From contig SUUX01000004.1 in NCBI GenBank assembly GCA_015062305.1, forward strand, positions 62,001 to 126,000: DNA of 64,000 nucleotides. Direction: 5' to 3'. The notes beneath the pieces were generated by a model. The model saw only the letters and a list, made by a program, of their open reading frames with translations, was not told the origin of the DNA and did not search any database. A program made the translations under genes and the position numbers. This document shows positions 1 to 64,000 of the stretch, piece by piece. This DNA is from Alphaproteobacteria bacterium. Lineage in GTDB: Bacteria; Pseudomonadota; Alphaproteobacteria; RF32; CAG-239. The stretch's first letter is position 1. The number at the start of each line of letters is the position of its first letter.

Positions 1-2
1 AC

Positions 3-875
3 TCATCTTGTCTCACCACTGCTTACATTATCACCATCACTCAACACACCCTCTAAACCATAGTTCACCAGCTTTATATACTCAAGCTGTTCTAAAGAAC
101 TAAATGGTTTAACAGCAATCTCTGTCTTGCTAACACTAACCACTTTACCAATAGGCAAACCTGCCGGAAAAACTCCTGCCACACCAGATGTCACTATTCT
201 ATCACCAATATTTATCTTAGCATCCAAAGGGATAAACACCAACTTCGGCATTGTAGAGTTATCTCCGCTCAAAATTCCTCTAACTCTGGTATCTTCAACC
301 ATTACGGGAATTTTAGAGTTAATGTCTGTTACCAAGATAACCTTAACATAATTATTGGCAACCTTATCAACTCTTCCCACCACTCCCTTATCAGCCAAGG
401 CAACTTGTCCCTTCTTCACATTTTCATCGCCGGTATATGCAATCATAGAATGAGAAAAAGCATCGCCTTCTTCCGCAATCACTCTGGCCGTAACAAAAGT
501 AGATTCCGGAGGAGTTACATAGTTCAACAAGTCTGCCATCAACTTGTTTTCCACCTCCAGCGAGCGAAACTTGTCATATATGGTATTCAGTCGCCTGTTT
601 TCTTCTCTGAGTTTAATATTATCTTTGTGAATTTGTCGCAAATCACTAAAATAATCATAGCCCTTTGCAATCATTCTTGCTGGCACCACCAACAAATCTA
701 TCAACGGCGAAAGCACACCCGTAGCCACTCCAGATGTCTTATCCATCACCACAGTATCGGTCTTATTCACCAACATCAACGCAAAAGCCGTCAAAAACAA
801 AATAACCAGCGCAAACTTCTTGGCAAGCAACCTAATTTGACTCAAATGTAAAAATAAACTTCTGCGTCGCTTCAT
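3..875 (-). CDS. mreC: Rod shape-determining protein MreC
   Basis: N-terminal TM, coiled coil, then beta-rich MreC core (GDENVKKGQVALADKGVVGRV; GDRIVTSGVAGVFPAGLPIGKV); directly downstream of mreB. Confidence 0.93.
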   Translation of the reverse strand: MKRRRSLFLHLSQIRLLAKKFALVILFLTAFALMLVNKTDTVVMDKTSGVATGVLSPLIDLLVVPARMIAKGYDYFSDLRQIHKDNIKLREENRRLNTIYDKFRSLEVENKLMADLLNYVTPPESTFVTARVIAEEGDAFSHSMIAYTGDENVKKGQVALADKGVVGRVDKVANNYVKVILVTDINSKIPVMVEDTRVRGILSGDNSTMPKLVFIPLDAKINIGDRIVTSGVAGVFPAGLPIGKVVSVSKTEIAVKPFSSLEQLEYIKLVNYGLEGVLSDGDNVSSGETR

Positions 876-972
876 AAAAAGTTCTCACAACTAACAACAA
901 CCTTTACAATGACGAAAATTTCGCAGCATCGCTACAAAATTTTCGCCATCATAAACAAAAAAACTAAAAGCT

Positions 973-2076
<1,104 letters not shown>

Positions 2077-2114
2077 CTATGTGCAACAACAAATTATTTT
2101 GTTCACAAAAAAAA

Positions 2115-2138
2115 GAGGAAAAACTTCCTCTTTTTTTA
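2115..2138 (-). terminator. Intrinsic terminator downstream of the VanX-like gene
   Basis: GAGGAA-aaac-TTCCTC hairpin flanked by A/T tracts. Confidence 0.7.
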
Positions 2139-2162
2139 TCACATGTCTCCTTATACTAAATA

Positions 2163-3110
2163 CTAAACATTCTTTACATTCAACAACCCGCCAACAACAC
2201 GGCTCAATCCCACATCTCTAGGAGCCATTTTATATCCATACGAGGCGGTTTTCCCTTTTAATAAAGCCCAATACTGATCTCCCAAACTGTAGTGAAAACA
2301 TTCATAACCATAATTAACAAAGCCAACTTTTGTCATTGCATTATACAATACTCTTCTAGCTTTAAGAAACCCTTTTTCTTTATCAGAAAGCTCACCCTTC
2401 TTTTCATAATGATGAGTATGTGTTATATCCTTCGGATTATCAAAATACCCCTCACCCATATCAACAACTTTACCTGTTTTCTTTTCCAACAAAACCACAT
2501 CCACAGCACCTCCTGTTGAGTGCATAGGCCACGTTTTAGGGTTTTTAGGGTCAAAACCATCCGCACTAGAACAATAATCAAGAGCAAATATTTTAGCATC
2601 TTCCGCTAGATACTTACGTTTATTAAGAATCTGCGCTCTATTTTTATCTGTTACAGCACAAAGTCCACATCCTTTAGCTTCAAAAAATTGCTCTTCAAAT
2701 GCCTTAAATAGCTTGCGTTGCGTAGCCGGTGAACGATGAGCATCTAACACAACCAATTCTAATCCCAATTTATTCAAAATCTCATTTGCCTTTAACAAAG
2801 CATCTACTGTTCCCTCTCTGGCGTAATTAACATCAGGAGCGCCAACAACATTTGATTTATACGTTGGATTATTTTTTGCTTGCGTTCTATAATAAGGAAC
2901 ACTTTTAATTCCCGCTTCAGCAACATCAACTAATTTCTCTTTATTAGCTTTTCCATCAACATCTATAGGTACAGTCTTATATGTAGCAGCATTATAGATA
3001 GGGAAATCAACTATTGGCTCCAAAAGCCCCAACCCCAAAGCATCATTCTCAACTTCCAGTTCATTAAAATTAACCCTATTACGATCGACTTGAATATTCA
3101 TAATGGCCAC
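2163..3110 (-). CDS. D-Ala-D-Ala dipeptidase family protein (VanX/DdpX-like, M15D)
   Basis: VVLDAHRSPATQRKLF; HSTGGAVDVVLL (HxxGxAxD zinc motif); YECFHYSLGDQYWAL (ExxH); no obvious signal peptide. Confidence 0.88.
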   Translation of the reverse strand: MAIMNIQVDRNRVNFNELEVENDALGLGLLEPIVDFPIYNAATYKTVPIDVDGKANKEKLVDVAEAGIKSVPYYRTQAKNNPTYKSNVVGAPDVNYAREGTVDALLKANEILNKLGLELVVLDAHRSPATQRKLFKAFEEQFFEAKGCGLCAVTDKNRAQILNKRKYLAEDAKIFALDYCSSADGFDPKNPKTWPMHSTGGAVDVVLLEKKTGKVVDMGEGYFDNPKDITHTHHYEKKGELSDKEKGFLKARRVLYNAMTKVGFVNYGYECFHYSLGDQYWALLKGKTASYGYKMAPRDVGLSRVVGGLLNVKNV

Positions 3111-3165
3111 CTATTGTATTACAATTAAAACTATGGGCCTAGTGTACCACAAATATTATTGTCTG

Positions 3166-4056
3166 TCAAATACAAATTTTGTCCAAAATATACTCTGCAT
3201 TCAACTTATTCCTAAACCAGGTTCTCTGCCTTTTAGCATATTGCCTAGTATGTAATTTCGCCAAAGCAACTGCCTCTTCAAAGCTCGATTCTCCCAATAA
3301 AAACATTGCCAATTCTGGAACTCCTAACATTTTCATTACCGGAAGATTTTCTGGCAACCTCAAATCAAGCAAACTACGTACTTCTTCCAAAGCTCCTTGC
3401 TCTATCATTTTGTCAAATCTTGCATAACAACGCTCATCCAAATCTTTAGCTGGTGGTAATATTTTAATTACCTTAAAATCAGCCTCCGGCAAATACTTAA
3501 CCATCGGCTCCTTATACCACTCCGCAATAGACTTTCCGGTTTGCAAAAAAATCTCTGCAGCACGTCTCACTCTGGTTTTATCTGCAGCATTGAGCATTTG
3601 TGCTGCCTTCGCATCATTTTCTTGCAACCATGCATATATTTTATCAATCTTTTTCACTTGTTCACGAACATCTGCACTTGGCTCCGGGATAGGAGTGGTT
3701 CCATTTATCAGGTTATCAATATACAAACCCGTACCACCAACCACCACTGGTAATTTTCCTTTTGCCCAAATCTCTTTTATTTGAGCAACCGCCAATTTCA
3801 ACCACTCAACCACCGTTCCATTTTTGCTTGGTGGATATATCTCATACAAGTAATGTGGCACCATTTTTTTTTCTTCTTCGCTTGGAGCTGCAGATATAAT
3901 AGAAGTTCCGGCATAAACCTGCATAGAATCAGCATTAACAATTTCTCCGCCATACCTCAAAGCCAAATCTATTGCCAAAGCAGATTTTCCCGAAGCTGTG
4001 GGCCCAGCAACAATAACCACCGTATTATTATTATTTAAATTCCCCAACTCCAACAT
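3166..4056 (-). CDS. miaA: tRNA dimethylallyltransferase MiaA
   Basis: VIVAGPTASGKSALAIDLA; NADSMQVY; VVVGGTGLYI; TRQYAKRQRTWFRN. Confidence 0.97.
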   Translation of the reverse strand: MLELGNLNNNNTVVIVAGPTASGKSALAIDLALRYGGEIVNADSMQVYAGTSIISAAPSEEEKKMVPHYLYEIYPPSKNGTVVEWLKLAVAQIKEIWAKGKLPVVVGGTGLYIDNLINGTTPIPEPSADVREQVKKIDKIYAWLQENDAKAAQMLNAADKTRVRRAAEIFLQTGKSIAEWYKEPMVKYLPEADFKVIKILPPAKDLDERCYARFDKMIEQGALEEVRSLLDLRLPENLPVMKMLGVPELAMFLLGESSFEEAVALAKLHTRQYAKRQRTWFRNKLNAEYILDKICI

Positions 4057-4060
4057 GAGT

Positions 4061-4975
4061 TCAAGCTTCCAAAGATCGACATCCTGCAGATGTCACCAAC
4101 ATCTCACACAAATCTGCATAAGATATTCCCACATATTTTGCTTGTTCCGGCACCAAAGACAAAGGGGTCATTCCCGGGTGAGTATTAATTTCCAACAAAA
4201 CAGGGCCATCTTCTTCATTATATCGCACATCAATTCTAGACACTGTCCTGCACCCAAGTTTACGATGCAATTTCTCAGCCCAACGTTTGCATTTTTCAGC
4301 AACTTCTTCCGGAATTTCTGCAGGCAAAATATGTTCTGTCACTCCATCTGTATATTTAGCCTCATAATCATAAAATTCCAATTTCGGTCTAATCTCCGTA
4401 ACCACATACGCCTTGCCGCCAATACAAGCCACTGTCAGCTCTTTGCCGGGAATATATTTTTCCACCATAATTTCCATATTTTCATCAGCATACTGCACTT
4501 GTTCCAAATCTTTGTTAGACATAATGATATATACACCAACACTAGAACCGTCACTAATCGGTTTCAAAACATATGGCATCGAAACCATTGTGCCATTATT
4601 CCAAAAATCTTTTACCTTAATTTTTTCGCTCAATGCCACTTTTATACCGCAAGATCTGGCCAAATATTTAGTAACATCTTTATCCATTCCCAACAAAGAA
4701 CTTCTCATTCCCGAGTGGGTATACGGAATTTGCAACATATCCAAAAAACCTTGTACCGCTCCATCTTCACCCCAGTTTCCATGCAAAGCATTAAAAACCA
4801 CATCTGGTTTTTCTTTTTTTAACACGTCCAAAAATTTCCATGCATCTTGCAAATCATGTTCCACTACTTCGTAGTTTTTTTCCTTCAAAGCAGCAACAAC
4901 TCCTCTTCCACTAACCAAACTAACTTCTCTTTCATGAGAAAAACCACCCATCAGCACCAAAACTTTTTTAGCCAT
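4061..4975 (-). CDS. ddl: D-alanine--D-alanine ligase
   Basis: MGGFSHEREVSLVSG; ALHGNWGEDGAVQG; VLLEINTHPGMTPLSLVPEQA. Confidence 0.97.
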   Translation of the reverse strand: MAKKVLVLMGGFSHEREVSLVSGRGVVAALKEKNYEVVEHDLQDAWKFLDVLKKEKPDVVFNALHGNWGEDGAVQGFLDMLQIPYTHSGMRSSLLGMDKDVTKYLARSCGIKVALSEKIKVKDFWNNGTMVSMPYVLKPISDGSSVGVYIIMSNKDLEQVQYADENMEIMVEKYIPGKELTVACIGGKAYVVTEIRPKLEFYDYEAKYTDGVTEHILPAEIPEEVAEKCKRWAEKLHRKLGCRTVSRIDVRYNEEDGPVLLEINTHPGMTPLSLVPEQAKYVGISYADLCEMLVTSAGCRSLEA

Positions 4976-5043
4976 GATTAAACCCTTTAAATTTTAATTT
5001 TTTATGCTATTGTAGCCATAAAGTTTAAAGAAAGAATAAAACA

Positions 5044-5817
5044 ATGAAAAAAATCATTCTATTTTTGTTATTTTTACAACTATCCGTCTCATCAGTCAAT
5101 GCCTCAGAAGTAACTCATGACTTCAAAGTTTTTTTAGGCCCGTTTAGTGCAGCCCAAACAACGTTCACATATTCTCTTTCTCCAACCCAATACGGAGTAA
5201 CATCATCTGTAAAAACCGCCGGTGTGTTTGATACGCTATATCCATTTAAAGCCGATTACCACACCTCTGGCAAAATCAAAAATAATTCCTTTGAAACAAG
5301 CAAATACCACTATAAGTCCCAAAGTCGTTTTAATCGTCGCCACAAAGAGTTAATATATAACGAACAAGGCCTACCGATATATCGCATTAGCTCCAAAAAC
5401 GACAAAGAAAAAAAAGTTAAACTGGAACCTAGCCCAAACCACAAAGGAACCACAGACCTTCAAACCGTCATGGCCGAGTTAGCTTTTCAATATAACACTT
5501 TCAAATTTTGCGATTCTCGCATGCAAGTATTTGATGGCAAACGCCGTTATGATGTTATTTTCAAAGACGAAGGAAAAGAAGAAATATTCGCCAATGAATA
5601 CTCTTCTTATAGCGGATACGCCACAAAATGTTCCATGTATATAGATAAATTGGCTTCTCAAGGAGATGACCTTTTATGGGAACTAACATCTGAGCGCCCC
5701 ATTTATTTTTGGATTTTAGAACAACAAAACAAACCATTTATCGCCCGAATTAATATCAAAGAAACTCCTCTTGGAGAACTAAACGTATACACAACTAACG
5801 TTAATATAAAGGATTAA
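5044..5817 (+). CDS. DUF3108-domain secreted protein
   Basis: Signal peptide; FTYSLSPTQYGVTSSVKTAGVFDTLYPFKADYHTSGKI pattern typical of DUF3108. Confidence 0.75.
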   Translation: MKKIILFLLFLQLSVSSVNASEVTHDFKVFLGPFSAAQTTFTYSLSPTQYGVTSSVKTAGVFDTLYPFKADYHTSGKIKNNSFETSKYHYKSQSRFNRRHKELIYNEQGLPIYRISSKNDKEKKVKLEPSPNHKGTTDLQTVMAELAFQYNTFKFCDSRMQVFDGKRRYDVIFKDEGKEEIFANEYSSYSGYATKCSMYIDKLASQGDDLLWELTSERPIYFWILEQQNKPFIARINIKETPLGELNVYTTNVNIKD

Positions 5818-5820
5818 ATT

Positions 5821-7230
5821 ATGTTACCTAAAGCAGAACTCCTTTTGCCTGCAGGCTCTCTAGTAAAACTTAAAACTGCTATTCTCTACGGAGCAGATGC
5901 CGTATACGCCGGCACTCCTGATATGTGTCTGAGAGCTCAAAGCAAATTCACTCTAAAAGAGTTGGAAGAAGGGATAAAATTTGTACACCAACATGGCAAA
6001 AAAATATACCTCACTCTAAACCTGTTCATGCACAATAGAGATGTAGAAAAACTTCCTTCTTTTGTCAAAACTCTCCGCCACTTACAGCCAGACGGCGTAC
6101 TAATTGCCGATCCCGGCGTATTTATGTATGTCAAAGAAAATGCGCCAGAGTTAAACCTATTCGTTTCTACGCAAGCCAACATATGTTCTGCTCAAGCCGT
6201 AAAATTTTGGCAATCCCAAGGAGCCAAACTTTGTGTTTTGGGTAGAGAAGTAACCTTTGAAGAAATGAAACAAATACGCCAACAATGTCCAGACATCTTA
6301 CTAGAATGTTTCATGCACGGCGCAATGTGTATGTCATATTCCGGACGCTGTTTAATTTCCAACTATTTGGCTGACCGCAGTGCCAACCAAGGCAAATGCG
6401 CACACTGTTGCCGCTGGCACTACAAATTACACTTGCGTTTCAAAGATGGTTCAATCAAAGATATAGAAATAAACGAACAAAATAAAGATGCTTTTGAATT
6501 TTTATTAGAAGAAGACTTCCGTCCCGGAGAATATTACGAAATAATGGAGGACGAAAATGGAGGCTATATGCTCAACTCCAAAGACATGTGTCTAATGCCT
6601 CGCCTGCCAGACTTACTTTCTGCCGGAATGGATTCTCTAAAAGTTGAAGGGCGAAACAAAACCGAATACTACACAGCAATCGTTGCTCGCACCTACCGCC
6701 AAGCAATTGATGATTGGTATACAAATCCTAATAACTGGAACTACAACAAATACATGGATGACTTATACACCCTGCAAAACAGAGGTTATTGCCTAGGTTT
6801 TCACGATGGTAAGCTCACCAACATTAGCCAAAATTATGAATACACTCGCACCCTTGGCGACTGGCTCTTTGCTGGTTCTATTGTCGAATGGCAAGAAGAT
6901 GACGCCATATTTGAGGTTCGCAACTATATTAACAGTGGCGAATTCATAGAATTTCTTATTCCTAACGGCTTAAACAACTTACGCCTTACACTAACAGAAT
7001 TTGAAGATGCCGAAACCGGAGAAACAACACCTAAAGTTTCAGCAGGACAAGGCAAAAAAATCCGCATTCATCCTCAGGCATGGAAGCAACCGATTGCTGA
7101 AATAAAAAAACTATTGCCCCAATTTGCAATAGCTCGCAAACCTGCCACTCTTCAAGGAGAACCCAAAGAGATGCTCGATCGCAAAAAAGAAGAATTTTCC
7201 ATTTTATGCAACCAAAAAAACGGGGATTAA
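5821..7230 (+). CDS. U32 family peptidase (TrhP/RlhA-like tRNA/rRNA hydroxylation family)
   Basis: ELLLPAGSLVKLKTAILYGADAVYAGTPDMCLRAQ; CFMHGAMCMSYSGRCLISNYL; Cys-rich centre GKCAHCCRW. Confidence 0.92.
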   Translation: MLPKAELLLPAGSLVKLKTAILYGADAVYAGTPDMCLRAQSKFTLKELEEGIKFVHQHGKKIYLTLNLFMHNRDVEKLPSFVKTLRHLQPDGVLIADPGVFMYVKENAPELNLFVSTQANICSAQAVKFWQSQGAKLCVLGREVTFEEMKQIRQQCPDILLECFMHGAMCMSYSGRCLISNYLADRSANQGKCAHCCRWHYKLHLRFKDGSIKDIEINEQNKDAFEFLLEEDFRPGEYYEIMEDENGGYMLNSKDMCLMPRLPDLLSAGMDSLKVEGRNKTEYYTAIVARTYRQAIDDWYTNPNNWNYNKYMDDLYTLQNRGYCLGFHDGKLTNISQNYEYTRTLGDWLFAGSIVEWQEDDAIFEVRNYINSGEFIEFLIPNGLNNLRLTLTEFEDAETGETTPKVSAGQGKKIRIHPQAWKQPIAEIKKLLPQFAIARKPATLQGEPKEMLDRKKEEFSILCNQKNGD

Positions 7231-7243
7231 TTCCCCGTTTTTT
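7214..7243. terminator. Bidirectional terminator spanning the two convergent stop codons
   Basis: AAAAAACGGGG-attaatt-CCCCGTTTTTT palindrome. Confidence 0.8.
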
Positions 7244-7727
7244 GCAATATTTCAGCCGTTCTTGCCGCCAAATTAAGGACTCTCTCCCAATCCTTTTGCT
7301 CTCCCAGCTTTTCATAAATATTTGCCAATAATTCTGTTGTTTTTAATATTTTTTCACAACGTTCTTTCACTGTTATATCTTCTTTACCAATCAACTCTAT
7401 CATCTTTTCTAAAACATTGGCTCTCTGCTTATCTGATGTCGATGTCAACACCGCTTTTTCCAAATACATATAAGCTGCCGATGGCAATTTTTTCTGTTCA
7501 TAAGCTTTTGCGATATTTTGATAAGCCCAAAATAGCAACGTGTTTCTCTTCACGCTTCTGTCTTTTTTACATTCTGCTGAAGAAGAGCAAAATTTAACCA
7601 CTTTATCATATGCATCTATCATCTCATCCAAACTTCTGCTCTCAGCCAAAGAATCATTAGCCATTTGAAAAGCCTGCATTATATTTTCGGCTCTCTCTTT
7701 ATCGTTTTTATGCAATTTCATCCCCAA
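7227..7727 (-). CDS. Hypothetical TPR-like helical protein
   Basis: Complete ORF with repeated helical segments (AYMYLEKAVLTSTSDKQRANVLEKMIELIG...). Confidence 0.55.
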   Translation of the reverse strand: MGMKLHKNDKERAENIMQAFQMANDSLAESRSLDEMIDAYDKVVKFCSSSAECKKDRSVKRNTLLFWAYQNIAKAYEQKKLPSAAYMYLEKAVLTSTSDKQRANVLEKMIELIGKEDITVKERCEKILKTTELLANIYEKLGEQKDWERVLNLAARTAEILQKTGN

Positions 7728-7742
7728 CCTCCAATACTTGAA

Positions 7743-8066
7743 TTAATGTTTGTTTCTATCAAATCCCATCACACAAGTCCGGCTTATTTCTCCACCTGTT
7801 TTTAGACAATAGTCTTCTCTAACCAACCCATATTCATCATGAATAGGACATTCTTCACACAAGCACCCCTTATCCTCTTCTATGCAATTACTTTTTTCAA
7901 AAGCACAGAACATACCTTCAAAATGCTCAACATTATCCAAATCATCAGCCAATTTTATCAAATTAGCAGGATAACTCCTAATTTTGCACCCCATCGTATA
8001 AGATGGACATTCATTACATCTGCATTTTTTTAAATTTTCTTTTGTTTTGGCGACTAACATATTCAT
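7743..8066 (-). CDS. Cys-rich DUF2769-like protein
   Basis: Two CxCxxCP motifs (CRCNECPSY, CLCEECPIH); 11 Cys in 107 aa. Confidence 0.6.
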   Translation of the reverse strand: MNMLVAKTKENLKKCRCNECPSYTMGCKIRSYPANLIKLADDLDNVEHFEGMFCAFEKSNCIEEDKGCLCEECPIHDEYGLVREDYCLKTGGEISRTCVMGFDRNKH

Positions 8067-8142
8067 ACTCCTTTCAATGTTCTTACAAGAAGTATGAGCT
8101 CAATACAAAAAAACAATAGATATTTAGATAAAAAATTTAACT

Positions 8143-8430
8143 TTAAACGCGTTTAAAAACACCTTCTTCAATATCTGGCAAAAAAGAAGATCTTCTTCCT
8201 ACAATAAAAACAACATCATCTACTCTGGCTAAGATAGGCCCTTTATGACAAGCCAATACCATAGCATCGACTTGTTTTTCATCCCCTCTCATCAATATCT
8301 CTACACTCCCATCAGCCGCATTGTGCACCCATCCAGAGATTCCTCCTATTTCTTGGGCGGTCTTAACCGCCCAATACCTAAAACCAATCCCCTGCACACG
8401 CCCTTTAATTTTTATGTAGATTTCTCTCAT
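8143..8430 (-). CDS. acyP: Acylphosphatase
   Basis: IKGRVQGIGFRYWAVKTAQEIGGISGWVHNAADGSVEILMRGDE, canonical fold motifs. Confidence 0.93.
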   Translation of the reverse strand: MREIYIKIKGRVQGIGFRYWAVKTAQEIGGISGWVHNAADGSVEILMRGDEKQVDAMVLACHKGPILARVDDVVFIVGRRSSFLPDIEEGVFKRV

Positions 8431-8927
8431 TTTTTCAAAAATAATTCTATATCAGACAACTCTTGATGACGTTCGTGCCTACGAGCCTCAGCTTCAGCAT
8501 CTTTACCCCAAGCATCGGCCTGAAACAACTCTTCCAGATATGCCGCCTTATAAGCTTGTTCTGCATTCAATTTTCCTTTAACCAATGCAGAAGCCAACAG
8601 AACTGACCGCATATTTAATGCTGCTAAATAAAACGCAGCTAATTGTTTGTCAGACAATTTTTCCATAAAACTCTTCAAACCTTTTCCAGAATCCAAATTT
8701 TCTTTTTGCACATCCAAACTTTTAGTTGTTTTATATTTTTCACCAAATTCTTCTCTGGCCCAATTTAAAACAGGGGTCCATTCTTTTTCCTGTTTTTCTA
8801 ACAAATTGGCATCTGTGCCCCAAAACAGTAACATATCTGTTGCAGCATATTGCATCAACTTTGCAATAATATCATCTCTATAACTTGCAATTTCTTGTGC
8901 TGCCTGGTTCAATTTTTTTATTGTCAT
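8427..8927 (-). CDS. ATP12-family protein (F1 ATPase assembly), C-terminal domain only
   Basis: YAATDMLLFWGTDANLLEKQEKEWTPVLNWAREEFGEKYKTT resembles the ATP12 C-terminal domain; near rluC/rarA as in other alphaproteobacteria. Confidence 0.65.
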   Translation of the reverse strand: MTIKKLNQAAQEIASYRDDIIAKLMQYAATDMLLFWGTDANLLEKQEKEWTPVLNWAREEFGEKYKTTKSLDVQKENLDSGKGLKSFMEKLSDKQLAAFYLAALNMRSVLLASALVKGKLNAEQAYKAAYLEELFQADAWGKDAEAEARRHERHQELSDIELFLKK

Positions 8928-8938
8928 TCAAGTCCTCT

Positions 8939-11065
8939 CTATTTCTTATTAGTCGATGTAAAAACACCTAACAAATCTTTAGCGGCATTTTCCAGATTCT
9001 TCAATTCTTTTTTTATTTGGTTGGTAGTATCTTTATATACCTCTTGACCTGTAGCACGAACCCCCGTAGGTTTCGGAAACCGTGAAGCATAAGGCGTCCC
9101 TTGCAACGCTGTATAACAAGGTTCACCGCTTCCGTTTAGCAACATCTGAGATCCCATATAAGAAACACCTCCGGTAGCCAACACTCCTACAACCGTCTTC
9201 AACGCCTCTTTATCATCGATTCGTATCTTTGGTTTCTGAATCGTCCCCGTAATTTTAACAAATGATGCCAAAGCCTGACCCAAATTTCCAGTACTCAATT
9301 CATGCAAAGAAGGTTCCACTGTAAACAATATATCCTCATTGTGCAAATTAACATTTCCATCAGCCATAACAGTCAATTGCTTAGAATCAATTGCTATCCC
9401 TTGAGGCATATTTACCTTCCCGTTATTAAAATCTGCTCGCAAAACAGCACATGTTAAATCCACATTTTTCACTTTATCCTTTACAATACCAAACACATCA
9501 AGCAATTGTCTTATAAAATTTGTTCTCATAAATTGCAAAGCACCTGTTTGCACAACAGAATTTCCAACAATAACAATCACCTGTCCATCTAAGTTATCAA
9601 CCACTTGTCGATAAGTATCTCCTTTTCCTCTTAAATTTATATCAATATCTGTCTGCCCACCACTTTTTACACCAAAATCATTATCTCCGGTAACAGCAAA
9701 CTCTCCATAAAGATTCTGAATTAACATATTTTTACTTATAGCCTTTACTGCCATACTTTTATTTGCGGCATCAACATTAATTTTTGCTTCAAGACTGCCT
9801 CCTCCAAAATCAAACAGCAATGGATTAACAGACAATTTTCCGCTTTTTAACACCGCTTCCAGACTCATATTATTTGCACTTAATCCCTGAGCTAAAATTA
9901 CTTTCCCTACATTAAGCTTTACATTAGCATCTGCCTTATATAGCAATTCATACGGAATAGGCTCGTTTGGAACACTCTCTAATGCCTGAGCCTCTCCTAT
10001 AATAGAAGGCATCATAAAGGCAAAATTATTTTTGGTATTAAACTTTCCCACATCTATTTTAGGACTTTGCAAATCTGCACTTACCTGAGGCACAATACCA
10101 TCCCAACGAACCTTTACCTTCCCTGTAATCAAGTTATTTACAACATTCAATGTTTCAATATTAGCGGTTAGACCTCTCATATCACCATCCAACCGAGTTT
10201 TCAGTGTAGTTTCTGGCGCCCCCAAATTACCTGCCGGATTATAAAAATTAACTAACATTGCATATTGTGGATTTTCTAACAAGTTAGCAATCGTACCATT
10301 GATATCTGCCTCAACACCCAAAGCTTTCAGGCTCATAACAAATGGAAAAGCACCATCTTTATTCAAAACTTGAGCCAAAGAACCGGCATCAATAGTTCCT
10401 TGTACCTCATCCTGATTATACAATAAATCAAACGTCATCTGAATCGGAGAATTTGCATCAGGAATTTTCAAATCTATTTCATTTATTTGCAATCGTTGCA
10501 ACTGATTGGTTTTTGCATCATAATATTCAACAATACCTTTTTCTATCTGCACATTTTTAGCTGCAAAACTAGCTGCCAATACTGTCACTGGAGCTTTTGC
10601 CACATCTGGAATTTGTTTGATCGACTGAGGAACAGACACTCTGGATTTTGTAGCAGCTAGTCCATCACCAAAATTCCAATTTACTTCACCTGATGAAGAC
10701 TTTTCTAAATATATCTCCGGAGCATCCAAAATAACCTTATCTATAATTATTTGCTTTTTCAATAACGGCAAGAGCGCAAATTTAACCTCTGCTTGACTAA
10801 CTTTAATCATTTGTGCATTCTGCGCCCACGATGCGTTAGCAAGCTCCACATCATTCACCACAATTGTCGGAACCAAAGATAAAGCAACTTTTGCATCTCC
10901 ATTAATCCTAAGAATTCTACCCAATTGTTGTTCTGCTATATCTTCAACATAACTTTTATATTTATTCAAATCAAAATGCCTAACTGCAAAATAGCCACCA
11001 ATAGCCAGAATAATAATCAAACTAAACACTATAGATGCAAAAATCTTCACAATTTTCTTAGGCAT
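8939..11065 (-). CDS. AsmA family protein
   Basis: N-terminal TM, FDLNKYKSYVEDIAEQQLGRILRINGDAKVALSLVPTIVVNDVELANASWA; C-terminal AsmA_2-like region. Confidence 0.9.
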   Translation of the reverse strand: MPKKIVKIFASIVFSLIIILAIGGYFAVRHFDLNKYKSYVEDIAEQQLGRILRINGDAKVALSLVPTIVVNDVELANASWAQNAQMIKVSQAEVKFALLPLLKKQIIIDKVILDAPEIYLEKSSSGEVNWNFGDGLAATKSRVSVPQSIKQIPDVAKAPVTVLAASFAAKNVQIEKGIVEYYDAKTNQLQRLQINEIDLKIPDANSPIQMTFDLLYNQDEVQGTIDAGSLAQVLNKDGAFPFVMSLKALGVEADINGTIANLLENPQYAMLVNFYNPAGNLGAPETTLKTRLDGDMRGLTANIETLNVVNNLITGKVKVRWDGIVPQVSADLQSPKIDVGKFNTKNNFAFMMPSIIGEAQALESVPNEPIPYELLYKADANVKLNVGKVILAQGLSANNMSLEAVLKSGKLSVNPLLFDFGGGSLEAKINVDAANKSMAVKAISKNMLIQNLYGEFAVTGDNDFGVKSGGQTDIDINLRGKGDTYRQVVDNLDGQVIVIVGNSVVQTGALQFMRTNFIRQLLDVFGIVKDKVKNVDLTCAVLRADFNNGKVNMPQGIAIDSKQLTVMADGNVNLHNEDILFTVEPSLHELSTGNLGQALASFVKITGTIQKPKIRIDDKEALKTVVGVLATGGVSYMGSQMLLNGSGEPCYTALQGTPYASRFPKPTGVRATGQEVYKDTTNQIKKELKNLENAAKDLLGVFTSTNKK

Positions 11066-11070
11066 ATGAA

Positions 11071-11997
11071 TTACTCCCTAAATTCGATTCCCAACACATC
11101 CAAAGCCTCCAACCAATGTTTTGGCAACGGAGCTTTTATTTCCAATCCTTTGTTATATATATCTGATAAATCAATTTTGTATGCGTGTAAGAAAAGTTTA
11201 TCAGCCAATTCCGCATATTTTTTTCTTTCTTTTCCAAAATATTTATTATCTCCGACAATAGGCGTACCCAAATATTCCAAATGTGCTCTAATCTGATGAG
11301 TTCTTCCCGTTAACGGCTGTGCTTTTACCAGCGCAAAATTATTACCAACCTCATCTATAACACTATAATCCGTAATTGCTTTCTTGCCGTCAGATAACAC
11401 TTGCATTTTTTCACCACATTTCTCAAGAGGGGCTCTTATTTCTCCTTTTTTCTGTGAGGGCACCCCTCTAACCAAAGCCAAATACGTTTTTTGCAAACTT
11501 TTTTCTCTAAAAGCTTTGGTTAACTCTTCTGCCATTTTTCTACTTCTTGCCAACACCAAAATTCCGCTTGTATCTTTATCAATTCGGTGTACTAACCTCG
11601 GTGCTTCCTCTTTTTCAAATTGCAATCCTTCCAACAAGCCATCCACATGGCGACTAGTCCCTGTACCGCCTTGTACAGCCAGACCAGATGGCTTATTAAT
11701 AACCACAATATTTTCATCTTTATAAATCACCAACGAGCGAATAAAATCAACATCTCTGGAGCTTATTGAACGTTTTTCTAAAGGTTTGCTTTCTGCCTGC
11801 AAAGGTGGAATTCGAATCTCTTGTCCCGCACTAAGCCTCATAGAGGTATCCACTCTGGCTCCATCAACTTTAATTTGTTTTGTTCTCAACAGCTTATTCA
11901 AGCGCCCCAGCGTCAACCCCGGATAATACTTTAAAAACCACCTATTTAAACGCATACCATCATCACAAGCTTTCACTTTTCTCAATTCAACGCCCAT
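11071..11997 (-). CDS. RluA/RluC-family 23S rRNA pseudouridine synthase
   Basis: S4 domain at N-terminus; LVHRIDKDTSGILVLARS; GRTHQIRAHLEYLGTPIVGD; start chosen at the internal Met (MGVELRKV). Confidence 0.93.
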   Translation of the reverse strand: MGVELRKVKACDDGMRLNRWFLKYYPGLTLGRLNKLLRTKQIKVDGARVDTSMRLSAGQEIRIPPLQAESKPLEKRSISSRDVDFIRSLVIYKDENIVVINKPSGLAVQGGTGTSRHVDGLLEGLQFEKEEAPRLVHRIDKDTSGILVLARSRKMAEELTKAFREKSLQKTYLALVRGVPSQKKGEIRAPLEKCGEKMQVLSDGKKAITDYSVIDEVGNNFALVKAQPLTGRTHQIRAHLEYLGTPIVGDNKYFGKERKKYAELADKLFLHAYKIDLSDIYNKGLEIKAPLPKHWLEALDVLGIEFRE

Positions 11998-12271
11998 ATC
12001 TCTTCCCCTTGATAATACGTTTTTGGGCAACACTAACCTTTCCCATTTTCGCTAAAACATACGGTTTAGGAGTTTTTTTCTCAATCAATTTCAAATCTTT
12101 TTGCAAAGCCTCTACCTTCTTATCCAAATCATCTACCATATCCAAGGCCAAATTAGATATTACAGGTTCTTCCCCTACAATCACCTCAACGCCTTGTTTT
12201 TTCAGCGATTGCAACATTCCTTTAGATATTTTAGCTCCCCCTTTGGTGCTTACATATATTTTTTTTACCAT
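11987..12271 (-). CDS. Hypothetical protein (94 aa)
   Basis: Complete ORF packed between rarA and the pseudouridine synthase gene. Confidence 0.55.
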   Translation of the reverse strand: MVKKIYVSTKGGAKISKGMLQSLKKQGVEVIVGEEPVISNLALDMVDDLDKKVEALQKDLKLIEKKTPKPYVLAKMGKVSVAQKRIIKGKRYGR

Positions 12272-12274
12272 GAA

Positions 12275-13591
12275 CTACACCCGAGTTTTCTTCGCTGCTT
12301 GTTTTTCAGCTCTCAATTTATCAAAATATTCAACTCTTTTTTTTATCTCTCTTTCAAATCCCCTATCAACAGGATGATACAATTTAACTCTATTCATTCC
12401 ATCCGGAAAATAATTAGCTCCAGAAAATCCATCTTCACAATCTGGGTCATATTCATATCCCTCATGATACCCAAGCTGTCTCATCAATTTTGTTGGTGCA
12501 TTCAAAATATGCTTTGGAGGCATCAACGACCCAGTCTTCCTAGCCAAATCCCTTGCTGCATACATAGCCTTATACACACCAACCGATTTTGGAGCGGTTG
12601 CCAAATAAGCAGCCAACTGCATTATTGCCAAATCTGCTTCTGGAGACCCCAATCTATCGTAAGTATCCCAACACGCAATAGCTTGCACCACAGCATTCGG
12701 ATCAGCCAAAGATACATCTTCAACTGCAAATCTTGTCATCCGTCGCAACAAATACTTAGGATCTTCTCCCGATTCCAACATCCGAGCCACCCAATACAAA
12801 GCAGCATCGACATCAGAACCTCGCAAAGACTTATGCACGGCAGAAATTAAATTATAATGTCCATCACGCCCCTTATCATAAACCGGAGCTCTAGAGCGGA
12901 TGATTTTCATAATACTTTCTTTATCAAAAATTTCCCCTGCTTGAGCGTAATTCCACACACTTTCTGCCAAATTTAAGATATATCGGCCATCTCCATCAGC
13001 CACTTCTTTCATAAACTCCCTGGCTTCACCATCAACCGGAAGCTTTCTACCTTCTTCTTTTTCTGCTCTTTGTAGAAGTTCCTCAAAGTTGTCTATGCTC
13101 AAACGATTAAGGACAAACACCTGACAGCGCGAAAGCAAAGCTGCATTCAACTCAAAAGATGGATTTTCCGTGGTTGCCCCCACCAAAACGATAGTGCCAT
13201 TTTCAACATAAGGCAAAAAACCATCTTGTTGTGATTTATTAAACCTATGTATTTCATCAACAAACAAAAGAGTGCCTTTCCCTTGGTTTGCTCTTCTTTC
13301 CTCTGCATAAGCAAACACTCTTTTCAAATCAGCCACACCCGAAAAAACAGCCGATATTTGTTCAAAATAAAGATTTGTATTTTCTGCAATTAATCTGGCA
13401 ATTGTAGTTTTTCCGCACCCAGGAGGTCCCCACAATATAAAAGAAGAAATCTTCTTTGCCTTTATCATTCTACCCAACGGAGCATTTTCACCCACAACCT
13501 GTTCTTGCCCCACCACTTCTGTCAATGATTGTGGGCGCAATCTATCTGCCAAAGGCCTTTTTATTTGTGCTGAAAACAGGGTCTCTTCCAT
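12275..13591 (-). CDS. rarA: Replication-associated recombination protein A (RarA/MgsA AAA ATPase)
   Basis: PLADRLRPQSLTEVVGQEQVVGENAPLGRMI; ILWGPPGCGKTTIARLIAE; LLFVDEIHRFNKSQQD. Confidence 0.97.
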   Translation of the reverse strand: MEETLFSAQIKRPLADRLRPQSLTEVVGQEQVVGENAPLGRMIKAKKISSFILWGPPGCGKTTIARLIAENTNLYFEQISAVFSGVADLKRVFAYAEERRANQGKGTLLFVDEIHRFNKSQQDGFLPYVENGTIVLVGATTENPSFELNAALLSRCQVFVLNRLSIDNFEELLQRAEKEEGRKLPVDGEAREFMKEVADGDGRYILNLAESVWNYAQAGEIFDKESIMKIIRSRAPVYDKGRDGHYNLISAVHKSLRGSDVDAALYWVARMLESGEDPKYLLRRMTRFAVEDVSLADPNAVVQAIACWDTYDRLGSPEADLAIMQLAAYLATAPKSVGVYKAMYAARDLARKTGSLMPPKHILNAPTKLMRQLGYHEGYEYDPDCEDGFSGANYFPDGMNRVKLYHPVDRGFEREIKKRVEYFDKLRAEKQAAKKTRV

Positions 13592-13651
13592 TTCTCACCG
13601 ATTCGCTTATAAAAACACCTAACAATAACAAACTTTACTAAAAAATTATAG

Positions 13652-16000
13652 CTATTTTTTTACATCAAATGGATTATCTTTATTTTCATCTTCCACCAGT
13701 TCAAATGCCATTTCATTCATCCACCAATTATCATAATTTTCAACCGCCTTTATCGTCTCAAACTGACCTCTTTTTTTCCACTTTTCAGAAATGTCATTAA
13801 TCAAAACAGTTTCTATTTTAACATCATCAGATACTTTACTCTTAACCTCATTATACACAACATTCATATACTGGTTTAATTCTATCTCATCATCTATTCC
13901 CAAATCCACATCCATTAAAACCTCTTCCACTCTAGGAATTTTTATATCTTGAACACTTCTCTTATTTACTATTTCAGCATCCAAAAAATAGCTAATCGGC
14001 AAATTGGCTTTTTCTCTAAAAAGCTCATCTTTCATAAACGTCTTATTCTGTGTTAGCACAGGGCAATGATAAAAACCCTCAACCATCAACAATTGATAAC
14101 CTCTGGTCTCCACATTCAAATTTTTCTTTAACTTCAAATCCTGCGCCAACCGATGAAAATAATTTGCATCTGCAACTCTAGATGCAGACACATAGGTTTT
14201 TCTGTCATCTTTAGGTATTTGTACAGACCTTGTTGCAAAAATAGCCATTTTATCCAATTGTTTGCTAAGCTTTTCATTATTATCAGCCATTACAATTTTA
14301 TAGCTTGTATTAGATACTAATTTTTCCAAAGTCTCTCTACCATAAGTATTTTCCATATTATTCAAGCTATTACACAACAACATTACCGAAACATTCTTTG
14401 ATGGAGCTTTAGCTACGCTATCCAACATCCCCCTAACTCTAAGCATTTGACCGGCATCATCAAACACCATCAACATTTGTTTTTGCATATCTTTTTTCTT
14501 TAACACACCATTACGCAAAAGCACTTCTACAAACATTCTATTCATAAACTTTGATGTCTTTGTATTTGCTGCCGCATATATCGTTATCGGATGCCAGCTT
14601 TTTTCGCGTTTATCTTCCACTCCAAGCAAATCTTTCATATAAAAATCGCTACCAGAAGTTCTCTCTCTTATTGTATGGTTAATAAACATTCTCAAAGGTT
14701 TCAAAACATATGCAAAAATCAATTGTCTTTGCAACTTAGATATATACATAAACTGTTGCAACCCTTTAGTAATAAAATTACCATAACCAAACAACCTAAC
14801 TTCAATCAACAATTGCTCAATCCAGGACAACCAATCACCTTGCTCATCTTTAGATGATAAATAATTTTCTAAAAGCCAATCTGTAAACATTCCAAAACAA
14901 ATTTCTTTTCCTTGCCATGAAGCCGGAATGCCTGCCCAACTACCAATCGGAAGATAGTCCTCAGCTGTCAACGTATCATTAGTAATCTTTTCTACCGCAT
15001 CTTTAGAATATTTAGCAGGCATAAGAGCATAATAACTGAGCAAGATGTCCTTATCCTCTTTAGTTAAGCGCCTTTTCTCTAATATTTTACTCAAAAAGTA
15101 ATCATTCGCAACGGCTTGCTCATACTTCACAATCAAAAAACTCATCAAAGAACACATTGTTGCTGATGCCAACCAGTCCCAATAGTTCTCTTTATCTATT
15201 TTCACTTCAGAAGATACCAAATAGGAAGCTAAAAAACTTATGTAATCATCTCTGTTTTTTCCTTTAGGTGGCAAATTGCCTTCTCCCAACGGATTCCATC
15301 TTGGATAAAAAATTTTTTTATCATAATCCTCAGACAAATCCCAATTAAAATAAAAAACGGGTCCCAATGTTGCCCTGTATCCACTTGTATGACGAGCTAA
15401 TGTTCCACTATTATCAACGGCCACCACAGACATATCATCAGACCGTAATATTGAAGGCACTGCAACCGTAGATGTTTTTCCGCTCCCTGTTTCCCCCAAA
15501 CATAACACCGAAGACGGCTGAGGCAATCCCAACAAACTTCCACCAAACCGCCCTAAAACCAGCAAAGAGCCATCTATTAACCCCATTTTGCTAATATCCA
15601 CCATATTTGCAAAACGATGTTTTAACATATACCACAAACCAAAAGAATATGAACTACGCACAAACAACATCAGTAATATGGCAATAAATAATATCGGAGC
15701 CAAAAAAGGCAACAACAAAACAACAGAAAAACTTTTGTTTTCCCACGATGATTGCAAAACACTCCACCACCCTTTGTAATAATCCAAAAAATGAAAAGGA
15801 ACCTTCAGAGCCAAATCAAAATCATGAGGAAACAAATGCTGATCACTATTTATATCACCATAAAACAACAAATGTACTAAAACAAAAAACAACAAAGAAA
15901 GCAGCAAGAAAAGAGTATATGCTCCTATCATCCCTGCAACAAAAAACAACAGGGCTCTACCAAGCCCTTTTTCATCTTCGATTCTAATTGTTCTTTTCAT
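13652..16000 (-). CDS. Type IV coupling protein-like ATPase (DotL/IcmO/TraD family)
   Basis: N-terminal TM helices; Walker A CLGETGSGKTSTVAVPSIL; DNSGTLARHTSGYRATLGPVFYFNWD; Walker B-like MLMVFDDAGQM. Confidence 0.8.
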   Translation of the reverse strand: MKRTIRIEDEKGLGRALLFFVAGMIGAYTLFLLLSLLFFVLVHLLFYGDINSDQHLFPHDFDLALKVPFHFLDYYKGWWSVLQSSWENKSFSVVLLLPFLAPILFIAILLMLFVRSSYSFGLWYMLKHRFANMVDISKMGLIDGSLLVLGRFGGSLLGLPQPSSVLCLGETGSGKTSTVAVPSILRSDDMSVVAVDNSGTLARHTSGYRATLGPVFYFNWDLSEDYDKKIFYPRWNPLGEGNLPPKGKNRDDYISFLASYLVSSEVKIDKENYWDWLASATMCSLMSFLIVKYEQAVANDYFLSKILEKRRLTKEDKDILLSYYALMPAKYSKDAVEKITNDTLTAEDYLPIGSWAGIPASWQGKEICFGMFTDWLLENYLSSKDEQGDWLSWIEQLLIEVRLFGYGNFITKGLQQFMYISKLQRQLIFAYVLKPLRMFINHTIRERTSGSDFYMKDLLGVEDKREKSWHPITIYAAANTKTSKFMNRMFVEVLLRNGVLKKKDMQKQMLMVFDDAGQMLRVRGMLDSVAKAPSKNVSVMLLCNSLNNMENTYGRETLEKLVSNTSYKIVMADNNEKLSKQLDKMAIFATRSVQIPKDDRKTYVSASRVADANYFHRLAQDLKLKKNLNVETRGYQLLMVEGFYHCPVLTQNKTFMKDELFREKANLPISYFLDAEIVNKRSVQDIKIPRVEEVLMDVDLGIDDEIELNQYMNVVYNEVKSKVSDDVKIETVLINDISEKWKKRGQFETIKAVENYDNWWMNEMAFELVEDENKDNPFDVKK

Positions 16001-16002
16001 TT

Positions 16003-17139
16003 CTAACGTCCGTCCCGCCCTCGAGTAACAACTCTATCACGAACATCTTTTGTCGCATTTTCTTTTTCTCTTACAGATTCATTCTGTATTTCTTTCTTTT
16101 TTGCAGCCCGTGCTTCCAATTCCTTACGTTTTCTCTCTTCAATCACCTTACGCAACTCTTCATTGTGAGTTTTAACATCTAGTTCATGATCAGATTTTAT
16201 ATTTTTCAATACTTCCTCATCTTTAACATCTGGCTTGCCTGCACCATGTCTAAAAACTTTTTTGCCGGCATTCAACAATGCTTCGATACTAATTCCTTTG
16301 TCATGAACCACATCCCACACACCAAATTCTTTGCCATCACCCAAAAACAGAGAATTCATATCTATACCATCAAAACCTTTTTTACCCTTTTTCTTTGGAG
16401 CCAAAATTTTTGCCAACTCATCTTTTGATGGCGGTCTACCCAACGCTTGAGCAATTTGTTGCGGAGTAATAATACACTCACTCAAATCAAGCTCCATAAT
16501 ATTTACTCCAGTAAAATCACAACCAGTAAAATCAACTCCTCTTAAATTAACCTTAGACAAATCTATCCTTTGCAAATTCAACAAAGTTAAATTCATTTTG
16601 CTCAAATTAAGCTTATGAGGATAATATTTTGCCAAATACTCTATAAGTTCCTGAAGTTCCTCAATCCCAAGAGCATCAATTTCAATATCCAACAAAATAG
16701 CATTCTCTAAATCTGCCTCAAAAAACTTCACACCATTTAACTTTGCCCCTGTAAAGTTAGTTCCGTGCAAAACAGATCCATTCAAAATTGCTCCGCTTAA
16801 ATCTGCTCCGGACAGATTCGCATTCGTCAAATTTGCTCCTGAAAAATCAACTCCTCTCAAATCAGCTTCAGAAAAATCAACACCGGTTAAATTAGCTACG
16901 GAAAAATTAGCATTAGTCAATATTTCCTTAGCAAATTTTCCGTTTTCTAGGTTTTTACCAACAAAATCTATGCCATTCAAAAAATTACTACGCCCAACAT
17001 CTTCGCCATCCAACTGAGAAACCGCTCGCCATGAAGTCTCCGTTTTTTCTCTGGCTCGCAATTGCTCATACTGTCGTTGGCTCTCCTCAATCTTAGAGCG
17101 TATAATATCAATTTTTTTATCTTGAGTGTCTTTAGCCAT
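16003..17139 (-). CDS. Pentapeptide-repeat protein with coiled-coil ends
   Basis: NFSVANLTGVDFSEADLRGVDFSGANLTNANLSGADLSGAILNG; second block NLTLLNLQRIDLSKVNLRGVDFTGCDFTGVNI; start chosen at MAKDTQDK. Confidence 0.88.
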   Translation of the reverse strand: MAKDTQDKKIDIIRSKIEESQRQYEQLRAREKTETSWRAVSQLDGEDVGRSNFLNGIDFVGKNLENGKFAKEILTNANFSVANLTGVDFSEADLRGVDFSGANLTNANLSGADLSGAILNGSVLHGTNFTGAKLNGVKFFEADLENAILLDIEIDALGIEELQELIEYLAKYYPHKLNLSKMNLTLLNLQRIDLSKVNLRGVDFTGCDFTGVNIMELDLSECIITPQQIAQALGRPPSKDELAKILAPKKKGKKGFDGIDMNSLFLGDGKEFGVWDVVHDKGISIEALLNAGKKVFRHGAGKPDVKDEEVLKNIKSDHELDVKTHNEELRKVIEERKRKELEARAAKKKEIQNESVREKENATKDVRDRVVTRGRDGR

Positions 17140-17205
17140 ACAACATTCCGCTAACTGTTTTTTTATATGATATCCTATTTTTTCTATTTTTACAAACAAA
17201 ATATC

Positions 17206-18984
17206 CTATCTAAACAAGCAATCAGCCCCTGCTCTTTTCATATTTTCACAAAGGTTCAGCAACTGAGCCTGTTTCCCAACAACCACCAATCTATACCATG
17301 GTTGACCACCAATACTTACCTCTTCAATCTTTCGATTATAATTTCCTAATTCTGGAAAACGCCTCAATAAGCTTACCCAATCTGCTTCTGCATTAGCCTT
17401 TTCTATATAAGACCCAAGCTGTAAAATCTCAGATCCTCTAGCCTGCAATGGACTTTTCACAATACTCTTATTTTTCACATTTGCAGCAGACACACCTCGC
17501 GCATTCACCACATTTTCTAGCCAATTTGGCTCTTTAGCCCAACCGGCTCCCAGATCCTCCATAACAGGCAATTCTTTCAACTGAGCCTGAGCCCCAGACA
17601 ACATTACCACCAAATCTTGATTAAATGCTTCCCTTAGCTCTGCACTAATGTCATCCAGAGGAGCTTTCATCAACGTAATGGTAAAAGGAGACAATCCTGC
17701 ATTAAAATACAAATCTCTTAATGCAACAGCTCTTTCCGCCTTTATCTGTTCTTGTTTTTTATCCAATTCCGCCATATCTATTTTTGCACGCAAAAAGGCC
17801 AATTTTTCTTCATTACCTCTTCCGGCATTTTTAGCTAACTGATTCAATTTTTTCTGCAAATTCTTTTCTGCTCTTATCGAAGATTCATACTGAGCATCGG
17901 CATACAACACCAACTGATAACTAACCTCAACTTGTGTCAAAACAGCAGCCCCTAACTCATCAAAAGCCTCTTCCAACCTTGTTTCTCGAATAACATCAAC
18001 AGCAGGTGTCTTCTTATATTCAATAACAGCTTTCACCAAATTTCTTGAGATTTTAATTGCCTTATCATACAAACTCTGTTCATACACCTCATTTTCAACC
18101 TTCAATCCATTCACATCCAATCTGGAAACCAATGGATATCTATTGCTGATATCTCTCCTCACCTGAGAATAAGGCAACCTTTTCATTTTTTCTTTTGCTA
18201 AAGCAAACTCTTTACGATTCCTAACCGCAGATTCTTGAAAAACCTCTATACTATATTCATCATCAAAATTTTCCAGCTCATAAAATCTGCGTCCTTCTAT
18301 CTTCAGTTCTTCCGGATCCAATTTGACCAAATTAGCATATTCTGCAACATCTAGTTTCAAATTATTTATTAATTCTTCAATCTTAACCAATAATACGCCC
18401 TGATTTTTTCGATAATCATATTCTGCCTCTGTCAGTTCGGTATTTTTTTTCTCTTTTTTATTAAGATTCTCAACTATTTTTGCCTCTTGCCTATACCATC
18501 TCTCTAACTCTTTTTCTTTTCTAACGGCATACCAAGCATCTTGGTGTGCTTTGATAGCATCCAATGCCAAATGACGTCCGGTACTTTCATAAAAATAGTG
18601 GTTAGCATAGGCCTGATTTCCACTCAAATTAGCTGCAGCATACATAACAGCCGCTTCCAAAACTCTTGCAGCTTGATAAAGTTTGCTTTCATCATCAACA
18701 TTCGCTCTTATGGCCTCATCAATAAACTCATCTGCATTTTGCTTAGAATAATTCTTAAACACTTTTTTGTGCAAACTGTTACCAACCACATCCACATTAT
18801 ACTTCGCGGCTCTTGCCATAGAATCATAAACATCCTGCTTACCTTTCGCTGGCTCCGGATTCGCATCAAAAATCAAATCTTCATGCCTCATTGTTGCATT
18901 TTCCACACCATCTGAAAAAGTACAACCGGCAATACCCAACCCTACAAAAACCAAAGCCATCCTAATAAAATTCAACTTATTCAT
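17206..18984 (-). CDS. TolC-like outer-membrane-efflux-type lipoprotein with C-terminal SPOR domain
   Basis: Lipobox GLGIAGC; long helices with VRNRKEFALAKEKMKRL; C-terminal LQLGSYIEKANAEADW...GGQPWYRLVVVGKQAQLLNLCENMKRAGADCLFR. Confidence 0.72.
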   Translation of the reverse strand: MNKLNFIRMALVFVGLGIAGCTFSDGVENATMRHEDLIFDANPEPAKGKQDVYDSMARAAKYNVDVVGNSLHKKVFKNYSKQNADEFIDEAIRANVDDESKLYQAARVLEAAVMYAAANLSGNQAYANHYFYESTGRHLALDAIKAHQDAWYAVRKEKELERWYRQEAKIVENLNKKEKKNTELTEAEYDYRKNQGVLLVKIEELINNLKLDVAEYANLVKLDPEELKIEGRRFYELENFDDEYSIEVFQESAVRNRKEFALAKEKMKRLPYSQVRRDISNRYPLVSRLDVNGLKVENEVYEQSLYDKAIKISRNLVKAVIEYKKTPAVDVIRETRLEEAFDELGAAVLTQVEVSYQLVLYADAQYESSIRAEKNLQKKLNQLAKNAGRGNEEKLAFLRAKIDMAELDKKQEQIKAERAVALRDLYFNAGLSPFTITLMKAPLDDISAELREAFNQDLVVMLSGAQAQLKELPVMEDLGAGWAKEPNWLENVVNARGVSAANVKNKSIVKSPLQARGSEILQLGSYIEKANAEADWVSLLRRFPELGNYNRKIEEVSIGGQPWYRLVVVGKQAQLLNLCENMKRAGADCLFR

Positions 18985-19098
18985 CTACGCCCTCGCTTTA
19001 TGTAACAATATGTAACAAGAATTTAAAAGCTTTTTACCAAAAATATTGCTATATGTAAACTAAAATAAATTTCATGAACTATACATAGAGGTAAATTT

Positions 19099-20118
19099 AT
19101 GACTACCAATATCAAAGTTGCCGTTATCGGCGCAGGCATGATGGGCAAAAACCACATCAAAACATACAAAAATCTCAACGGAGTAGAACTGGTTGGTGTA
19201 TATGATATCTTTCCAGACGCATGCAAAGCGGCTGCAGAAGCTTTCGGCATCAAAGCATTCTCTTCCATGGAAGAAGTTGCTAATGAAGTCGATGCAGTTA
19301 GCGTTGTTACAACATCTGTAACCCACGCAGACGTTGGAGAGTTCTTCCTCAATCGTGGCATCCATTGTTTAATGGAAAAACCTCTGGCCACCACAGAAAG
19401 CCAATGCAAACGCCTCATTGATGCGGCAAAAGCCAACAATGTAACCTTGTTGGTTGGCCACATAGAGCAATTCAATCCTGCCGTTGAGCAAATGCACAAA
19501 ATATTATCCGATACCTCAAAAATTTGCTCACTTACTGCTCGCCGTATGTCTGCTGCCAGCGGTCGCATTACTGATGTTGATGTTGCTATGGATTTGATGA
19601 TACACGATGTTGAGGTGATTCAATCCTTAGTTAAATCTCCAGTTATAAATGTTCAGGCCTCTGCTGTAAAAACACCAAACAGCCCCAAAGGAAAAGATTA
19701 CATCACTGCCTTGTTAGAGTTTGAAAATGGCTCAACCGCAAACATAACTGCAAGCCGTATAACTCAAGCTCGTGTCAGAACACTATCTGTCACAACCGAC
19801 ACCAACTACATTGATATGGATTTCATCAATCAAAGTATCAACGTACACTCACAAGGCCGTATGCCTTTTGTAAATCAAGATGAAATACCGGATTGGATGC
19901 ACTATGGTCTAAAAGGAAGTGTTGAACAACTCTTCATTCCGACAAACCAACCATTGCAAGCAGAACTCAATCACTTCATAAATTGTATTAAAGGCAACGA
20001 AACACCACGCATTACCGGCGAGAATGCTTTAGAAGCCTTAAAAGTAATTTGGAGCATCGAAGAAAAACTCGGTTTTTTTACGCAAGATAATCAGTGCTTG
20101 AAAATAGCTGCTGAATAG
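19099..20118 (+). CDS. Gfo/Idh/MocA family oxidoreductase
   Basis: VAVIGAGMMGKNHIKTYKNLNGVELVGVYD; LMEKPLATTESQCKRLIDAAK; preceded by AGAGG. Confidence 0.95.
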   Translation: MTTNIKVAVIGAGMMGKNHIKTYKNLNGVELVGVYDIFPDACKAAAEAFGIKAFSSMEEVANEVDAVSVVTTSVTHADVGEFFLNRGIHCLMEKPLATTESQCKRLIDAAKANNVTLLVGHIEQFNPAVEQMHKILSDTSKICSLTARRMSAASGRITDVDVAMDLMIHDVEVIQSLVKSPVINVQASAVKTPNSPKGKDYITALLEFENGSTANITASRITQARVRTLSVTTDTNYIDMDFINQSINVHSQGRMPFVNQDEIPDWMHYGLKGSVEQLFIPTNQPLQAELNHFINCIKGNETPRITGENALEALKVIWSIEEKLGFFTQDNQCLKIAAE

Positions 20119-20137
20119 AATAAATCTTGCCAAATTT

Positions 20138-20172
20138 CAAAAAAAGAGCATAATATTATATGCTCTTTTTTT
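20138..20172 (+). terminator. Intrinsic terminator
   Basis: AAAAAAGAGCATA-atat-TATGCTCTTTTTTT. Confidence 0.75.
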
Positions 20173-20194
20173 AACATTTACCTAAAAGATAACA

Positions 20195-20947
20195 ATGCGC
20201 TACAAAATAACAATTGAATATGACGGAACAAACATTCTCGGATGGCAAAGACAATTAGACGGTCCTAGTGTCCAAGAATATCTTGAAAACGCAGTACTAT
20301 CCCTTGTGCCACACTCTTCATCTTCTCGCATAGAAGTACAAGGAGCTGGCCGAACAGATGCCGGGGTACATGCCTTAGCCCAAGTAGCTCACTTTGACTT
20401 AGAAAGAGAAATTGAAGATTGGAAATTGCGTGATGCAATAAATTTCCATCTCAGAGATCAAAACGCCCCAGTTGTTGTAACGCTTGTTGAAGCTGTATCA
20501 TCAGACTTTAATGCTAGGTTCTCTGCCAAAGGTCGAGGATATATATATAGGATACTAAACCGCAGAGCTCCCAGCGCATTAGAAAAAAACAGAGTTTGGT
20601 GGGTTCCGGTAGAACTTAACATCACCAAAATGCAAGAAGCTGCAAAACATCTGCTCGGATACCATGATTTCAGTTCATTTCGAGCTGCCGCCTGCCAGGC
20701 AAAATCTCCACTAAAAACACTTGATAAAATAGAAATATATCAGCAAGGAGAAGAAATAATATTTGAAGTGGAAGCCAAATCTTTTTTACACCACCAAGTT
20801 CGTAACATCGTTGGCACCCTCAAACTTGTAGGCGATGGTCACCTTCAACCTTCAGATATCAAAAAGATACTAGAAGCTAAAGACCGCAAAGTTGCCGGCC
20901 CTACCGCTCCGGCTTCTGGATTATATCTAAGCAAAGTATGGTACTAG
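20195..20947 (+). CDS. truA: tRNA pseudouridine(38-40) synthase TruA
   Basis: YDGTNILGWQRQ; GAGRTDAGVHALAQVAHFD. Confidence 0.97.
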   Translation: MRYKITIEYDGTNILGWQRQLDGPSVQEYLENAVLSLVPHSSSSRIEVQGAGRTDAGVHALAQVAHFDLEREIEDWKLRDAINFHLRDQNAPVVVTLVEAVSSDFNARFSAKGRGYIYRILNRRAPSALEKNRVWWVPVELNITKMQEAAKHLLGYHDFSSFRAAACQAKSPLKTLDKIEIYQQGEEIIFEVEAKSFLHHQVRNIVGTLKLVGDGHLQPSDIKKILEAKDRKVAGPTAPASGLYLSKVWY

Positions 20948-21489
20948 ACCTCCTCCAATTCCAACACTTTCATCACCACATCATAGTCAAATCCAGCCCT
21001 AAGCAAAACAGCCAAGTCCTTAGATTTTCGTTCTTTTCGAATTTCTTGTGTTGCACTATATGGGCCAATTCTTTTTTTTCTTGCTAATTTTAACGCTCCT
21101 TCATAAGGATCAAAACTTTGCTCATCCATGATTTTATTAATTAAATTTTCATCGATTCCTTTTTCTCGCAACTTTATCACGATATATCTTGGTGATTTTC
21201 CTGCAGAAAGATACGTTTTAACTTTCATTTCACAATATCTGGCATCATCAATATACCCCAATCGCTCAAAATCAGCCAATAATTCTTCAATCCAACCAAA
21301 AGCTTCTTGTTTATCAAAGTCATTATTATAATGAGCATAATCGTAAACTCTTCGACGTAAGACTTGCCTCAAATTAGCCACGGAAGATTCAAATCGTTTT
21401 AAATAATAAAGGCCAATATTCTTCAATCTAACCTTCGTCATTTTACGCATATTTTTTTGTGTTTTAAGCTTTTCTTTTTCATCTGCCAC
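20944..21489 (-). CDS. recX: Regulatory protein RecX
   Basis: YLKRFESSVANLRQVLRRRVYDYA; YIDDARYCEMKVKTYLSAGKSPRYIVIKLREKGID; start uncertain (GTG about 21489 or ATG about 21450). Confidence 0.85.
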   Translation of the reverse strand: MADEKEKLKTQKNMRKMTKVRLKNIGLYYLKRFESSVANLRQVLRRRVYDYAHYNNDFDKQEAFGWIEELLADFERLGYIDDARYCEMKVKTYLSAGKSPRYIVIKLREKGIDENLINKIMDEQSFDPYEGALKLARKKRIGPYSATQEIRKERKSKDLAVLLRAGFDYDVVMKVLELEEV

Positions 21490-21554
21490 TTGAAAATTCC
21501 TTTTGATTAGATTATACCTTGAAACAAGTACAAATATACAAAGGAAAAACCATA

Positions 21555-22478
21555 ATGACCACAAAAAAAACAACCGATTTTGATAACTGTTCTTCATTTT
21601 TTATAGAAAACGGAGTTTATCAAGGACGCCTCATTCGCCTACATGATGTTGTTAACACCATAATCAACAAGCACAAATACCCCACACCTATAGCTGCCGT
21701 TGTTGCGGAAACAACTGTTTTAGCGGCAATGCTTGCATCTCAACTAAAATATGATGGCTTATTCACCTTACAGATTCAAAGCAATGGCGTTATCAATTTA
21801 GTTGTAGTCGATGTAACATCAGATGGTAAAATACGTGCCTGCGCCAGATATAACGAAGAAAGATTGAAACAAGCACAAAAGCTTCGTAAAACTGATGGAC
21901 AAATAGAAGCTGCTCCTCACCTGCTAGGCGGAGGAACTCTTGCTTTTACGGTAGATCAAGGAAGCAATACCGAACTATACCAAGGAATAGTCGACTTGCA
22001 AGGAAAGAACCTTACAGAATGCGCTCTTCGCTACTTTAAGCAGTCTGAACAAATTGATACGGATATCAAACTTTTCCTCAAAACACCAACTAAGGAATCC
22101 CCCTCTTGGCTAGCTGCCGGTATTATGCTACAAAAAATGCCCTCAGCAGGATCTAATCTAACCACAGAAGAACAAACAGAAACATGGAATGAAGCCAAAA
22201 TATTCATGCAAAGCTTACATGAGAATGAAGTATTTGATGCATCCCTTACTTCAGAAGAAATTCTACATCGTCTGTTTCACGGGAACCACCTCAATATATC
22301 AACTTCAAAAGAATATTCTTTTGGTTGTCGTTGCTCCAGAGAAAAACTATTAAACACCCTACAAACATTTTCGCCTGAAGAAATTACTCAAATGGTAGAA
22401 AACAATCAGATTCGAGCAACTTGCCACTTTTGTAATGAAGAATATGTTTTCACACCAGGCGAACTTCATAAACAATAG
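21555..22478 (+). CDS. hslO: Hsp33 redox-regulated chaperone
   Basis: QSNGVINLVVVDVTSDGKIRACARYNE; zinc site CRC...CHFC; start chosen at MTTKKTTD. Confidence 0.95.
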   Translation: MTTKKTTDFDNCSSFFIENGVYQGRLIRLHDVVNTIINKHKYPTPIAAVVAETTVLAAMLASQLKYDGLFTLQIQSNGVINLVVVDVTSDGKIRACARYNEERLKQAQKLRKTDGQIEAAPHLLGGGTLAFTVDQGSNTELYQGIVDLQGKNLTECALRYFKQSEQIDTDIKLFLKTPTKESPSWLAAGIMLQKMPSAGSNLTTEEQTETWNEAKIFMQSLHENEVFDASLTSEEILHRLFHGNHLNISTSKEYSFGCRCSREKLLNTLQTFSPEEITQMVENNQIRATCHFCNEEYVFTPGELHKQ

Positions 22479-22512
22479 TTTAACCAGTTTTTAATTAATA
22501 TCTAATATCTTA

Positions 22513-22548
22513 GAAGAAGCTTTGAAAAGAAAGCTTCTTCTTTTTTTA
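22513..22548 (+). terminator. Intrinsic terminator after hslO
   Basis: GAAGAAGCTTT-gaaaag-AAAGCTTCTTC followed by T tract. Confidence 0.85.
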
Positions 22549-22568
22549 TTTAACAATGGAACAAAACC

Positions 22569-23192
22569 ATGATAAAACTTACAAAAATTATACCTCTTTT
22601 TATGGCAGGAATCTTCCTTTCCGGATGCGCTTCTTGGTTTCCACAAAGCGAAGAAAATTTACCTCGCTACACAGAACCTCGTTATGATACCGAAGAACCT
22701 ATTCAGTTGAAAGTCAGTCAAATAAATGTCATCTCCGAATTTGCACCATCTTTCACCCGTCCGCATGTAGAGCACTTATTCCCTGTTTCTATAGAAAAGA
22801 CTGCCAAACTATGGGCTCAAGATAGATTAAAGGCAGCTGATTTCTCATCTTCTAAAATAGCGGAGGTAATAATCAAAGACGCCAGTGTCACAGAAAGCTT
22901 AGAACAAAGTGGGAATCAAATTTTTAATTCTGACCGTGTCCGCTACAGAGCAACATTGGTCATGACAATCAAAATAACAGATCCCGAAAATATGTCACAA
23001 GCTTCAACCAATGTAGATGCGTGGAGAGAACTCACCATACCTGCTGATACCGATATTGCTGAAAAAGAACAATATTGGAATGGCATGGTAAAAAAACTCT
23101 TTGATGAATTCAACACCAAAATGACAACAAATATTTATGAATACCTAAATATGTACGTTATAAACAAACCAATTAGTCCGACATATTATTAA
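22569..23192 (+). CDS. Hypothetical lipoprotein
   Basis: Lipobox FLSGCASWFPQ; no family recognised. Confidence 0.65.
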   Translation: MIKLTKIIPLFMAGIFLSGCASWFPQSEENLPRYTEPRYDTEEPIQLKVSQINVISEFAPSFTRPHVEHLFPVSIEKTAKLWAQDRLKAADFSSSKIAEVIIKDASVTESLEQSGNQIFNSDRVRYRATLVMTIKITDPENMSQASTNVDAWRELTIPADTDIAEKEQYWNGMVKKLFDEFNTKMTTNIYEYLNMYVINKPISPTYY

Positions 23193-23599
23193 TGTAGGGT
23201 TCTAGTTCCATTCTCTCCGGATACTGACAAATTAAACGTTGGTATCCGGATTTCTTTTATCTTAGTTTGCCCTTCTTCCAATACTCGACAACACCCATAA
23301 AACACGGCATTCGGAGAACTCAATGGCGCTTCTGATGTATATTCAAAACATTCACCTGGCTCCAACTCCGGCAGCTCTCCCTTAAAACCATCGCTACAAT
23401 CGTTATAGCTATTACCGGCTTCATCTGTAATGTTCCAGTTTTTTCCTAATAACTGTATTCTTGAATCGGTGTTATTTTCTATACAAAGATAATACCCCCA
23501 AACAAATTCAGAGGATGCTTTTTCATCAACCAAAACAGGGCATGCCGAAACTACAATACCATCTGTCTGAGTTGTCAAATACTCTCCATCAGATAACAA
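23189..23599 (-). CDS. apaG: ApaG-domain protein
   Basis: FVWGYYLCIENNTDSRIQLLGKNWNITDEAGNSYNDCSDGFKGELPELEPGECFEYTSEAPL. Confidence 0.9.
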   Translation of the reverse strand: MLSDGEYLTTQTDGIVVSACPVLVDEKASSEFVWGYYLCIENNTDSRIQLLGKNWNITDEAGNSYNDCSDGFKGELPELEPGECFEYTSEAPLSSPNAVFYGCCRVLEEGQTKIKEIRIPTFNLSVSGENGTRTLH

Positions 23600-23722
23600 T
23601 TCGGCCTCCTATAAAAAAATTAACTAACTATTAATTTTTTAAATAAGCCTCATCTGATTCGCAAGTATGAGTCTATTTTATCCCCAAGCTTATACCCAAA
23701 TATTTTTATTTATTTTTTCTCT

Positions 23723-23752
23723 AAAAAAAGAGAGCTATATAGCTCTCTTTTT
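23723..23752 (-). terminator. Intrinsic terminator after ftsH
   Basis: AAAAAAGAGAGCTATATAGCTCTCTTTTT palindrome. Confidence 0.8.
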
Positions 23753-23754
23753 CA

Positions 23755-25620
23755 TTATGCCTCTGGAACAGAAGACTGTACCCTTTTTGCTTCTTCTACC
23801 GGAGCTTCATCAGACTTATCTATTTTCTTTCCCGCAATAACATCCTTTATTTCTTCTCCGGTCAAAGTCTCAAATTCTATCAGTGCCTGAGATAATGTTT
23901 CCCATTCTTTTTCATGCTCTTGCAATATCTTCTTTGCTTCTGCATGAGCATTCACAACTAATGACTTAATCTCGGCATCAACCAATTTTGCAGTATCCTC
24001 ACTCATATTTTTGCTCTGAGTAACAGACTTGCCCAAAAATACTTCTCCTGTATTTTCAGCATACAAAACTGGTCCTAATTTTTCACTCATTCCCCATTCT
24101 GTAACCATCGAACGAGCCAAATTAGTTGCCGCAGCAATATCAGAAGATGCACCACTTGTTACTTTTTTAGGGCCAAACTTTAATTCTTCAGCCACTCTGC
24201 CTCCCATCATAATAACCAAACGAGACAACATCTTAACCTTAGAATATGAATACTGATCTTTCTCTGGCAACTGCTGAACCATTCCAAGAGCTCTGCCTCT
24301 TGGAATAATAGTTGCCTTATGAATAGGATCTGTTTCTTCTACAAACAATGAACAAATAGCATGACCAGCCTCATGATAAGCTGTCAACATTTTTTCTTTT
24401 TCATCCATTGCCATAGATTTTCTCTCGCTACCCATCAAAACTTTATCTTTTGCATCATCAAAATCTTTTGATGTCACTTTATGCTTATTCTTTCGAGCCG
24501 CCAACAAAGCTGCTTCATTAACCAAATTAGCCAAGTCTGCTCCCGAAAACCCCGGTGTTCCTCTTGCAATCACAGACAAATTAACATCTTTTGCCAAAGG
24601 AACTTTTTTTACATGAACCTTTAATATTTCTTCTCGACCTTTTTTGTCCGGATTAGTAACTGTTACTTGTCTATCAAATCTGCCCGGACGCAACAATGCC
24701 GGATCCAAAACATCTGGTCGGTTGGTTGCCGCAATAATAATAACATTTTCATTGTCTTCAAAACCATCCATCTCAACCAAAAGCTGATTTAGTGTCTGTT
24801 CTCTCTCATCATTTCCGCCGCCCAATCCTGCACCTCTATGACGTCCGACAGCATCAATCTCATCAATAAACAACAAACAAGGAGCATTTTTTTTGGCTTG
24901 GGCAAACATATCTCTAACCCTACTTGCACCAACACCCACAAACATCTCCACAAAATCAGAACCCGATATTGAAAAAAATGGCACATCGGCTTCTCCTGCC
25001 ACTGCTTTTGCCAGCAATGTCTTACCTGTTCCCGGAGGTCCTACCATCAAAACACCTTTAGGTATTTTTCCACCCAAACGTTGAAATTTTTCAGGATCTT
25101 TCAAAAAGTCTATAATTTCTTCCAATTCTTGTTTAGCCTCATCAGCTCCGGCCACATCAGCGAATGTAACTTTTTTTGTGTTCTCTATCAAGCGCGCTCT
25201 AGACTTACCAAAACTCATAGCCTTATTATTGCCTGAATTTGCCTGACGCATAAAAAACACCCACACTCCAATAAGCAACAGCATCGGAAACCAAGATATC
25301 AACATTCCCCATAAATTATCAGAAGTATTATCTGTTGGCTGCGCAGAAACCTTAACATCATTATCTCTCAGCATTTCAACCATTTTCGGATCAAAAGGTG
25401 CATATGTATAAAAACGTTTTCCGTCAGTATACACACCGCTTATACTGGCACCTGTAATTGTCACCTCTGCAACTTTTTTACTCTCTACATGATCCATAAA
25501 TTCAGAAAAAGCTAATTTTTCAGCATTTGCTTGTTCTGGGTTTCCCACAAACATATTCATCGCTCCGGTCAACAGCACCAGTGCTAACAACCAGACAATA
25601 ATATTCCTTCCTGTTTGCAT
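23755..25620 (-). CDS. ftsH: ATP-dependent zinc metalloprotease FtsH
   Basis: [25 protein letters not shown]-like [24 protein letters not shown] zinc motif. Confidence 0.98.
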
Positions 25621-25763
25621 CCTTATTCCTCTAACATATTTTAATAATCACTTTTAAATATATAGTTTTTTTCTCATCAAAACTCAAGCAAGTAATACAA
25701 CCTTAAACAAGAAAAGCGATTCTTTTTCAAGAACCGCTTTCCCGTATCTAAGAACAAATGAAA

Positions 25764-26480
25764 TTATTTTGCTGCATTAATAGCATCTTGCAAAACATTT
25801 TCATCCAAAGTTTGAATGATCTTGCCGTTCAATACCAAAGTTGGCACGCCACCAACTCTAACTTTGTTAGCTAACTCAGAAGCATCAGACAATACCTTAT
25901 TAACTTTTTCAGATTCCATATCTGTCTTCAATTTTTCTAAATTAGCACCTGCCAAAACAGCAGCCTCATCAATCTTAGCTTCTGTCATAGGACCATCAAT
26001 TTCAAAGATTGCAGAGTAAACTTCAGCAAATTTGCCTTGTTCTTTAGCTGCAATAGAAGCTTTAGCTGCATACTGAGACATTGGAGACAAGAAAGCCAAT
26101 GGCTTTGTTACCAATTTCAAATCAGGATTCTTAGCAACAATATTCTTCAACACAGGATAAATTTTTCTGCAATATCCGCAAGAATAATCAAAAAATTCTA
26201 CCAATACAACCTTGCCTTCTGGATTACCCAAAACGCCATCAGCCGCATTATTATACAACTCATCAGCACTATTGGCTAACAATTCCTGAGCCTCTTTCAT
26301 TGCTTTTTCACGTTGTTGAACTTCATAATTTTGCATAGCTTCAACAATCAATTCAGGCTTCTCAGCCAATACTTTTTCAACATCAGAACCTTTGCCACAG
26401 CAGCAGATGCACATAACCAATGCAACTATTGCAACAACCAAAGCTACCAATGATACATATATAGCATTAATTTTTTTCAT
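25764..26480 (-). CDS. DsbA-family thiol:disulfide protein (Com1/BdbD-like)
   Basis: VVLVEFFDYSCGYCRKIYPVLK (CxxC); VGGVPTLVLNGKII; start chosen at MKKINAIYVS. Confidence 0.9.
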   Translation of the reverse strand: MKKINAIYVSLVALVVAIVALVMCICCCGKGSDVEKVLAEKPELIVEAMQNYEVQQREKAMKEAQELLANSADELYNNAADGVLGNPEGKVVLVEFFDYSCGYCRKIYPVLKNIVAKNPDLKLVTKPLAFLSPMSQYAAKASIAAKEQGKFAEVYSAIFEIDGPMTEAKIDEAAVLAGANLEKLKTDMESEKVNKVLSDASELANKVRVGGVPTLVLNGKIIQTLDENVLQDAINAAK

Positions 26481-26650
26481 AGTTAGGATCCTCAATATAT
26501 TATAATCAACGTATCTAATCTAAACAAAGATAATTAGTTTTACAAGTATAAAATAAAAATATATTTATTACCTTGAATATATAAATAAATCATTTCTTCA
26601 TAAATCATAATGTATCATATAGCAAATATTAGCATTTAACAGAGGTAACA

Positions 26651-27310
26651 ATGTTTCATATAACCTTATCCATATTTTCTCAAACCAAAGCTCTAGAAAA
26701 CAAAATAGACTTGTTTCATGATAAATTATTAGATGCCGCAATGACATTCAAAAAAGCCATCAGAATTTATCTGGATGAGCAAAGAAGCGATGCTTTTCGA
26801 AAATTATCCAAGCAAATCAAACAGATAGAACACGATGCCGATAATCTACGTAGAGATATTGAAAACAATCTATACACACAAAACCTCATTCCCGATTTAA
26901 GAGCAGACGTTTTGCATTTAGTAGAAAACCTAGACCGTGTTATCAATAAATTTGATGAAGTAATATACAAATTCTATGCCGAACAACCGGCTGTCCCTTC
27001 CGAATATAATTCCCGTATTAATGAACTTTGTGACCTAACTGCCGAATGCGCAGAAAACATGGCCAAAGCCAGTCGTGCCTTCTTCAGAGATCGTAGTTCC
27101 GTGAGAGACTACTCCCAAAAAGTATACTTTATTGAACATGAATCAGATCTTAGCACTCGCAAACTCAGCGAAGCCATTTTCGATTCGGATCTCCCATTGG
27201 CCAACAAACTCCAACTTAGCGGTTTTATCAATGATATCGCAGACATCGCAGATACTGCAGAAGACTTTATAGATGAGTTGCTTATATTTACAATCAAAAG
27301 AGATGTATAA
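26651..27310 (+). CDS. DUF47 (PhoU-like) protein, phosphate transporter accessory
   Basis: IEHDADNLRRDIENNLYTQNLIPDLRADVLHLVENLDRVINKFDEV; abuts pit. Confidence 0.9.
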   Translation: MFHITLSIFSQTKALENKIDLFHDKLLDAAMTFKKAIRIYLDEQRSDAFRKLSKQIKQIEHDADNLRRDIENNLYTQNLIPDLRADVLHLVENLDRVINKFDEVIYKFYAEQPAVPSEYNSRINELCDLTAECAENMAKASRAFFRDRSSVRDYSQKVYFIEHESDLSTRKLSEAIFDSDLPLANKLQLSGFINDIADIADTAEDFIDELLIFTIKRDV

Positions 27311-28362
27311 TGGATATCAGTTTTTTCATATTTCTAAGCTCCGGATTGTTTTTGGGTTGGTCTCTTGGTGCCAGTGATGCCTCCAACATTTTTGGCACTG
27401 CCGTTGGCACAAAAATGGTCAAATTTCGCACAGCTGCAATTATATCATCAATTTTCATTATTCTTGGTGCAGTATACGCCGGAGCCGGAACCAGCCAAAC
27501 TCTAGGACAACTTGGTAGCATAAACACTCTACCTGGAGCATTCATGTCTGCCCTAGCCGCAGCACTTACCATATATTGGATGGTTGAACTTTCCATGCCT
27601 ATCTCAACCTCTCAAGCCATCGTAGGGGCCATCATCGGATGGAACTTTTTTGCGGCCAAACCTACAGACATAACCATCTTATCAAAGATTGTTAGCACCT
27701 GGGTATTCTGCCCAATATTGTCGGGCATCATAGCGGTTATACTATACAAAGGCATAAACCTATATCTCCACAAAACACAGCTACACATATTAAGACAAGA
27801 TTGCTACACCAGAATTGGACTAATCCTTGCCGGAGCCTTTGGAGCCTACGCCCTTGGCGCCAACAACATTGCAAATGTTATGGGAGTTTTTGTCACATCA
27901 AGCCCCCTCAAATCTCTTGATTTACCTTTGGGCATATCTCTCAATGCAACCCAAGTCCTTTTCTTCATCGGGGGAATTGCAATCAGCACAGGCGTTGCAA
28001 CATATTCCCAAAAAGTAATAAACACCGTTGGGAATGGTGTAATGAAAATGTCTCCGCTTATGGCATGGGTTGTGGTTGTATCCCAAGCTCTGGTGCTTTT
28101 CTTATTTTCATCTCAAAATTTGCAACACTTTTTATTATCACACCATCTTCCGACAATTCCTCTAGTTCCTGTTTCCAGCTCACAAGCTGTTATTGGTGCA
28201 GTAATGGGAATAGGCCTGGCCAAAGGAGGAAGAGACCTCAATTGGTGTCTAATAGGAAAAATAACCATCAGTTGGGTCGCCACACCTGTCATCGCAGCAA
28301 TAGTGTGCTATATCTCTCTGTTCTTCATTCAAAATGTCTTCGCTTTAGAGGTATTCAAATAA
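27310..28362 (+). CDS. pit: Inorganic phosphate transporter (Pit family)
   Basis: GASDASNIFGTAVGTKMVKF; PISTSQAIVGAIIGW; ALGANNIANVMG; PVSSSQAVIGAVMGIG. Confidence 0.95.
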   Translation: MDISFFIFLSSGLFLGWSLGASDASNIFGTAVGTKMVKFRTAAIISSIFIILGAVYAGAGTSQTLGQLGSINTLPGAFMSALAAALTIYWMVELSMPISTSQAIVGAIIGWNFFAAKPTDITILSKIVSTWVFCPILSGIIAVILYKGINLYLHKTQLHILRQDCYTRIGLILAGAFGAYALGANNIANVMGVFVTSSPLKSLDLPLGISLNATQVLFFIGGIAISTGVATYSQKVINTVGNGVMKMSPLMAWVVVVSQALVLFLFSSQNLQHFLLSHHLPTIPLVPVSSSQAVIGAVMGIGLAKGGRDLNWCLIGKITISWVATPVIAAIVCYISLFFIQNVFALEVFK

Positions 28363-28803
28363 ATGAAAGTTACAATCATTGCTATCGGTAAATGCAAAAA
28401 AACATCACCCGAAGCCAGTATCATAGCAGAATATATAAAACGCTCAAACTGGGATATCACCATAAAAGAAAAAGACAATTCCACCCAAGAAGATGAGGCA
28501 AAATTCCTACAATCATCGATTCCTCTTGGTGCAAAAGTAATAGTCCTTGATGAGCGAGGAGAAAATCTCAAATCTACAGAACTATCCAACAAAATAAACA
28601 ATTGGCTAATCAACGGATGCTCCGAAATATGTTTTCTAATCGGAGGAGCAGATGGGCATCTCCCTCAAACCAGAACCAAAGCAGATTTACTTCTATCTTT
28701 TGGCAAACTAACATTGCCACATATGCTCATGAGAGCTGTCTTGTGCGAACAAATATACCGTATTCAAACCATTATCGCAGGACACCCATATCACCGGGAA
28801 TAA
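28363..28803 (+). CDS. rlmH: 23S rRNA (pseudouridine1915-N3)-methyltransferase RlmH
   Basis: KVIVLDERGENLKSTELSNKI; CFLIGGADGH; LPHMLMRAVLCEQIYRIQTIIAGHPYHRE. Confidence 0.95.
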   Translation: MKVTIIAIGKCKKTSPEASIIAEYIKRSNWDITIKEKDNSTQEDEAKFLQSSIPLGAKVIVLDERGENLKSTELSNKINNWLINGCSEICFLIGGADGHLPQTRTKADLLLSFGKLTLPHMLMRAVLCEQIYRIQTIIAGHPYHRE

Positions 28804-28812
28804 CAGAAAAAA

Positions 28813-29178
28813 CTACCCCTCTATGGATCTAACTTTAGAAACTGAAGACCACATCTTTTCAATGCTATAAAATTCTCTAACTTCCGGCTTAAAAATATGA
28901 ACAATTACATCAAAAGCATCTATTAAAACCCAATCTGCCTTTTCTTCTCCTTCAGCAATAGACTTATATCCTGCATTTTTCAATTTAGCTTGCAACTGTT
29001 CCGCCAATGCTGCCACATGACGCTGAGACGTACCACTGGCAATCACCATATAATTAGCAATAGATGTTTTTCCTTGCAAATCCATCACCACCACATCGTT
29101 GGCTTTTCCATCATCTAAAGCCTTCGTTACAATTTCCAGTATTTCCTCTGAAATTTCTTTTTCACTTTTCTTTACCAT
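28813..29178 (-). CDS. rsfS: Ribosomal silencing factor RsfS
   Basis: DVVVMDLQGKTSIANYMVIASGTSQRHVAALAEQL; WVLIDAFDVIVHIFKPEVREFYSIEKMW. Confidence 0.95.
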   Translation of the reverse strand: MVKKSEKEISEEILEIVTKALDDGKANDVVVMDLQGKTSIANYMVIASGTSQRHVAALAEQLQAKLKNAGYKSIAEGEEKADWVLIDAFDVIVHIFKPEVREFYSIEKMWSSVSKVRSIEG

Positions 29179-29189
29179 TTCATATCTCC

Positions 29190-30275
<1,086 letters not shown>

Positions 30276-30365
30276 TCATATACAATCAAAATACTTCATT
30301 TTCCTAGAAAAGTAAAGGGGTGCTAAAAACACACCCCTAACTTACAACAAATCTCAAAAATCGAA

Positions 30366-30620
30366 TTATTCGCAAACAACAGAAACAACTGTTTTGTTGC
30401 CGGCTTTCTTAGAGAACACAACCTTACCTTCTGCCACAGCAAAAATAGTATGATCTCTACCCATCCCAACATTTGCACCCGGATGATATTGAGTGCCACG
30501 CTGACGAACGATGATATTGCCGGGAATAACGCTCTGACCGCCAGATTTTTTCAAACCCAAACGGCGTCCGATAGAGTCGCGTCCGTTATTGGAGCTACCA
30601 CCTGATTTCTTATGAGCCAT
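30366..30620 (-). CDS. rpmA: 50S ribosomal protein L27
   Basis: [29 protein letters not shown]. Confidence 0.98.
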
Positions 30621-30638
30621 TTCTAAATCTCCTTATCC

Positions 30639-30941
30639 TTACTTTCCGCAAACATCAGTAATTTTTACTAATGTAATAGACTGTCTATGACCGTTTTTGC
30701 GGCGATAATTTTGTCTACGTTTCTTTTTGAAAACAATAACTTTAGCATCACGAGTCTGTTTCAAAACAGTAGCTTTAACACTTGCACCGGCAACCAATGG
30801 AGTACCAATAGTGTCACCCAAAGCCAAAACCTCGTTAAACACAACTTCTTTACCTTCTTCGCCGGCAAGCTTCTCTACTTTTACAACATCGCCTGTTGTA
30901 ACACGATATTGCTTTCCGCCGGTCTTAATTACTGCGTACAT
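30639..30941 (-). CDS. rplU: 50S ribosomal protein L21
   Basis: [42 protein letters not shown]. Confidence 0.98.
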
Positions 30942-31097
30942 TTTTTCACCTTTATATTATTTAAACATAAAACGTTGCCTTGCAATATACATAAGTTTTT
31001 GCCGCTGTCAATAGGAATCTCTGCAAAAAAGTTGAAAAATTAGCTCCTTTTATATTTTTTCATTACTGCTGCAACTTTTTGCAAAATATTTATTTCC

Positions 31098-31571
31098 CTA
31101 CTTTCTCTTTAATGCCCTATATAATTCTGGCTTCATAAACTTCCCTTGCCATATTCCTAATTTATTTACTTTCGCCTCTTTCTCGGCCTCAACATATATA
31201 TCACTATATTTGGTATAAGCAACAGCCCATCCGTGTTTCACCATTTGCAGTCCCAAATCTTTATCCCCAGAAGAACAAAATGCCACCACTCTGCCATATC
31301 TATCTTTTGTTATTTCTGCACATTTTATATCCTCAGCCACTAGCTTCTGCAAAAATTCAAAAGCTTTTCTGCCACAATGGTATTTTTTTCCCTGGCTATC
31401 ATAGCAATATTGATGATATTCGGGAGCGTCCATCCCTTCCAATCGTACCTCTTTTTTACCAATCTTCAAACTATCGCCATCAATAACACTCACTTTTGCT
31501 CTCGCATCAAACACAACCATCAACAATATGGGCAAAAATAACAACCAACTTCTCATTTTATACTCCATCAT
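31098..31571 (-). CDS. Thermonuclease (SNase-like) family secreted protein
   Basis: DGDSLKIGKKEVRLEGMDAPEYHQYC; KDRYGRVVAFC. Confidence 0.88.
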   Translation of the reverse strand: MMEYKMRSWLLFLPILLMVVFDARAKVSVIDGDSLKIGKKEVRLEGMDAPEYHQYCYDSQGKKYHCGRKAFEFLQKLVAEDIKCAEITKDRYGRVVAFCSSGDKDLGLQMVKHGWAVAYTKYSDIYVEAEKEAKVNKLGIWQGKFMKPELYRALKRK

Positions 31572-31662
31572 GTAAAATACATTGAATAAGTATCAAAAAA
31601 CTTTTTCTTTTTCTTTTTCTTTGTCTTAATATAAATCATAATTTTTTGCAAAAGGTTAAATT

Positions 31663-32538
31663 ATGTCGACTAAATTATCTTCTGGAATTTTATTGATTGG
31701 AACAGCAATCATACTCAGTGGTTGCTCTTATTTTCGTAATCGCTCAGTAAAAGATATCGTAACGGATCCTTTTTCTCCGACCGAAGCTGAATACATTCAA
31801 GCCGCCAAAGAAATGGGGACATCCCCTGCTCGTCAATCAAGCTCTGTTGTTGTATGTCGCTCACATCAATGTGCTCCAGCAAAACTTTCCATGTCAAAAG
31901 AATATATATACAACAGTTTACTGCACCTTTTTGACAACAACAACTACCAAAAAGTCCTTATTTGCCAAGCAGACGCCGCCTCACATACTTGTCTGGAAAA
32001 CTACATTACACTTCCCATCACAGTCGGCATCACACCAACAAACGTCTATATCGACAGCGTAAAAATTTCAGATATAATCATTGGCAAAAAAGCAAGCAGT
32101 CTCAATTTAGTCCTAAATTACAATTTGACATACGGAGGTCAAACCCCTGAATGCTCTCCTGCTCAATCGATTCTTTTTGCTAAAAGCATTAATCATGTAT
32201 TGATGGAAGACAGCGGTTATCAATGCAAAATGACATCTGTTGGTCAATCAACCATCAAAACTGTATTTTCAATTGACTATGTAGACTTAGATTATGGCTA
32301 TATTGGCGGATATTATTCAATAGGATTATCCGGACCTGCTTTTGGTGGTGGCAATGGATATATGATGCTACGTCTCCCTAAAAATGCCTACCCTTTATCT
32401 CCACAACTTAAGAGTCCCAAACCAAAAAAACAAAAACAATCTATCGGAGGCTTGCCTTCAAAAACAACAGAAGAAACAGATGGTGACTCCTCATACAATG
32501 TAGATAATGTAGAAATTTTTCCTATAAATAAAAAATAA
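31663..32538 (+). CDS. Hypothetical lipoprotein
   Basis: Lipobox ILSGCSYF; no family recognised. Confidence 0.6.
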   Translation: MSTKLSSGILLIGTAIILSGCSYFRNRSVKDIVTDPFSPTEAEYIQAAKEMGTSPARQSSSVVVCRSHQCAPAKLSMSKEYIYNSLLHLFDNNNYQKVLICQADAASHTCLENYITLPITVGITPTNVYIDSVKISDIIIGKKASSLNLVLNYNLTYGGQTPECSPAQSILFAKSINHVLMEDSGYQCKMTSVGQSTIKTVFSIDYVDLDYGYIGGYYSIGLSGPAFGGGNGYMMLRLPKNAYPLSPQLKSPKPKKQKQSIGGLPSKTTEETDGDSSYNVDNVEIFPINKK

Positions 32539-32551
32539 ATAAAAAATAAAT

Positions 32552-32583
32552 AAAAAAAACTCGCGTTTGCGAGTTTTTTTATT
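32552..32583. terminator. Bidirectional terminator between convergent genes
   Basis: AAAAAAAACTCGC-gttt-GCGAGTTTTTTT. Confidence 0.85.
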
Positions 32584-32591
32584 ACCAAATG

Positions 32592-33320
32592 TTAACCATA
32601 TGTAAAATAACGAATATTCTCATAAATTGTTATTTTCTCTATACCTTCAAAACTAGTTACTCTTTCTCCATACAAAATATCACCGGATTCATCTGGCAAT
32701 TTGCCGTTTCTAAGTTGATATTCTCTCAAATCATATAGGCTCATCACCAAACCATTTGCAAATTTAACAATCCATCCATAAGTATCATAACCTACATTTA
32801 TATGGATTATTCTTTTATCAACCTCTCCAACAATCTTATCTTCAGAACTTTCTCGAGAAATTTCAAACCGTTTATCTGTAGACTTCCCACTAAACCAGTT
32901 TATAAAACCGGCTGAAGAAATTATATCATAACCACCGGTATTAAATTTATCTTCAATATCCAACTTTTTTTCTTCAGCCTTATCGACAACAATATGTTCT
33001 TCCTCAGAAACATCTTCCACAATATTGTTCTCTTTTGCTTCTATTTGTTCTGACGTTTCAATTTCTTTCACTTCTGTGTCACCAACAGATACGGCCTTTT
33101 GCTCCTCTTCTGCAAGTATTTCTTCTTCTGTTTTTTCTGGAGCATCACTTGTTTCTTCTACAACACTTGCCTCAAATTTCACATCTTGCACTTCTTCAAT
33201 TTTTTCCGGCGCATCCAAAAAATCATCCAAGCTAAAATTATCACCCAAATCTGGCAATAAACTCTGCTCATCAATATCTATGTCTTTTTCAAACGATAAG
33301 CTCAAAGATTTATCCTCCAT
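32592..33320 (-). CDS. Hypothetical protein with acidic low-complexity N-terminus
   Basis: Complete ORF; Glu/Asp-rich first half, folded-looking C-terminus (HINVGYDTYGWIVKFANGLVMSLYDLREYQLRNGKLP). Confidence 0.6.
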   Translation of the reverse strand: MEDKSLSLSFEKDIDIDEQSLLPDLGDNFSLDDFLDAPEKIEEVQDVKFEASVVEETSDAPEKTEEEILAEEEQKAVSVGDTEVKEIETSEQIEAKENNIVEDVSEEEHIVVDKAEEKKLDIEDKFNTGGYDIISSAGFINWFSGKSTDKRFEISRESSEDKIVGEVDKRIIHINVGYDTYGWIVKFANGLVMSLYDLREYQLRNGKLPDESGDILYGERVTSFEGIEKITIYENIRYFTYG

Positions 33321-33326
33321 ATTTAA

Positions 33327-34685
33327 TTATAAAGGTATACTAATCAAAACTTTTAAACCACCCATTTCGCTATCATCTAATTCAATAGTTCCGCCATGAG
33401 AGGTAACAACGTCTTTCGCAATAGATAACCCCAATCCAACTCCTCCGGTTTCTTTATTTCTTGATTTTTCTATTCTATAAAAGGCCTTAAACACATCTTC
33501 TCTTTTTTCCTTAGGAATACCTGGCCCATCATCTTCAATAGCCACCCACAATTTCTTATCATTGCTTTCCAGCTTAACTGCTATTGTATTGCCATACCTA
33601 AACGCATTAGAAATTATATTTGTCAACGCTCTTTTCAAAGCCTGTTCTCGACCTTGGATGGCACTAACCTCATCATTTGTTGCATAACGAATTAATGCTT
33701 TTTTATTTCTAAACTTATTAAGAATACTCAAAATCATCTCATTCATGTCAACAAAAGAAGACTTTTCACCGGCTTCACCGCTAACAAAAGCAAGATACCC
33801 ATCAAGCATCTTTTCCATTTCATCAACATCTGATAAAAAGTCTTTTTTATCTTCTCCATCAGGCAACATCGAAGCTTGCAACTTCATTCTGGTAAGAGGG
33901 GTTCTCAAATCATGAGAAACACCAGCCAGCATTTGTGTTCTTTCACTAATTTGTCGCTGAATTCTTTCTTTCATTTTTATAAAAGCAATTGCTGCTTTTC
34001 TAACTTCTGAAGATCCCGAAGGTTTAAAGTCATTATTATCAATTCCTTTTCCAAAATCTTCAGCTACCTCTGCCAAACGAGCAATAGAACGTACCTGAAT
34101 TCGCAAGAACAGTACCGCTACCAAAAACAACAAAATAGAAGTTCCCACCATCCATACAACAAACATAAATATAGAAGAACTAAAAATTTTTTTCTTTGGT
34201 GTTTCAAACTTGTACAGCCCGTTATCTGTATTCACCAAAACAATAAGCAGACTTTCATCTTTATTTAACCACACCTCTTTTTCTGCCGTTGGAAACTTCT
34301 CTGCCAGCGCACTCTCCAAATATCCAACCACCAGTTTACTTCCTTTATGAGCTTTGTTTATTTCTTGATATTTATGCTCATTATCATAATATTCTGTTTT
34401 AATTCCCAAAATTTTTTCTGCCTTTTGTTGTATCTCAGGCATTTTTTTTATATTTTGCTGAGAAGCATCAACAATAAAACTCATATCAGCAGCCAAATTC
34501 TCTGACAAACGTCTTCCCATTCTGCTCCAGCTTCCATCAAAAAACACCACAACAGAAACTATTTGCACCACTATCAACGGCACAAAAATAAGCAACATTG
34601 TCCTAAAGAACAAAGTTCTTGGTAAAAACTTCAAACGTAAATAGCGTAACTTTTCTTCTGCTTTCGGAGATAATCTAATATGCAT
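33327..34685 (-). CDS. envZ: EnvZ-like sensor histidine kinase
   Basis: Two TMs, HAMP, MLAGVSHDLRTPLTRMKLQ H-box, VAIEDDGPGIPKEKREDVFKAFYR, GGVGLGLSIAKDVV. Confidence 0.9.
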   Translation of the reverse strand: MHIRLSPKAEEKLRYLRLKFLPRTLFFRTMLLIFVPLIVVQIVSVVVFFDGSWSRMGRRLSENLAADMSFIVDASQQNIKKMPEIQQKAEKILGIKTEYYDNEHKYQEINKAHKGSKLVVGYLESALAEKFPTAEKEVWLNKDESLLIVLVNTDNGLYKFETPKKKIFSSSIFMFVVWMVGTSILLFLVAVLFLRIQVRSIARLAEVAEDFGKGIDNNDFKPSGSSEVRKAAIAFIKMKERIQRQISERTQMLAGVSHDLRTPLTRMKLQASMLPDGEDKKDFLSDVDEMEKMLDGYLAFVSGEAGEKSSFVDMNEMILSILNKFRNKKALIRYATNDEVSAIQGREQALKRALTNIISNAFRYGNTIAVKLESNDKKLWVAIEDDGPGIPKEKREDVFKAFYRIEKSRNKETGGVGLGLSIAKDVVTSHGGTIELDDSEMGGLKVLISIPL

Positions 34686-34723
34686 ATTATTGTTCCTCTA
34701 TCAAATTTATAAAAAACCAAAAC

Positions 34724-35416
34724 TTAATTATCCGGCAATAACATATATCCTTTGCCCCTAACCGTCTGCAAATAACGAGGATTCTTTGAATCTGTTTCTA
34801 TTTTTTTTCGCAACCTAGTTATCTGCACGTCAATAGATCTTGGGCTCTGACCTGCACCCAGCATATCTGCTAACTTCTCTCTGGCAAACACTTGCCCTGG
34901 CTTTGCGCCTAACACATTCAACAGAGCTTGCTCCACTGGGGTTATATGAATAATCTGCCCTGTTTTATTCAATAATTCTTTTTTTTGCACATTATAAATA
35001 CACAGCCCTAAATCCAGATTTTCATCAGCCGTTAGCTTCGCCATTGGTGACCTTTTCAAAATGTTTTTTATTCTCAGCACCAATTCTTTTGGTTCAAAAG
35101 GCTTAGGCAAATAATCATCTGCCCCATACTCAAGCCCCAAAATCCTATCAGACGTTTCTCCCATTGCAGTCAACAGAATCACCGGCACGGCGCTTTCTTG
35201 GCGCAATCTTTCCAAAAACTCCAGTCCGCTTTCTTCTGGCATCATAATATCAACAATTAGCAAATCAAATTTATATTGTTCCATCAAATGCCTAGCTTCC
35301 GCTGCTCCATTTGCAACAGAAACAAAAAAGCCGTTCTCCCGCAAAAATCTTTGCAAAAGAGAACGAAGCCTTTTATCGTCATCCACAACTAAAATATGCT
35401 TAGCATCTGCAATCAT
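34724..35416 (-). CDS. ompR: OmpR-family response regulator
   Basis: Receiver ILVVDDDKRLRSLLQRFL, LLIVDIMMPEESGLE, wHTH VQITRLRKKIETDSKNPRYLQTVRGKGYML. Confidence 0.93.
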   Translation of the reverse strand: MIADAKHILVVDDDKRLRSLLQRFLRENGFFVSVANGAAEARHLMEQYKFDLLIVDIMMPEESGLEFLERLRQESAVPVILLTAMGETSDRILGLEYGADDYLPKPFEPKELVLRIKNILKRSPMAKLTADENLDLGLCIYNVQKKELLNKTGQIIHITPVEQALLNVLGAKPGQVFAREKLADMLGAGQSPRSIDVQITRLRKKIETDSKNPRYLQTVRGKGYMLLPDN

Positions 35417-35424
35417 GCCATTCC

Positions 35425-36129
35425 TTAAGCCTTTTTAGTTTTAGATGCTACTTTCTTAACAGGTTTTGCTGGTTTCCGCTTCAAAGCCTTTCCTGTTTGT
35501 TTCACCACAGCTTTTACTTCTTTTTTTGCTGCAAGTTTTTTAGCTTTATCCTCTTTTCGAATATAGTCCAAGCTTTTCTGAAAATATTGATACCCGGTAA
35601 TAAAAGTTAGCACTCCTGCCACCCAAAGCAAAAGCTCGCCTATTCCACCCCAATACCAAAAACCTTTCAGCAACATCATGGACAAAGCTGTCATCTGAAA
35701 ACCTGTCTTCCATTTAGCCAAACGTGTAACCGGCATTCCAACGTGCACTTCCATCAAAAACTCACGCAAACCAGATACCAATATTTCTCTACACAAAATA
35801 ACAATTATCGGAACCAAGCTCAAACGAGTAACCAACATATCTGGCTTTGCTAACAAAACAACCAAAGCTGATGTTACCAATAACTTATCGGCAATTGGAT
35901 CCAACAAGCGTCCAAAAGCAGAAACCTCTCCTCTAGCTCTGGCTAAATAACCATCAAAATAATCTGTTATTGATGCAATAATAAACAAAACGGCTGCCAA
36001 CAAAGCCCACCATTTTGCGACAATATACACAGACAAGAAAATAACCGGAATAACCACAATTCTGGATATTGTCAAAAGATTAGGCAAACTATACACGCTA
36101 AACCTCTTTTCAAAAAAAATTAAACTCAC
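35425..36129 (-). CDS. pgsA: CDP-diacylglycerol--glycerol-3-phosphate 3-phosphatidyltransferase with Lys-rich C-terminal tail
   Basis: NLLTISRIVVIPVIFLS; SITDYFDGYLARARGEVSAFGRLLDPIADK. Confidence 0.93.
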   Translation of the reverse strand: MSLIFFEKRFSVYSLPNLLTISRIVVIPVIFLSVYIVAKWWALLAAVLFIIASITDYFDGYLARARGEVSAFGRLLDPIADKLLVTSALVVLLAKPDMLVTRLSLVPIIVILCREILVSGLREFLMEVHVGMPVTRLAKWKTGFQMTALSMMLLKGFWYWGGIGELLLWVAGVLTFITGYQYFQKSLDYIRKEDKAKKLAAKKEVKAVVKQTGKALKRKPAKPVKKVASKTKKA

Positions 36130-36150
36130 AACTATAGTAGGTTAGTTTTT

Positions 36151-37956
36151 TTAATTATGAAAGTATTTATATATCTTTTCCGCCGTTTTTTTATTAATTC
36201 CACTCACTTTTTGCAAATCATCAACATTTGCCTGCATCACGTCTTCTGCAGAGCCAAAATAATTAAGCAAATCTTTTTTCCTTTTAGCTCCGATTCCATC
36301 AACATCATCCAGCTTAGATCTAAAAATAGACTTTGCTCTTTTTTTTCTGTGGGTTCCAATCGCAAATCGATGAGCTTCATCTCTTAAATTTTGTAAATAA
36401 AAAGCTAATGGAGAGCGATATTCCAGCTCAAAACTTTCTTTATTTTGCATATGATAGAATTCTTTACCTGCGTTTCTATCTGGGCCTTTAGATATTGCGA
36501 TAAAGGTTATTCCGTTCAAATCAAAATCTTTTAGGCTCTCCATAACCGCATTTAATTGCCCTCGTCCGCCATCAAGCAAAACAACATCTGGTTTATTTTC
36601 AGGGGTAAGTTTTTCAAATCTACGTTTTAATACTTCTTGCATCATCGCAAAATCATCTCTGGTTTCTGCGGTATACTTAATATTAAAAGTACGATAACTT
36701 TTTCTATCAAAACCACTAGGCGTAGCAACTATCATGGCTCCTATAGCAAAACTCCCCTGATTATGAGAATTATCATAAACTTCTATTCGTTTTGGAATAT
36801 CATTCAGCTCAAAAACCTCTTTTAGATACTTCAAATTATCATCAACATTGGCCATGAGCGCAATTTTTCTATCAATAGAAGCCTTAGCATTTTCTCTTGC
36901 CATTTCCAAAAGCTTTGCTTTTCCTCCCCTTTGATATGTCTTAATCTTAGTCCCCAATGCCGTTTCTAAAAAAGCTATATTTTCCAACAATTCATTTACA
37001 ATAATCTCATTCGGAGGTACATGTGAGCTATAAAAGCTGCTAAAAAAAGCTTCTAAAATTTCGCCATCATTTGCTCCTTCAATCTGAGATGGAAAATAAG
37101 GAACATTGCCACAATTTTGCCCATTTCTAACAAAAAACACCTGAATACAAACCAGATTTTTATCTCGCAACAAAAACACAACATCTGCAGATTTAATATT
37201 TGCATATTCCACATTGTGCTTAGACTGTACAGAAGTCAAAGCCCTAATCCTATCTCTCAACACTAGTGCCGATTCATAATCTTGTTTAGCGCTTGCTTCA
37301 TTCATCTTACAAGATAACTCTTCTTGTATCTTACTATTTTTTCCTTCCAAAAAATCAATCGCTCCCTCAACCAATTTACGATAATTTTCTTCAGAAATTT
37401 TACCTACACACGGAGCCGAACATTTTTTTATCTGATACAAAAGGCATGGACGTTGCCGATTCCTAAACACACTATCCCGACATGATCTCAACAAAAAAGC
37501 TTTTTGCAACACATCTACAACGTTATTAACCGCCAACACACTGGCAAACGGGCCAAAATACTTATTTTCACCATGACGAGCCCCCCTATATTTACGCAAC
37601 GATGGATACTCAGACTTCACATCAATTACCAAATGAGGAAACGTCTTATCATCTTTAAGCAAAATATTATACTTGGGCTTAAATTTTTTTATCAGCTCAT
37701 TTTCTACCAACAGAGCCCTGGATTCATTTTCTACAATAATAAATTCAACTCGCTCAATTTGAGCCACCATTTTCTGCAATCGAAGAGGCAACTTAGTTAT
37801 ATGAGAATATGATGTAATCCTTTTTTTTATATTCTTTGCTTTGCCGACATACAAAACTTCATCATTTTTATCAATCATACGGTACACCCCCGGAGTTTCC
37901 GGAGCCACTTTGATAAAATTGAGTAAATTATCCAACCCTTTTTGCATATCAACCAA
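36151..37956 (-). CDS. uvrC: Excinuclease ABC subunit C
   Basis: GVYRMIDKNDEVLYVGKAKNIKKRITSY; PDVVLLDGGRGQLNAV; C-terminal HhH. Confidence 0.97.
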   Translation of the reverse strand: MVDMQKGLDNLLNFIKVAPETPGVYRMIDKNDEVLYVGKAKNIKKRITSYSHITKLPLRLQKMVAQIERVEFIIVENESRALLVENELIKKFKPKYNILLKDDKTFPHLVIDVKSEYPSLRKYRGARHGENKYFGPFASVLAVNNVVDVLQKAFLLRSCRDSVFRNRQRPCLLYQIKKCSAPCVGKISEENYRKLVEGAIDFLEGKNSKIQEELSCKMNEASAKQDYESALVLRDRIRALTSVQSKHNVEYANIKSADVVFLLRDKNLVCIQVFFVRNGQNCGNVPYFPSQIEGANDGEILEAFFSSFYSSHVPPNEIIVNELLENIAFLETALGTKIKTYQRGGKAKLLEMARENAKASIDRKIALMANVDDNLKYLKEVFELNDIPKRIEVYDNSHNQGSFAIGAMIVATPSGFDRKSYRTFNIKYTAETRDDFAMMQEVLKRRFEKLTPENKPDVVLLDGGRGQLNAVMESLKDFDLNGITFIAISKGPDRNAGKEFYHMQNKESFELEYRSPLAFYLQNLRDEAHRFAIGTHRKKRAKSIFRSKLDDVDGIGAKRKKDLLNYFGSAEDVMQANVDDLQKVSGINKKTAEKIYKYFHN

Positions 37957-38009
37957 ACCTCTTTTCTATAATAATATATGTACGCCATCAAAAATCAACA
38001 ACAAAGAAT

Positions 38010-39020
38010 TTATCTCAGTACCCAACTCCCTTGAGCCAACAATACTTGTGAATAGGTATATACTATGTAGCCACACAACATAACGGCTCCCTCCAACCTG
38101 GTAATTTTATTTTTAAACATCATTATCGGCAACAACATAAAAGAAGAAAACAACATCACCCACAAATCATACAAAATAAACTGGTCGGCCACTTTTACAT
38201 CTGTAATAACAGATGTCGCCCCCATTATAAACACAATATTCCAAATATTAGACCCCAATACATTACCCAACGCAATTCCATTTTGGTGTCTAAAAGCAGC
38301 AACACAACTTGTTGCCAATTCTGGAAAAGACGTCCCTATTGCCACAATCGTCAATCCGATAATTTCTTCCGAAACCCCTAATTCTGTAGCAATCTTCACA
38401 GCTCCATAAACTAAAAAATCTGTACCATAAACAATAGCAAACATACCTCCCATGGCTGCCACCAAGATACTAACCCATCCTTTATTCGCCAATTGATCCG
38501 GAATATCATCTTCCATCGGGTCATCTTTTGCATTGTTATAATTATATAAAACAAACAACACCAACATTGTCAGCATCACCCAACCATTCCAACTGACCAA
38601 CTTGCCATTAACTATAAAAAAGGCAAAAACCAACGTTACCATAAACAAAAAAGAAAAATCTCGATAAAATGCTTTTCCGCTACAGGTTACCGGAAAAATC
38701 ACAGCCGAAGCACCCAAAACTAATAACACATTAGCTATATTGGAACCTATAACATTTCCCACCGAAATTCCGGCATTTCCTCCCAGAGCAGATTTTAAGC
38801 TCACAACAAATTCTGGCACCGAGGTTCCCAAAGCAACAATAGTCAAACCAATAACCAATGTAGGAATCTTCAACTTAGATGCTATTGCCACAGCACCTTT
38901 CACCAAAAACTCGGCTCCACCAACCAACATTACTAAACCTAGTATAATTGCTCCTATCGCCAAAAACATACAACCTCCGCCTAATACCGCAAAAAACTCC
39001 GGAGTTGTATCCGGAGCCAA
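38010..39020 (-). CDS. Calcium/sodium antiporter (CaCA family, YrbG-like)
   Basis: ALGTSVPEFVVSLKSALGGNAGISVGNVIGSNIANVLLVLG; second repeat AIGTSFPELATSCVAAFRHQNGIALGNVLGSNIWNI. Confidence 0.92.
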   Translation of the reverse strand: MAPDTTPEFFAVLGGGCMFLAIGAIILGLVMLVGGAEFLVKGAVAIASKLKIPTLVIGLTIVALGTSVPEFVVSLKSALGGNAGISVGNVIGSNIANVLLVLGASAVIFPVTCSGKAFYRDFSFLFMVTLVFAFFIVNGKLVSWNGWVMLTMLVLFVLYNYNNAKDDPMEDDIPDQLANKGWVSILVAAMGGMFAIVYGTDFLVYGAVKIATELGVSEEIIGLTIVAIGTSFPELATSCVAAFRHQNGIALGNVLGSNIWNIVFIMGATSVITDVKVADQFILYDLWVMLFSSFMLLPIMMFKNKITRLEGAVMLCGYIVYTYSQVLLAQGSWVLR

Positions 39021-39022
39021 TG

Positions 39023-39370
39023 TTAATCAAAATCCATTGATTTTTTGTTCAAAGAACCCAAAAACGCTGACAAAAAAGGCTTTTTCACAGAACGATACCT
39101 TTTAGATCTCTTGTCTTGCTCTCCGCAAACAGCACTAACTCGATATTCGTTCTCTAAAACCTCTTGCTTAGACGCTGCCAAATCATAAGCCCACCTATAG
39201 TACTCTTTGCGCAACTCCTTATCAGACATAGATTTCAAAGATTCTTTCCACAATGCTAATTTTTCCTCTACAACCCTTCTCTGTTTCTTCTCTTTTATCC
39301 GGATATAAGAATACCTAAAAAGACAGAAGCAAAATAGCATCCCAAATAAAATAATAATACAACTTCTCAT
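39023..39370 (-). CDS. Hypothetical protein, N-terminal TM
   Basis: ORF adjacent to the antiporter gene; signal/TM segment SCIIILFGMLFCFCLF. Confidence 0.45.
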   Translation of the reverse strand: MRSCIIILFGMLFCFCLFRYSYIRIKEKKQRRVVEEKLALWKESLKSMSDKELRKEYYRWAYDLAASKQEVLENEYRVSAVCGEQDKRSKRYRSVKKPFLSAFLGSLNKKSMDFD

Positions 39371-39607
39371 AAATATTTTGTTTTAAGGTTATCTCATTAA
39401 TCAAATATATAAAAAACAGCGTTCATGGCCCAAACATACGGCGACAAACACAAAACAGCTCCAAACGAAGCTGATAAAAGTTACAAAAATTTTATTCATA
39501 ATAAAAACAGTAACTTTATTTTAAACTTGAACAAAAATATTTTCAAGAAATATTCTATGATTATCATCGTAAAAAATCATCTTTACCAGACATATAAACA
39601 GAAAAAC

Positions 39608-39660
39608 CAGCCACCTTTAGCTCATAATTTCAGAGCATCAAGTGACTGGTTATTCTTTTA
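39608..39660 (-). terminator. Probable rpoBC operon terminator
   Basis: On the minus strand AACCAGTCAC ... GTGGCTGGTTTTTC with internal GCTC/GAGC, immediately downstream of rpoC. Confidence 0.55.
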
Positions 39661-39676
39661 ATATAAGCGCCTAAAA

Positions 39677-42600
39677 CTATTCGTCAGAAGAATTTTCCAA
39701 CTGAGCTTCAGCTTTAAGAGCTTGTATTTCCTTATCATTCTGAGCGGCAACTTTCTTCAAAGCTCTGAGAACCGTACCCGTACCGGCCGGAATCAATCGA
39801 CCTACAATTACGTTTTCTTTCAAACCTTTGAGAGTATCAACTTTGCCCTCAACTGCGGCCTCAGTCAAGACACGAGTTGTTTCCTGGAATGAAGCTGCAG
39901 AAATAAATGATTTTGTCTGCAAGCTTGCCTTAGTGATACCAAGCAAGATAGAGTCTGCAACAGCTGGCTCTTCTCCATTAGCAATCATCTTAGCATTCTC
40001 TGCTTCAAACACATCTCTATCAACTTGTTCTCCAACCAAGAAGGTCGTATCACCAGGAGCAGTAACTTCAACCTTGCGCAACATCTGAGAAACAATAACC
40101 TCAATGTGCTTGTCATTAATCTTCACACCTTGCAGGCGATAAACATCCTGAACTTCTTTAACCAAATATTCAGCAAGTTTTTCCACGCCCAATACACGCA
40201 AAATATCGTGAGGTGCTGGGATACCGTCAACCAAAGAGTCACCTTTCTTAACAATATCACCATCTTGAACAGCCAAATGACGTCCTTTCGGAATCAAATA
40301 TTCAATAGGCTGTCCTTTTGCAGGAACAACAGTAATGCGTTGTTTGGCTTTGTAATCCTTTCCAAACTCAACAACACCATCAATATCAGAGATAATTGCG
40401 GGGTCTTTAGGACGACGAGCTTCAAACAACTCTGCCACTCTAGGCAAACCACCGGTAATATCCTTTGTCTTAGAGCTTTCTCTAGGAATACGAGCAATAA
40501 CGTCACCGACTTTCACTTCGTCACCATTATCAACTGACAAAATAGCATCAGCAGACATATAATAACGCACTTCCTTACCATTATCTGCCACAACATGCTT
40601 TCCTTTAGCATCTTTCAGCATAATACTTGGTTTCAGACCAGCACTTGAAGAAGAAGATCTCCAGTCAATAACGACCTTAGAAACAATACCTGTAGTTTCA
40701 TCAGTATTTTCTCTAACAGAAACGTTATTAATCAAATCAACCAATTCTACTTTACCGGCTTTTTCTGTAATCACCGGAACAGTAAACGGATCCCATTCTG
40801 CAACCTTTTGTCCTTTCTTCACCTTTGCACCTTCTGCAACCAAAACCTTGGCACCATAAGGAACATGATGACGAGACTTTTCACGACCTTGAGCATCTTC
40901 AATAACAATTTCACAGTTACGGGACAACACCAAAGCATGCCCTTCAGAATTAGTAACTGTGTGATTGTTCTCAAGCTTAAGCACACCGGCAAAAGGAATT
41001 TCAACAGAAGCCTGTTCTGCTCCTTTTTGCGCAGCTCCACCAATATGGAAGGTTCTCATGGTCAACTGGGTTCCTGGCTCACCAATAGACTGAGCAGCAA
41101 TTACACCCACAGCTTCACCGATATTAACCGGAGTTCCACGAGCCAAATCACGACCATAACAAGCAGCACAAACGCCGTCTTTGCTTTCACAAGTCAAAAC
41201 AGAACGTATCTTAACTTGTTCAACACCGGCAGCCACAACAACTTCAACGTCGTTTTCATCAACCAGTTTTCCTCTTGCAACCAGAACTTCACCGGTTTCA
41301 GGATGAACAATATCTTCTTGAACTGTACGTCCGAGGATTCTTTCGCCGATAGAAACAACAACATTACCACCGTCAACAACCGGACGGACAATAATACCAC
41401 GCTCTGTGCAACAATCTGCTTCTGTAATAACCACATCCTGAGCCACATCAACCAAACGACGTGTTAAGTAACCGGAGTTTGCGGTCTTCAAAGCGGTATC
41501 AGCCAAACCTTTACGAGCACCGTGAGTAGAATTAAAGTATTCAAGCACGGTCAAACCTTCTTTAAAGTTTGAGATAATTGGTTGCTCAATAATTTCACCC
41601 GATGGTTTTGCCATCAAACCACGCATACCTGCCAACTGACGCATTTGCGCAGCAGATCCGCGGGCTCCAGAGTGGGCCATCATATATACAGAGTTAATAT
41701 ACCCTTTTTCTGTCTTAGAAATGTTTTTCATCATTTCATCGGCAATCTTATCTGTACAAGCGGCCCAAATATCAACAACCTTATTATATTTCTCACCTTT
41801 GGTAATAAGACCATTTTGATACTGTTCTTCAAATTCTTTAACTTGTCTTTCTGTATCTTCAATCATTCCTTTTTTAGCATCAGGAACAATCAAATCGTCT
41901 TTACCAAAAGATATACCTGCCTTACAAGCATTTTGGAAACCCAAAGCCATAATACGGTCTACAAACATAACGGTTTCTTTTTGTCCGCAATGACGATAAA
42001 TGGTATCAATTAGTTCTCCAATCTCTTTCTTACGCAACAATCTGTTAACCAAAGAGAAAGGCACATCTTTATGTTTAGGCAATACTTCAGAAACGATAAT
42101 ACGTCCTGGAGTTGTCTCAACCAAGCCAACCTTGGTTTCACCATTATCATCAACATATTCCATACGGCACTTGATTTTAGCATGCAAATCAACAACTTTC
42201 TCATTCAAAGCTAGTTGAACTTCATTGAAATCTGCAAAAACCATTCCTTCACCATTCATGCCTTCAGCATCGTATGTCAAATAATAAATACCCAACACCA
42301 TATCCTGAGTAGGAACAATAATTGGCTTTCCAGAAGCAGGTGACAAGATGTTGTTTGTAGACATCATCAATACACGAGCCTCCAACTGAGCTTCAATAGA
42401 CAAAGGAACGTGAACAGCCATTTGGTCTCCATCGAAGTCAGCATTAAACGCTGTACAAACCAACGGATGCAAATGAATAGCCTTACCTTCAACCAAAACA
42501 GGCTCAAAAGCTTGAATACCAAGTCTATGCAAGGTTGGAGCACGGTTCAACAACACCGGATGTTCACGAATAACTTCTTCCAAGATATCCCAAACTTCCG

Positions 42601-43819
42601 GACGCTCTTTTTCTACCATGCGCTTTGCAGCCTTAATAGTCGTAGCATGTCCATACAATTCAAGTTTTGCATACACAAAAGGCTTAAACAATTCCAAAGC
42701 CATTTTTTTCGGCAAACCACATTGATGCAACTTGAGTTCCGGTCCCACCGTAATAACCGAACGACCAGAATAGTCAACACGTTTACCTAACAAGTTTTGA
42801 CGGAAACGTCCTTGTTTACCCTTAAGCATATCAGACAAAGATTTCAGCGGACGCTTGTTTGTTCCGGTAATTGCACGAGCACGACGACCATTATCAAACA
42901 AAGCATCGACAGATTCTTGTAGCATACGCTTTTCATTACGGATAATAATATCCGGAGCATGCAACTCAATCAAACGTTTCAAACGATTGTTTCGATTAAT
43001 AACTCTGCGATACAAATCATTCAAATCAGATGTTGCAAAACGACCACCATCCAGAGGCACCAATGGACGCAACTCAGGTGGAATAACTGGTAAAACAGTC
43101 AAAATCATCCACTCTGGTTTTGTGTTAGACTCAATGAAAGACTCAATAATCTTCAAGCGCTTAACCAATTTTTTACGTTTAGCTTCAGAAGCATTATCTT
43201 TCAATTCTTCACGAATACTAGTTCTTTCGCCTTCCAAATCGATTGCGGCCAAAATTTCACGAATAGCTTCAGCACCAATACCGGCACGGAACGCATCTTC
43301 ACCATATTCATCAATGGCTTCTTGATATTGTTCCTCTGTCAACAATTCGTTAACACCCAAAGGTGTCAATCCTGGCTCAATCACAATATAATTTTCAAAA
43401 TACAGAACTCTTTCCAATGCTTTCATCGGAATATCTGTAATCATTGAAATACGGCTAGGCAAAGACTTCAAAAACCAAATATGAGCAACAGGAGCAGCCA
43501 ATTCAATGTGTCCCATTCTCTCACGACGAACTTTTGCTAACGTCACTTCAACACCGCACTTCTCGCAGACAATACCACGATATTTCATGCGTTTATATTT
43601 TCCGCACAAGCACTCATAATCCTTTACCGGACCAAAAATACGAGCACAGAACAAACCATCTCTTTCTGGCTTAAAAGTACGATAGTTAATTGTTTCTGGT
43701 TTCTTAACCTCACCATAAGACCAAGAACGGATCTGCTCAGGAGAGGCGATGGAAATTTTAATTTGATCAAAAGATTCGCCAGATACCTGTTGACCAAAAT
43801 ATTTCATAATATCATTCAT
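39677..43819 (-). CDS. rpoC: DNA-directed RNA polymerase subunit beta'
   Basis: [40 protein letters not shown]. Confidence 0.99.
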
Positions 43820-43837
43820 ATTCTAGATCTCCTCTGC

Positions 43838-46800
43838 CTAAACTTCTTCATTCAACAATTCAACATTCAAACACAAAGACTTAATTTCTTTTGTCAAAAC
43901 GTTAAATGATTCTGGAATACCGGCTTCAAAACTGTCTTCGCCACGAACAATAGCCTCATAAACTTTGGTACGTCCGTTCACGTCATCAGATTTCACCGTC
44001 AACATTTCTTGCAAAGTATAGGCAGCACCATAAGCTTGCAATGCCCACACCTCCATTTCACCAAAGCGTTGACCACCGAATTGAGCCTTACCACCAAGAG
44101 GTTGTTGTGTAACCAAACTGTATGGACCAACAGAGCGAGCGTGCATTTTCTCATCAACGATATGATGCAATTTAATCATATAGATAATACCAACGGTAAC
44201 CTTACGATCAAATTTCTCACCGGTACGGCCGTCATACAAATCAATCTGACCTGAAGTCGGCAAACCAGCCTTAGAAAGCATATCGTTAATATCGCCACCT
44301 GTAGCACCGTCAAATACCGGAGTAGCCATAGGCACACCACGTTTCAAGTTTGGAACCATAACTTCCAACTCTTCAATGCTCATATTGGCAATTTCACGCT
44401 TATATTGTTTTTCACCATAAACATCCTTAAGTTTTGCACGCAAATCTTTTTCAGATGCTTGTCCTGCCTTGTACTGATCCATCAGCTCATTGAGTTGTTG
44501 TCCCAATTTTTGAGCAGCCCAACCAAGGTGTGTTTCCAAAATTTGACCAACGTTCATACGAGAAGGCACACCCAAAGGATTCAATACGATATCAACAGGA
44601 GTACCATCTTCCATATATGGCATATCTTGCAATGGCAATACTCTAGAAATCGTACCCTTGTTACCATGGCGTCCGGCAATCTTATCTCCGGATTGAATCT
44701 TACGCTTGGTAGCAATAAACACCTTAACCATTTTCAAAACACCAGGCAACAAATCGTCACCACGTTGAACTTTCTCCACCTTGTCATCAAAATGCTTTTG
44801 AATGCGAGCAACACGATTGTCATAAGCATTGAGCAGATCTTCAACTGTTGCCATAACTGCTTCGTCTTTAACAACAATCTTTCTCCATTGTGAAGATGGA
44901 ATTTCTGCCAAAGCAGCTTCTGTTATCTCAGCATTTTTAGCCAATGTTCCTTTCGGAGCATCAACAACTTTTTGACCGAGCAACATAGACTTCAAACGAG
45001 CATCAACATTACGACGAATAATTGCAATTTCATCATCTCTATCTTTTGCCAAAGAAGAAATTTCTTCTTGCTCAATTGAAAGAGCGCGTTCATCTTTCTC
45101 CACGCCTCGACGAGAGAACACATGAACATCAACTACAATTCCTTCAATACCTGGTTGAACACGCAAAGAAGTATCTCTAACATCTGACGCTTTTTCACCA
45201 AAGATAGCTCTCAGCAACTTCTCTTCAGGAGTAACCGGAGATTCGCCTTTCGGTGTTACTTTACCAACCAGGATATCTCCAGCCTTAACTTCTGCTCCGA
45301 TATAAACTATACCAGCTTCGTCAAGGTTACGCAAACCTTCTTCACCAACGTTTGGAATATCACGAGTAATTTCTTCCTGACCCAATTTTGTATCACGAGC
45401 CATTACTTCAAATTCTTCGATATGCAAAGAAGTAAACACGTCATCACGAGAGATTCTCTCAGAGAGCAAAATAGCATCCTCATAGTTCAAACCGTTCCAA
45501 GGCATAAATGCTACCAAAACGTTTTTACCCAGAGCTAGCTCACCCATATCAGTACATTGACCATCAGCCATAATATCACCGGCCTTAACCTCATCACCAA
45601 CTTTCACCAAAGGAACTTGGTTAATACAGGTATTCTGGTTAGAGCGACGGAATTTAGCTAAACGATAAATTTCTACACCGGCATCTGCAGCGTGTTCATC
45701 TTTAGAACGTACCACAATACGGTTAGCATCTACAGCATCAACAATACCATCAGCCTTACAAACCACTGTTGCACCGGAATCTTTAGCAACAACGCCTTCA
45801 ACACCTGTACCGACTAATGGAGCTTCCGAACGCAACAAAGGCACGCCTTGGCGTTGCATGTTAGAACCCATCAATGCGCGGTTAGCGTCATCGTTTTCCA
45901 AGAACGGAATTAATGCCGTTGCAACAGACACCAATTGTTTTGGAGAAACGTCAATAAAATCAATTTCTTCTGGATGAGCAAATTCAAATTCACCTGCTTT
46001 ACGGCATGCAATCAAGTCATCTTCAAAATGACCATTATCTTTAACCTTAGCATTTGCCTCAGCAATTTTGAACTTACCTTCCTCATTGGCAGAGAGATAT
46101 ACAACTTCTTTTGTCACTACGCCTTTAACAACTTTACGATAAGGACATTCAATAAATCCATACTTATTAATTCTTGCATAAGTAGACAAAGAGTTAATCA
46201 AACCAATGTTCGGACCTTCAGGAGTCTCAATCGGACAAATACGACCATAGTGAGTCGGATGCACGTCACGCACCTCAAAACCGGCACGATCACGGCTCAA
46301 ACCGCCAGGTCCCAATGCTGACAAACGACGCTTATGTGTAATCTCAGACAAAGGATTGTTTTGATCCATAAATTGAGACAATTGAGAAGAACCGAAGAAT
46401 TCTCTAATAACAGAAGCGATAGGCTTAGCATTAACCAAGTCTTGAGGCTTCACATTATTCAAGTTTTCAGAACTCATACGCTCTCTAATTGCTCTTTCCA
46501 TACGAAGCAATCCCATGCGATATTGATTTTCCATCAATTCACCAACCGAACGCACGCGACGATTACCCAGGTGATCAATATCATCAACCTCGCCTTTACC
46601 GTCACGCAATTCTACCAAACGTTTTACTATACGCAAAATATCATCTTTACGCAAAATACCATAGGTATCCGGAGCATCGGCAAAAGGAATATCCATTGCA
46701 ATATTCAATTTAACACGACCAACTGATGACAAATCATAACGATCTTTGTCAAAGAACAGACCTCTAAACAATTGATCTGCTGTCTCGTATGTCGGAGGAT

Positions 46801-48049
46801 CACCAGGACGCATAACACGATAAATATCCAACAAAGCTTCTTCACGACAACTATTTTTATCTGCAGCCAAAGTATTGCGAATATATGGACCAACATTTAC
46901 ACCATCAATAAACAATGTATTGATTTCTGTAATCTTATTTGTAGCAAACTTCTCTAACAACTCTTCTGTGATTTCATCACCAGCCTCTGCCAAAACCTCT
47001 CCGGTTTTTGCAACAACCACAGCCTTCGCCAAAAACTTACCAATCATTTGATCGTTGGTAACTTTATAAAACTCTAATCCATCATCCACCAACTTCTGAG
47101 CTGCACGAGGAGACAATTTCTTACCTTGCTCCAACACCACTTTACCAGTTGCGGCATTAATCAAATCAAAGTCAAACTTCACGCCCTTCATGCGTTCTGG
47201 AACAAACTTAACTTTCCATGCTTTCTTTTCTGCAACATACACATCAGAATCATAGAAATAATTTAAGATTTCTTCTTTATCCATACCTTTAATTTCAGCA
47301 GGATCTATTGTCTTACCTTTTTTAGCCAAAGCAGCAATTTTATCTTCTGTTGCCTTAGAATATAATGAATACAAAACAGAAGTTACTGGCAATTTACGAC
47401 GACGATCAATACGAGCATAAACCAAATCTTTGGCATCAAACTCAAAATCCAACCAAGAACCACGATAAGGAATAATACGAGCAGCAAACAAATATTTACC
47501 GCTAGCCATTGTCTTGCCTTTATCATGATCAAAGAATACACCCGGAGACCTGTGCATTTGAGAAACAACCACACGCTCTGTACCATTAAAAATAAAGGTA
47601 CCTTTTTCTGTCATCAATGGAATGTCACCCATATACACATCTTGTTCTTTAATATCATGGATAGACTTCGCACCAGTAGCTTCATCTGTATCCCAAACCA
47701 CCAAACGCAAAGTAGCCTTCACCGGAGCAGCAAAAGTCATATCACGCTTAATACACTCATCAACGTCATATTTGGGTTCCTCTAGCTCGTAGCTAACAAA
47801 CTCCAACTCTCCATTTCCGGAAAAATCTTTAATTGGGAAAATAGATTTAAAAACTTCTTCCAAGCCAAACTCGCATTTTTCTGCATCTTTAGCTTGAATA
47901 AAGCTGTTATAAGAACCTGTCTGAACCTCAATCAGATTTGGCATATCTGCAACAGCATCAATACGCCCAAAGTTCTTTCTTACACGTCTTTTGCTCGTAT
48001 AAGACTCTGTCATTGTATCAATATCCTTTTGGTTAAAATCTGCGGCCAT
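43838..48049 (-). CDS. rpoB: DNA-directed RNA polymerase subunit beta
   Basis: [64 protein letters not shown]. Confidence 0.99.
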
Positions 48050-48330
48050 ACTATCAAAAATGAATCCCGCGCGCAGAGGGTTATATACGTAACGTTACAA
48101 AAAAATAGCATGAAATCAGCGGCACCCGAGGCATTGCACCCAATCACTACACCGATTCGTAAAAATAATTTTCGAAAATTCGAGTTTTTATACAACTAAG
48201 CGATTCAAATAGCAAGATTTTTTTACAAAAAAAAATCACTTTCTCCGCAGCAATAATTTCTTGACTTTATTTCTGTCAAAGCTATCATGCTCCCACTTAT
48301 TATATTATTAACTCTTAAAAATTTAAACTT

Positions 48331-48924
48331 ATGTTTCAGTCTATTATTACAATCGTTTGCGCCTTTCTTGCTGGCATTGTATCCGGATTAATCTGCAAAG
48401 CAAAAGAAGAATGGGAAAATGGCAAAAAGTTCTGGCTTTTCATCTATAGCCATCGTCTGTGGTTGCGTTTAGGCTTGTGTATGCTACTTATAGGTTCATA
48501 TGCTGTTGGCCTCACCTACATCTTACAAAACTTTAACACAAACCTAGATATGCGTACTTTTCTGCATATTCCCGTTGTTGCTCCAACACTTGTCTGTGCT
48601 TTTTCATTCCTTTTTGGATATATAAGCATATACATCAAAGATTTTTTCAAGGTGCCTAGCAACGAAGCTCTATGTGTTTATGATGTTAGAATTGAAGATG
48701 CAGTAAGCATAGCGTATAATTCTATCTTACTAATCCTCTTTATCGTGTCGTCCGTCCAATTTACGATTTTAGATATGGAAAGAGGAATTCTTCTATTACC
48801 AGCCCTAAATCAATCTCTGCTTTTGGCCGCCCTTCTAACCTTATTCTTAGTTTTAGTCATATATGCTGCCATCAAACTTGTTACAACGATTATTTGGGGT
48901 TTTATAAACTGGCTCAAATCTTAA
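48331..48924 (+). CDS. Hypothetical multi-TM membrane protein
   Basis: Complete ORF with several hydrophobic segments, followed by a strong terminator. Confidence 0.6.
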   Translation: MFQSIITIVCAFLAGIVSGLICKAKEEWENGKKFWLFIYSHRLWLRLGLCMLLIGSYAVGLTYILQNFNTNLDMRTFLHIPVVAPTLVCAFSFLFGYISIYIKDFFKVPSNEALCVYDVRIEDAVSIAYNSILLILFIVSSVQFTILDMERGILLLPALNQSLLLAALLTLFLVLVIYAAIKLVTTIIWGFINWLKS

Positions 48925-48926
48925 CC

Positions 48927-48959
48927 AAAACAGGAAGCTTTCATGCTTCCTGTTTTTTT
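48927..48959 (+). terminator. Intrinsic terminator
   Basis: AAAACAGGAAGC-tttcat-GCTTCCTGTTTTTTT. Confidence 0.88.
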
Positions 48960-49027
48960 CTTGCCTTTTTATCCCAACCCAATATAATGGCTCCAAAATC
49001 AAATTATTAACTTAATACTATTATACT

Positions 49028-50161
49028 ATGGATGAAAGATTACAAAAACTGGCAACCAACATTCTCACCAAGTCTGTAAGGTTGCAACCGGGAGAAAAAA
49101 TCTACCTCGATGCCGTTGGCAAAGAATGCCTTCCTTTGCTTCAGACTTTGCTTGAAAAAGCTGTGAAGATGGGCGGAATTCCGTTTTATTTTCACAATAC
49201 CGAAGGACTTAACAATGCTTTGCTTTCGCACTGCACTGAAAGTCAAGTCAAAGACTTTGCCAATTTTCATGCAGACATAATGCGTCAAATGGATGTTTTT
49301 GTCGGCATTCGCAGTATTGAGGAAGAAGAGAAAAATGCCGCAAACGTCTCCGCCCAGGCTCGCAAGTGGTATAACCAATATTTTTTGGGCGATGTCCATA
49401 TGAACATTCGCCTTCCCAACACTCGTTGGTGTATATTGCGATATCCCACAAGCCTAATGGCTAAAGAAGCTAATTTAACTCTTTATGAGTTTTCTGAGTT
49501 ATATTATAAATCAAGCCTTCTTGATTATTCGCAACTAGAAACTCTAATGCAGCCTTTGGTAGAAAGAATGAAACAAACCAACAAGGTTCGCATCATCGGT
49601 CCACACACAGATCTGCTCTTCTCGATTAAAGATGTTGGTGTGGTTCCTTGTTTTGGTTTACGCAACATTCCTGATGGCGAGATTTTTTCCGCTCCAATAA
49701 AAGATTCTATCGATGGACGCATTCGCTTCAACACTCCAACCACCTACAACGGAAAAAAGTTTTCCAACATTACTCTTTTCTTTAAAAAAGGTCGTATTGT
49801 AGACGCTTACCACGATGGCAACAAACAAGATATTCTTGATATCCTAGATACCGACGAAGGCTCTCGTTACATTGGAGAATTTGCTTTAGGCATCAACCCG
49901 TTTATCACCAAATCCATTGGCAACACATTGTTTGATGAAAAAATCAGTGGCTCGTTGCATATGGCCATCGGCAATGCCTATAAGAATGCTTTTAATGGCA
50001 ATGTTTCCAGCATTCACTGGGACTTGGTACAAATCCAAACCCCCGAATATGGCGGTGGTGAAATTTGGTTTGATAATGAACTCATCAGACTGCAAGGGCG
50101 CTTTATCCCTTCAGACTTAGAACACCTAAATCCGGAAAACTTGAGCAAACTTTCAATCTAA
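49028..50161 (+). CDS. M29 family aminopeptidase
   Basis: LQPGEKIYLDA; IPDGEIFSAPIKDSIDGRIRF; LHMAIGNAY...SIHWDLVQI. Confidence 0.88.
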   Translation: MDERLQKLATNILTKSVRLQPGEKIYLDAVGKECLPLLQTLLEKAVKMGGIPFYFHNTEGLNNALLSHCTESQVKDFANFHADIMRQMDVFVGIRSIEEEEKNAANVSAQARKWYNQYFLGDVHMNIRLPNTRWCILRYPTSLMAKEANLTLYEFSELYYKSSLLDYSQLETLMQPLVERMKQTNKVRIIGPHTDLLFSIKDVGVVPCFGLRNIPDGEIFSAPIKDSIDGRIRFNTPTTYNGKKFSNITLFFKKGRIVDAYHDGNKQDILDILDTDEGSRYIGEFALGINPFITKSIGNTLFDEKISGSLHMAIGNAYKNAFNGNVSSIHWDLVQIQTPEYGGGEIWFDNELIRLQGRFIPSDLEHLNPENLSKLSI

Positions 50162-50201
50162 CAAAAAAAACAGGAAACCAAATGGTTTCCTGTTTTTTTT
50201 C
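50162..50201. terminator. Bidirectional terminator between the M29 peptidase gene and rplL
   Basis: AAAAAAAACAGGAAACC-aaat-GGTTTCCTGTTTTTTTT. Confidence 0.88.
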
Positions 50202-50223
50202 ATTCTCAAACAATATTGTTATA

Positions 50224-50598
50224 TTACTTGAGTTCAACCTTAGCACCAGCTTCTTCGAGCTTCTTCTTCATTTCTTCAGCTTCAGCCTTAGCTACGCCTT
50301 CTTTAATTGTCTTAGGAGCGCCATCTACGAGGTCTTTAGCTTCTTTCAAGCCCAAACCTGTAATAGCACGAACTTCTTTAATAACATTAATTTTGTTAGC
50401 ACCAGCTTCTGCCAAGATTACATCAAATTCATCTTTTTCTTCAGCAGCAGCGGCACCAGCGGCAGCACCACCAGCAGCAACAGCAACAGCAGCGGCAGCA
50501 GAAACGCCCCACTTTTCTTCCAACATCTTAGACAAGTCAGCAGCTTCCATAACAGTCAAAGCTGACAATTCTTCAACTAATTTGGCTAAATCGGCCAT
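50224..50598 (-). CDS. rplL: 50S ribosomal protein L7/L12
   Basis: [43 protein letters not shown]. Confidence 0.99.
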
Positions 50599-50638
50599 AT
50601 TTTTTCTCCAATATAAAATTAAATTAACAAATTAAAAA

Positions 50639-51118
50639 TTACTCTGCTTTTTCAGAATAAGCTTTGGTAACACGAGCGAGCTGTGCACCAGGAGCTTGCA
50701 ACAAACCAATAATTTTGGCTCTGAGCTCGTCCATAGACGGAATAGTAGCCAAACGGTTGATATCAGCAACAGAAAGAACACCTGTTCCCATAGCGCCACC
50801 GAGTACCAACAATTTCTCATTAGTTTTAGCAAATTCCACACAAGCTTTGCATGCTGAAATCGGATCGTTGGCAAACGCAATCGCTGTTGGGCCAACAAAC
50901 AAATCAGCCAAAGCCTCAAACTTTGTTCCTTTAAGAGCAAGACGAGTAATCCGGTTTTTAGTAACTCTAAAGCCGGCACCTGCTTTTCTGATATTGTTAC
51001 GCAGTTCAGAAACTTCACTCACAGTCAAACCTTTGTAGTGAGCGACAACAATAGTTTCAGAATTGTTGAACAATTCATTAAGCTCAGCCAGCAATTGTGT
51101 TTTTTCTTCGCGGTTCAC
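50639..51118 (-). CDS. rplJ: 50S ribosomal protein L10
   Basis: VVAHYKGLTVSEVSELRNNIRKAGAGFRVTKNRITRLAL. Confidence 0.97.
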   Translation of the reverse strand: MNREEKTQLLAELNELFNNSETIVVAHYKGLTVSEVSELRNNIRKAGAGFRVTKNRITRLALKGTKFEALADLFVGPTAIAFANDPISACKACVEFAKTNEKLLVLGGAMGTGVLSVADINRLATIPSMDELRAKIIGLLQAPGAQLARVTKAYSEKAE

Positions 51119-51259
51119 TTGTTATCTCCAAATTTCACATACCCCCAAACTTCGGAATATGCACTTTCTTTACAAATCCGCCAAGACCGATTTAGATGAA
51201 GGAAGTTTCCTCCCAAACCGCCCTTAACGGGACTCAATCTGCCCAGGAGAAAAAATTGA

Positions 51260-51395
51260 TTTAAAAAAATCTCACTTACTCCGTCTGTGCAGGGTATTTA
51301 AGATGGCTGATATTATCAAGCATAGCTCTCATTTTTTCAAGCAACCACCTGCAGTCTTGGACAGGTAGAATGACACCGATGCCATTCATTGCTGT
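51260..51395 (-). promoter_or_regulatory. Candidate L10 (rplJ) leader RNA
   Basis: Minus strand CCTGTCCAAGACTGCAGGTGG ... CTGCACAGACGGAGTAAGTGAG lies in the long rplA-rplJ gap and resembles alphaproteobacterial L10 leaders; boundaries approximate. Confidence 0.5.
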
Positions 51396-51439
51396 TGTTA
51401 ATAATATTTAAATCTTTTGCTGTCAAGCATTTTTTATAA

Positions 51440-51468
51440 AGAAAAGGGCTTCATCAGAAGCCCTTTAT
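51440..51468 (-). terminator. Terminator between rplA and rplJ
   Basis: AAAGGGCTTC-tgat-GAAGCCCTTTTCTTT on the minus strand. Confidence 0.7.
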
Positions 51469-51491
51469 CTCAAACTTAAGCATCACACGCA

Positions 51492-52172
51492 TTAAAGATT
51501 ATTAGAATCAACTCTAATACCAACCCCCATAGTGCTGCTCAAAGAAATCTTTTTCATATAAGTTCCTTTAGCACCTGTTGGTTTTGCTTTAATGATTGCA
51601 TCGATAAAAGCTTTTGCATTTTCAACAATTTGTTCTTCGCTGAAGCTAGCTTTACCAATACCAGCGTGAACAATACCATTTTTCTCAACACGATATTGAA
51701 CTTCGCCTGCTTTTGCTTTTTTAACTGCATTTGCAACATCTGCTGTAACAGTACCCAATTTTGGGTTTGGCATCAATCCTTTTGGACCCAAGACACGAGC
51801 CACACGACCAGCCATACCCATCATATCAGGGGTAGCAATACAACGATCAAAGTCAACTTTACCAGAAAGGATAGAGTCAACCAAGTTTTCTGCACCAACA
51901 ACATCAGCTCCTGCCGCTTTTGCTTCATCAGCTTTTTCACCTTGAGCAAATACAGCAACACGAACTGTTTTACCGGTACCATGAGGCAAAGAGCAAACAC
52001 CACGAACCATCTGATCCGCATATTTTGGATCAACACCCAAGTTCACAGCAATATCTATTGTCTCATCAAATTTTGCAGTAGCATTGGCTTTAACAATTTT
52101 AACAGCTTCGTTCAGAGCATAAGCCTGATCTTTATTCACTGTCTTATATGCATTTACAATTCTCTTACCCAT
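51492..52172 (-). CDS. rplA: 50S ribosomal protein L1
   Basis: [63 protein letters not shown]. Confidence 0.98.
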
Positions 52173-52176
52173 GATA

Positions 52177-52614
52177 CTACTCCACAACCTTAATGCCCAT
52201 AGAAACGGCCTGACCTTTAACCATGTTCATAGCTGCTTCAACAGTAGAGCAGTTCAAATCTGGTAATTTTGTCTCAGCGATCTCTTTAACTTGAGCCATT
52301 GTTATCTGACCGGCAACAACTTTTCCTGGTTCTTTTGAAGCAGATTTAACATTTGCTGCTTTTTTCAAATAGTAAGCAACAGGAGGAAGTTTTGTAATAA
52401 AAGTAAAAGACTTATCTTCAAAAGCAGTAATAACTACAGGAACAGGAATACCTGGCTCCATTTTTTGTGTAGCTGCATTAAATGCTTTACAGAATTCCAT
52501 AATATTCAAGCCTTTTTGACCCAAAGCAGGACCAACCGGAGGAGAAGGATTTGCCTTTCCTGCGGGAATCTGAAGCTTGATTAAGCCTAAAATTTTCTTT
52601 TTAGATTTAGCCAT
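52177..52614 (-). CDS. rplK: 50S ribosomal protein L11
   Basis: [37 protein letters not shown]. Confidence 0.98.
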
Positions 52615-52639
52615 TTTCATACCCTTTTGTTAGGATCGT

Positions 52640-52672
52640 GGTTCAACCATGGCTGGCCTCCCACGAATTATT
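52640..52672 (-). promoter_or_regulatory. Hairpin in the rplK 5' UTR (candidate L1-responsive leader)
   Basis: Minus strand TCGTGG-gaggccagccatggttgaa-CCACGA just upstream of rplK. Confidence 0.35.
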
Positions 52673-52856
52673 AACACGATTCGCCTTTGCAGAGTCTATC
52701 ATACCCTCTACAAACGCTCGCCCTGTATAACACAAATCTTTATTTTTGCAAGCACTTTTTTCTATATCTTTTTTTCTTTATTTGGTTGTATTCATCAAAA
52801 ATTAAAACTTTTGTTCTATAACAATAGCACGACAATTATTACTCGGAGGACTACAA

Positions 52857-54161
52857 ATGAAATTTATTGGCATCATGACAGGTAATTCTCTAGACGCCAT
52901 CGACTGTGTATTAACGGAATTTGACAACGACAAAATACACGACATTTGCGGACACAGTGCAGAAATACCTCCTCTTATTGCCAATAATTTCAGAACCCTC
53001 AAACAAAAACTTTCCCAAAATGGCGGAGATATCTGCTCTTTTTATAATACAGAAACTGAATTTTTTACAAATCTTCACAATACCTATATCGAACTAGTAG
53101 CTCAAACAGTAAAAGAACTTCTAAAAAAAGCAAACATTCAAAGCTCAGATATCAAAGCAATCGGATTTCACGGACAAACTTGTTTTCACTTTCCTCCGTC
53201 CATTGCAGGTACCAACCAAGAACCCTCAACCGTACAAATTGGTTCTGGACAGATGCTTGCAAATCTCACCAATATTCCAGTTGTTTTTGATTTTAGATCT
53301 GCAGATATCATGAATGGTGGAGAAGGCGCCCCTTTGGCTCCCGTGCATAATTTTCATCTTACCACGTCTTTAAAATCTCAAAAAAATTTTCCCCTGGCAT
53401 TTTGCAACGGTGGCAATACAGGCAACATAACTCTCATCTCCGAAGACATCAACACTCAAGAACCCCAAATTATGGGATGGGATACTGGACCGTTTAACCA
53501 CTTTATTGATTATCTTGCTCGCACCGAGCAAAACACCCCTTGTGATAAAGATGGGCATCTAGGCAAACAAGGCAACATCAATCTAAACCTCTTAGATGCT
53601 TTGTTCCAAAAATCAGCCATCACTTCACAAGGAGCAAACTTCATCAAACGCTCCCCTCCCAAATCATCAGACCCGGCCTGGTACAAAATCATTCCGGAGC
53701 TAATATCTTCTGACATTCCTTTCTACGATCGCATTCGTACAGCCGAACGTTTTAGCGCTTATGCTTTTGCCTATAATCTTAGTCTAATTCCATTTAACCT
53801 TCGAATCCCACAAAATTTCTTACTTTTTGGTGGTGGCTGGAATAACCCCATAGTAAAAAATGATTTTATAGGTTTAGTCCGAGGACAAATTCCTCCATTG
53901 GCAAAACATATCAACATATTCAAGAAAATAATTAACCCCAAAGCCATCATAGAATCATCAGATCAATACAATCTTAGCGGCAAATATATGGAAGCCAGAA
54001 TTTTTGCCGATATGGCGTATTGTTATTTTACCAAGCAACCTTTTTCCACTCCGTCCATAACCGGTTGCAAAAGTCCGACCATTGGAGGTGTATTGACCAC
54101 ACCGCAAGGCAACAACAAACAACTATGGTCTCTGGCTGCAAAAGGATGGAGCAAAAAATAA
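52857..54161 (+). CDS. anmK: Anhydro-N-acetylmuramic acid kinase
   Basis: IGIMTGNSLDAIDCVL; AIGFHGQTCFHFP; VVFDFRSADIMNGGEGAPLAPVHNF; GGAGGA SD upstream. Confidence 0.95.
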   Translation: MKFIGIMTGNSLDAIDCVLTEFDNDKIHDICGHSAEIPPLIANNFRTLKQKLSQNGGDICSFYNTETEFFTNLHNTYIELVAQTVKELLKKANIQSSDIKAIGFHGQTCFHFPPSIAGTNQEPSTVQIGSGQMLANLTNIPVVFDFRSADIMNGGEGAPLAPVHNFHLTTSLKSQKNFPLAFCNGGNTGNITLISEDINTQEPQIMGWDTGPFNHFIDYLARTEQNTPCDKDGHLGKQGNINLNLLDALFQKSAITSQGANFIKRSPPKSSDPAWYKIIPELISSDIPFYDRIRTAERFSAYAFAYNLSLIPFNLRIPQNFLLFGGGWNNPIVKNDFIGLVRGQIPPLAKHINIFKKIINPKAIIESSDQYNLSGKYMEARIFADMAYCYFTKQPFSTPSITGCKSPTIGGVLTTPQGNNKQLWSLAAKGWSKK

Positions 54162-54166
54162 ACCAT

Positions 54167-54199
54167 AAAAAAACCACTCAAAAGAGTGGTTTTTTTATT
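54167..54199. terminator. Bidirectional terminator between anmK and mscL
   Basis: AAAAAACCACTC-aaaa-GAGTGGTTTTTTT. Confidence 0.85.
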
Positions 54200-54212
54200 C
54201 AATACGATCAAA

Positions 54213-54716
54213 TTACTTTTTCTTTTTTGTATCTGTTTTCTCACATGGTACTTCTGAAGTACAATGAGGACAACGCACTGCATTGATTGCAATTTCAGAA
54301 CAGCAATATGGGCATTTCTTGGTTGTTGCAATTTCTTCTTTTTTCTCTTTTGCATCCATTTTGGCTTGCAATTCATTAATTGCTTTAATCAAAATAAACA
54401 CAGCAAAAGCAACTATCAAAAAGCTTATTACAGCATTTACAAACACACCCAAATTCATTGTCACAGCGCCGGCGGCTTGTGCTGCTGCCAAAGAATTATA
54501 TGGAGCAGGTGTCGCGCCATCTTTCAGCACCAAAAACAAATTTGTAAAATCAACTTTTCCAAGCAACAAACCGATTGGAGGCATAATCACATCTTTAACC
54601 AAAGAATCAACTATTTTTCCAAAAGCAGCACCAATGATAATACCGACAGCCATGTCGATAACATTTCCACGCATCGCAAATTTTTTAAACTCAGTCAAAA
54701 TCCCTTTAAACATCAA
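54213..54716 (-). CDS. mscL: Large-conductance mechanosensitive channel MscL with C-terminal zinc-ribbon extension
   Basis: [45 protein letters not shown]-terminal [18 protein letters not shown]. Confidence 0.95.
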
Positions 54717-54839
54717 AAGTCCTCCTCAATATCTTAATGTTAATTATAATAATAAAAAAACGACCAAGTTAACATATCTTTACGTTAATTTGATCGTTTC
54801 TATTTATTTTATCATCTGTCAGCACCCTGCACTAACTGA

Positions 54840-55370
54840 CTAAACCTTTTCTACCTGAGCATATTCCAGCTCGACAGGAGTAGCACGACCAAAGATAGAT
54901 ACAGAAACCTTAACTCTGGCTTTTTCTGCATCAACTTCTTCAACCAAACCTACAAACGAAGCAAACGGACCATCACAAACTCTAACTTGCTCTCCAATTT
55001 CGAAGCTAACCACTGTTTGTGGGCGCTCAACACCTTCTTGCATCTGAGTAATAATACGCTGAGCCTCTGCTTCCGTAATCGGATAAGGTTTATTTCTGCT
55101 ACCCAAAAAATTACTTACATTCGGATTATTTTTAATCAAGTGCCACGCATCATCGGTCATAATCATCTTAACCAAGATATAACCAGGAAAAAACTTGCGC
55201 TCAGAAGTAACTCTAGCACCTTTTTTCACTTCCACAACTTCTTCTGTTGGAATCATCACTTCAAAGATTTTGTCATCCATTTTTTTGATAACAGCTTGTT
55301 CCTTAATCGATTCGGCAACTTTCTTTTCACATCCGGAGTGAACATTTACAACATACCAACGAGCATCCAT
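54840..55370 (-). CDS. nusG: Transcription termination/antitermination protein NusG
   Basis: RWYVVNVHSGCEKKVAESIKEQ; FFPGYILVKM; KOW motif region. Confidence 0.97.
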   Translation of the reverse strand: MDARWYVVNVHSGCEKKVAESIKEQAVIKKMDDKIFEVMIPTEEVVEVKKGARVTSERKFFPGYILVKMIMTDDAWHLIKNNPNVSNFLGSRNKPYPITEAEAQRIITQMQEGVERPQTVVSFEIGEQVRVCDGPFASFVGLVEEVDAEKARVKVSVSIFGRATPVELEYAQVEKV

Positions 55371-55374
55371 CAGA

Positions 55375-55578
55375 CTAATCTCCAAGACCTAAAATTAACT
55401 TAATTCCCCACCCGAGGATCTGATCAACAAAAAAGAAGAAAGTAGCTGCAATGGCCACAATAACCACAACCATCAAAGAAGTTTGCATAACCTCTTTTTT
55501 TGTAGGCCAGGTTACCTTCTTAACTTCTTGCTTAACCTGACGAAAAAATTGTAACGGACTAACTTTAGCCATGAGCAT
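55375..55578 (-). CDS. secE: Preprotein translocase subunit SecE
   Basis: FFRQVKQEVKKVTWPTKKEVMQTSLMVVVIVAIAATFFFFVDQILGWGI. Confidence 0.96.
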   Translation of the reverse strand: MLMAKVSPLQFFRQVKQEVKKVTWPTKKEVMQTSLMVVVIVAIAATFFFFVDQILGWGIKLILGLGD

Positions 55579-55741
55579 ACCTCAATAAATTATTTAAACC
55601 TCTGGTAACAACATCAAACACTCGCAACAACACTTTTGCTCAAAACACATCAGCATAAGTCGCACACAAGTGTCCAACTATTTTGCGCAACCATATTAAA
55701 TAATTGCTTCTATGTCAATAAATATATTTAAGATAACAAAT

Positions 55742-55773
55742 AAAAAAACGAGAGCACAAAACTCTCGTTTTCA
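55742..55773 (-). terminator. Intrinsic terminator
   Basis: AAAAAAACGAGAG-cacaaaa-CTCTCGTTTT. Confidence 0.75.
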
Positions 55774-55789
55774 AACAAACATTACAACC

Positions 55790-56539
55790 TTACATCAAAG
55801 CATCTTCTTTGCACGCAAGCTTTTCTTCTGCTGCCACCCAAAGAGCAAACAACTTAGCCTGCGCCTCAAATGACAAATGATTCCGGCTGATATAAATCTC
55901 AATTACCTCTCTTGCATTAGGCAAATCAAACAATTTAATCTCAAGCTGTGATGCCAAATACGATGCTTTCTCAACATAAATTCTCACCAGCTTATCTGCC
56001 TTTTCAGCAGCAAACATTTTTTTCTGAAACTCAAGACTTGTGAAAGAATGTTGTTCCAAAAAATAAGGCAAACATTCTTCAGCATTTGCCAAACAGAGAA
56101 CCCTTTCATCTTCGTACAAAGACCACCCTAGTTTCAGATACTCCAACACCACATCTCCGGCTTCAGGCATTGCAAACATCAACTCCTCTCCTTTTTCAGA
56201 AAAAGAATTATACTTGATATACTCCAAAACCAGCGCCTTTGCATTAGGAGCAGAAAATATCTGAGCCTCGCCTTCCTCATCAAAAATCACATTTTTAAAA
56301 TACAAAGGAACAATTTCCATTACATTTGGCAAGGCATACAACAAAGAATCATTCTCATTGCTCAAACAATGATCTTGCTTGACGTATTCCAAAATAATTT
56401 CTGCGGCATTTGGCAAATCAAAAACTCTCTTCTCACAATTCTCGGGCAAAGAGTTTCCCTGCTTAACAAAATTCAACACCAATTCTGCAGCATTAGATTC
56501 ATCAAACATCAACTCTGCATTGAAAGCTTTTTTTCTCAT
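55790..56539 (-). CDS. Tandem helical repeat protein (about 26-30 aa unit)
   Basis: Repeated ...LFDLPNAAEIILEYVKQ..sLs.e.E... units across the whole ORF. Confidence 0.75.
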   Translation of the reverse strand: MRKKAFNAELMFDESNAAELVLNFVKQGNSLPENCEKRVFDLPNAAEIILEYVKQDHCLSNENDSLLYALPNVMEIVPLYFKNVIFDEEGEAQIFSAPNAKALVLEYIKYNSFSEKGEELMFAMPEAGDVVLEYLKLGWSLYEDERVLCLANAEECLPYFLEQHSFTSLEFQKKMFAAEKADKLVRIYVEKASYLASQLEIKLFDLPNAREVIEIYISRNHLSFEAQAKLFALWVAAEEKLACKEDALM

Positions 56540-56716
56540 AATCTCTAATCAATAATCAATTAAACACTTAGTAAAAATAATTTTCTTTGATTTGAAACTA
56601 ATAGATAATTATTTGATTTGCAAGTTTTTTTGTAAAAACTCTTGCTTTAAAAGATAACTTAACTATAATGCCCAACAAATTTTACAATTTTGTATCACTA
56701 TTAAATCACTATTTTT

Positions 56717-57418
56717 ATGGAAACACTACTTTACTTAAGTTTGGCAATTAATGTTATGCTTTTGGGGTTTGTTGTTTATAGATATTTCAAAACGACACCT
56801 AAAATCAATCAAAAAACATTGTCTCAGCCTGCACCGGAACAGCCGAATCCTACACCTGTCAAACCGGCTCAAATCATCAATCAACGGCTGCACGATTTAG
56901 CCCTTAAGTGTGAAGACCAATTACCAGACACACACCGTGGGCTGATTAAAATTCTTGTTGAAAAAGATTATCCTGAGTTAGCGGCAGCACTACAAATCAA
57001 AGACATTCGCATCAATCTCAAAAGAGATGAGCATCCTCAATCTCTTTTTTCGATTAGCTCCCCTCGTGATGCTCTATACATCGCTAGAGATGGGCATAAT
57101 AATACTGGACGCTATATTCCTGTTCCATCAGAGGTTGAACTCATTTTAAAATACCAAGAGCCCATAAACGTCTATCTTCGTGCTTTGGGCCTAGAAACAA
57201 TTTCTTCCGAAGATCGTTTCTGGTGCGTTGATACTGCAACCGGATGGGTAACAGGATGGAAACGTTTTCGTTGGGACGTTACCACAGCTCTTAATGCTCT
57301 CAACGATCAATTCAGGATTCGCACGCCTAACGGATATATAGCGTTACCATATTATCCTGACACTGCCAAACTATTTGTGCTTCTCAAAGGATGGGAACAT
57401 CTTTTTGCTGAAGTTTAA
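56717..57418 (+). CDS. Hypothetical protein with N-terminal TM anchor
   Basis: Complete ORF; TM METLLYLSLAINVMLLGFVVY; followed by terminator. Confidence 0.6.
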   Translation: METLLYLSLAINVMLLGFVVYRYFKTTPKINQKTLSQPAPEQPNPTPVKPAQIINQRLHDLALKCEDQLPDTHRGLIKILVEKDYPELAAALQIKDIRINLKRDEHPQSLFSISSPRDALYIARDGHNNTGRYIPVPSEVELILKYQEPINVYLRALGLETISSEDRFWCVDTATGWVTGWKRFRWDVTTALNALNDQFRIRTPNGYIALPYYPDTAKLFVLLKGWEHLFAEV

Positions 57419-57428
57419 ATCTTCACCA

Positions 57429-57456
57429 AACCGAAGGACAATCCTTCGGTTTTTTC
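57429..57456 (+). terminator. Intrinsic terminator
   Basis: ACCGAAGGA-ca-ATCCTTCGGTTTTTT. Confidence 0.85.
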
Positions 57457-57538
57457 TTGCAATATAACTTTACTTTTTTTCAAACAAACATATACTGACA
57501 ATAACTAAATATAATTATGAATCCAAATTTTTATATCC

Positions 57539-57871
57539 ATGGAAAATTATTTTATCTCCCTAAAAACTTTTCTCCTGTCATGGAGCGGAGATGAGTTTGT
57601 CGCTTTTTTATTCATTTCTATATTTGGATTAATAATCGGCACTCTCATTTATGAGTTTATCTTTCATCTAAAACAACACTATTTTGATAGAGAGCTTCTA
57701 ATATCAATTGTATTTTTATTTTTGATTGAATGTGCCTCTTCATTCCCTCTCTTGCGCTACCCGGAAATTTCAATAAAATTAACCATCATCATCTGGGGTA
57801 TTGTAACGCTAATTTTAGGAATGTATTGCTACCACAAACTCAATCTAATGTTATGGAAACCAAACAAGTAA
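57539..57871 (+). CDS. Hypothetical small membrane protein
   Basis: Complete ORF with three hydrophobic segments, followed by terminator. Confidence 0.5.
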   Translation: MENYFISLKTFLLSWSGDEFVAFLFISIFGLIIGTLIYEFIFHLKQHYFDRELLISIVFLFLIECASSFPLLRYPEISIKLTIIIWGIVTLILGMYCYHKLNLMLWKPNK

Positions 57872-57882
57872 AAGAGTTAGCC

Positions 57883-57917
57883 TAAAAAAACGAAGGTTCA
57901 AAACCTTCGTTTTTTTA
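57883..57917 (+). terminator. Intrinsic terminator
   Basis: AAAAAAACGAAGGTT-caaa-ACCTTCGTTTTTTT. Confidence 0.85.
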
Positions 57918-57979
57918 TAGAAATTTGCAAACCCATATTAATCAACGCTAATCACATCGTCTGCTGACCAAACAAAACT

Positions 57980-58864
57980 TCACAAATCACAACATTTTCC
58001 GCAAGACTCTGTCTCTACTTGAATATTACAATGATTAATCCCAAATTCACCCTGCAATTTATGAGATATTATAGGTATTATATCAACATTATCACTTTCA
58101 ACATGACATTCCATAGCAATATTATGTTCACTTATACTCCACACATGAACATGGTGCACATCTTTAATCCCTTCCATTTCCAAAATGCATTTTCTTACCT
58201 GCTCAACATCAATATTATCAGGGGCCGCATTCATTAATATATTAACCACTTTAGGAAATGTCACAACCGATTGAAAAATCATATAAAAAGCAATCAACAT
58301 CGCCACTATACCATCTATGCTGTATATATCAAACCAAACAATACAAAGCCCGGAAACAATAACACCGATAGACCCGAATACATCTGCTAAATTATGTATA
58401 AACACCATTTTCATATTTGTATTATGATGAGCGCCGTGATGCGAAATTTTCGCAGTAAAAACATCAACAATCAAAGCCAAAACAGAAATCCAAACAATCA
58501 ACATTCCTTCAATTTGTTCCGGATGAACCAAGCGCCCAACCCCTTCTATCAATAAATAGACCCCAGATATAAATAACAATATCAAATTCACAAAACCACC
58601 AATAATTTCAGCTCGTTTGAATCCATATGTATATTTTGTTGACGCTTTTTTGTTTCCTATTTTAAACGCTATAACAGCAATCAAAATTGATAAAGCATCA
58701 GAAGTATTATGCAAAGCATCGCCAATCAAAGCCACACTACCAGAAACAATCCCTCCTACAATTTCCGCTATAGATAAAAACATATTAATAGCAAATGATA
58801 AAATTAGTAGTTTTACTGACTTTTCAGTTACTTCACCATGATGATGATGACAATGTTCTGACAT
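57980..58864 (-). CDS. Cation diffusion facilitator (CDF) transporter, CzcD/ZitB-like
   Basis: SVALIGDALHNTSDALSILIAVIAFKIG; HNLADVFGSIGVIVSG; His-rich N-terminus. Confidence 0.93.
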   Translation of the reverse strand: MSEHCHHHHGEVTEKSVKLLILSFAINMFLSIAEIVGGIVSGSVALIGDALHNTSDALSILIAVIAFKIGNKKASTKYTYGFKRAEIIGGFVNLILLFISGVYLLIEGVGRLVHPEQIEGMLIVWISVLALIVDVFTAKISHHGAHHNTNMKMVFIHNLADVFGSIGVIVSGLCIVWFDIYSIDGIVAMLIAFYMIFQSVVTFPKVVNILMNAAPDNIDVEQVRKCILEMEGIKDVHHVHVWSISEHNIAMECHVESDNVDIIPIISHKLQGEFGINHCNIQVETESCGKCCDL

Positions 58865-59024
58865 TATACTTCCTCTTCTAAATCACACACATTATTGATA
58901 TTAATTATTTACAAATCTAAAAAAAACACAACATATTTTTTCAGCCTATTTATCAAAAGCAACAAGCCCCAAAATACCAACCAATTGAAAAACAAAAAAG
59001 GCCGCTTAAAGCGACCCTCTTTAG

Positions 59025-59100
59025 TGGCAGGAGCAGTAAGATTCGAACTCACGACCCTCGGTTTTGGAGACCGATGCTCTACCAACTGAGCTATACTCCC
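59025..59100 (-). tRNA. trnW: tRNA-Trp (anticodon CCA)
   Basis: 76-nt cloverleaf on minus strand: GGGAGTATAGCTCAGTTGGTAGAGCATCGGTCTCCAAAACCGAGGGTCGTGAGTTCGAATCTTACTGCTCCTGCCA; loop CTCCAAA; CCA encoded. Confidence 0.95.
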
Positions 59101-59162
59101 ACATTGCGTATTATGTGATACACAAGATTATTCAATAAATCAAGTATTTTTTACAACTCTTT

Positions 59163-60050
59163 TTATAACTCTTCCAATTGTTCCAAAGAACACTTATCTG
59201 CATTGAACCGATATCTAACTCCCATAGGCAAAACCCGATGATTTACAAAATGACCGAAATCAAAATTTTTAACAATCGGCACACTCACTTTAGAGCAAAA
59301 ATCAGCAATAATTTCCTCTACTGTTCCCTGTGTTTTATGATCACTACAATCAGCAAATTTACCAAAAACGATTCCCTTAACCTTATGAAAGTTTGGATTG
59401 TAGCGCAACTGTGTCAACATCAATCCCAATTTATATGAAGGTTCCTCCACATCTTCTATCAACAAAATCGCATCAGAAATATCCGGATAATAGGAGGTCC
59501 CATTCAAATCACTAATCGGACTCAAACATTCCCCCAACAAAACACCTTCTGCCACGCCTCCATTAACCGTATCTCCACTCTGACAACTCATTTTTTTTCC
59601 ATTAATGATATGTCTAAAATCAGCATCCATCACTGTATCTAGTTGTCCTGATTTAAATAAGTATTCCATAAAGAACCCTGTTACTGATGGTTGCTTGGTC
59701 TTGGCATAAACAGCCAACTGCAAAGATGTATTGTCACTAAAACCAAATATTGGCTTCGGATTCTTAGCTATCACATCAAAATCCAAATATTCCAAAACCT
59801 GCAAAGCGCCTGCTCCACCATGAGCGCAAATTAAAGCATCTATTTTCGGATTAGCATACATCGTCATAATATCTTTAGCTTTTTCTTGTAGCATGCCATC
59901 ATATCGACAAGTTCCTTTAGTTGCAGACTCGCTCCACACCACATCTAGCCCACAACTCTCCAAATATGGTTGCCATTTATCTGCATTCAACGAACGCTCA
60001 GACAACATTATTGACGGTGATATAATTCCAACAGTTTTTATCTGCTTCAT
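59163..60050 (-). CDS. S66 family LD-carboxypeptidase / MccF-like
   Basis: ALICAHGGAGALQVLEYLDFD; FGFSDNTSLQLAVY (nucleophile Ser); LLIEDVEEPSYKLGLMLTQLR. Confidence 0.88.
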   Translation of the reverse strand: MKQIKTVGIISPSIMLSERSLNADKWQPYLESCGLDVVWSESATKGTCRYDGMLQEKAKDIMTMYANPKIDALICAHGGAGALQVLEYLDFDVIAKNPKPIFGFSDNTSLQLAVYAKTKQPSVTGFFMEYLFKSGQLDTVMDADFRHIINGKKMSCQSGDTVNGGVAEGVLLGECLSPISDLNGTSYYPDISDAILLIEDVEEPSYKLGLMLTQLRYNPNFHKVKGIVFGKFADCSDHKTQGTVEEIIADFCSKVSVPIVKNFDFGHFVNHRVLPMGVRYRFNADKCSLEQLEEL

Positions 60051-60197
60051 CTATTTTCTCCTCCAAACTCCCAACACCCTAGCACGCCAAAATCAACAAA
60101 GCAACAAAATTTAACCTCAAAAAAAATATTGACCTTTAACAAAAGACTGCTATATTTCACTCACTTAATTTATTATTAATCTTAAAACCAAACAATT

Positions 60198-60734
60198 ATG
60201 TGTGATTTAGATCTAATCAAAACCGGCTCTCATGCCGACATTATGGAAAAAATCCAGCAACGCCCTCTCAGCTTCGATGCACAAAAAGAATTGGTCCACA
60301 GAAAAGACTTCGAAGAGATTTCAACCTACATTCAACTTCGCAAGTTTTGGGATGAAGCGGAAGATGCTCTTATTGAGCTTGGCAACCATTATCTCATTAT
60401 GCTTTACATCTCTCTCCACAGCCTGCACGAAAGCGCTGAAAAACTACTGCTTTCAAGAGGAAACGACGAAGAAATCTTGGAATATATCTCTCGTTACCCT
60501 CTATCTACCGGCGCAGAGAAGGCTTTCATTCGTAGAGGCAAACGGGAAGAGATTATCGCTTATGTTTCCATGTATCCCCTTTGCGAAGCAAGTAAGTGCC
60601 TACTCATCGATCGCGGCGACACAGAAGAGATTTTAACTTGCCTAAAAGCTTTTCAGTTCTGTCCCAGTAGCATCTTAAAGCTCATCGCGCGTGGCAACAT
60701 TGAGGAACTTTCGGCTGCAGGAATTTCCAACTAA
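60198..60734 (+). CDS. Tandem 26-aa helical repeat protein
   Basis: Consecutive 26-residue units such as KLLLSRGNDEEILEYISRYPLSTGAE / KAFIRRGKREEIIAYVSMYPLCEASK. Confidence 0.75.
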   Translation: MCDLDLIKTGSHADIMEKIQQRPLSFDAQKELVHRKDFEEISTYIQLRKFWDEAEDALIELGNHYLIMLYISLHSLHESAEKLLLSRGNDEEILEYISRYPLSTGAEKAFIRRGKREEIIAYVSMYPLCEASKCLLIDRGDTEEILTCLKAFQFCPSSILKLIARGNIEELSAAGISN

Positions 60735-60746
60735 TTATTCTTTAAT

Positions 60747-60778
60747 AAAAAAAGCGATCGTAAAGATCGCTTTTTTTA
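60747..60778 (+). terminator. Intrinsic terminator
   Basis: AAAAAAAGCGATC-gtaaa-GATCGCTTTTTTT. Confidence 0.88.
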
Positions 60779-60840
60779 TTTTTTCCTTTACCCCCTTTGA
60801 TGACGGAAGCAGGAAGGGAAATAACATCTCTTAAAAAAAC

Positions 60841-62748
60841 TTAAAACAACTTCAACACACCTTGAGAGGCTTGTGAGGCCAGCGATAGGGCATTAATCGC
60901 CAATTGTTGACGAGTTTGCAAAGCCAGCATATTGGCAGATTCTTCATTCATATCCGCCAGAGTGAGCTTATCGGCACCCTCGGTGAGGATGTTTATTAGG
61001 TTTTCGGTAAAATCTTGTCTGTTCATCACAATACTATAATTATTGCCAAGTTCTCCGGAAAATGCTCGCAATTGACCAATTGCCGAAGTCAGTTCTCCTA
61101 TCGAACGAGAAACATCCTCAGCCGTTGTCCATTCTGTTGTAGTTAGCCCGATATTTGCGGCAGAAATGTCTTTGCCAACCACATCTAAAAAAGAACTTCC
61201 AGTTTCATTAAACTTGATTTTCAGAGTTTCATTTTTGAGCAGGTTTACACCCTTATATTTGGCATCATTTATCAAATCATCATATTGAGCCAAAATCTTT
61301 TGATATTGGCTGATGTTAAAATCTTGAAAAGATGTTCTTTCTGATGTAGATGGAGATAAAATTTCATCCTTTATACTATCCCAATCAACAGAGTTCTGTA
61401 TGCTTTCTTTTGTGCAAACCATCTCATTTGCAAAATTTTCAGCACTTAACACTCTAGATTCGTTTATTCTATTATCACTAAGATAAAAACAATTACTTCC
61501 TGTTGAATCATTAAGGGTTATTTGTGCTCCCTCCATAACATTAATATCAGCGCCATTTTGGTTGACAATAGTTGTATGGGCTAAACTTTCTAAAAACAAA
61601 ACAGCACTATTTTCTATAGATATTTTACTATCATCATTTAAAAATGAATCTATAGAAGAATTTACATTAATCTGAGAATTTTCACCTGCATAAAAATGAG
61701 CTCCTGCGGCGTTTAAAATTCCTATATTAGCTGAAATAATATTTAAATTTGAATTGGATATAGAAGTAGTAGCAAAATGAGTATGCAATCCATATCCTGC
61801 TATTCCATCATCATTCCAAATATTTACTTCCGATCCTTTTTCAATGCCAAAAAAAGCATTTTCATAGGCAACCACAATTCCTCTGGAATGATCACCATCA
61901 CTGTGTATATTTATTTTTGCATTTTCAGTTTTTACATTTGAAGCATTGTATACATGCAGAGCTCTAGCTGTAACGCCATTTGCATAAATATTAATATCTC
62001 CTGTCAAAACAGCTTCGGAGGATTTAAAAATTAAAGCTGCATTGCATTGCACAGAACTCTCATTAACGTTCATGTTTATATTAATATTTTGAATCTTTAT
62101 ACCTTTTTTTTCATGTGCTACAACTAAACCAACATCGTCAGGTATACCTCCGCTTTTTACATTGGCTGAAATATCTAAATGAGAAAGCATACTATTATCT
62201 GCCAAGTACAATGCAGAATCTTCTATATTATATTCGTCCACATCAATATCAAAAGTAATTTTAGCCTTTTCTGTTGTTTTTTCTAGAAAGCCTTTACCGA
62301 CTATTGATTGTCCTTCTTGAAGTTTAATCGATTGATTTGTTGACATTGTTATATCATTTTCTAGAACAATGTACCCTTGTTTACCTGAAGAAATTGCTGT
62401 TAACAGCTCTGTTTCATTTGAAACTCTTGCAATAATTGGTTTTTCTTTTTCTTGTGATTGAGTTGCCACTGCTTTAGCTTGTTCCAAAAAAGAGGTGGCG
62501 GTCTCAATTGCTGTTGTGGCGGCTTTGATGGTCTGAATCCCTTGTCCCATAGAATCAAGCAGGGCATCTAGGTCACTGGCTCTGTTGTTCAAAGAACGTG
62601 CTGTATAAAAAGAAGAGGGATTATCAATGGCAGAATTGACCTTTTTGCCGGTAGATAGACGTTCTTGGGTCAAATCCATCAGGCTATTGGTCTTTTGCAA
62701 GCTCAGCAAATTGCTGCGCATGCTCGCTGTCAAACTAATTTTTGCCAT
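60841..62748 (-). CDS. Flagellin with large predicted beta-helix insertion
   Basis: N-terminal flagellin D0/D1 (ISLTASMRSNLLSLQKTNSLMDLTQERLSTGKKVNSAIDNPSSFYTARSLNNRASDL) and C-terminal D1/D0 (SMVMNRQDF-like NYSIVMNRQDFTENLINILTEGADKLTLADMNEESANMLALQTRQQLAINALSLASQASQGVLKLF). Confidence 0.95.
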   Translation of the reverse strand: MAKISLTASMRSNLLSLQKTNSLMDLTQERLSTGKKVNSAIDNPSSFYTARSLNNRASDLDALLDSMGQGIQTIKAATTAIETATSFLEQAKAVATQSQEKEKPIIARVSNETELLTAISSGKQGYIVLENDITMSTNQSIKLQEGQSIVGKGFLEKTTEKAKITFDIDVDEYNIEDSALYLADNSMLSHLDISANVKSGGIPDDVGLVVAHEKKGIKIQNININMNVNESSVQCNAALIFKSSEAVLTGDINIYANGVTARALHVYNASNVKTENAKINIHSDGDHSRGIVVAYENAFFGIEKGSEVNIWNDDGIAGYGLHTHFATTSISNSNLNIISANIGILNAAGAHFYAGENSQINVNSSIDSFLNDDSKISIENSAVLFLESLAHTTIVNQNGADINVMEGAQITLNDSTGSNCFYLSDNRINESRVLSAENFANEMVCTKESIQNSVDWDSIKDEILSPSTSERTSFQDFNISQYQKILAQYDDLINDAKYKGVNLLKNETLKIKFNETGSSFLDVVGKDISAANIGLTTTEWTTAEDVSRSIGELTSAIGQLRAFSGELGNNYSIVMNRQDFTENLINILTEGADKLTLADMNEESANMLALQTRQQLAINALSLASQASQGVLKLF

Positions 62749-62874
62749 CTATAGCTCCTAAAAATATCTAATTATTTTGTACACTATATGCAATCCAAAG
62801 CAATACCTTTTGAGTCTATGTGGATAAAATTAATGCTCTAAAATCACAAATATCTATCTAGTTAATATAAAAAC

Positions 62875-62914
62875 AAAAAGAGAGAAAATTTAGTTTTCTA
62901 AACTTTCTCTCTTT
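62875..62914 (-). terminator. Intrinsic terminator after tuf
   Basis: AAAAAGAGAGAAAATTTAG-tttt-CTAAACTTTCTCTCTTTT. Confidence 0.8.
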
Positions 62915-62955
62915 TCTGTGTTTTGCGAAAAATCGCTTAAATAGTATTTACGCTA

Positions 62956-64000
62956 CTATTTAATAATCTTAGAAACCACACCTGCTCCAACTGTATGACC
63001 ACCTTCACGAATAGCGAAGCGCAATCCTTCGTTCATTGCGATTGGGTTGATCAATTTTGCTGTCATGGTGATGTTATCGCCAGGCATTACCATTTCTGTA
63101 CCTTCTGGCAACTCAATAGCACCTGTTACGTCTGTAGTACGGAAATAGAATTGTGGACGATAGTTTGAGAAGAATGGAGTATGACGACCACCTTCTTCTT
63201 TAGTCAAAATATAGCATTCACAAGTGAAGTCTGTGTGTGGAGTAATAGTACCAGGAGCTGCCAATACTTGTCCACGCTCAACTTCTTCTCTCTTTGTTCC
63301 ACGGAGCAATACACCGATGTTATCACCAGCTTCACCGCTATCCAACAATTTACGGAACATTTCAATACCTGTACATGTGGTCTTAGCTGTTGGACGAATT
63401 CCTACGATCTCGATTTCGTCACCAACTTTCAATACACCGCGCTCAACACGACCGGTTACAACTGTACCACGGCCAGAAATTGAGAATACGTCTTCAATCG
63501 GCATCAAGAATGGTTGATCTTTTGGACGCTCTGGTTGTGGAATGTATCTGTCTACTTCTTCCATCAATTTCAAAATTGCGTCATGTCCCATTGCTTTGTC
63601 ACCATCTTCCAATGCTACCAATGCAGAGCCTTTTACGATTGGAATTTCATCGCCTGGGAATTCATAAGAACTCAACAAGTCTCTAATTTCCATTTCTACC
63701 AATTCCAACAACTCTGGATCATCTACTTGGTCACATTTGTTCATGAATACTACCAAAGCTGGCACACCTACTTGACGAGCCAACAAAATGTGTTCACGAG
63801 TTTGTGGCATCGGACCATCAGCTGCTGATACTACCAAGATTGCACCATCCATTTGAGCCGCACCTGTAATCATGTTCTTTACATAGTCAGCGTGGCCCGG
63901 GCAGTCTACGTGAGCATAGTGACGGTTAGCTGTCTCATATTCTACGTGTGAAGTAGAAATGGTTATTCCGCGAGCCTTCTCTTCAGGCGCCTTATCAATT
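62956..64000 (-). CDS. tuf: Elongation factor Tu, partial (N-terminus beyond the window)
   Basis: Open frame to the window edge: ...[66 protein letters not shown]. Confidence 0.98.

Follow-up and report, generated by a model that had tools for sequence, protein, structure and literature searches.

Flagellins with inserted domains are already known, and in flagellinolysin the inserted domain is a metallopeptidase (PMC5595980). The flagellin described here is similar in that a whole extra domain lies within the flagellin variable region, but the insert is a predicted beta-helix with neither an HExxH motif nor a visible catalytic site. Among the Alphaproteobacteria, the Caulobacter flagellins FljK, FljL, FljM and FljN (8uxj, 6xl0, 8uxk, 8uxn, 9cef) form a multi-flagellin set to which the core of our protein is matched best in both sequence and structure, although they are about 270 residues long and lack an insert. 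Three described beta-helix systems are also comparable. The Pectate_lyase_5 domain (PF20585), a putative pectate-lyase-like adhesive domain, shares the predicted superfold, whereas in our protein the domain sits inside a flagellin. The binding region of the Lactobacillus reuteri SRRP (5nxk, 5ny0) is a beta-helix adhesin found among the structural matches of our flagellin, but it belongs to a separate surface protein and is only 11-14% identical in sequence. EtpA of enterotoxigenic E. coli is a beta-helical adhesin that acts together with flagella; it is secreted separately and binds flagellar tips (PMC10284417), whereas the beta-helix considered here would be part of the flagellin itself. As for diversity-generating retroelements (DGRs), one survey lists "flagellin" once among the target annotations, without detail (PMC6642488), and a global survey from 2021 leaves flagella unmentioned in its main text (PMC8144416). 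Open-licence papers include, besides that on flagellinolysin, studies of the outer domains of flagellins. Neither a beta-helix flagellin nor a characterised DGR-mutated flagellin was found among them, a scope that makes this weak evidence of absence.

The window, i.e. the whole stretch of 64,000 nucleotides that was analysed (G000:C8:62001-126000), belongs to a genome of 1.47 Mb in 19 contigs with a completeness rating of 100%, whose named relatives are uncultured Alphaproteobacteria MAGs. On its minus strand, an open reading frame at 60841..62748 encodes a flagellin of 635 amino acids. Flagellin_N (residues 11-104, 4.6e-14) and Flagellin_C (residues 552-635, 6.2e-9) were both matched above their curated Pfam cut-offs, in agreement with the flagellin ends recognized in the first-pass annotation, and no Pfam domain was matched between them. 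The N-terminal core (D0/D1, residues 1-100, 62449..62748), with modelled helices at 8-42 and 44-100, is followed by the predicted beta-helix domain (residues 105-430, 61459..62436), whose N-terminal cap spans residues 105 to about 156. The insert had been placed correctly from the start, residue 105 falling at 62436 and residue 430 ending at 61459. The solenoid stops near residue 430, and a poorly conserved linker of mostly lower pLDDT (65-82 by block; residues 431-473, 61330..61458) leads to the C-terminal core, which begins at about residue 474 (residues 474-635 and the stop codon, 60841..61329; modelled helices at 474-498 and 543-634). In the PDB, the best sequence match of the core was to the Caulobacter flagellins (3e-23). 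A ribosome-binding-site-like AGGAGC (62754..62759, minus strand) precedes the ATG. Further upstream on the same strand lies a DnaA-box-like 9-mer, TTATCCACA (62819..62827), which occurs twice in the window against 0.92 occurrences expected by chance. The 9-mer is present 73-78 bases before six of the seven insert-bearing flagellin genes of the genome (the window gene, L009, L010, L012, L013 and L015) and absent upstream of the L011, L014 and L016 flagellins.

The window flagellin was modelled with AlphaFold2 from an alignment of 53 family members. The model has a mean pLDDT of 82.9, and over most of residues 105-430 it is a beta-solenoid of high confidence: in ten-residue blocks, pLDDT was 78-98 and mostly above 90 for residues 111-360, and 71-90 for residues 361-430. 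Nearly all of this region was modelled as strands, with short helices in the cap and long helices flanking both ends. AlphaFold2 can be over-confident on repetitive solenoids; when the same procedure was applied to the insert of a sister flagellin with an Lcl_C-like domain (L160), however, pLDDT was only about 20-40, albeit from a shallower alignment of 20 sequences. Foldseek comparison of the full-length model with the PDB gave modest scores, the best match being exopolygalacturonase 3jur (E 4.2e-4, TM 0.28 over the query) and the only one below 0.001; further matches were Caulobacter flagellins, phage tailspikes, SRRP adhesins and pectate lyase B, and among viral models tailspikes and pectate-lyase-superfamily proteins were recovered. 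Moreover, a profile built from the family alignment matched pectate lyase B (7bbv) over positions 114-319 (E 8e-4), and 7 of the 53 family members matched Pectate_lyase_5 (best 3.5e-6, considering E up to 0.01), for which the window protein itself gave no Pfam match.

The signature from which the beta-helix had first been read, an [I/V]-N-[I/V] motif recurring along the insert, also withstood comparison with shuffled sequences: [IVL]-N-[IVL] occurs seven times in the insert and 2.4 +/- 1.5 times in its shuffled versions (p = 0.009). The spacings are 30, 27, 29, 27, 25 and 42 residues, so that five of six intervals lie between 25 and 30. Hydrophobic alternation was not above chance (27 vs 26.8), and the signal of the insert thus consists of the Asn-centred motif and its spacing. 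The cap-like motif noted at the same time is conserved in relatives at E114, L115, A118, G122, I127, I133, L143, Q147, V150 and G151. Could the solenoid appearance nevertheless be a chance product of an Asn- and Ile-rich sequence, in a protein with an ordinary D2/D3 fold or a disordered insert? Such an explanation would account for the chance-level alternation and for the lack of a Pfam domain in the insert, but it is very improbable given the high-pLDDT model, the agreement of independent methods that all match beta-helices, the conservation of the cap among 55 aligned flagellins and the low confidence obtained for another insert by the same procedure, though from a shallower alignment. The parallel beta-helix reading of the first-pass annotation is supported by structure prediction, Foldseek and profile matches alike, and a capped solenoid of the pectate-lyase superfold at residues 105-430 is a well-supported prediction; its coil is probably right-handed, as in the homologues matched. 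We are highly confident that the protein is a flagellin with a capped beta-helix as its outer domain, in which the beta-helix would replace the D2/D3 outer part.

The resemblance to pectate lyase and polygalacturonase, which are among the best fold matches, raises the question of whether the flagellum carries an enzyme, namely, as flagellinolysin would suggest by analogy, a lyase or hydrolase acting on polysaccharides, and enzymatic flagellins do exist (PMC5595980). A motif scan of the window protein, however, detected no GH28, PL1 or HExxH motif. At a conservation threshold of 55% of sequences, the insert columns retained are for the most part hydrophobic residues, Asn or Gly positions and residues of the cap, and no conserved acidic or basic cluster was present in the insert. 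Charged columns conserved at 50% or more are limited to E114, K123 and an Asp at position 190 (His in the window protein), and two of these three lie in the cap. An enzymatic function is accordingly improbable, and the hydrolysis suggested in the first-pass annotation is disfavoured, as no catalytic motif was seen and the conserved insert positions look structural. Glycan binding and shielding, the other functions suggested there, are still candidates. Pectate lyase or polygalacturonase identity was rejected on the negative motif scan and the missing acidic or basic cluster, and flagellinolysin identity on the missing HExxH. The structural character of the conserved columns, together with the absence of GH28, PL1 and HExxH motifs, points instead to a scaffold, an adhesin or a shield; judged from the sequence, display or adhesion is likelier than catalysis for the beta-helix insert.

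The window flagellin is one of nine in its genome. Seven of these have near-identical ends (nucleotide identity 91-96% in the first 288 nt and 88-94% in the last 465 nt) and differing inserts, while two are shorter and plain, one of them lying near the flagellar hook genes for FlgD and FliK. Alignable beta-helix inserts are present in two, the window flagellin and L015:8644-10602. The insert of L011:9447-11219, which was unmatched by the beta-helix profile, in our judgement looks solenoid-like, by eye and from a weak alignment. In the remaining four, a short solenoid-like part is followed by an Lcl_C-like (C-type-lectin-like) domain, with Pfam matches below the curated cut-off. The two plain flagellins may form the bulk of the filament and perform most of the swimming work, so it is unproven that a filament would display beta-helices in their thousands, as had been expected earlier.

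Other flagellins with the same insert, for which a search had been proposed, do exist: in a family-wide sample of 105 genomes, the insert profile matched 22, distributed over 9 of 16 genera, mostly within flagellin-sized open reading frames. In a sample of 289 genomes across the class, only two genomes were matched, both from the same family. Of the 36 genomes examined from the genus, 34 encode flagellins, and a single genome can have as many as 20 Flagellin_N matches. The records of related uncultured MAGs suggest a gut habitat. A related beta-helix is also encoded as a protein of 329 aa that lacks flagellin ends (L207:1123-2112, in G302), and 323-aa frames resembling it are present in G359, G367 and G375.

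Similarity follows the genome for the ends but not for the inserts. In a set of 48 flagellins from the beta-helix group, identity within genomes was 87% for the ends and 31% for the inserts; between genomes it was 66% and 26%, respectively. The nearest neighbour was conspecific for 32 of 42 ends but for only 11 of 42 inserts. The simplest reading is that the ends are homogenised within genomes, or recently duplicated, and that the inserts are old and divergent. Divergence of this kind would also be expected if the beta-helix had no ligand of its own and merely differed, shielding the core from antibodies, host receptors and flagellum-binding phages. The paralogue inserts of one genome, about 17-30% identical against about 95% for the ends, and the hypervariable domains of the sister flagellins favour such passive variation, but the conserved fold and cap, as well as the lectin-like partner domain of the sisters, also suit binding. 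We consider passive variation alone a possible but rather unlikely explanation; it and binding are not mutually exclusive.

We favour a display or adhesin role, in which the beta-helix would not be an enzyme but a rigid scaffold for display or binding on the flagellum, and we assign the combination of the anatomy with this role a probability of roughly 0.55. The window flagellin belongs to a per-genome repertoire of flagellins in which the D0/D1 core of the filament stays nearly constant and the surface domains diverge rapidly. The likely role is to alter what the flagellum presents to host mucus, host cells, other bacteria or phages, or what it binds on them. Whereas the fold prediction and the constant ends with divergent inserts are computational results, export of the protein, its assembly into filaments, ligand binding and an advantage of variation are inferred. 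Should filaments indeed carry these domains, they would constitute a natural polyvalent and switchable display on flagella, with a bearing on how mucus is colonised, how the immune system recognises flagellin and how phages are resisted. Constant ends combined with exchangeable, family-wide insert types offer a clean system for studying how surface domains change while the assembly core stays uniform.

The beta-helix flagellin gains further interest from the DGR-type sisters in the repertoire. The four Lcl_C-like flagellins of the same genome (L009:9091-11157, L010:6285-8366, L012:7066-9135 and L013:6680-8749) share a hypervariable stretch of DGR type: in the 27 codon columns after WSSSE, 96 pairwise codon differences were nonsynonymous and 3 synonymous, with a concentration at the first two codon positions; in the part of the insert before this stretch, the counts were 157 nonsynonymous to 279 synonymous. 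The 96:3 pattern is what a template with many AAC and AAT codons would be expected to produce. Neither a reverse transcriptase (RT) nor a template repeat (TR) for these four genes was found in the window's own assembly. The window flagellin has no Lcl_C domain or adenine-templated variable region, and the link to DGRs therefore concerns its sisters. Flagellins in which putative beta-helix and Lcl_C-like parts occur together were found in this genome and in its congener G002.

In G002, an apparently complete DGR is arranged around a flagellin, in the order TR-RT-Avd-flagellin on the minus strand of contig C2: the TR (L186:8973-8855), an RT (L186:8836-7433; RVT_1 3e-16), an Avd (L186:7509-7159; bAvd 1.5e-16) and the flagellin target (L186:6879-4519). 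The matches of this flagellin to Flagellin_N and Flagellin_C exceed the cut-off, and those to Lcl_C and Pectate_lyase_5 fall short of it. The RT contains IGNLTSQ, which fits the IGxxxSQ motif of DGR reverse transcriptases. Of 119 sites compared between TR and variable region, 15 differ, and at 13 of these the TR has an adenine (P = 2e-5). TR, RT, Avd, Lcl_C-like target and adenine-specific differences all resemble DGRs with DUF1566/C-type-lectin targets (PMC6642488, PMC8144416), except that the G002 target is a flagellin. We consider it reasonably probable that the family possesses a modular, retroelement-diversified flagellar display, built from a constant core and a beta-helix scaffold, to which some members, the sister flagellins, would add C-type-lectin-like heads that a DGR would hypermutate; the window gene would be a beta-helix-only member.

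The congeners G003 and G013 have about a dozen flagellins (L192-L205) whose variable stretches are Lcl_C-like and of the same type; RVT_1 had no match in G003. Asn-rich template repeats typical of DGRs (WSSSENNNNN...) occur in G040, G043, G014 and G051 (L188:6104-6205, L189:5147-5248, L190 and L191), and in G014 and G051 the targets near them are short Lcl_C-type proteins, not flagellins. The G040 and G043 repeats were considered as templates for the variable regions of the present genome and of G003 and rejected, given many non-adenine differences as well; by sequence they are relatives of the same type. Open frames of about 830-1900 aa with several Lcl_C-like stretches each are present in G041, G009, G049 and G006 (L173, L177, L178 and L179).

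Finally, several neighbours in the window were recorded. Two repeat-like proteins without a convincing Pfam match lie near the flagellin (55790-56539, minus strand; 60198-60734, plus strand) and by their look are made up of short repeats, each about 30-35 residues long. At 13652-18984 on the minus strand, a type IV secretion coupling protein (T4SS-DNA_transf, 3.7e-18) adjoins a pentapeptide-repeat protein as well as a protein that resembles a lipoprotein and matches SPOR weakly.
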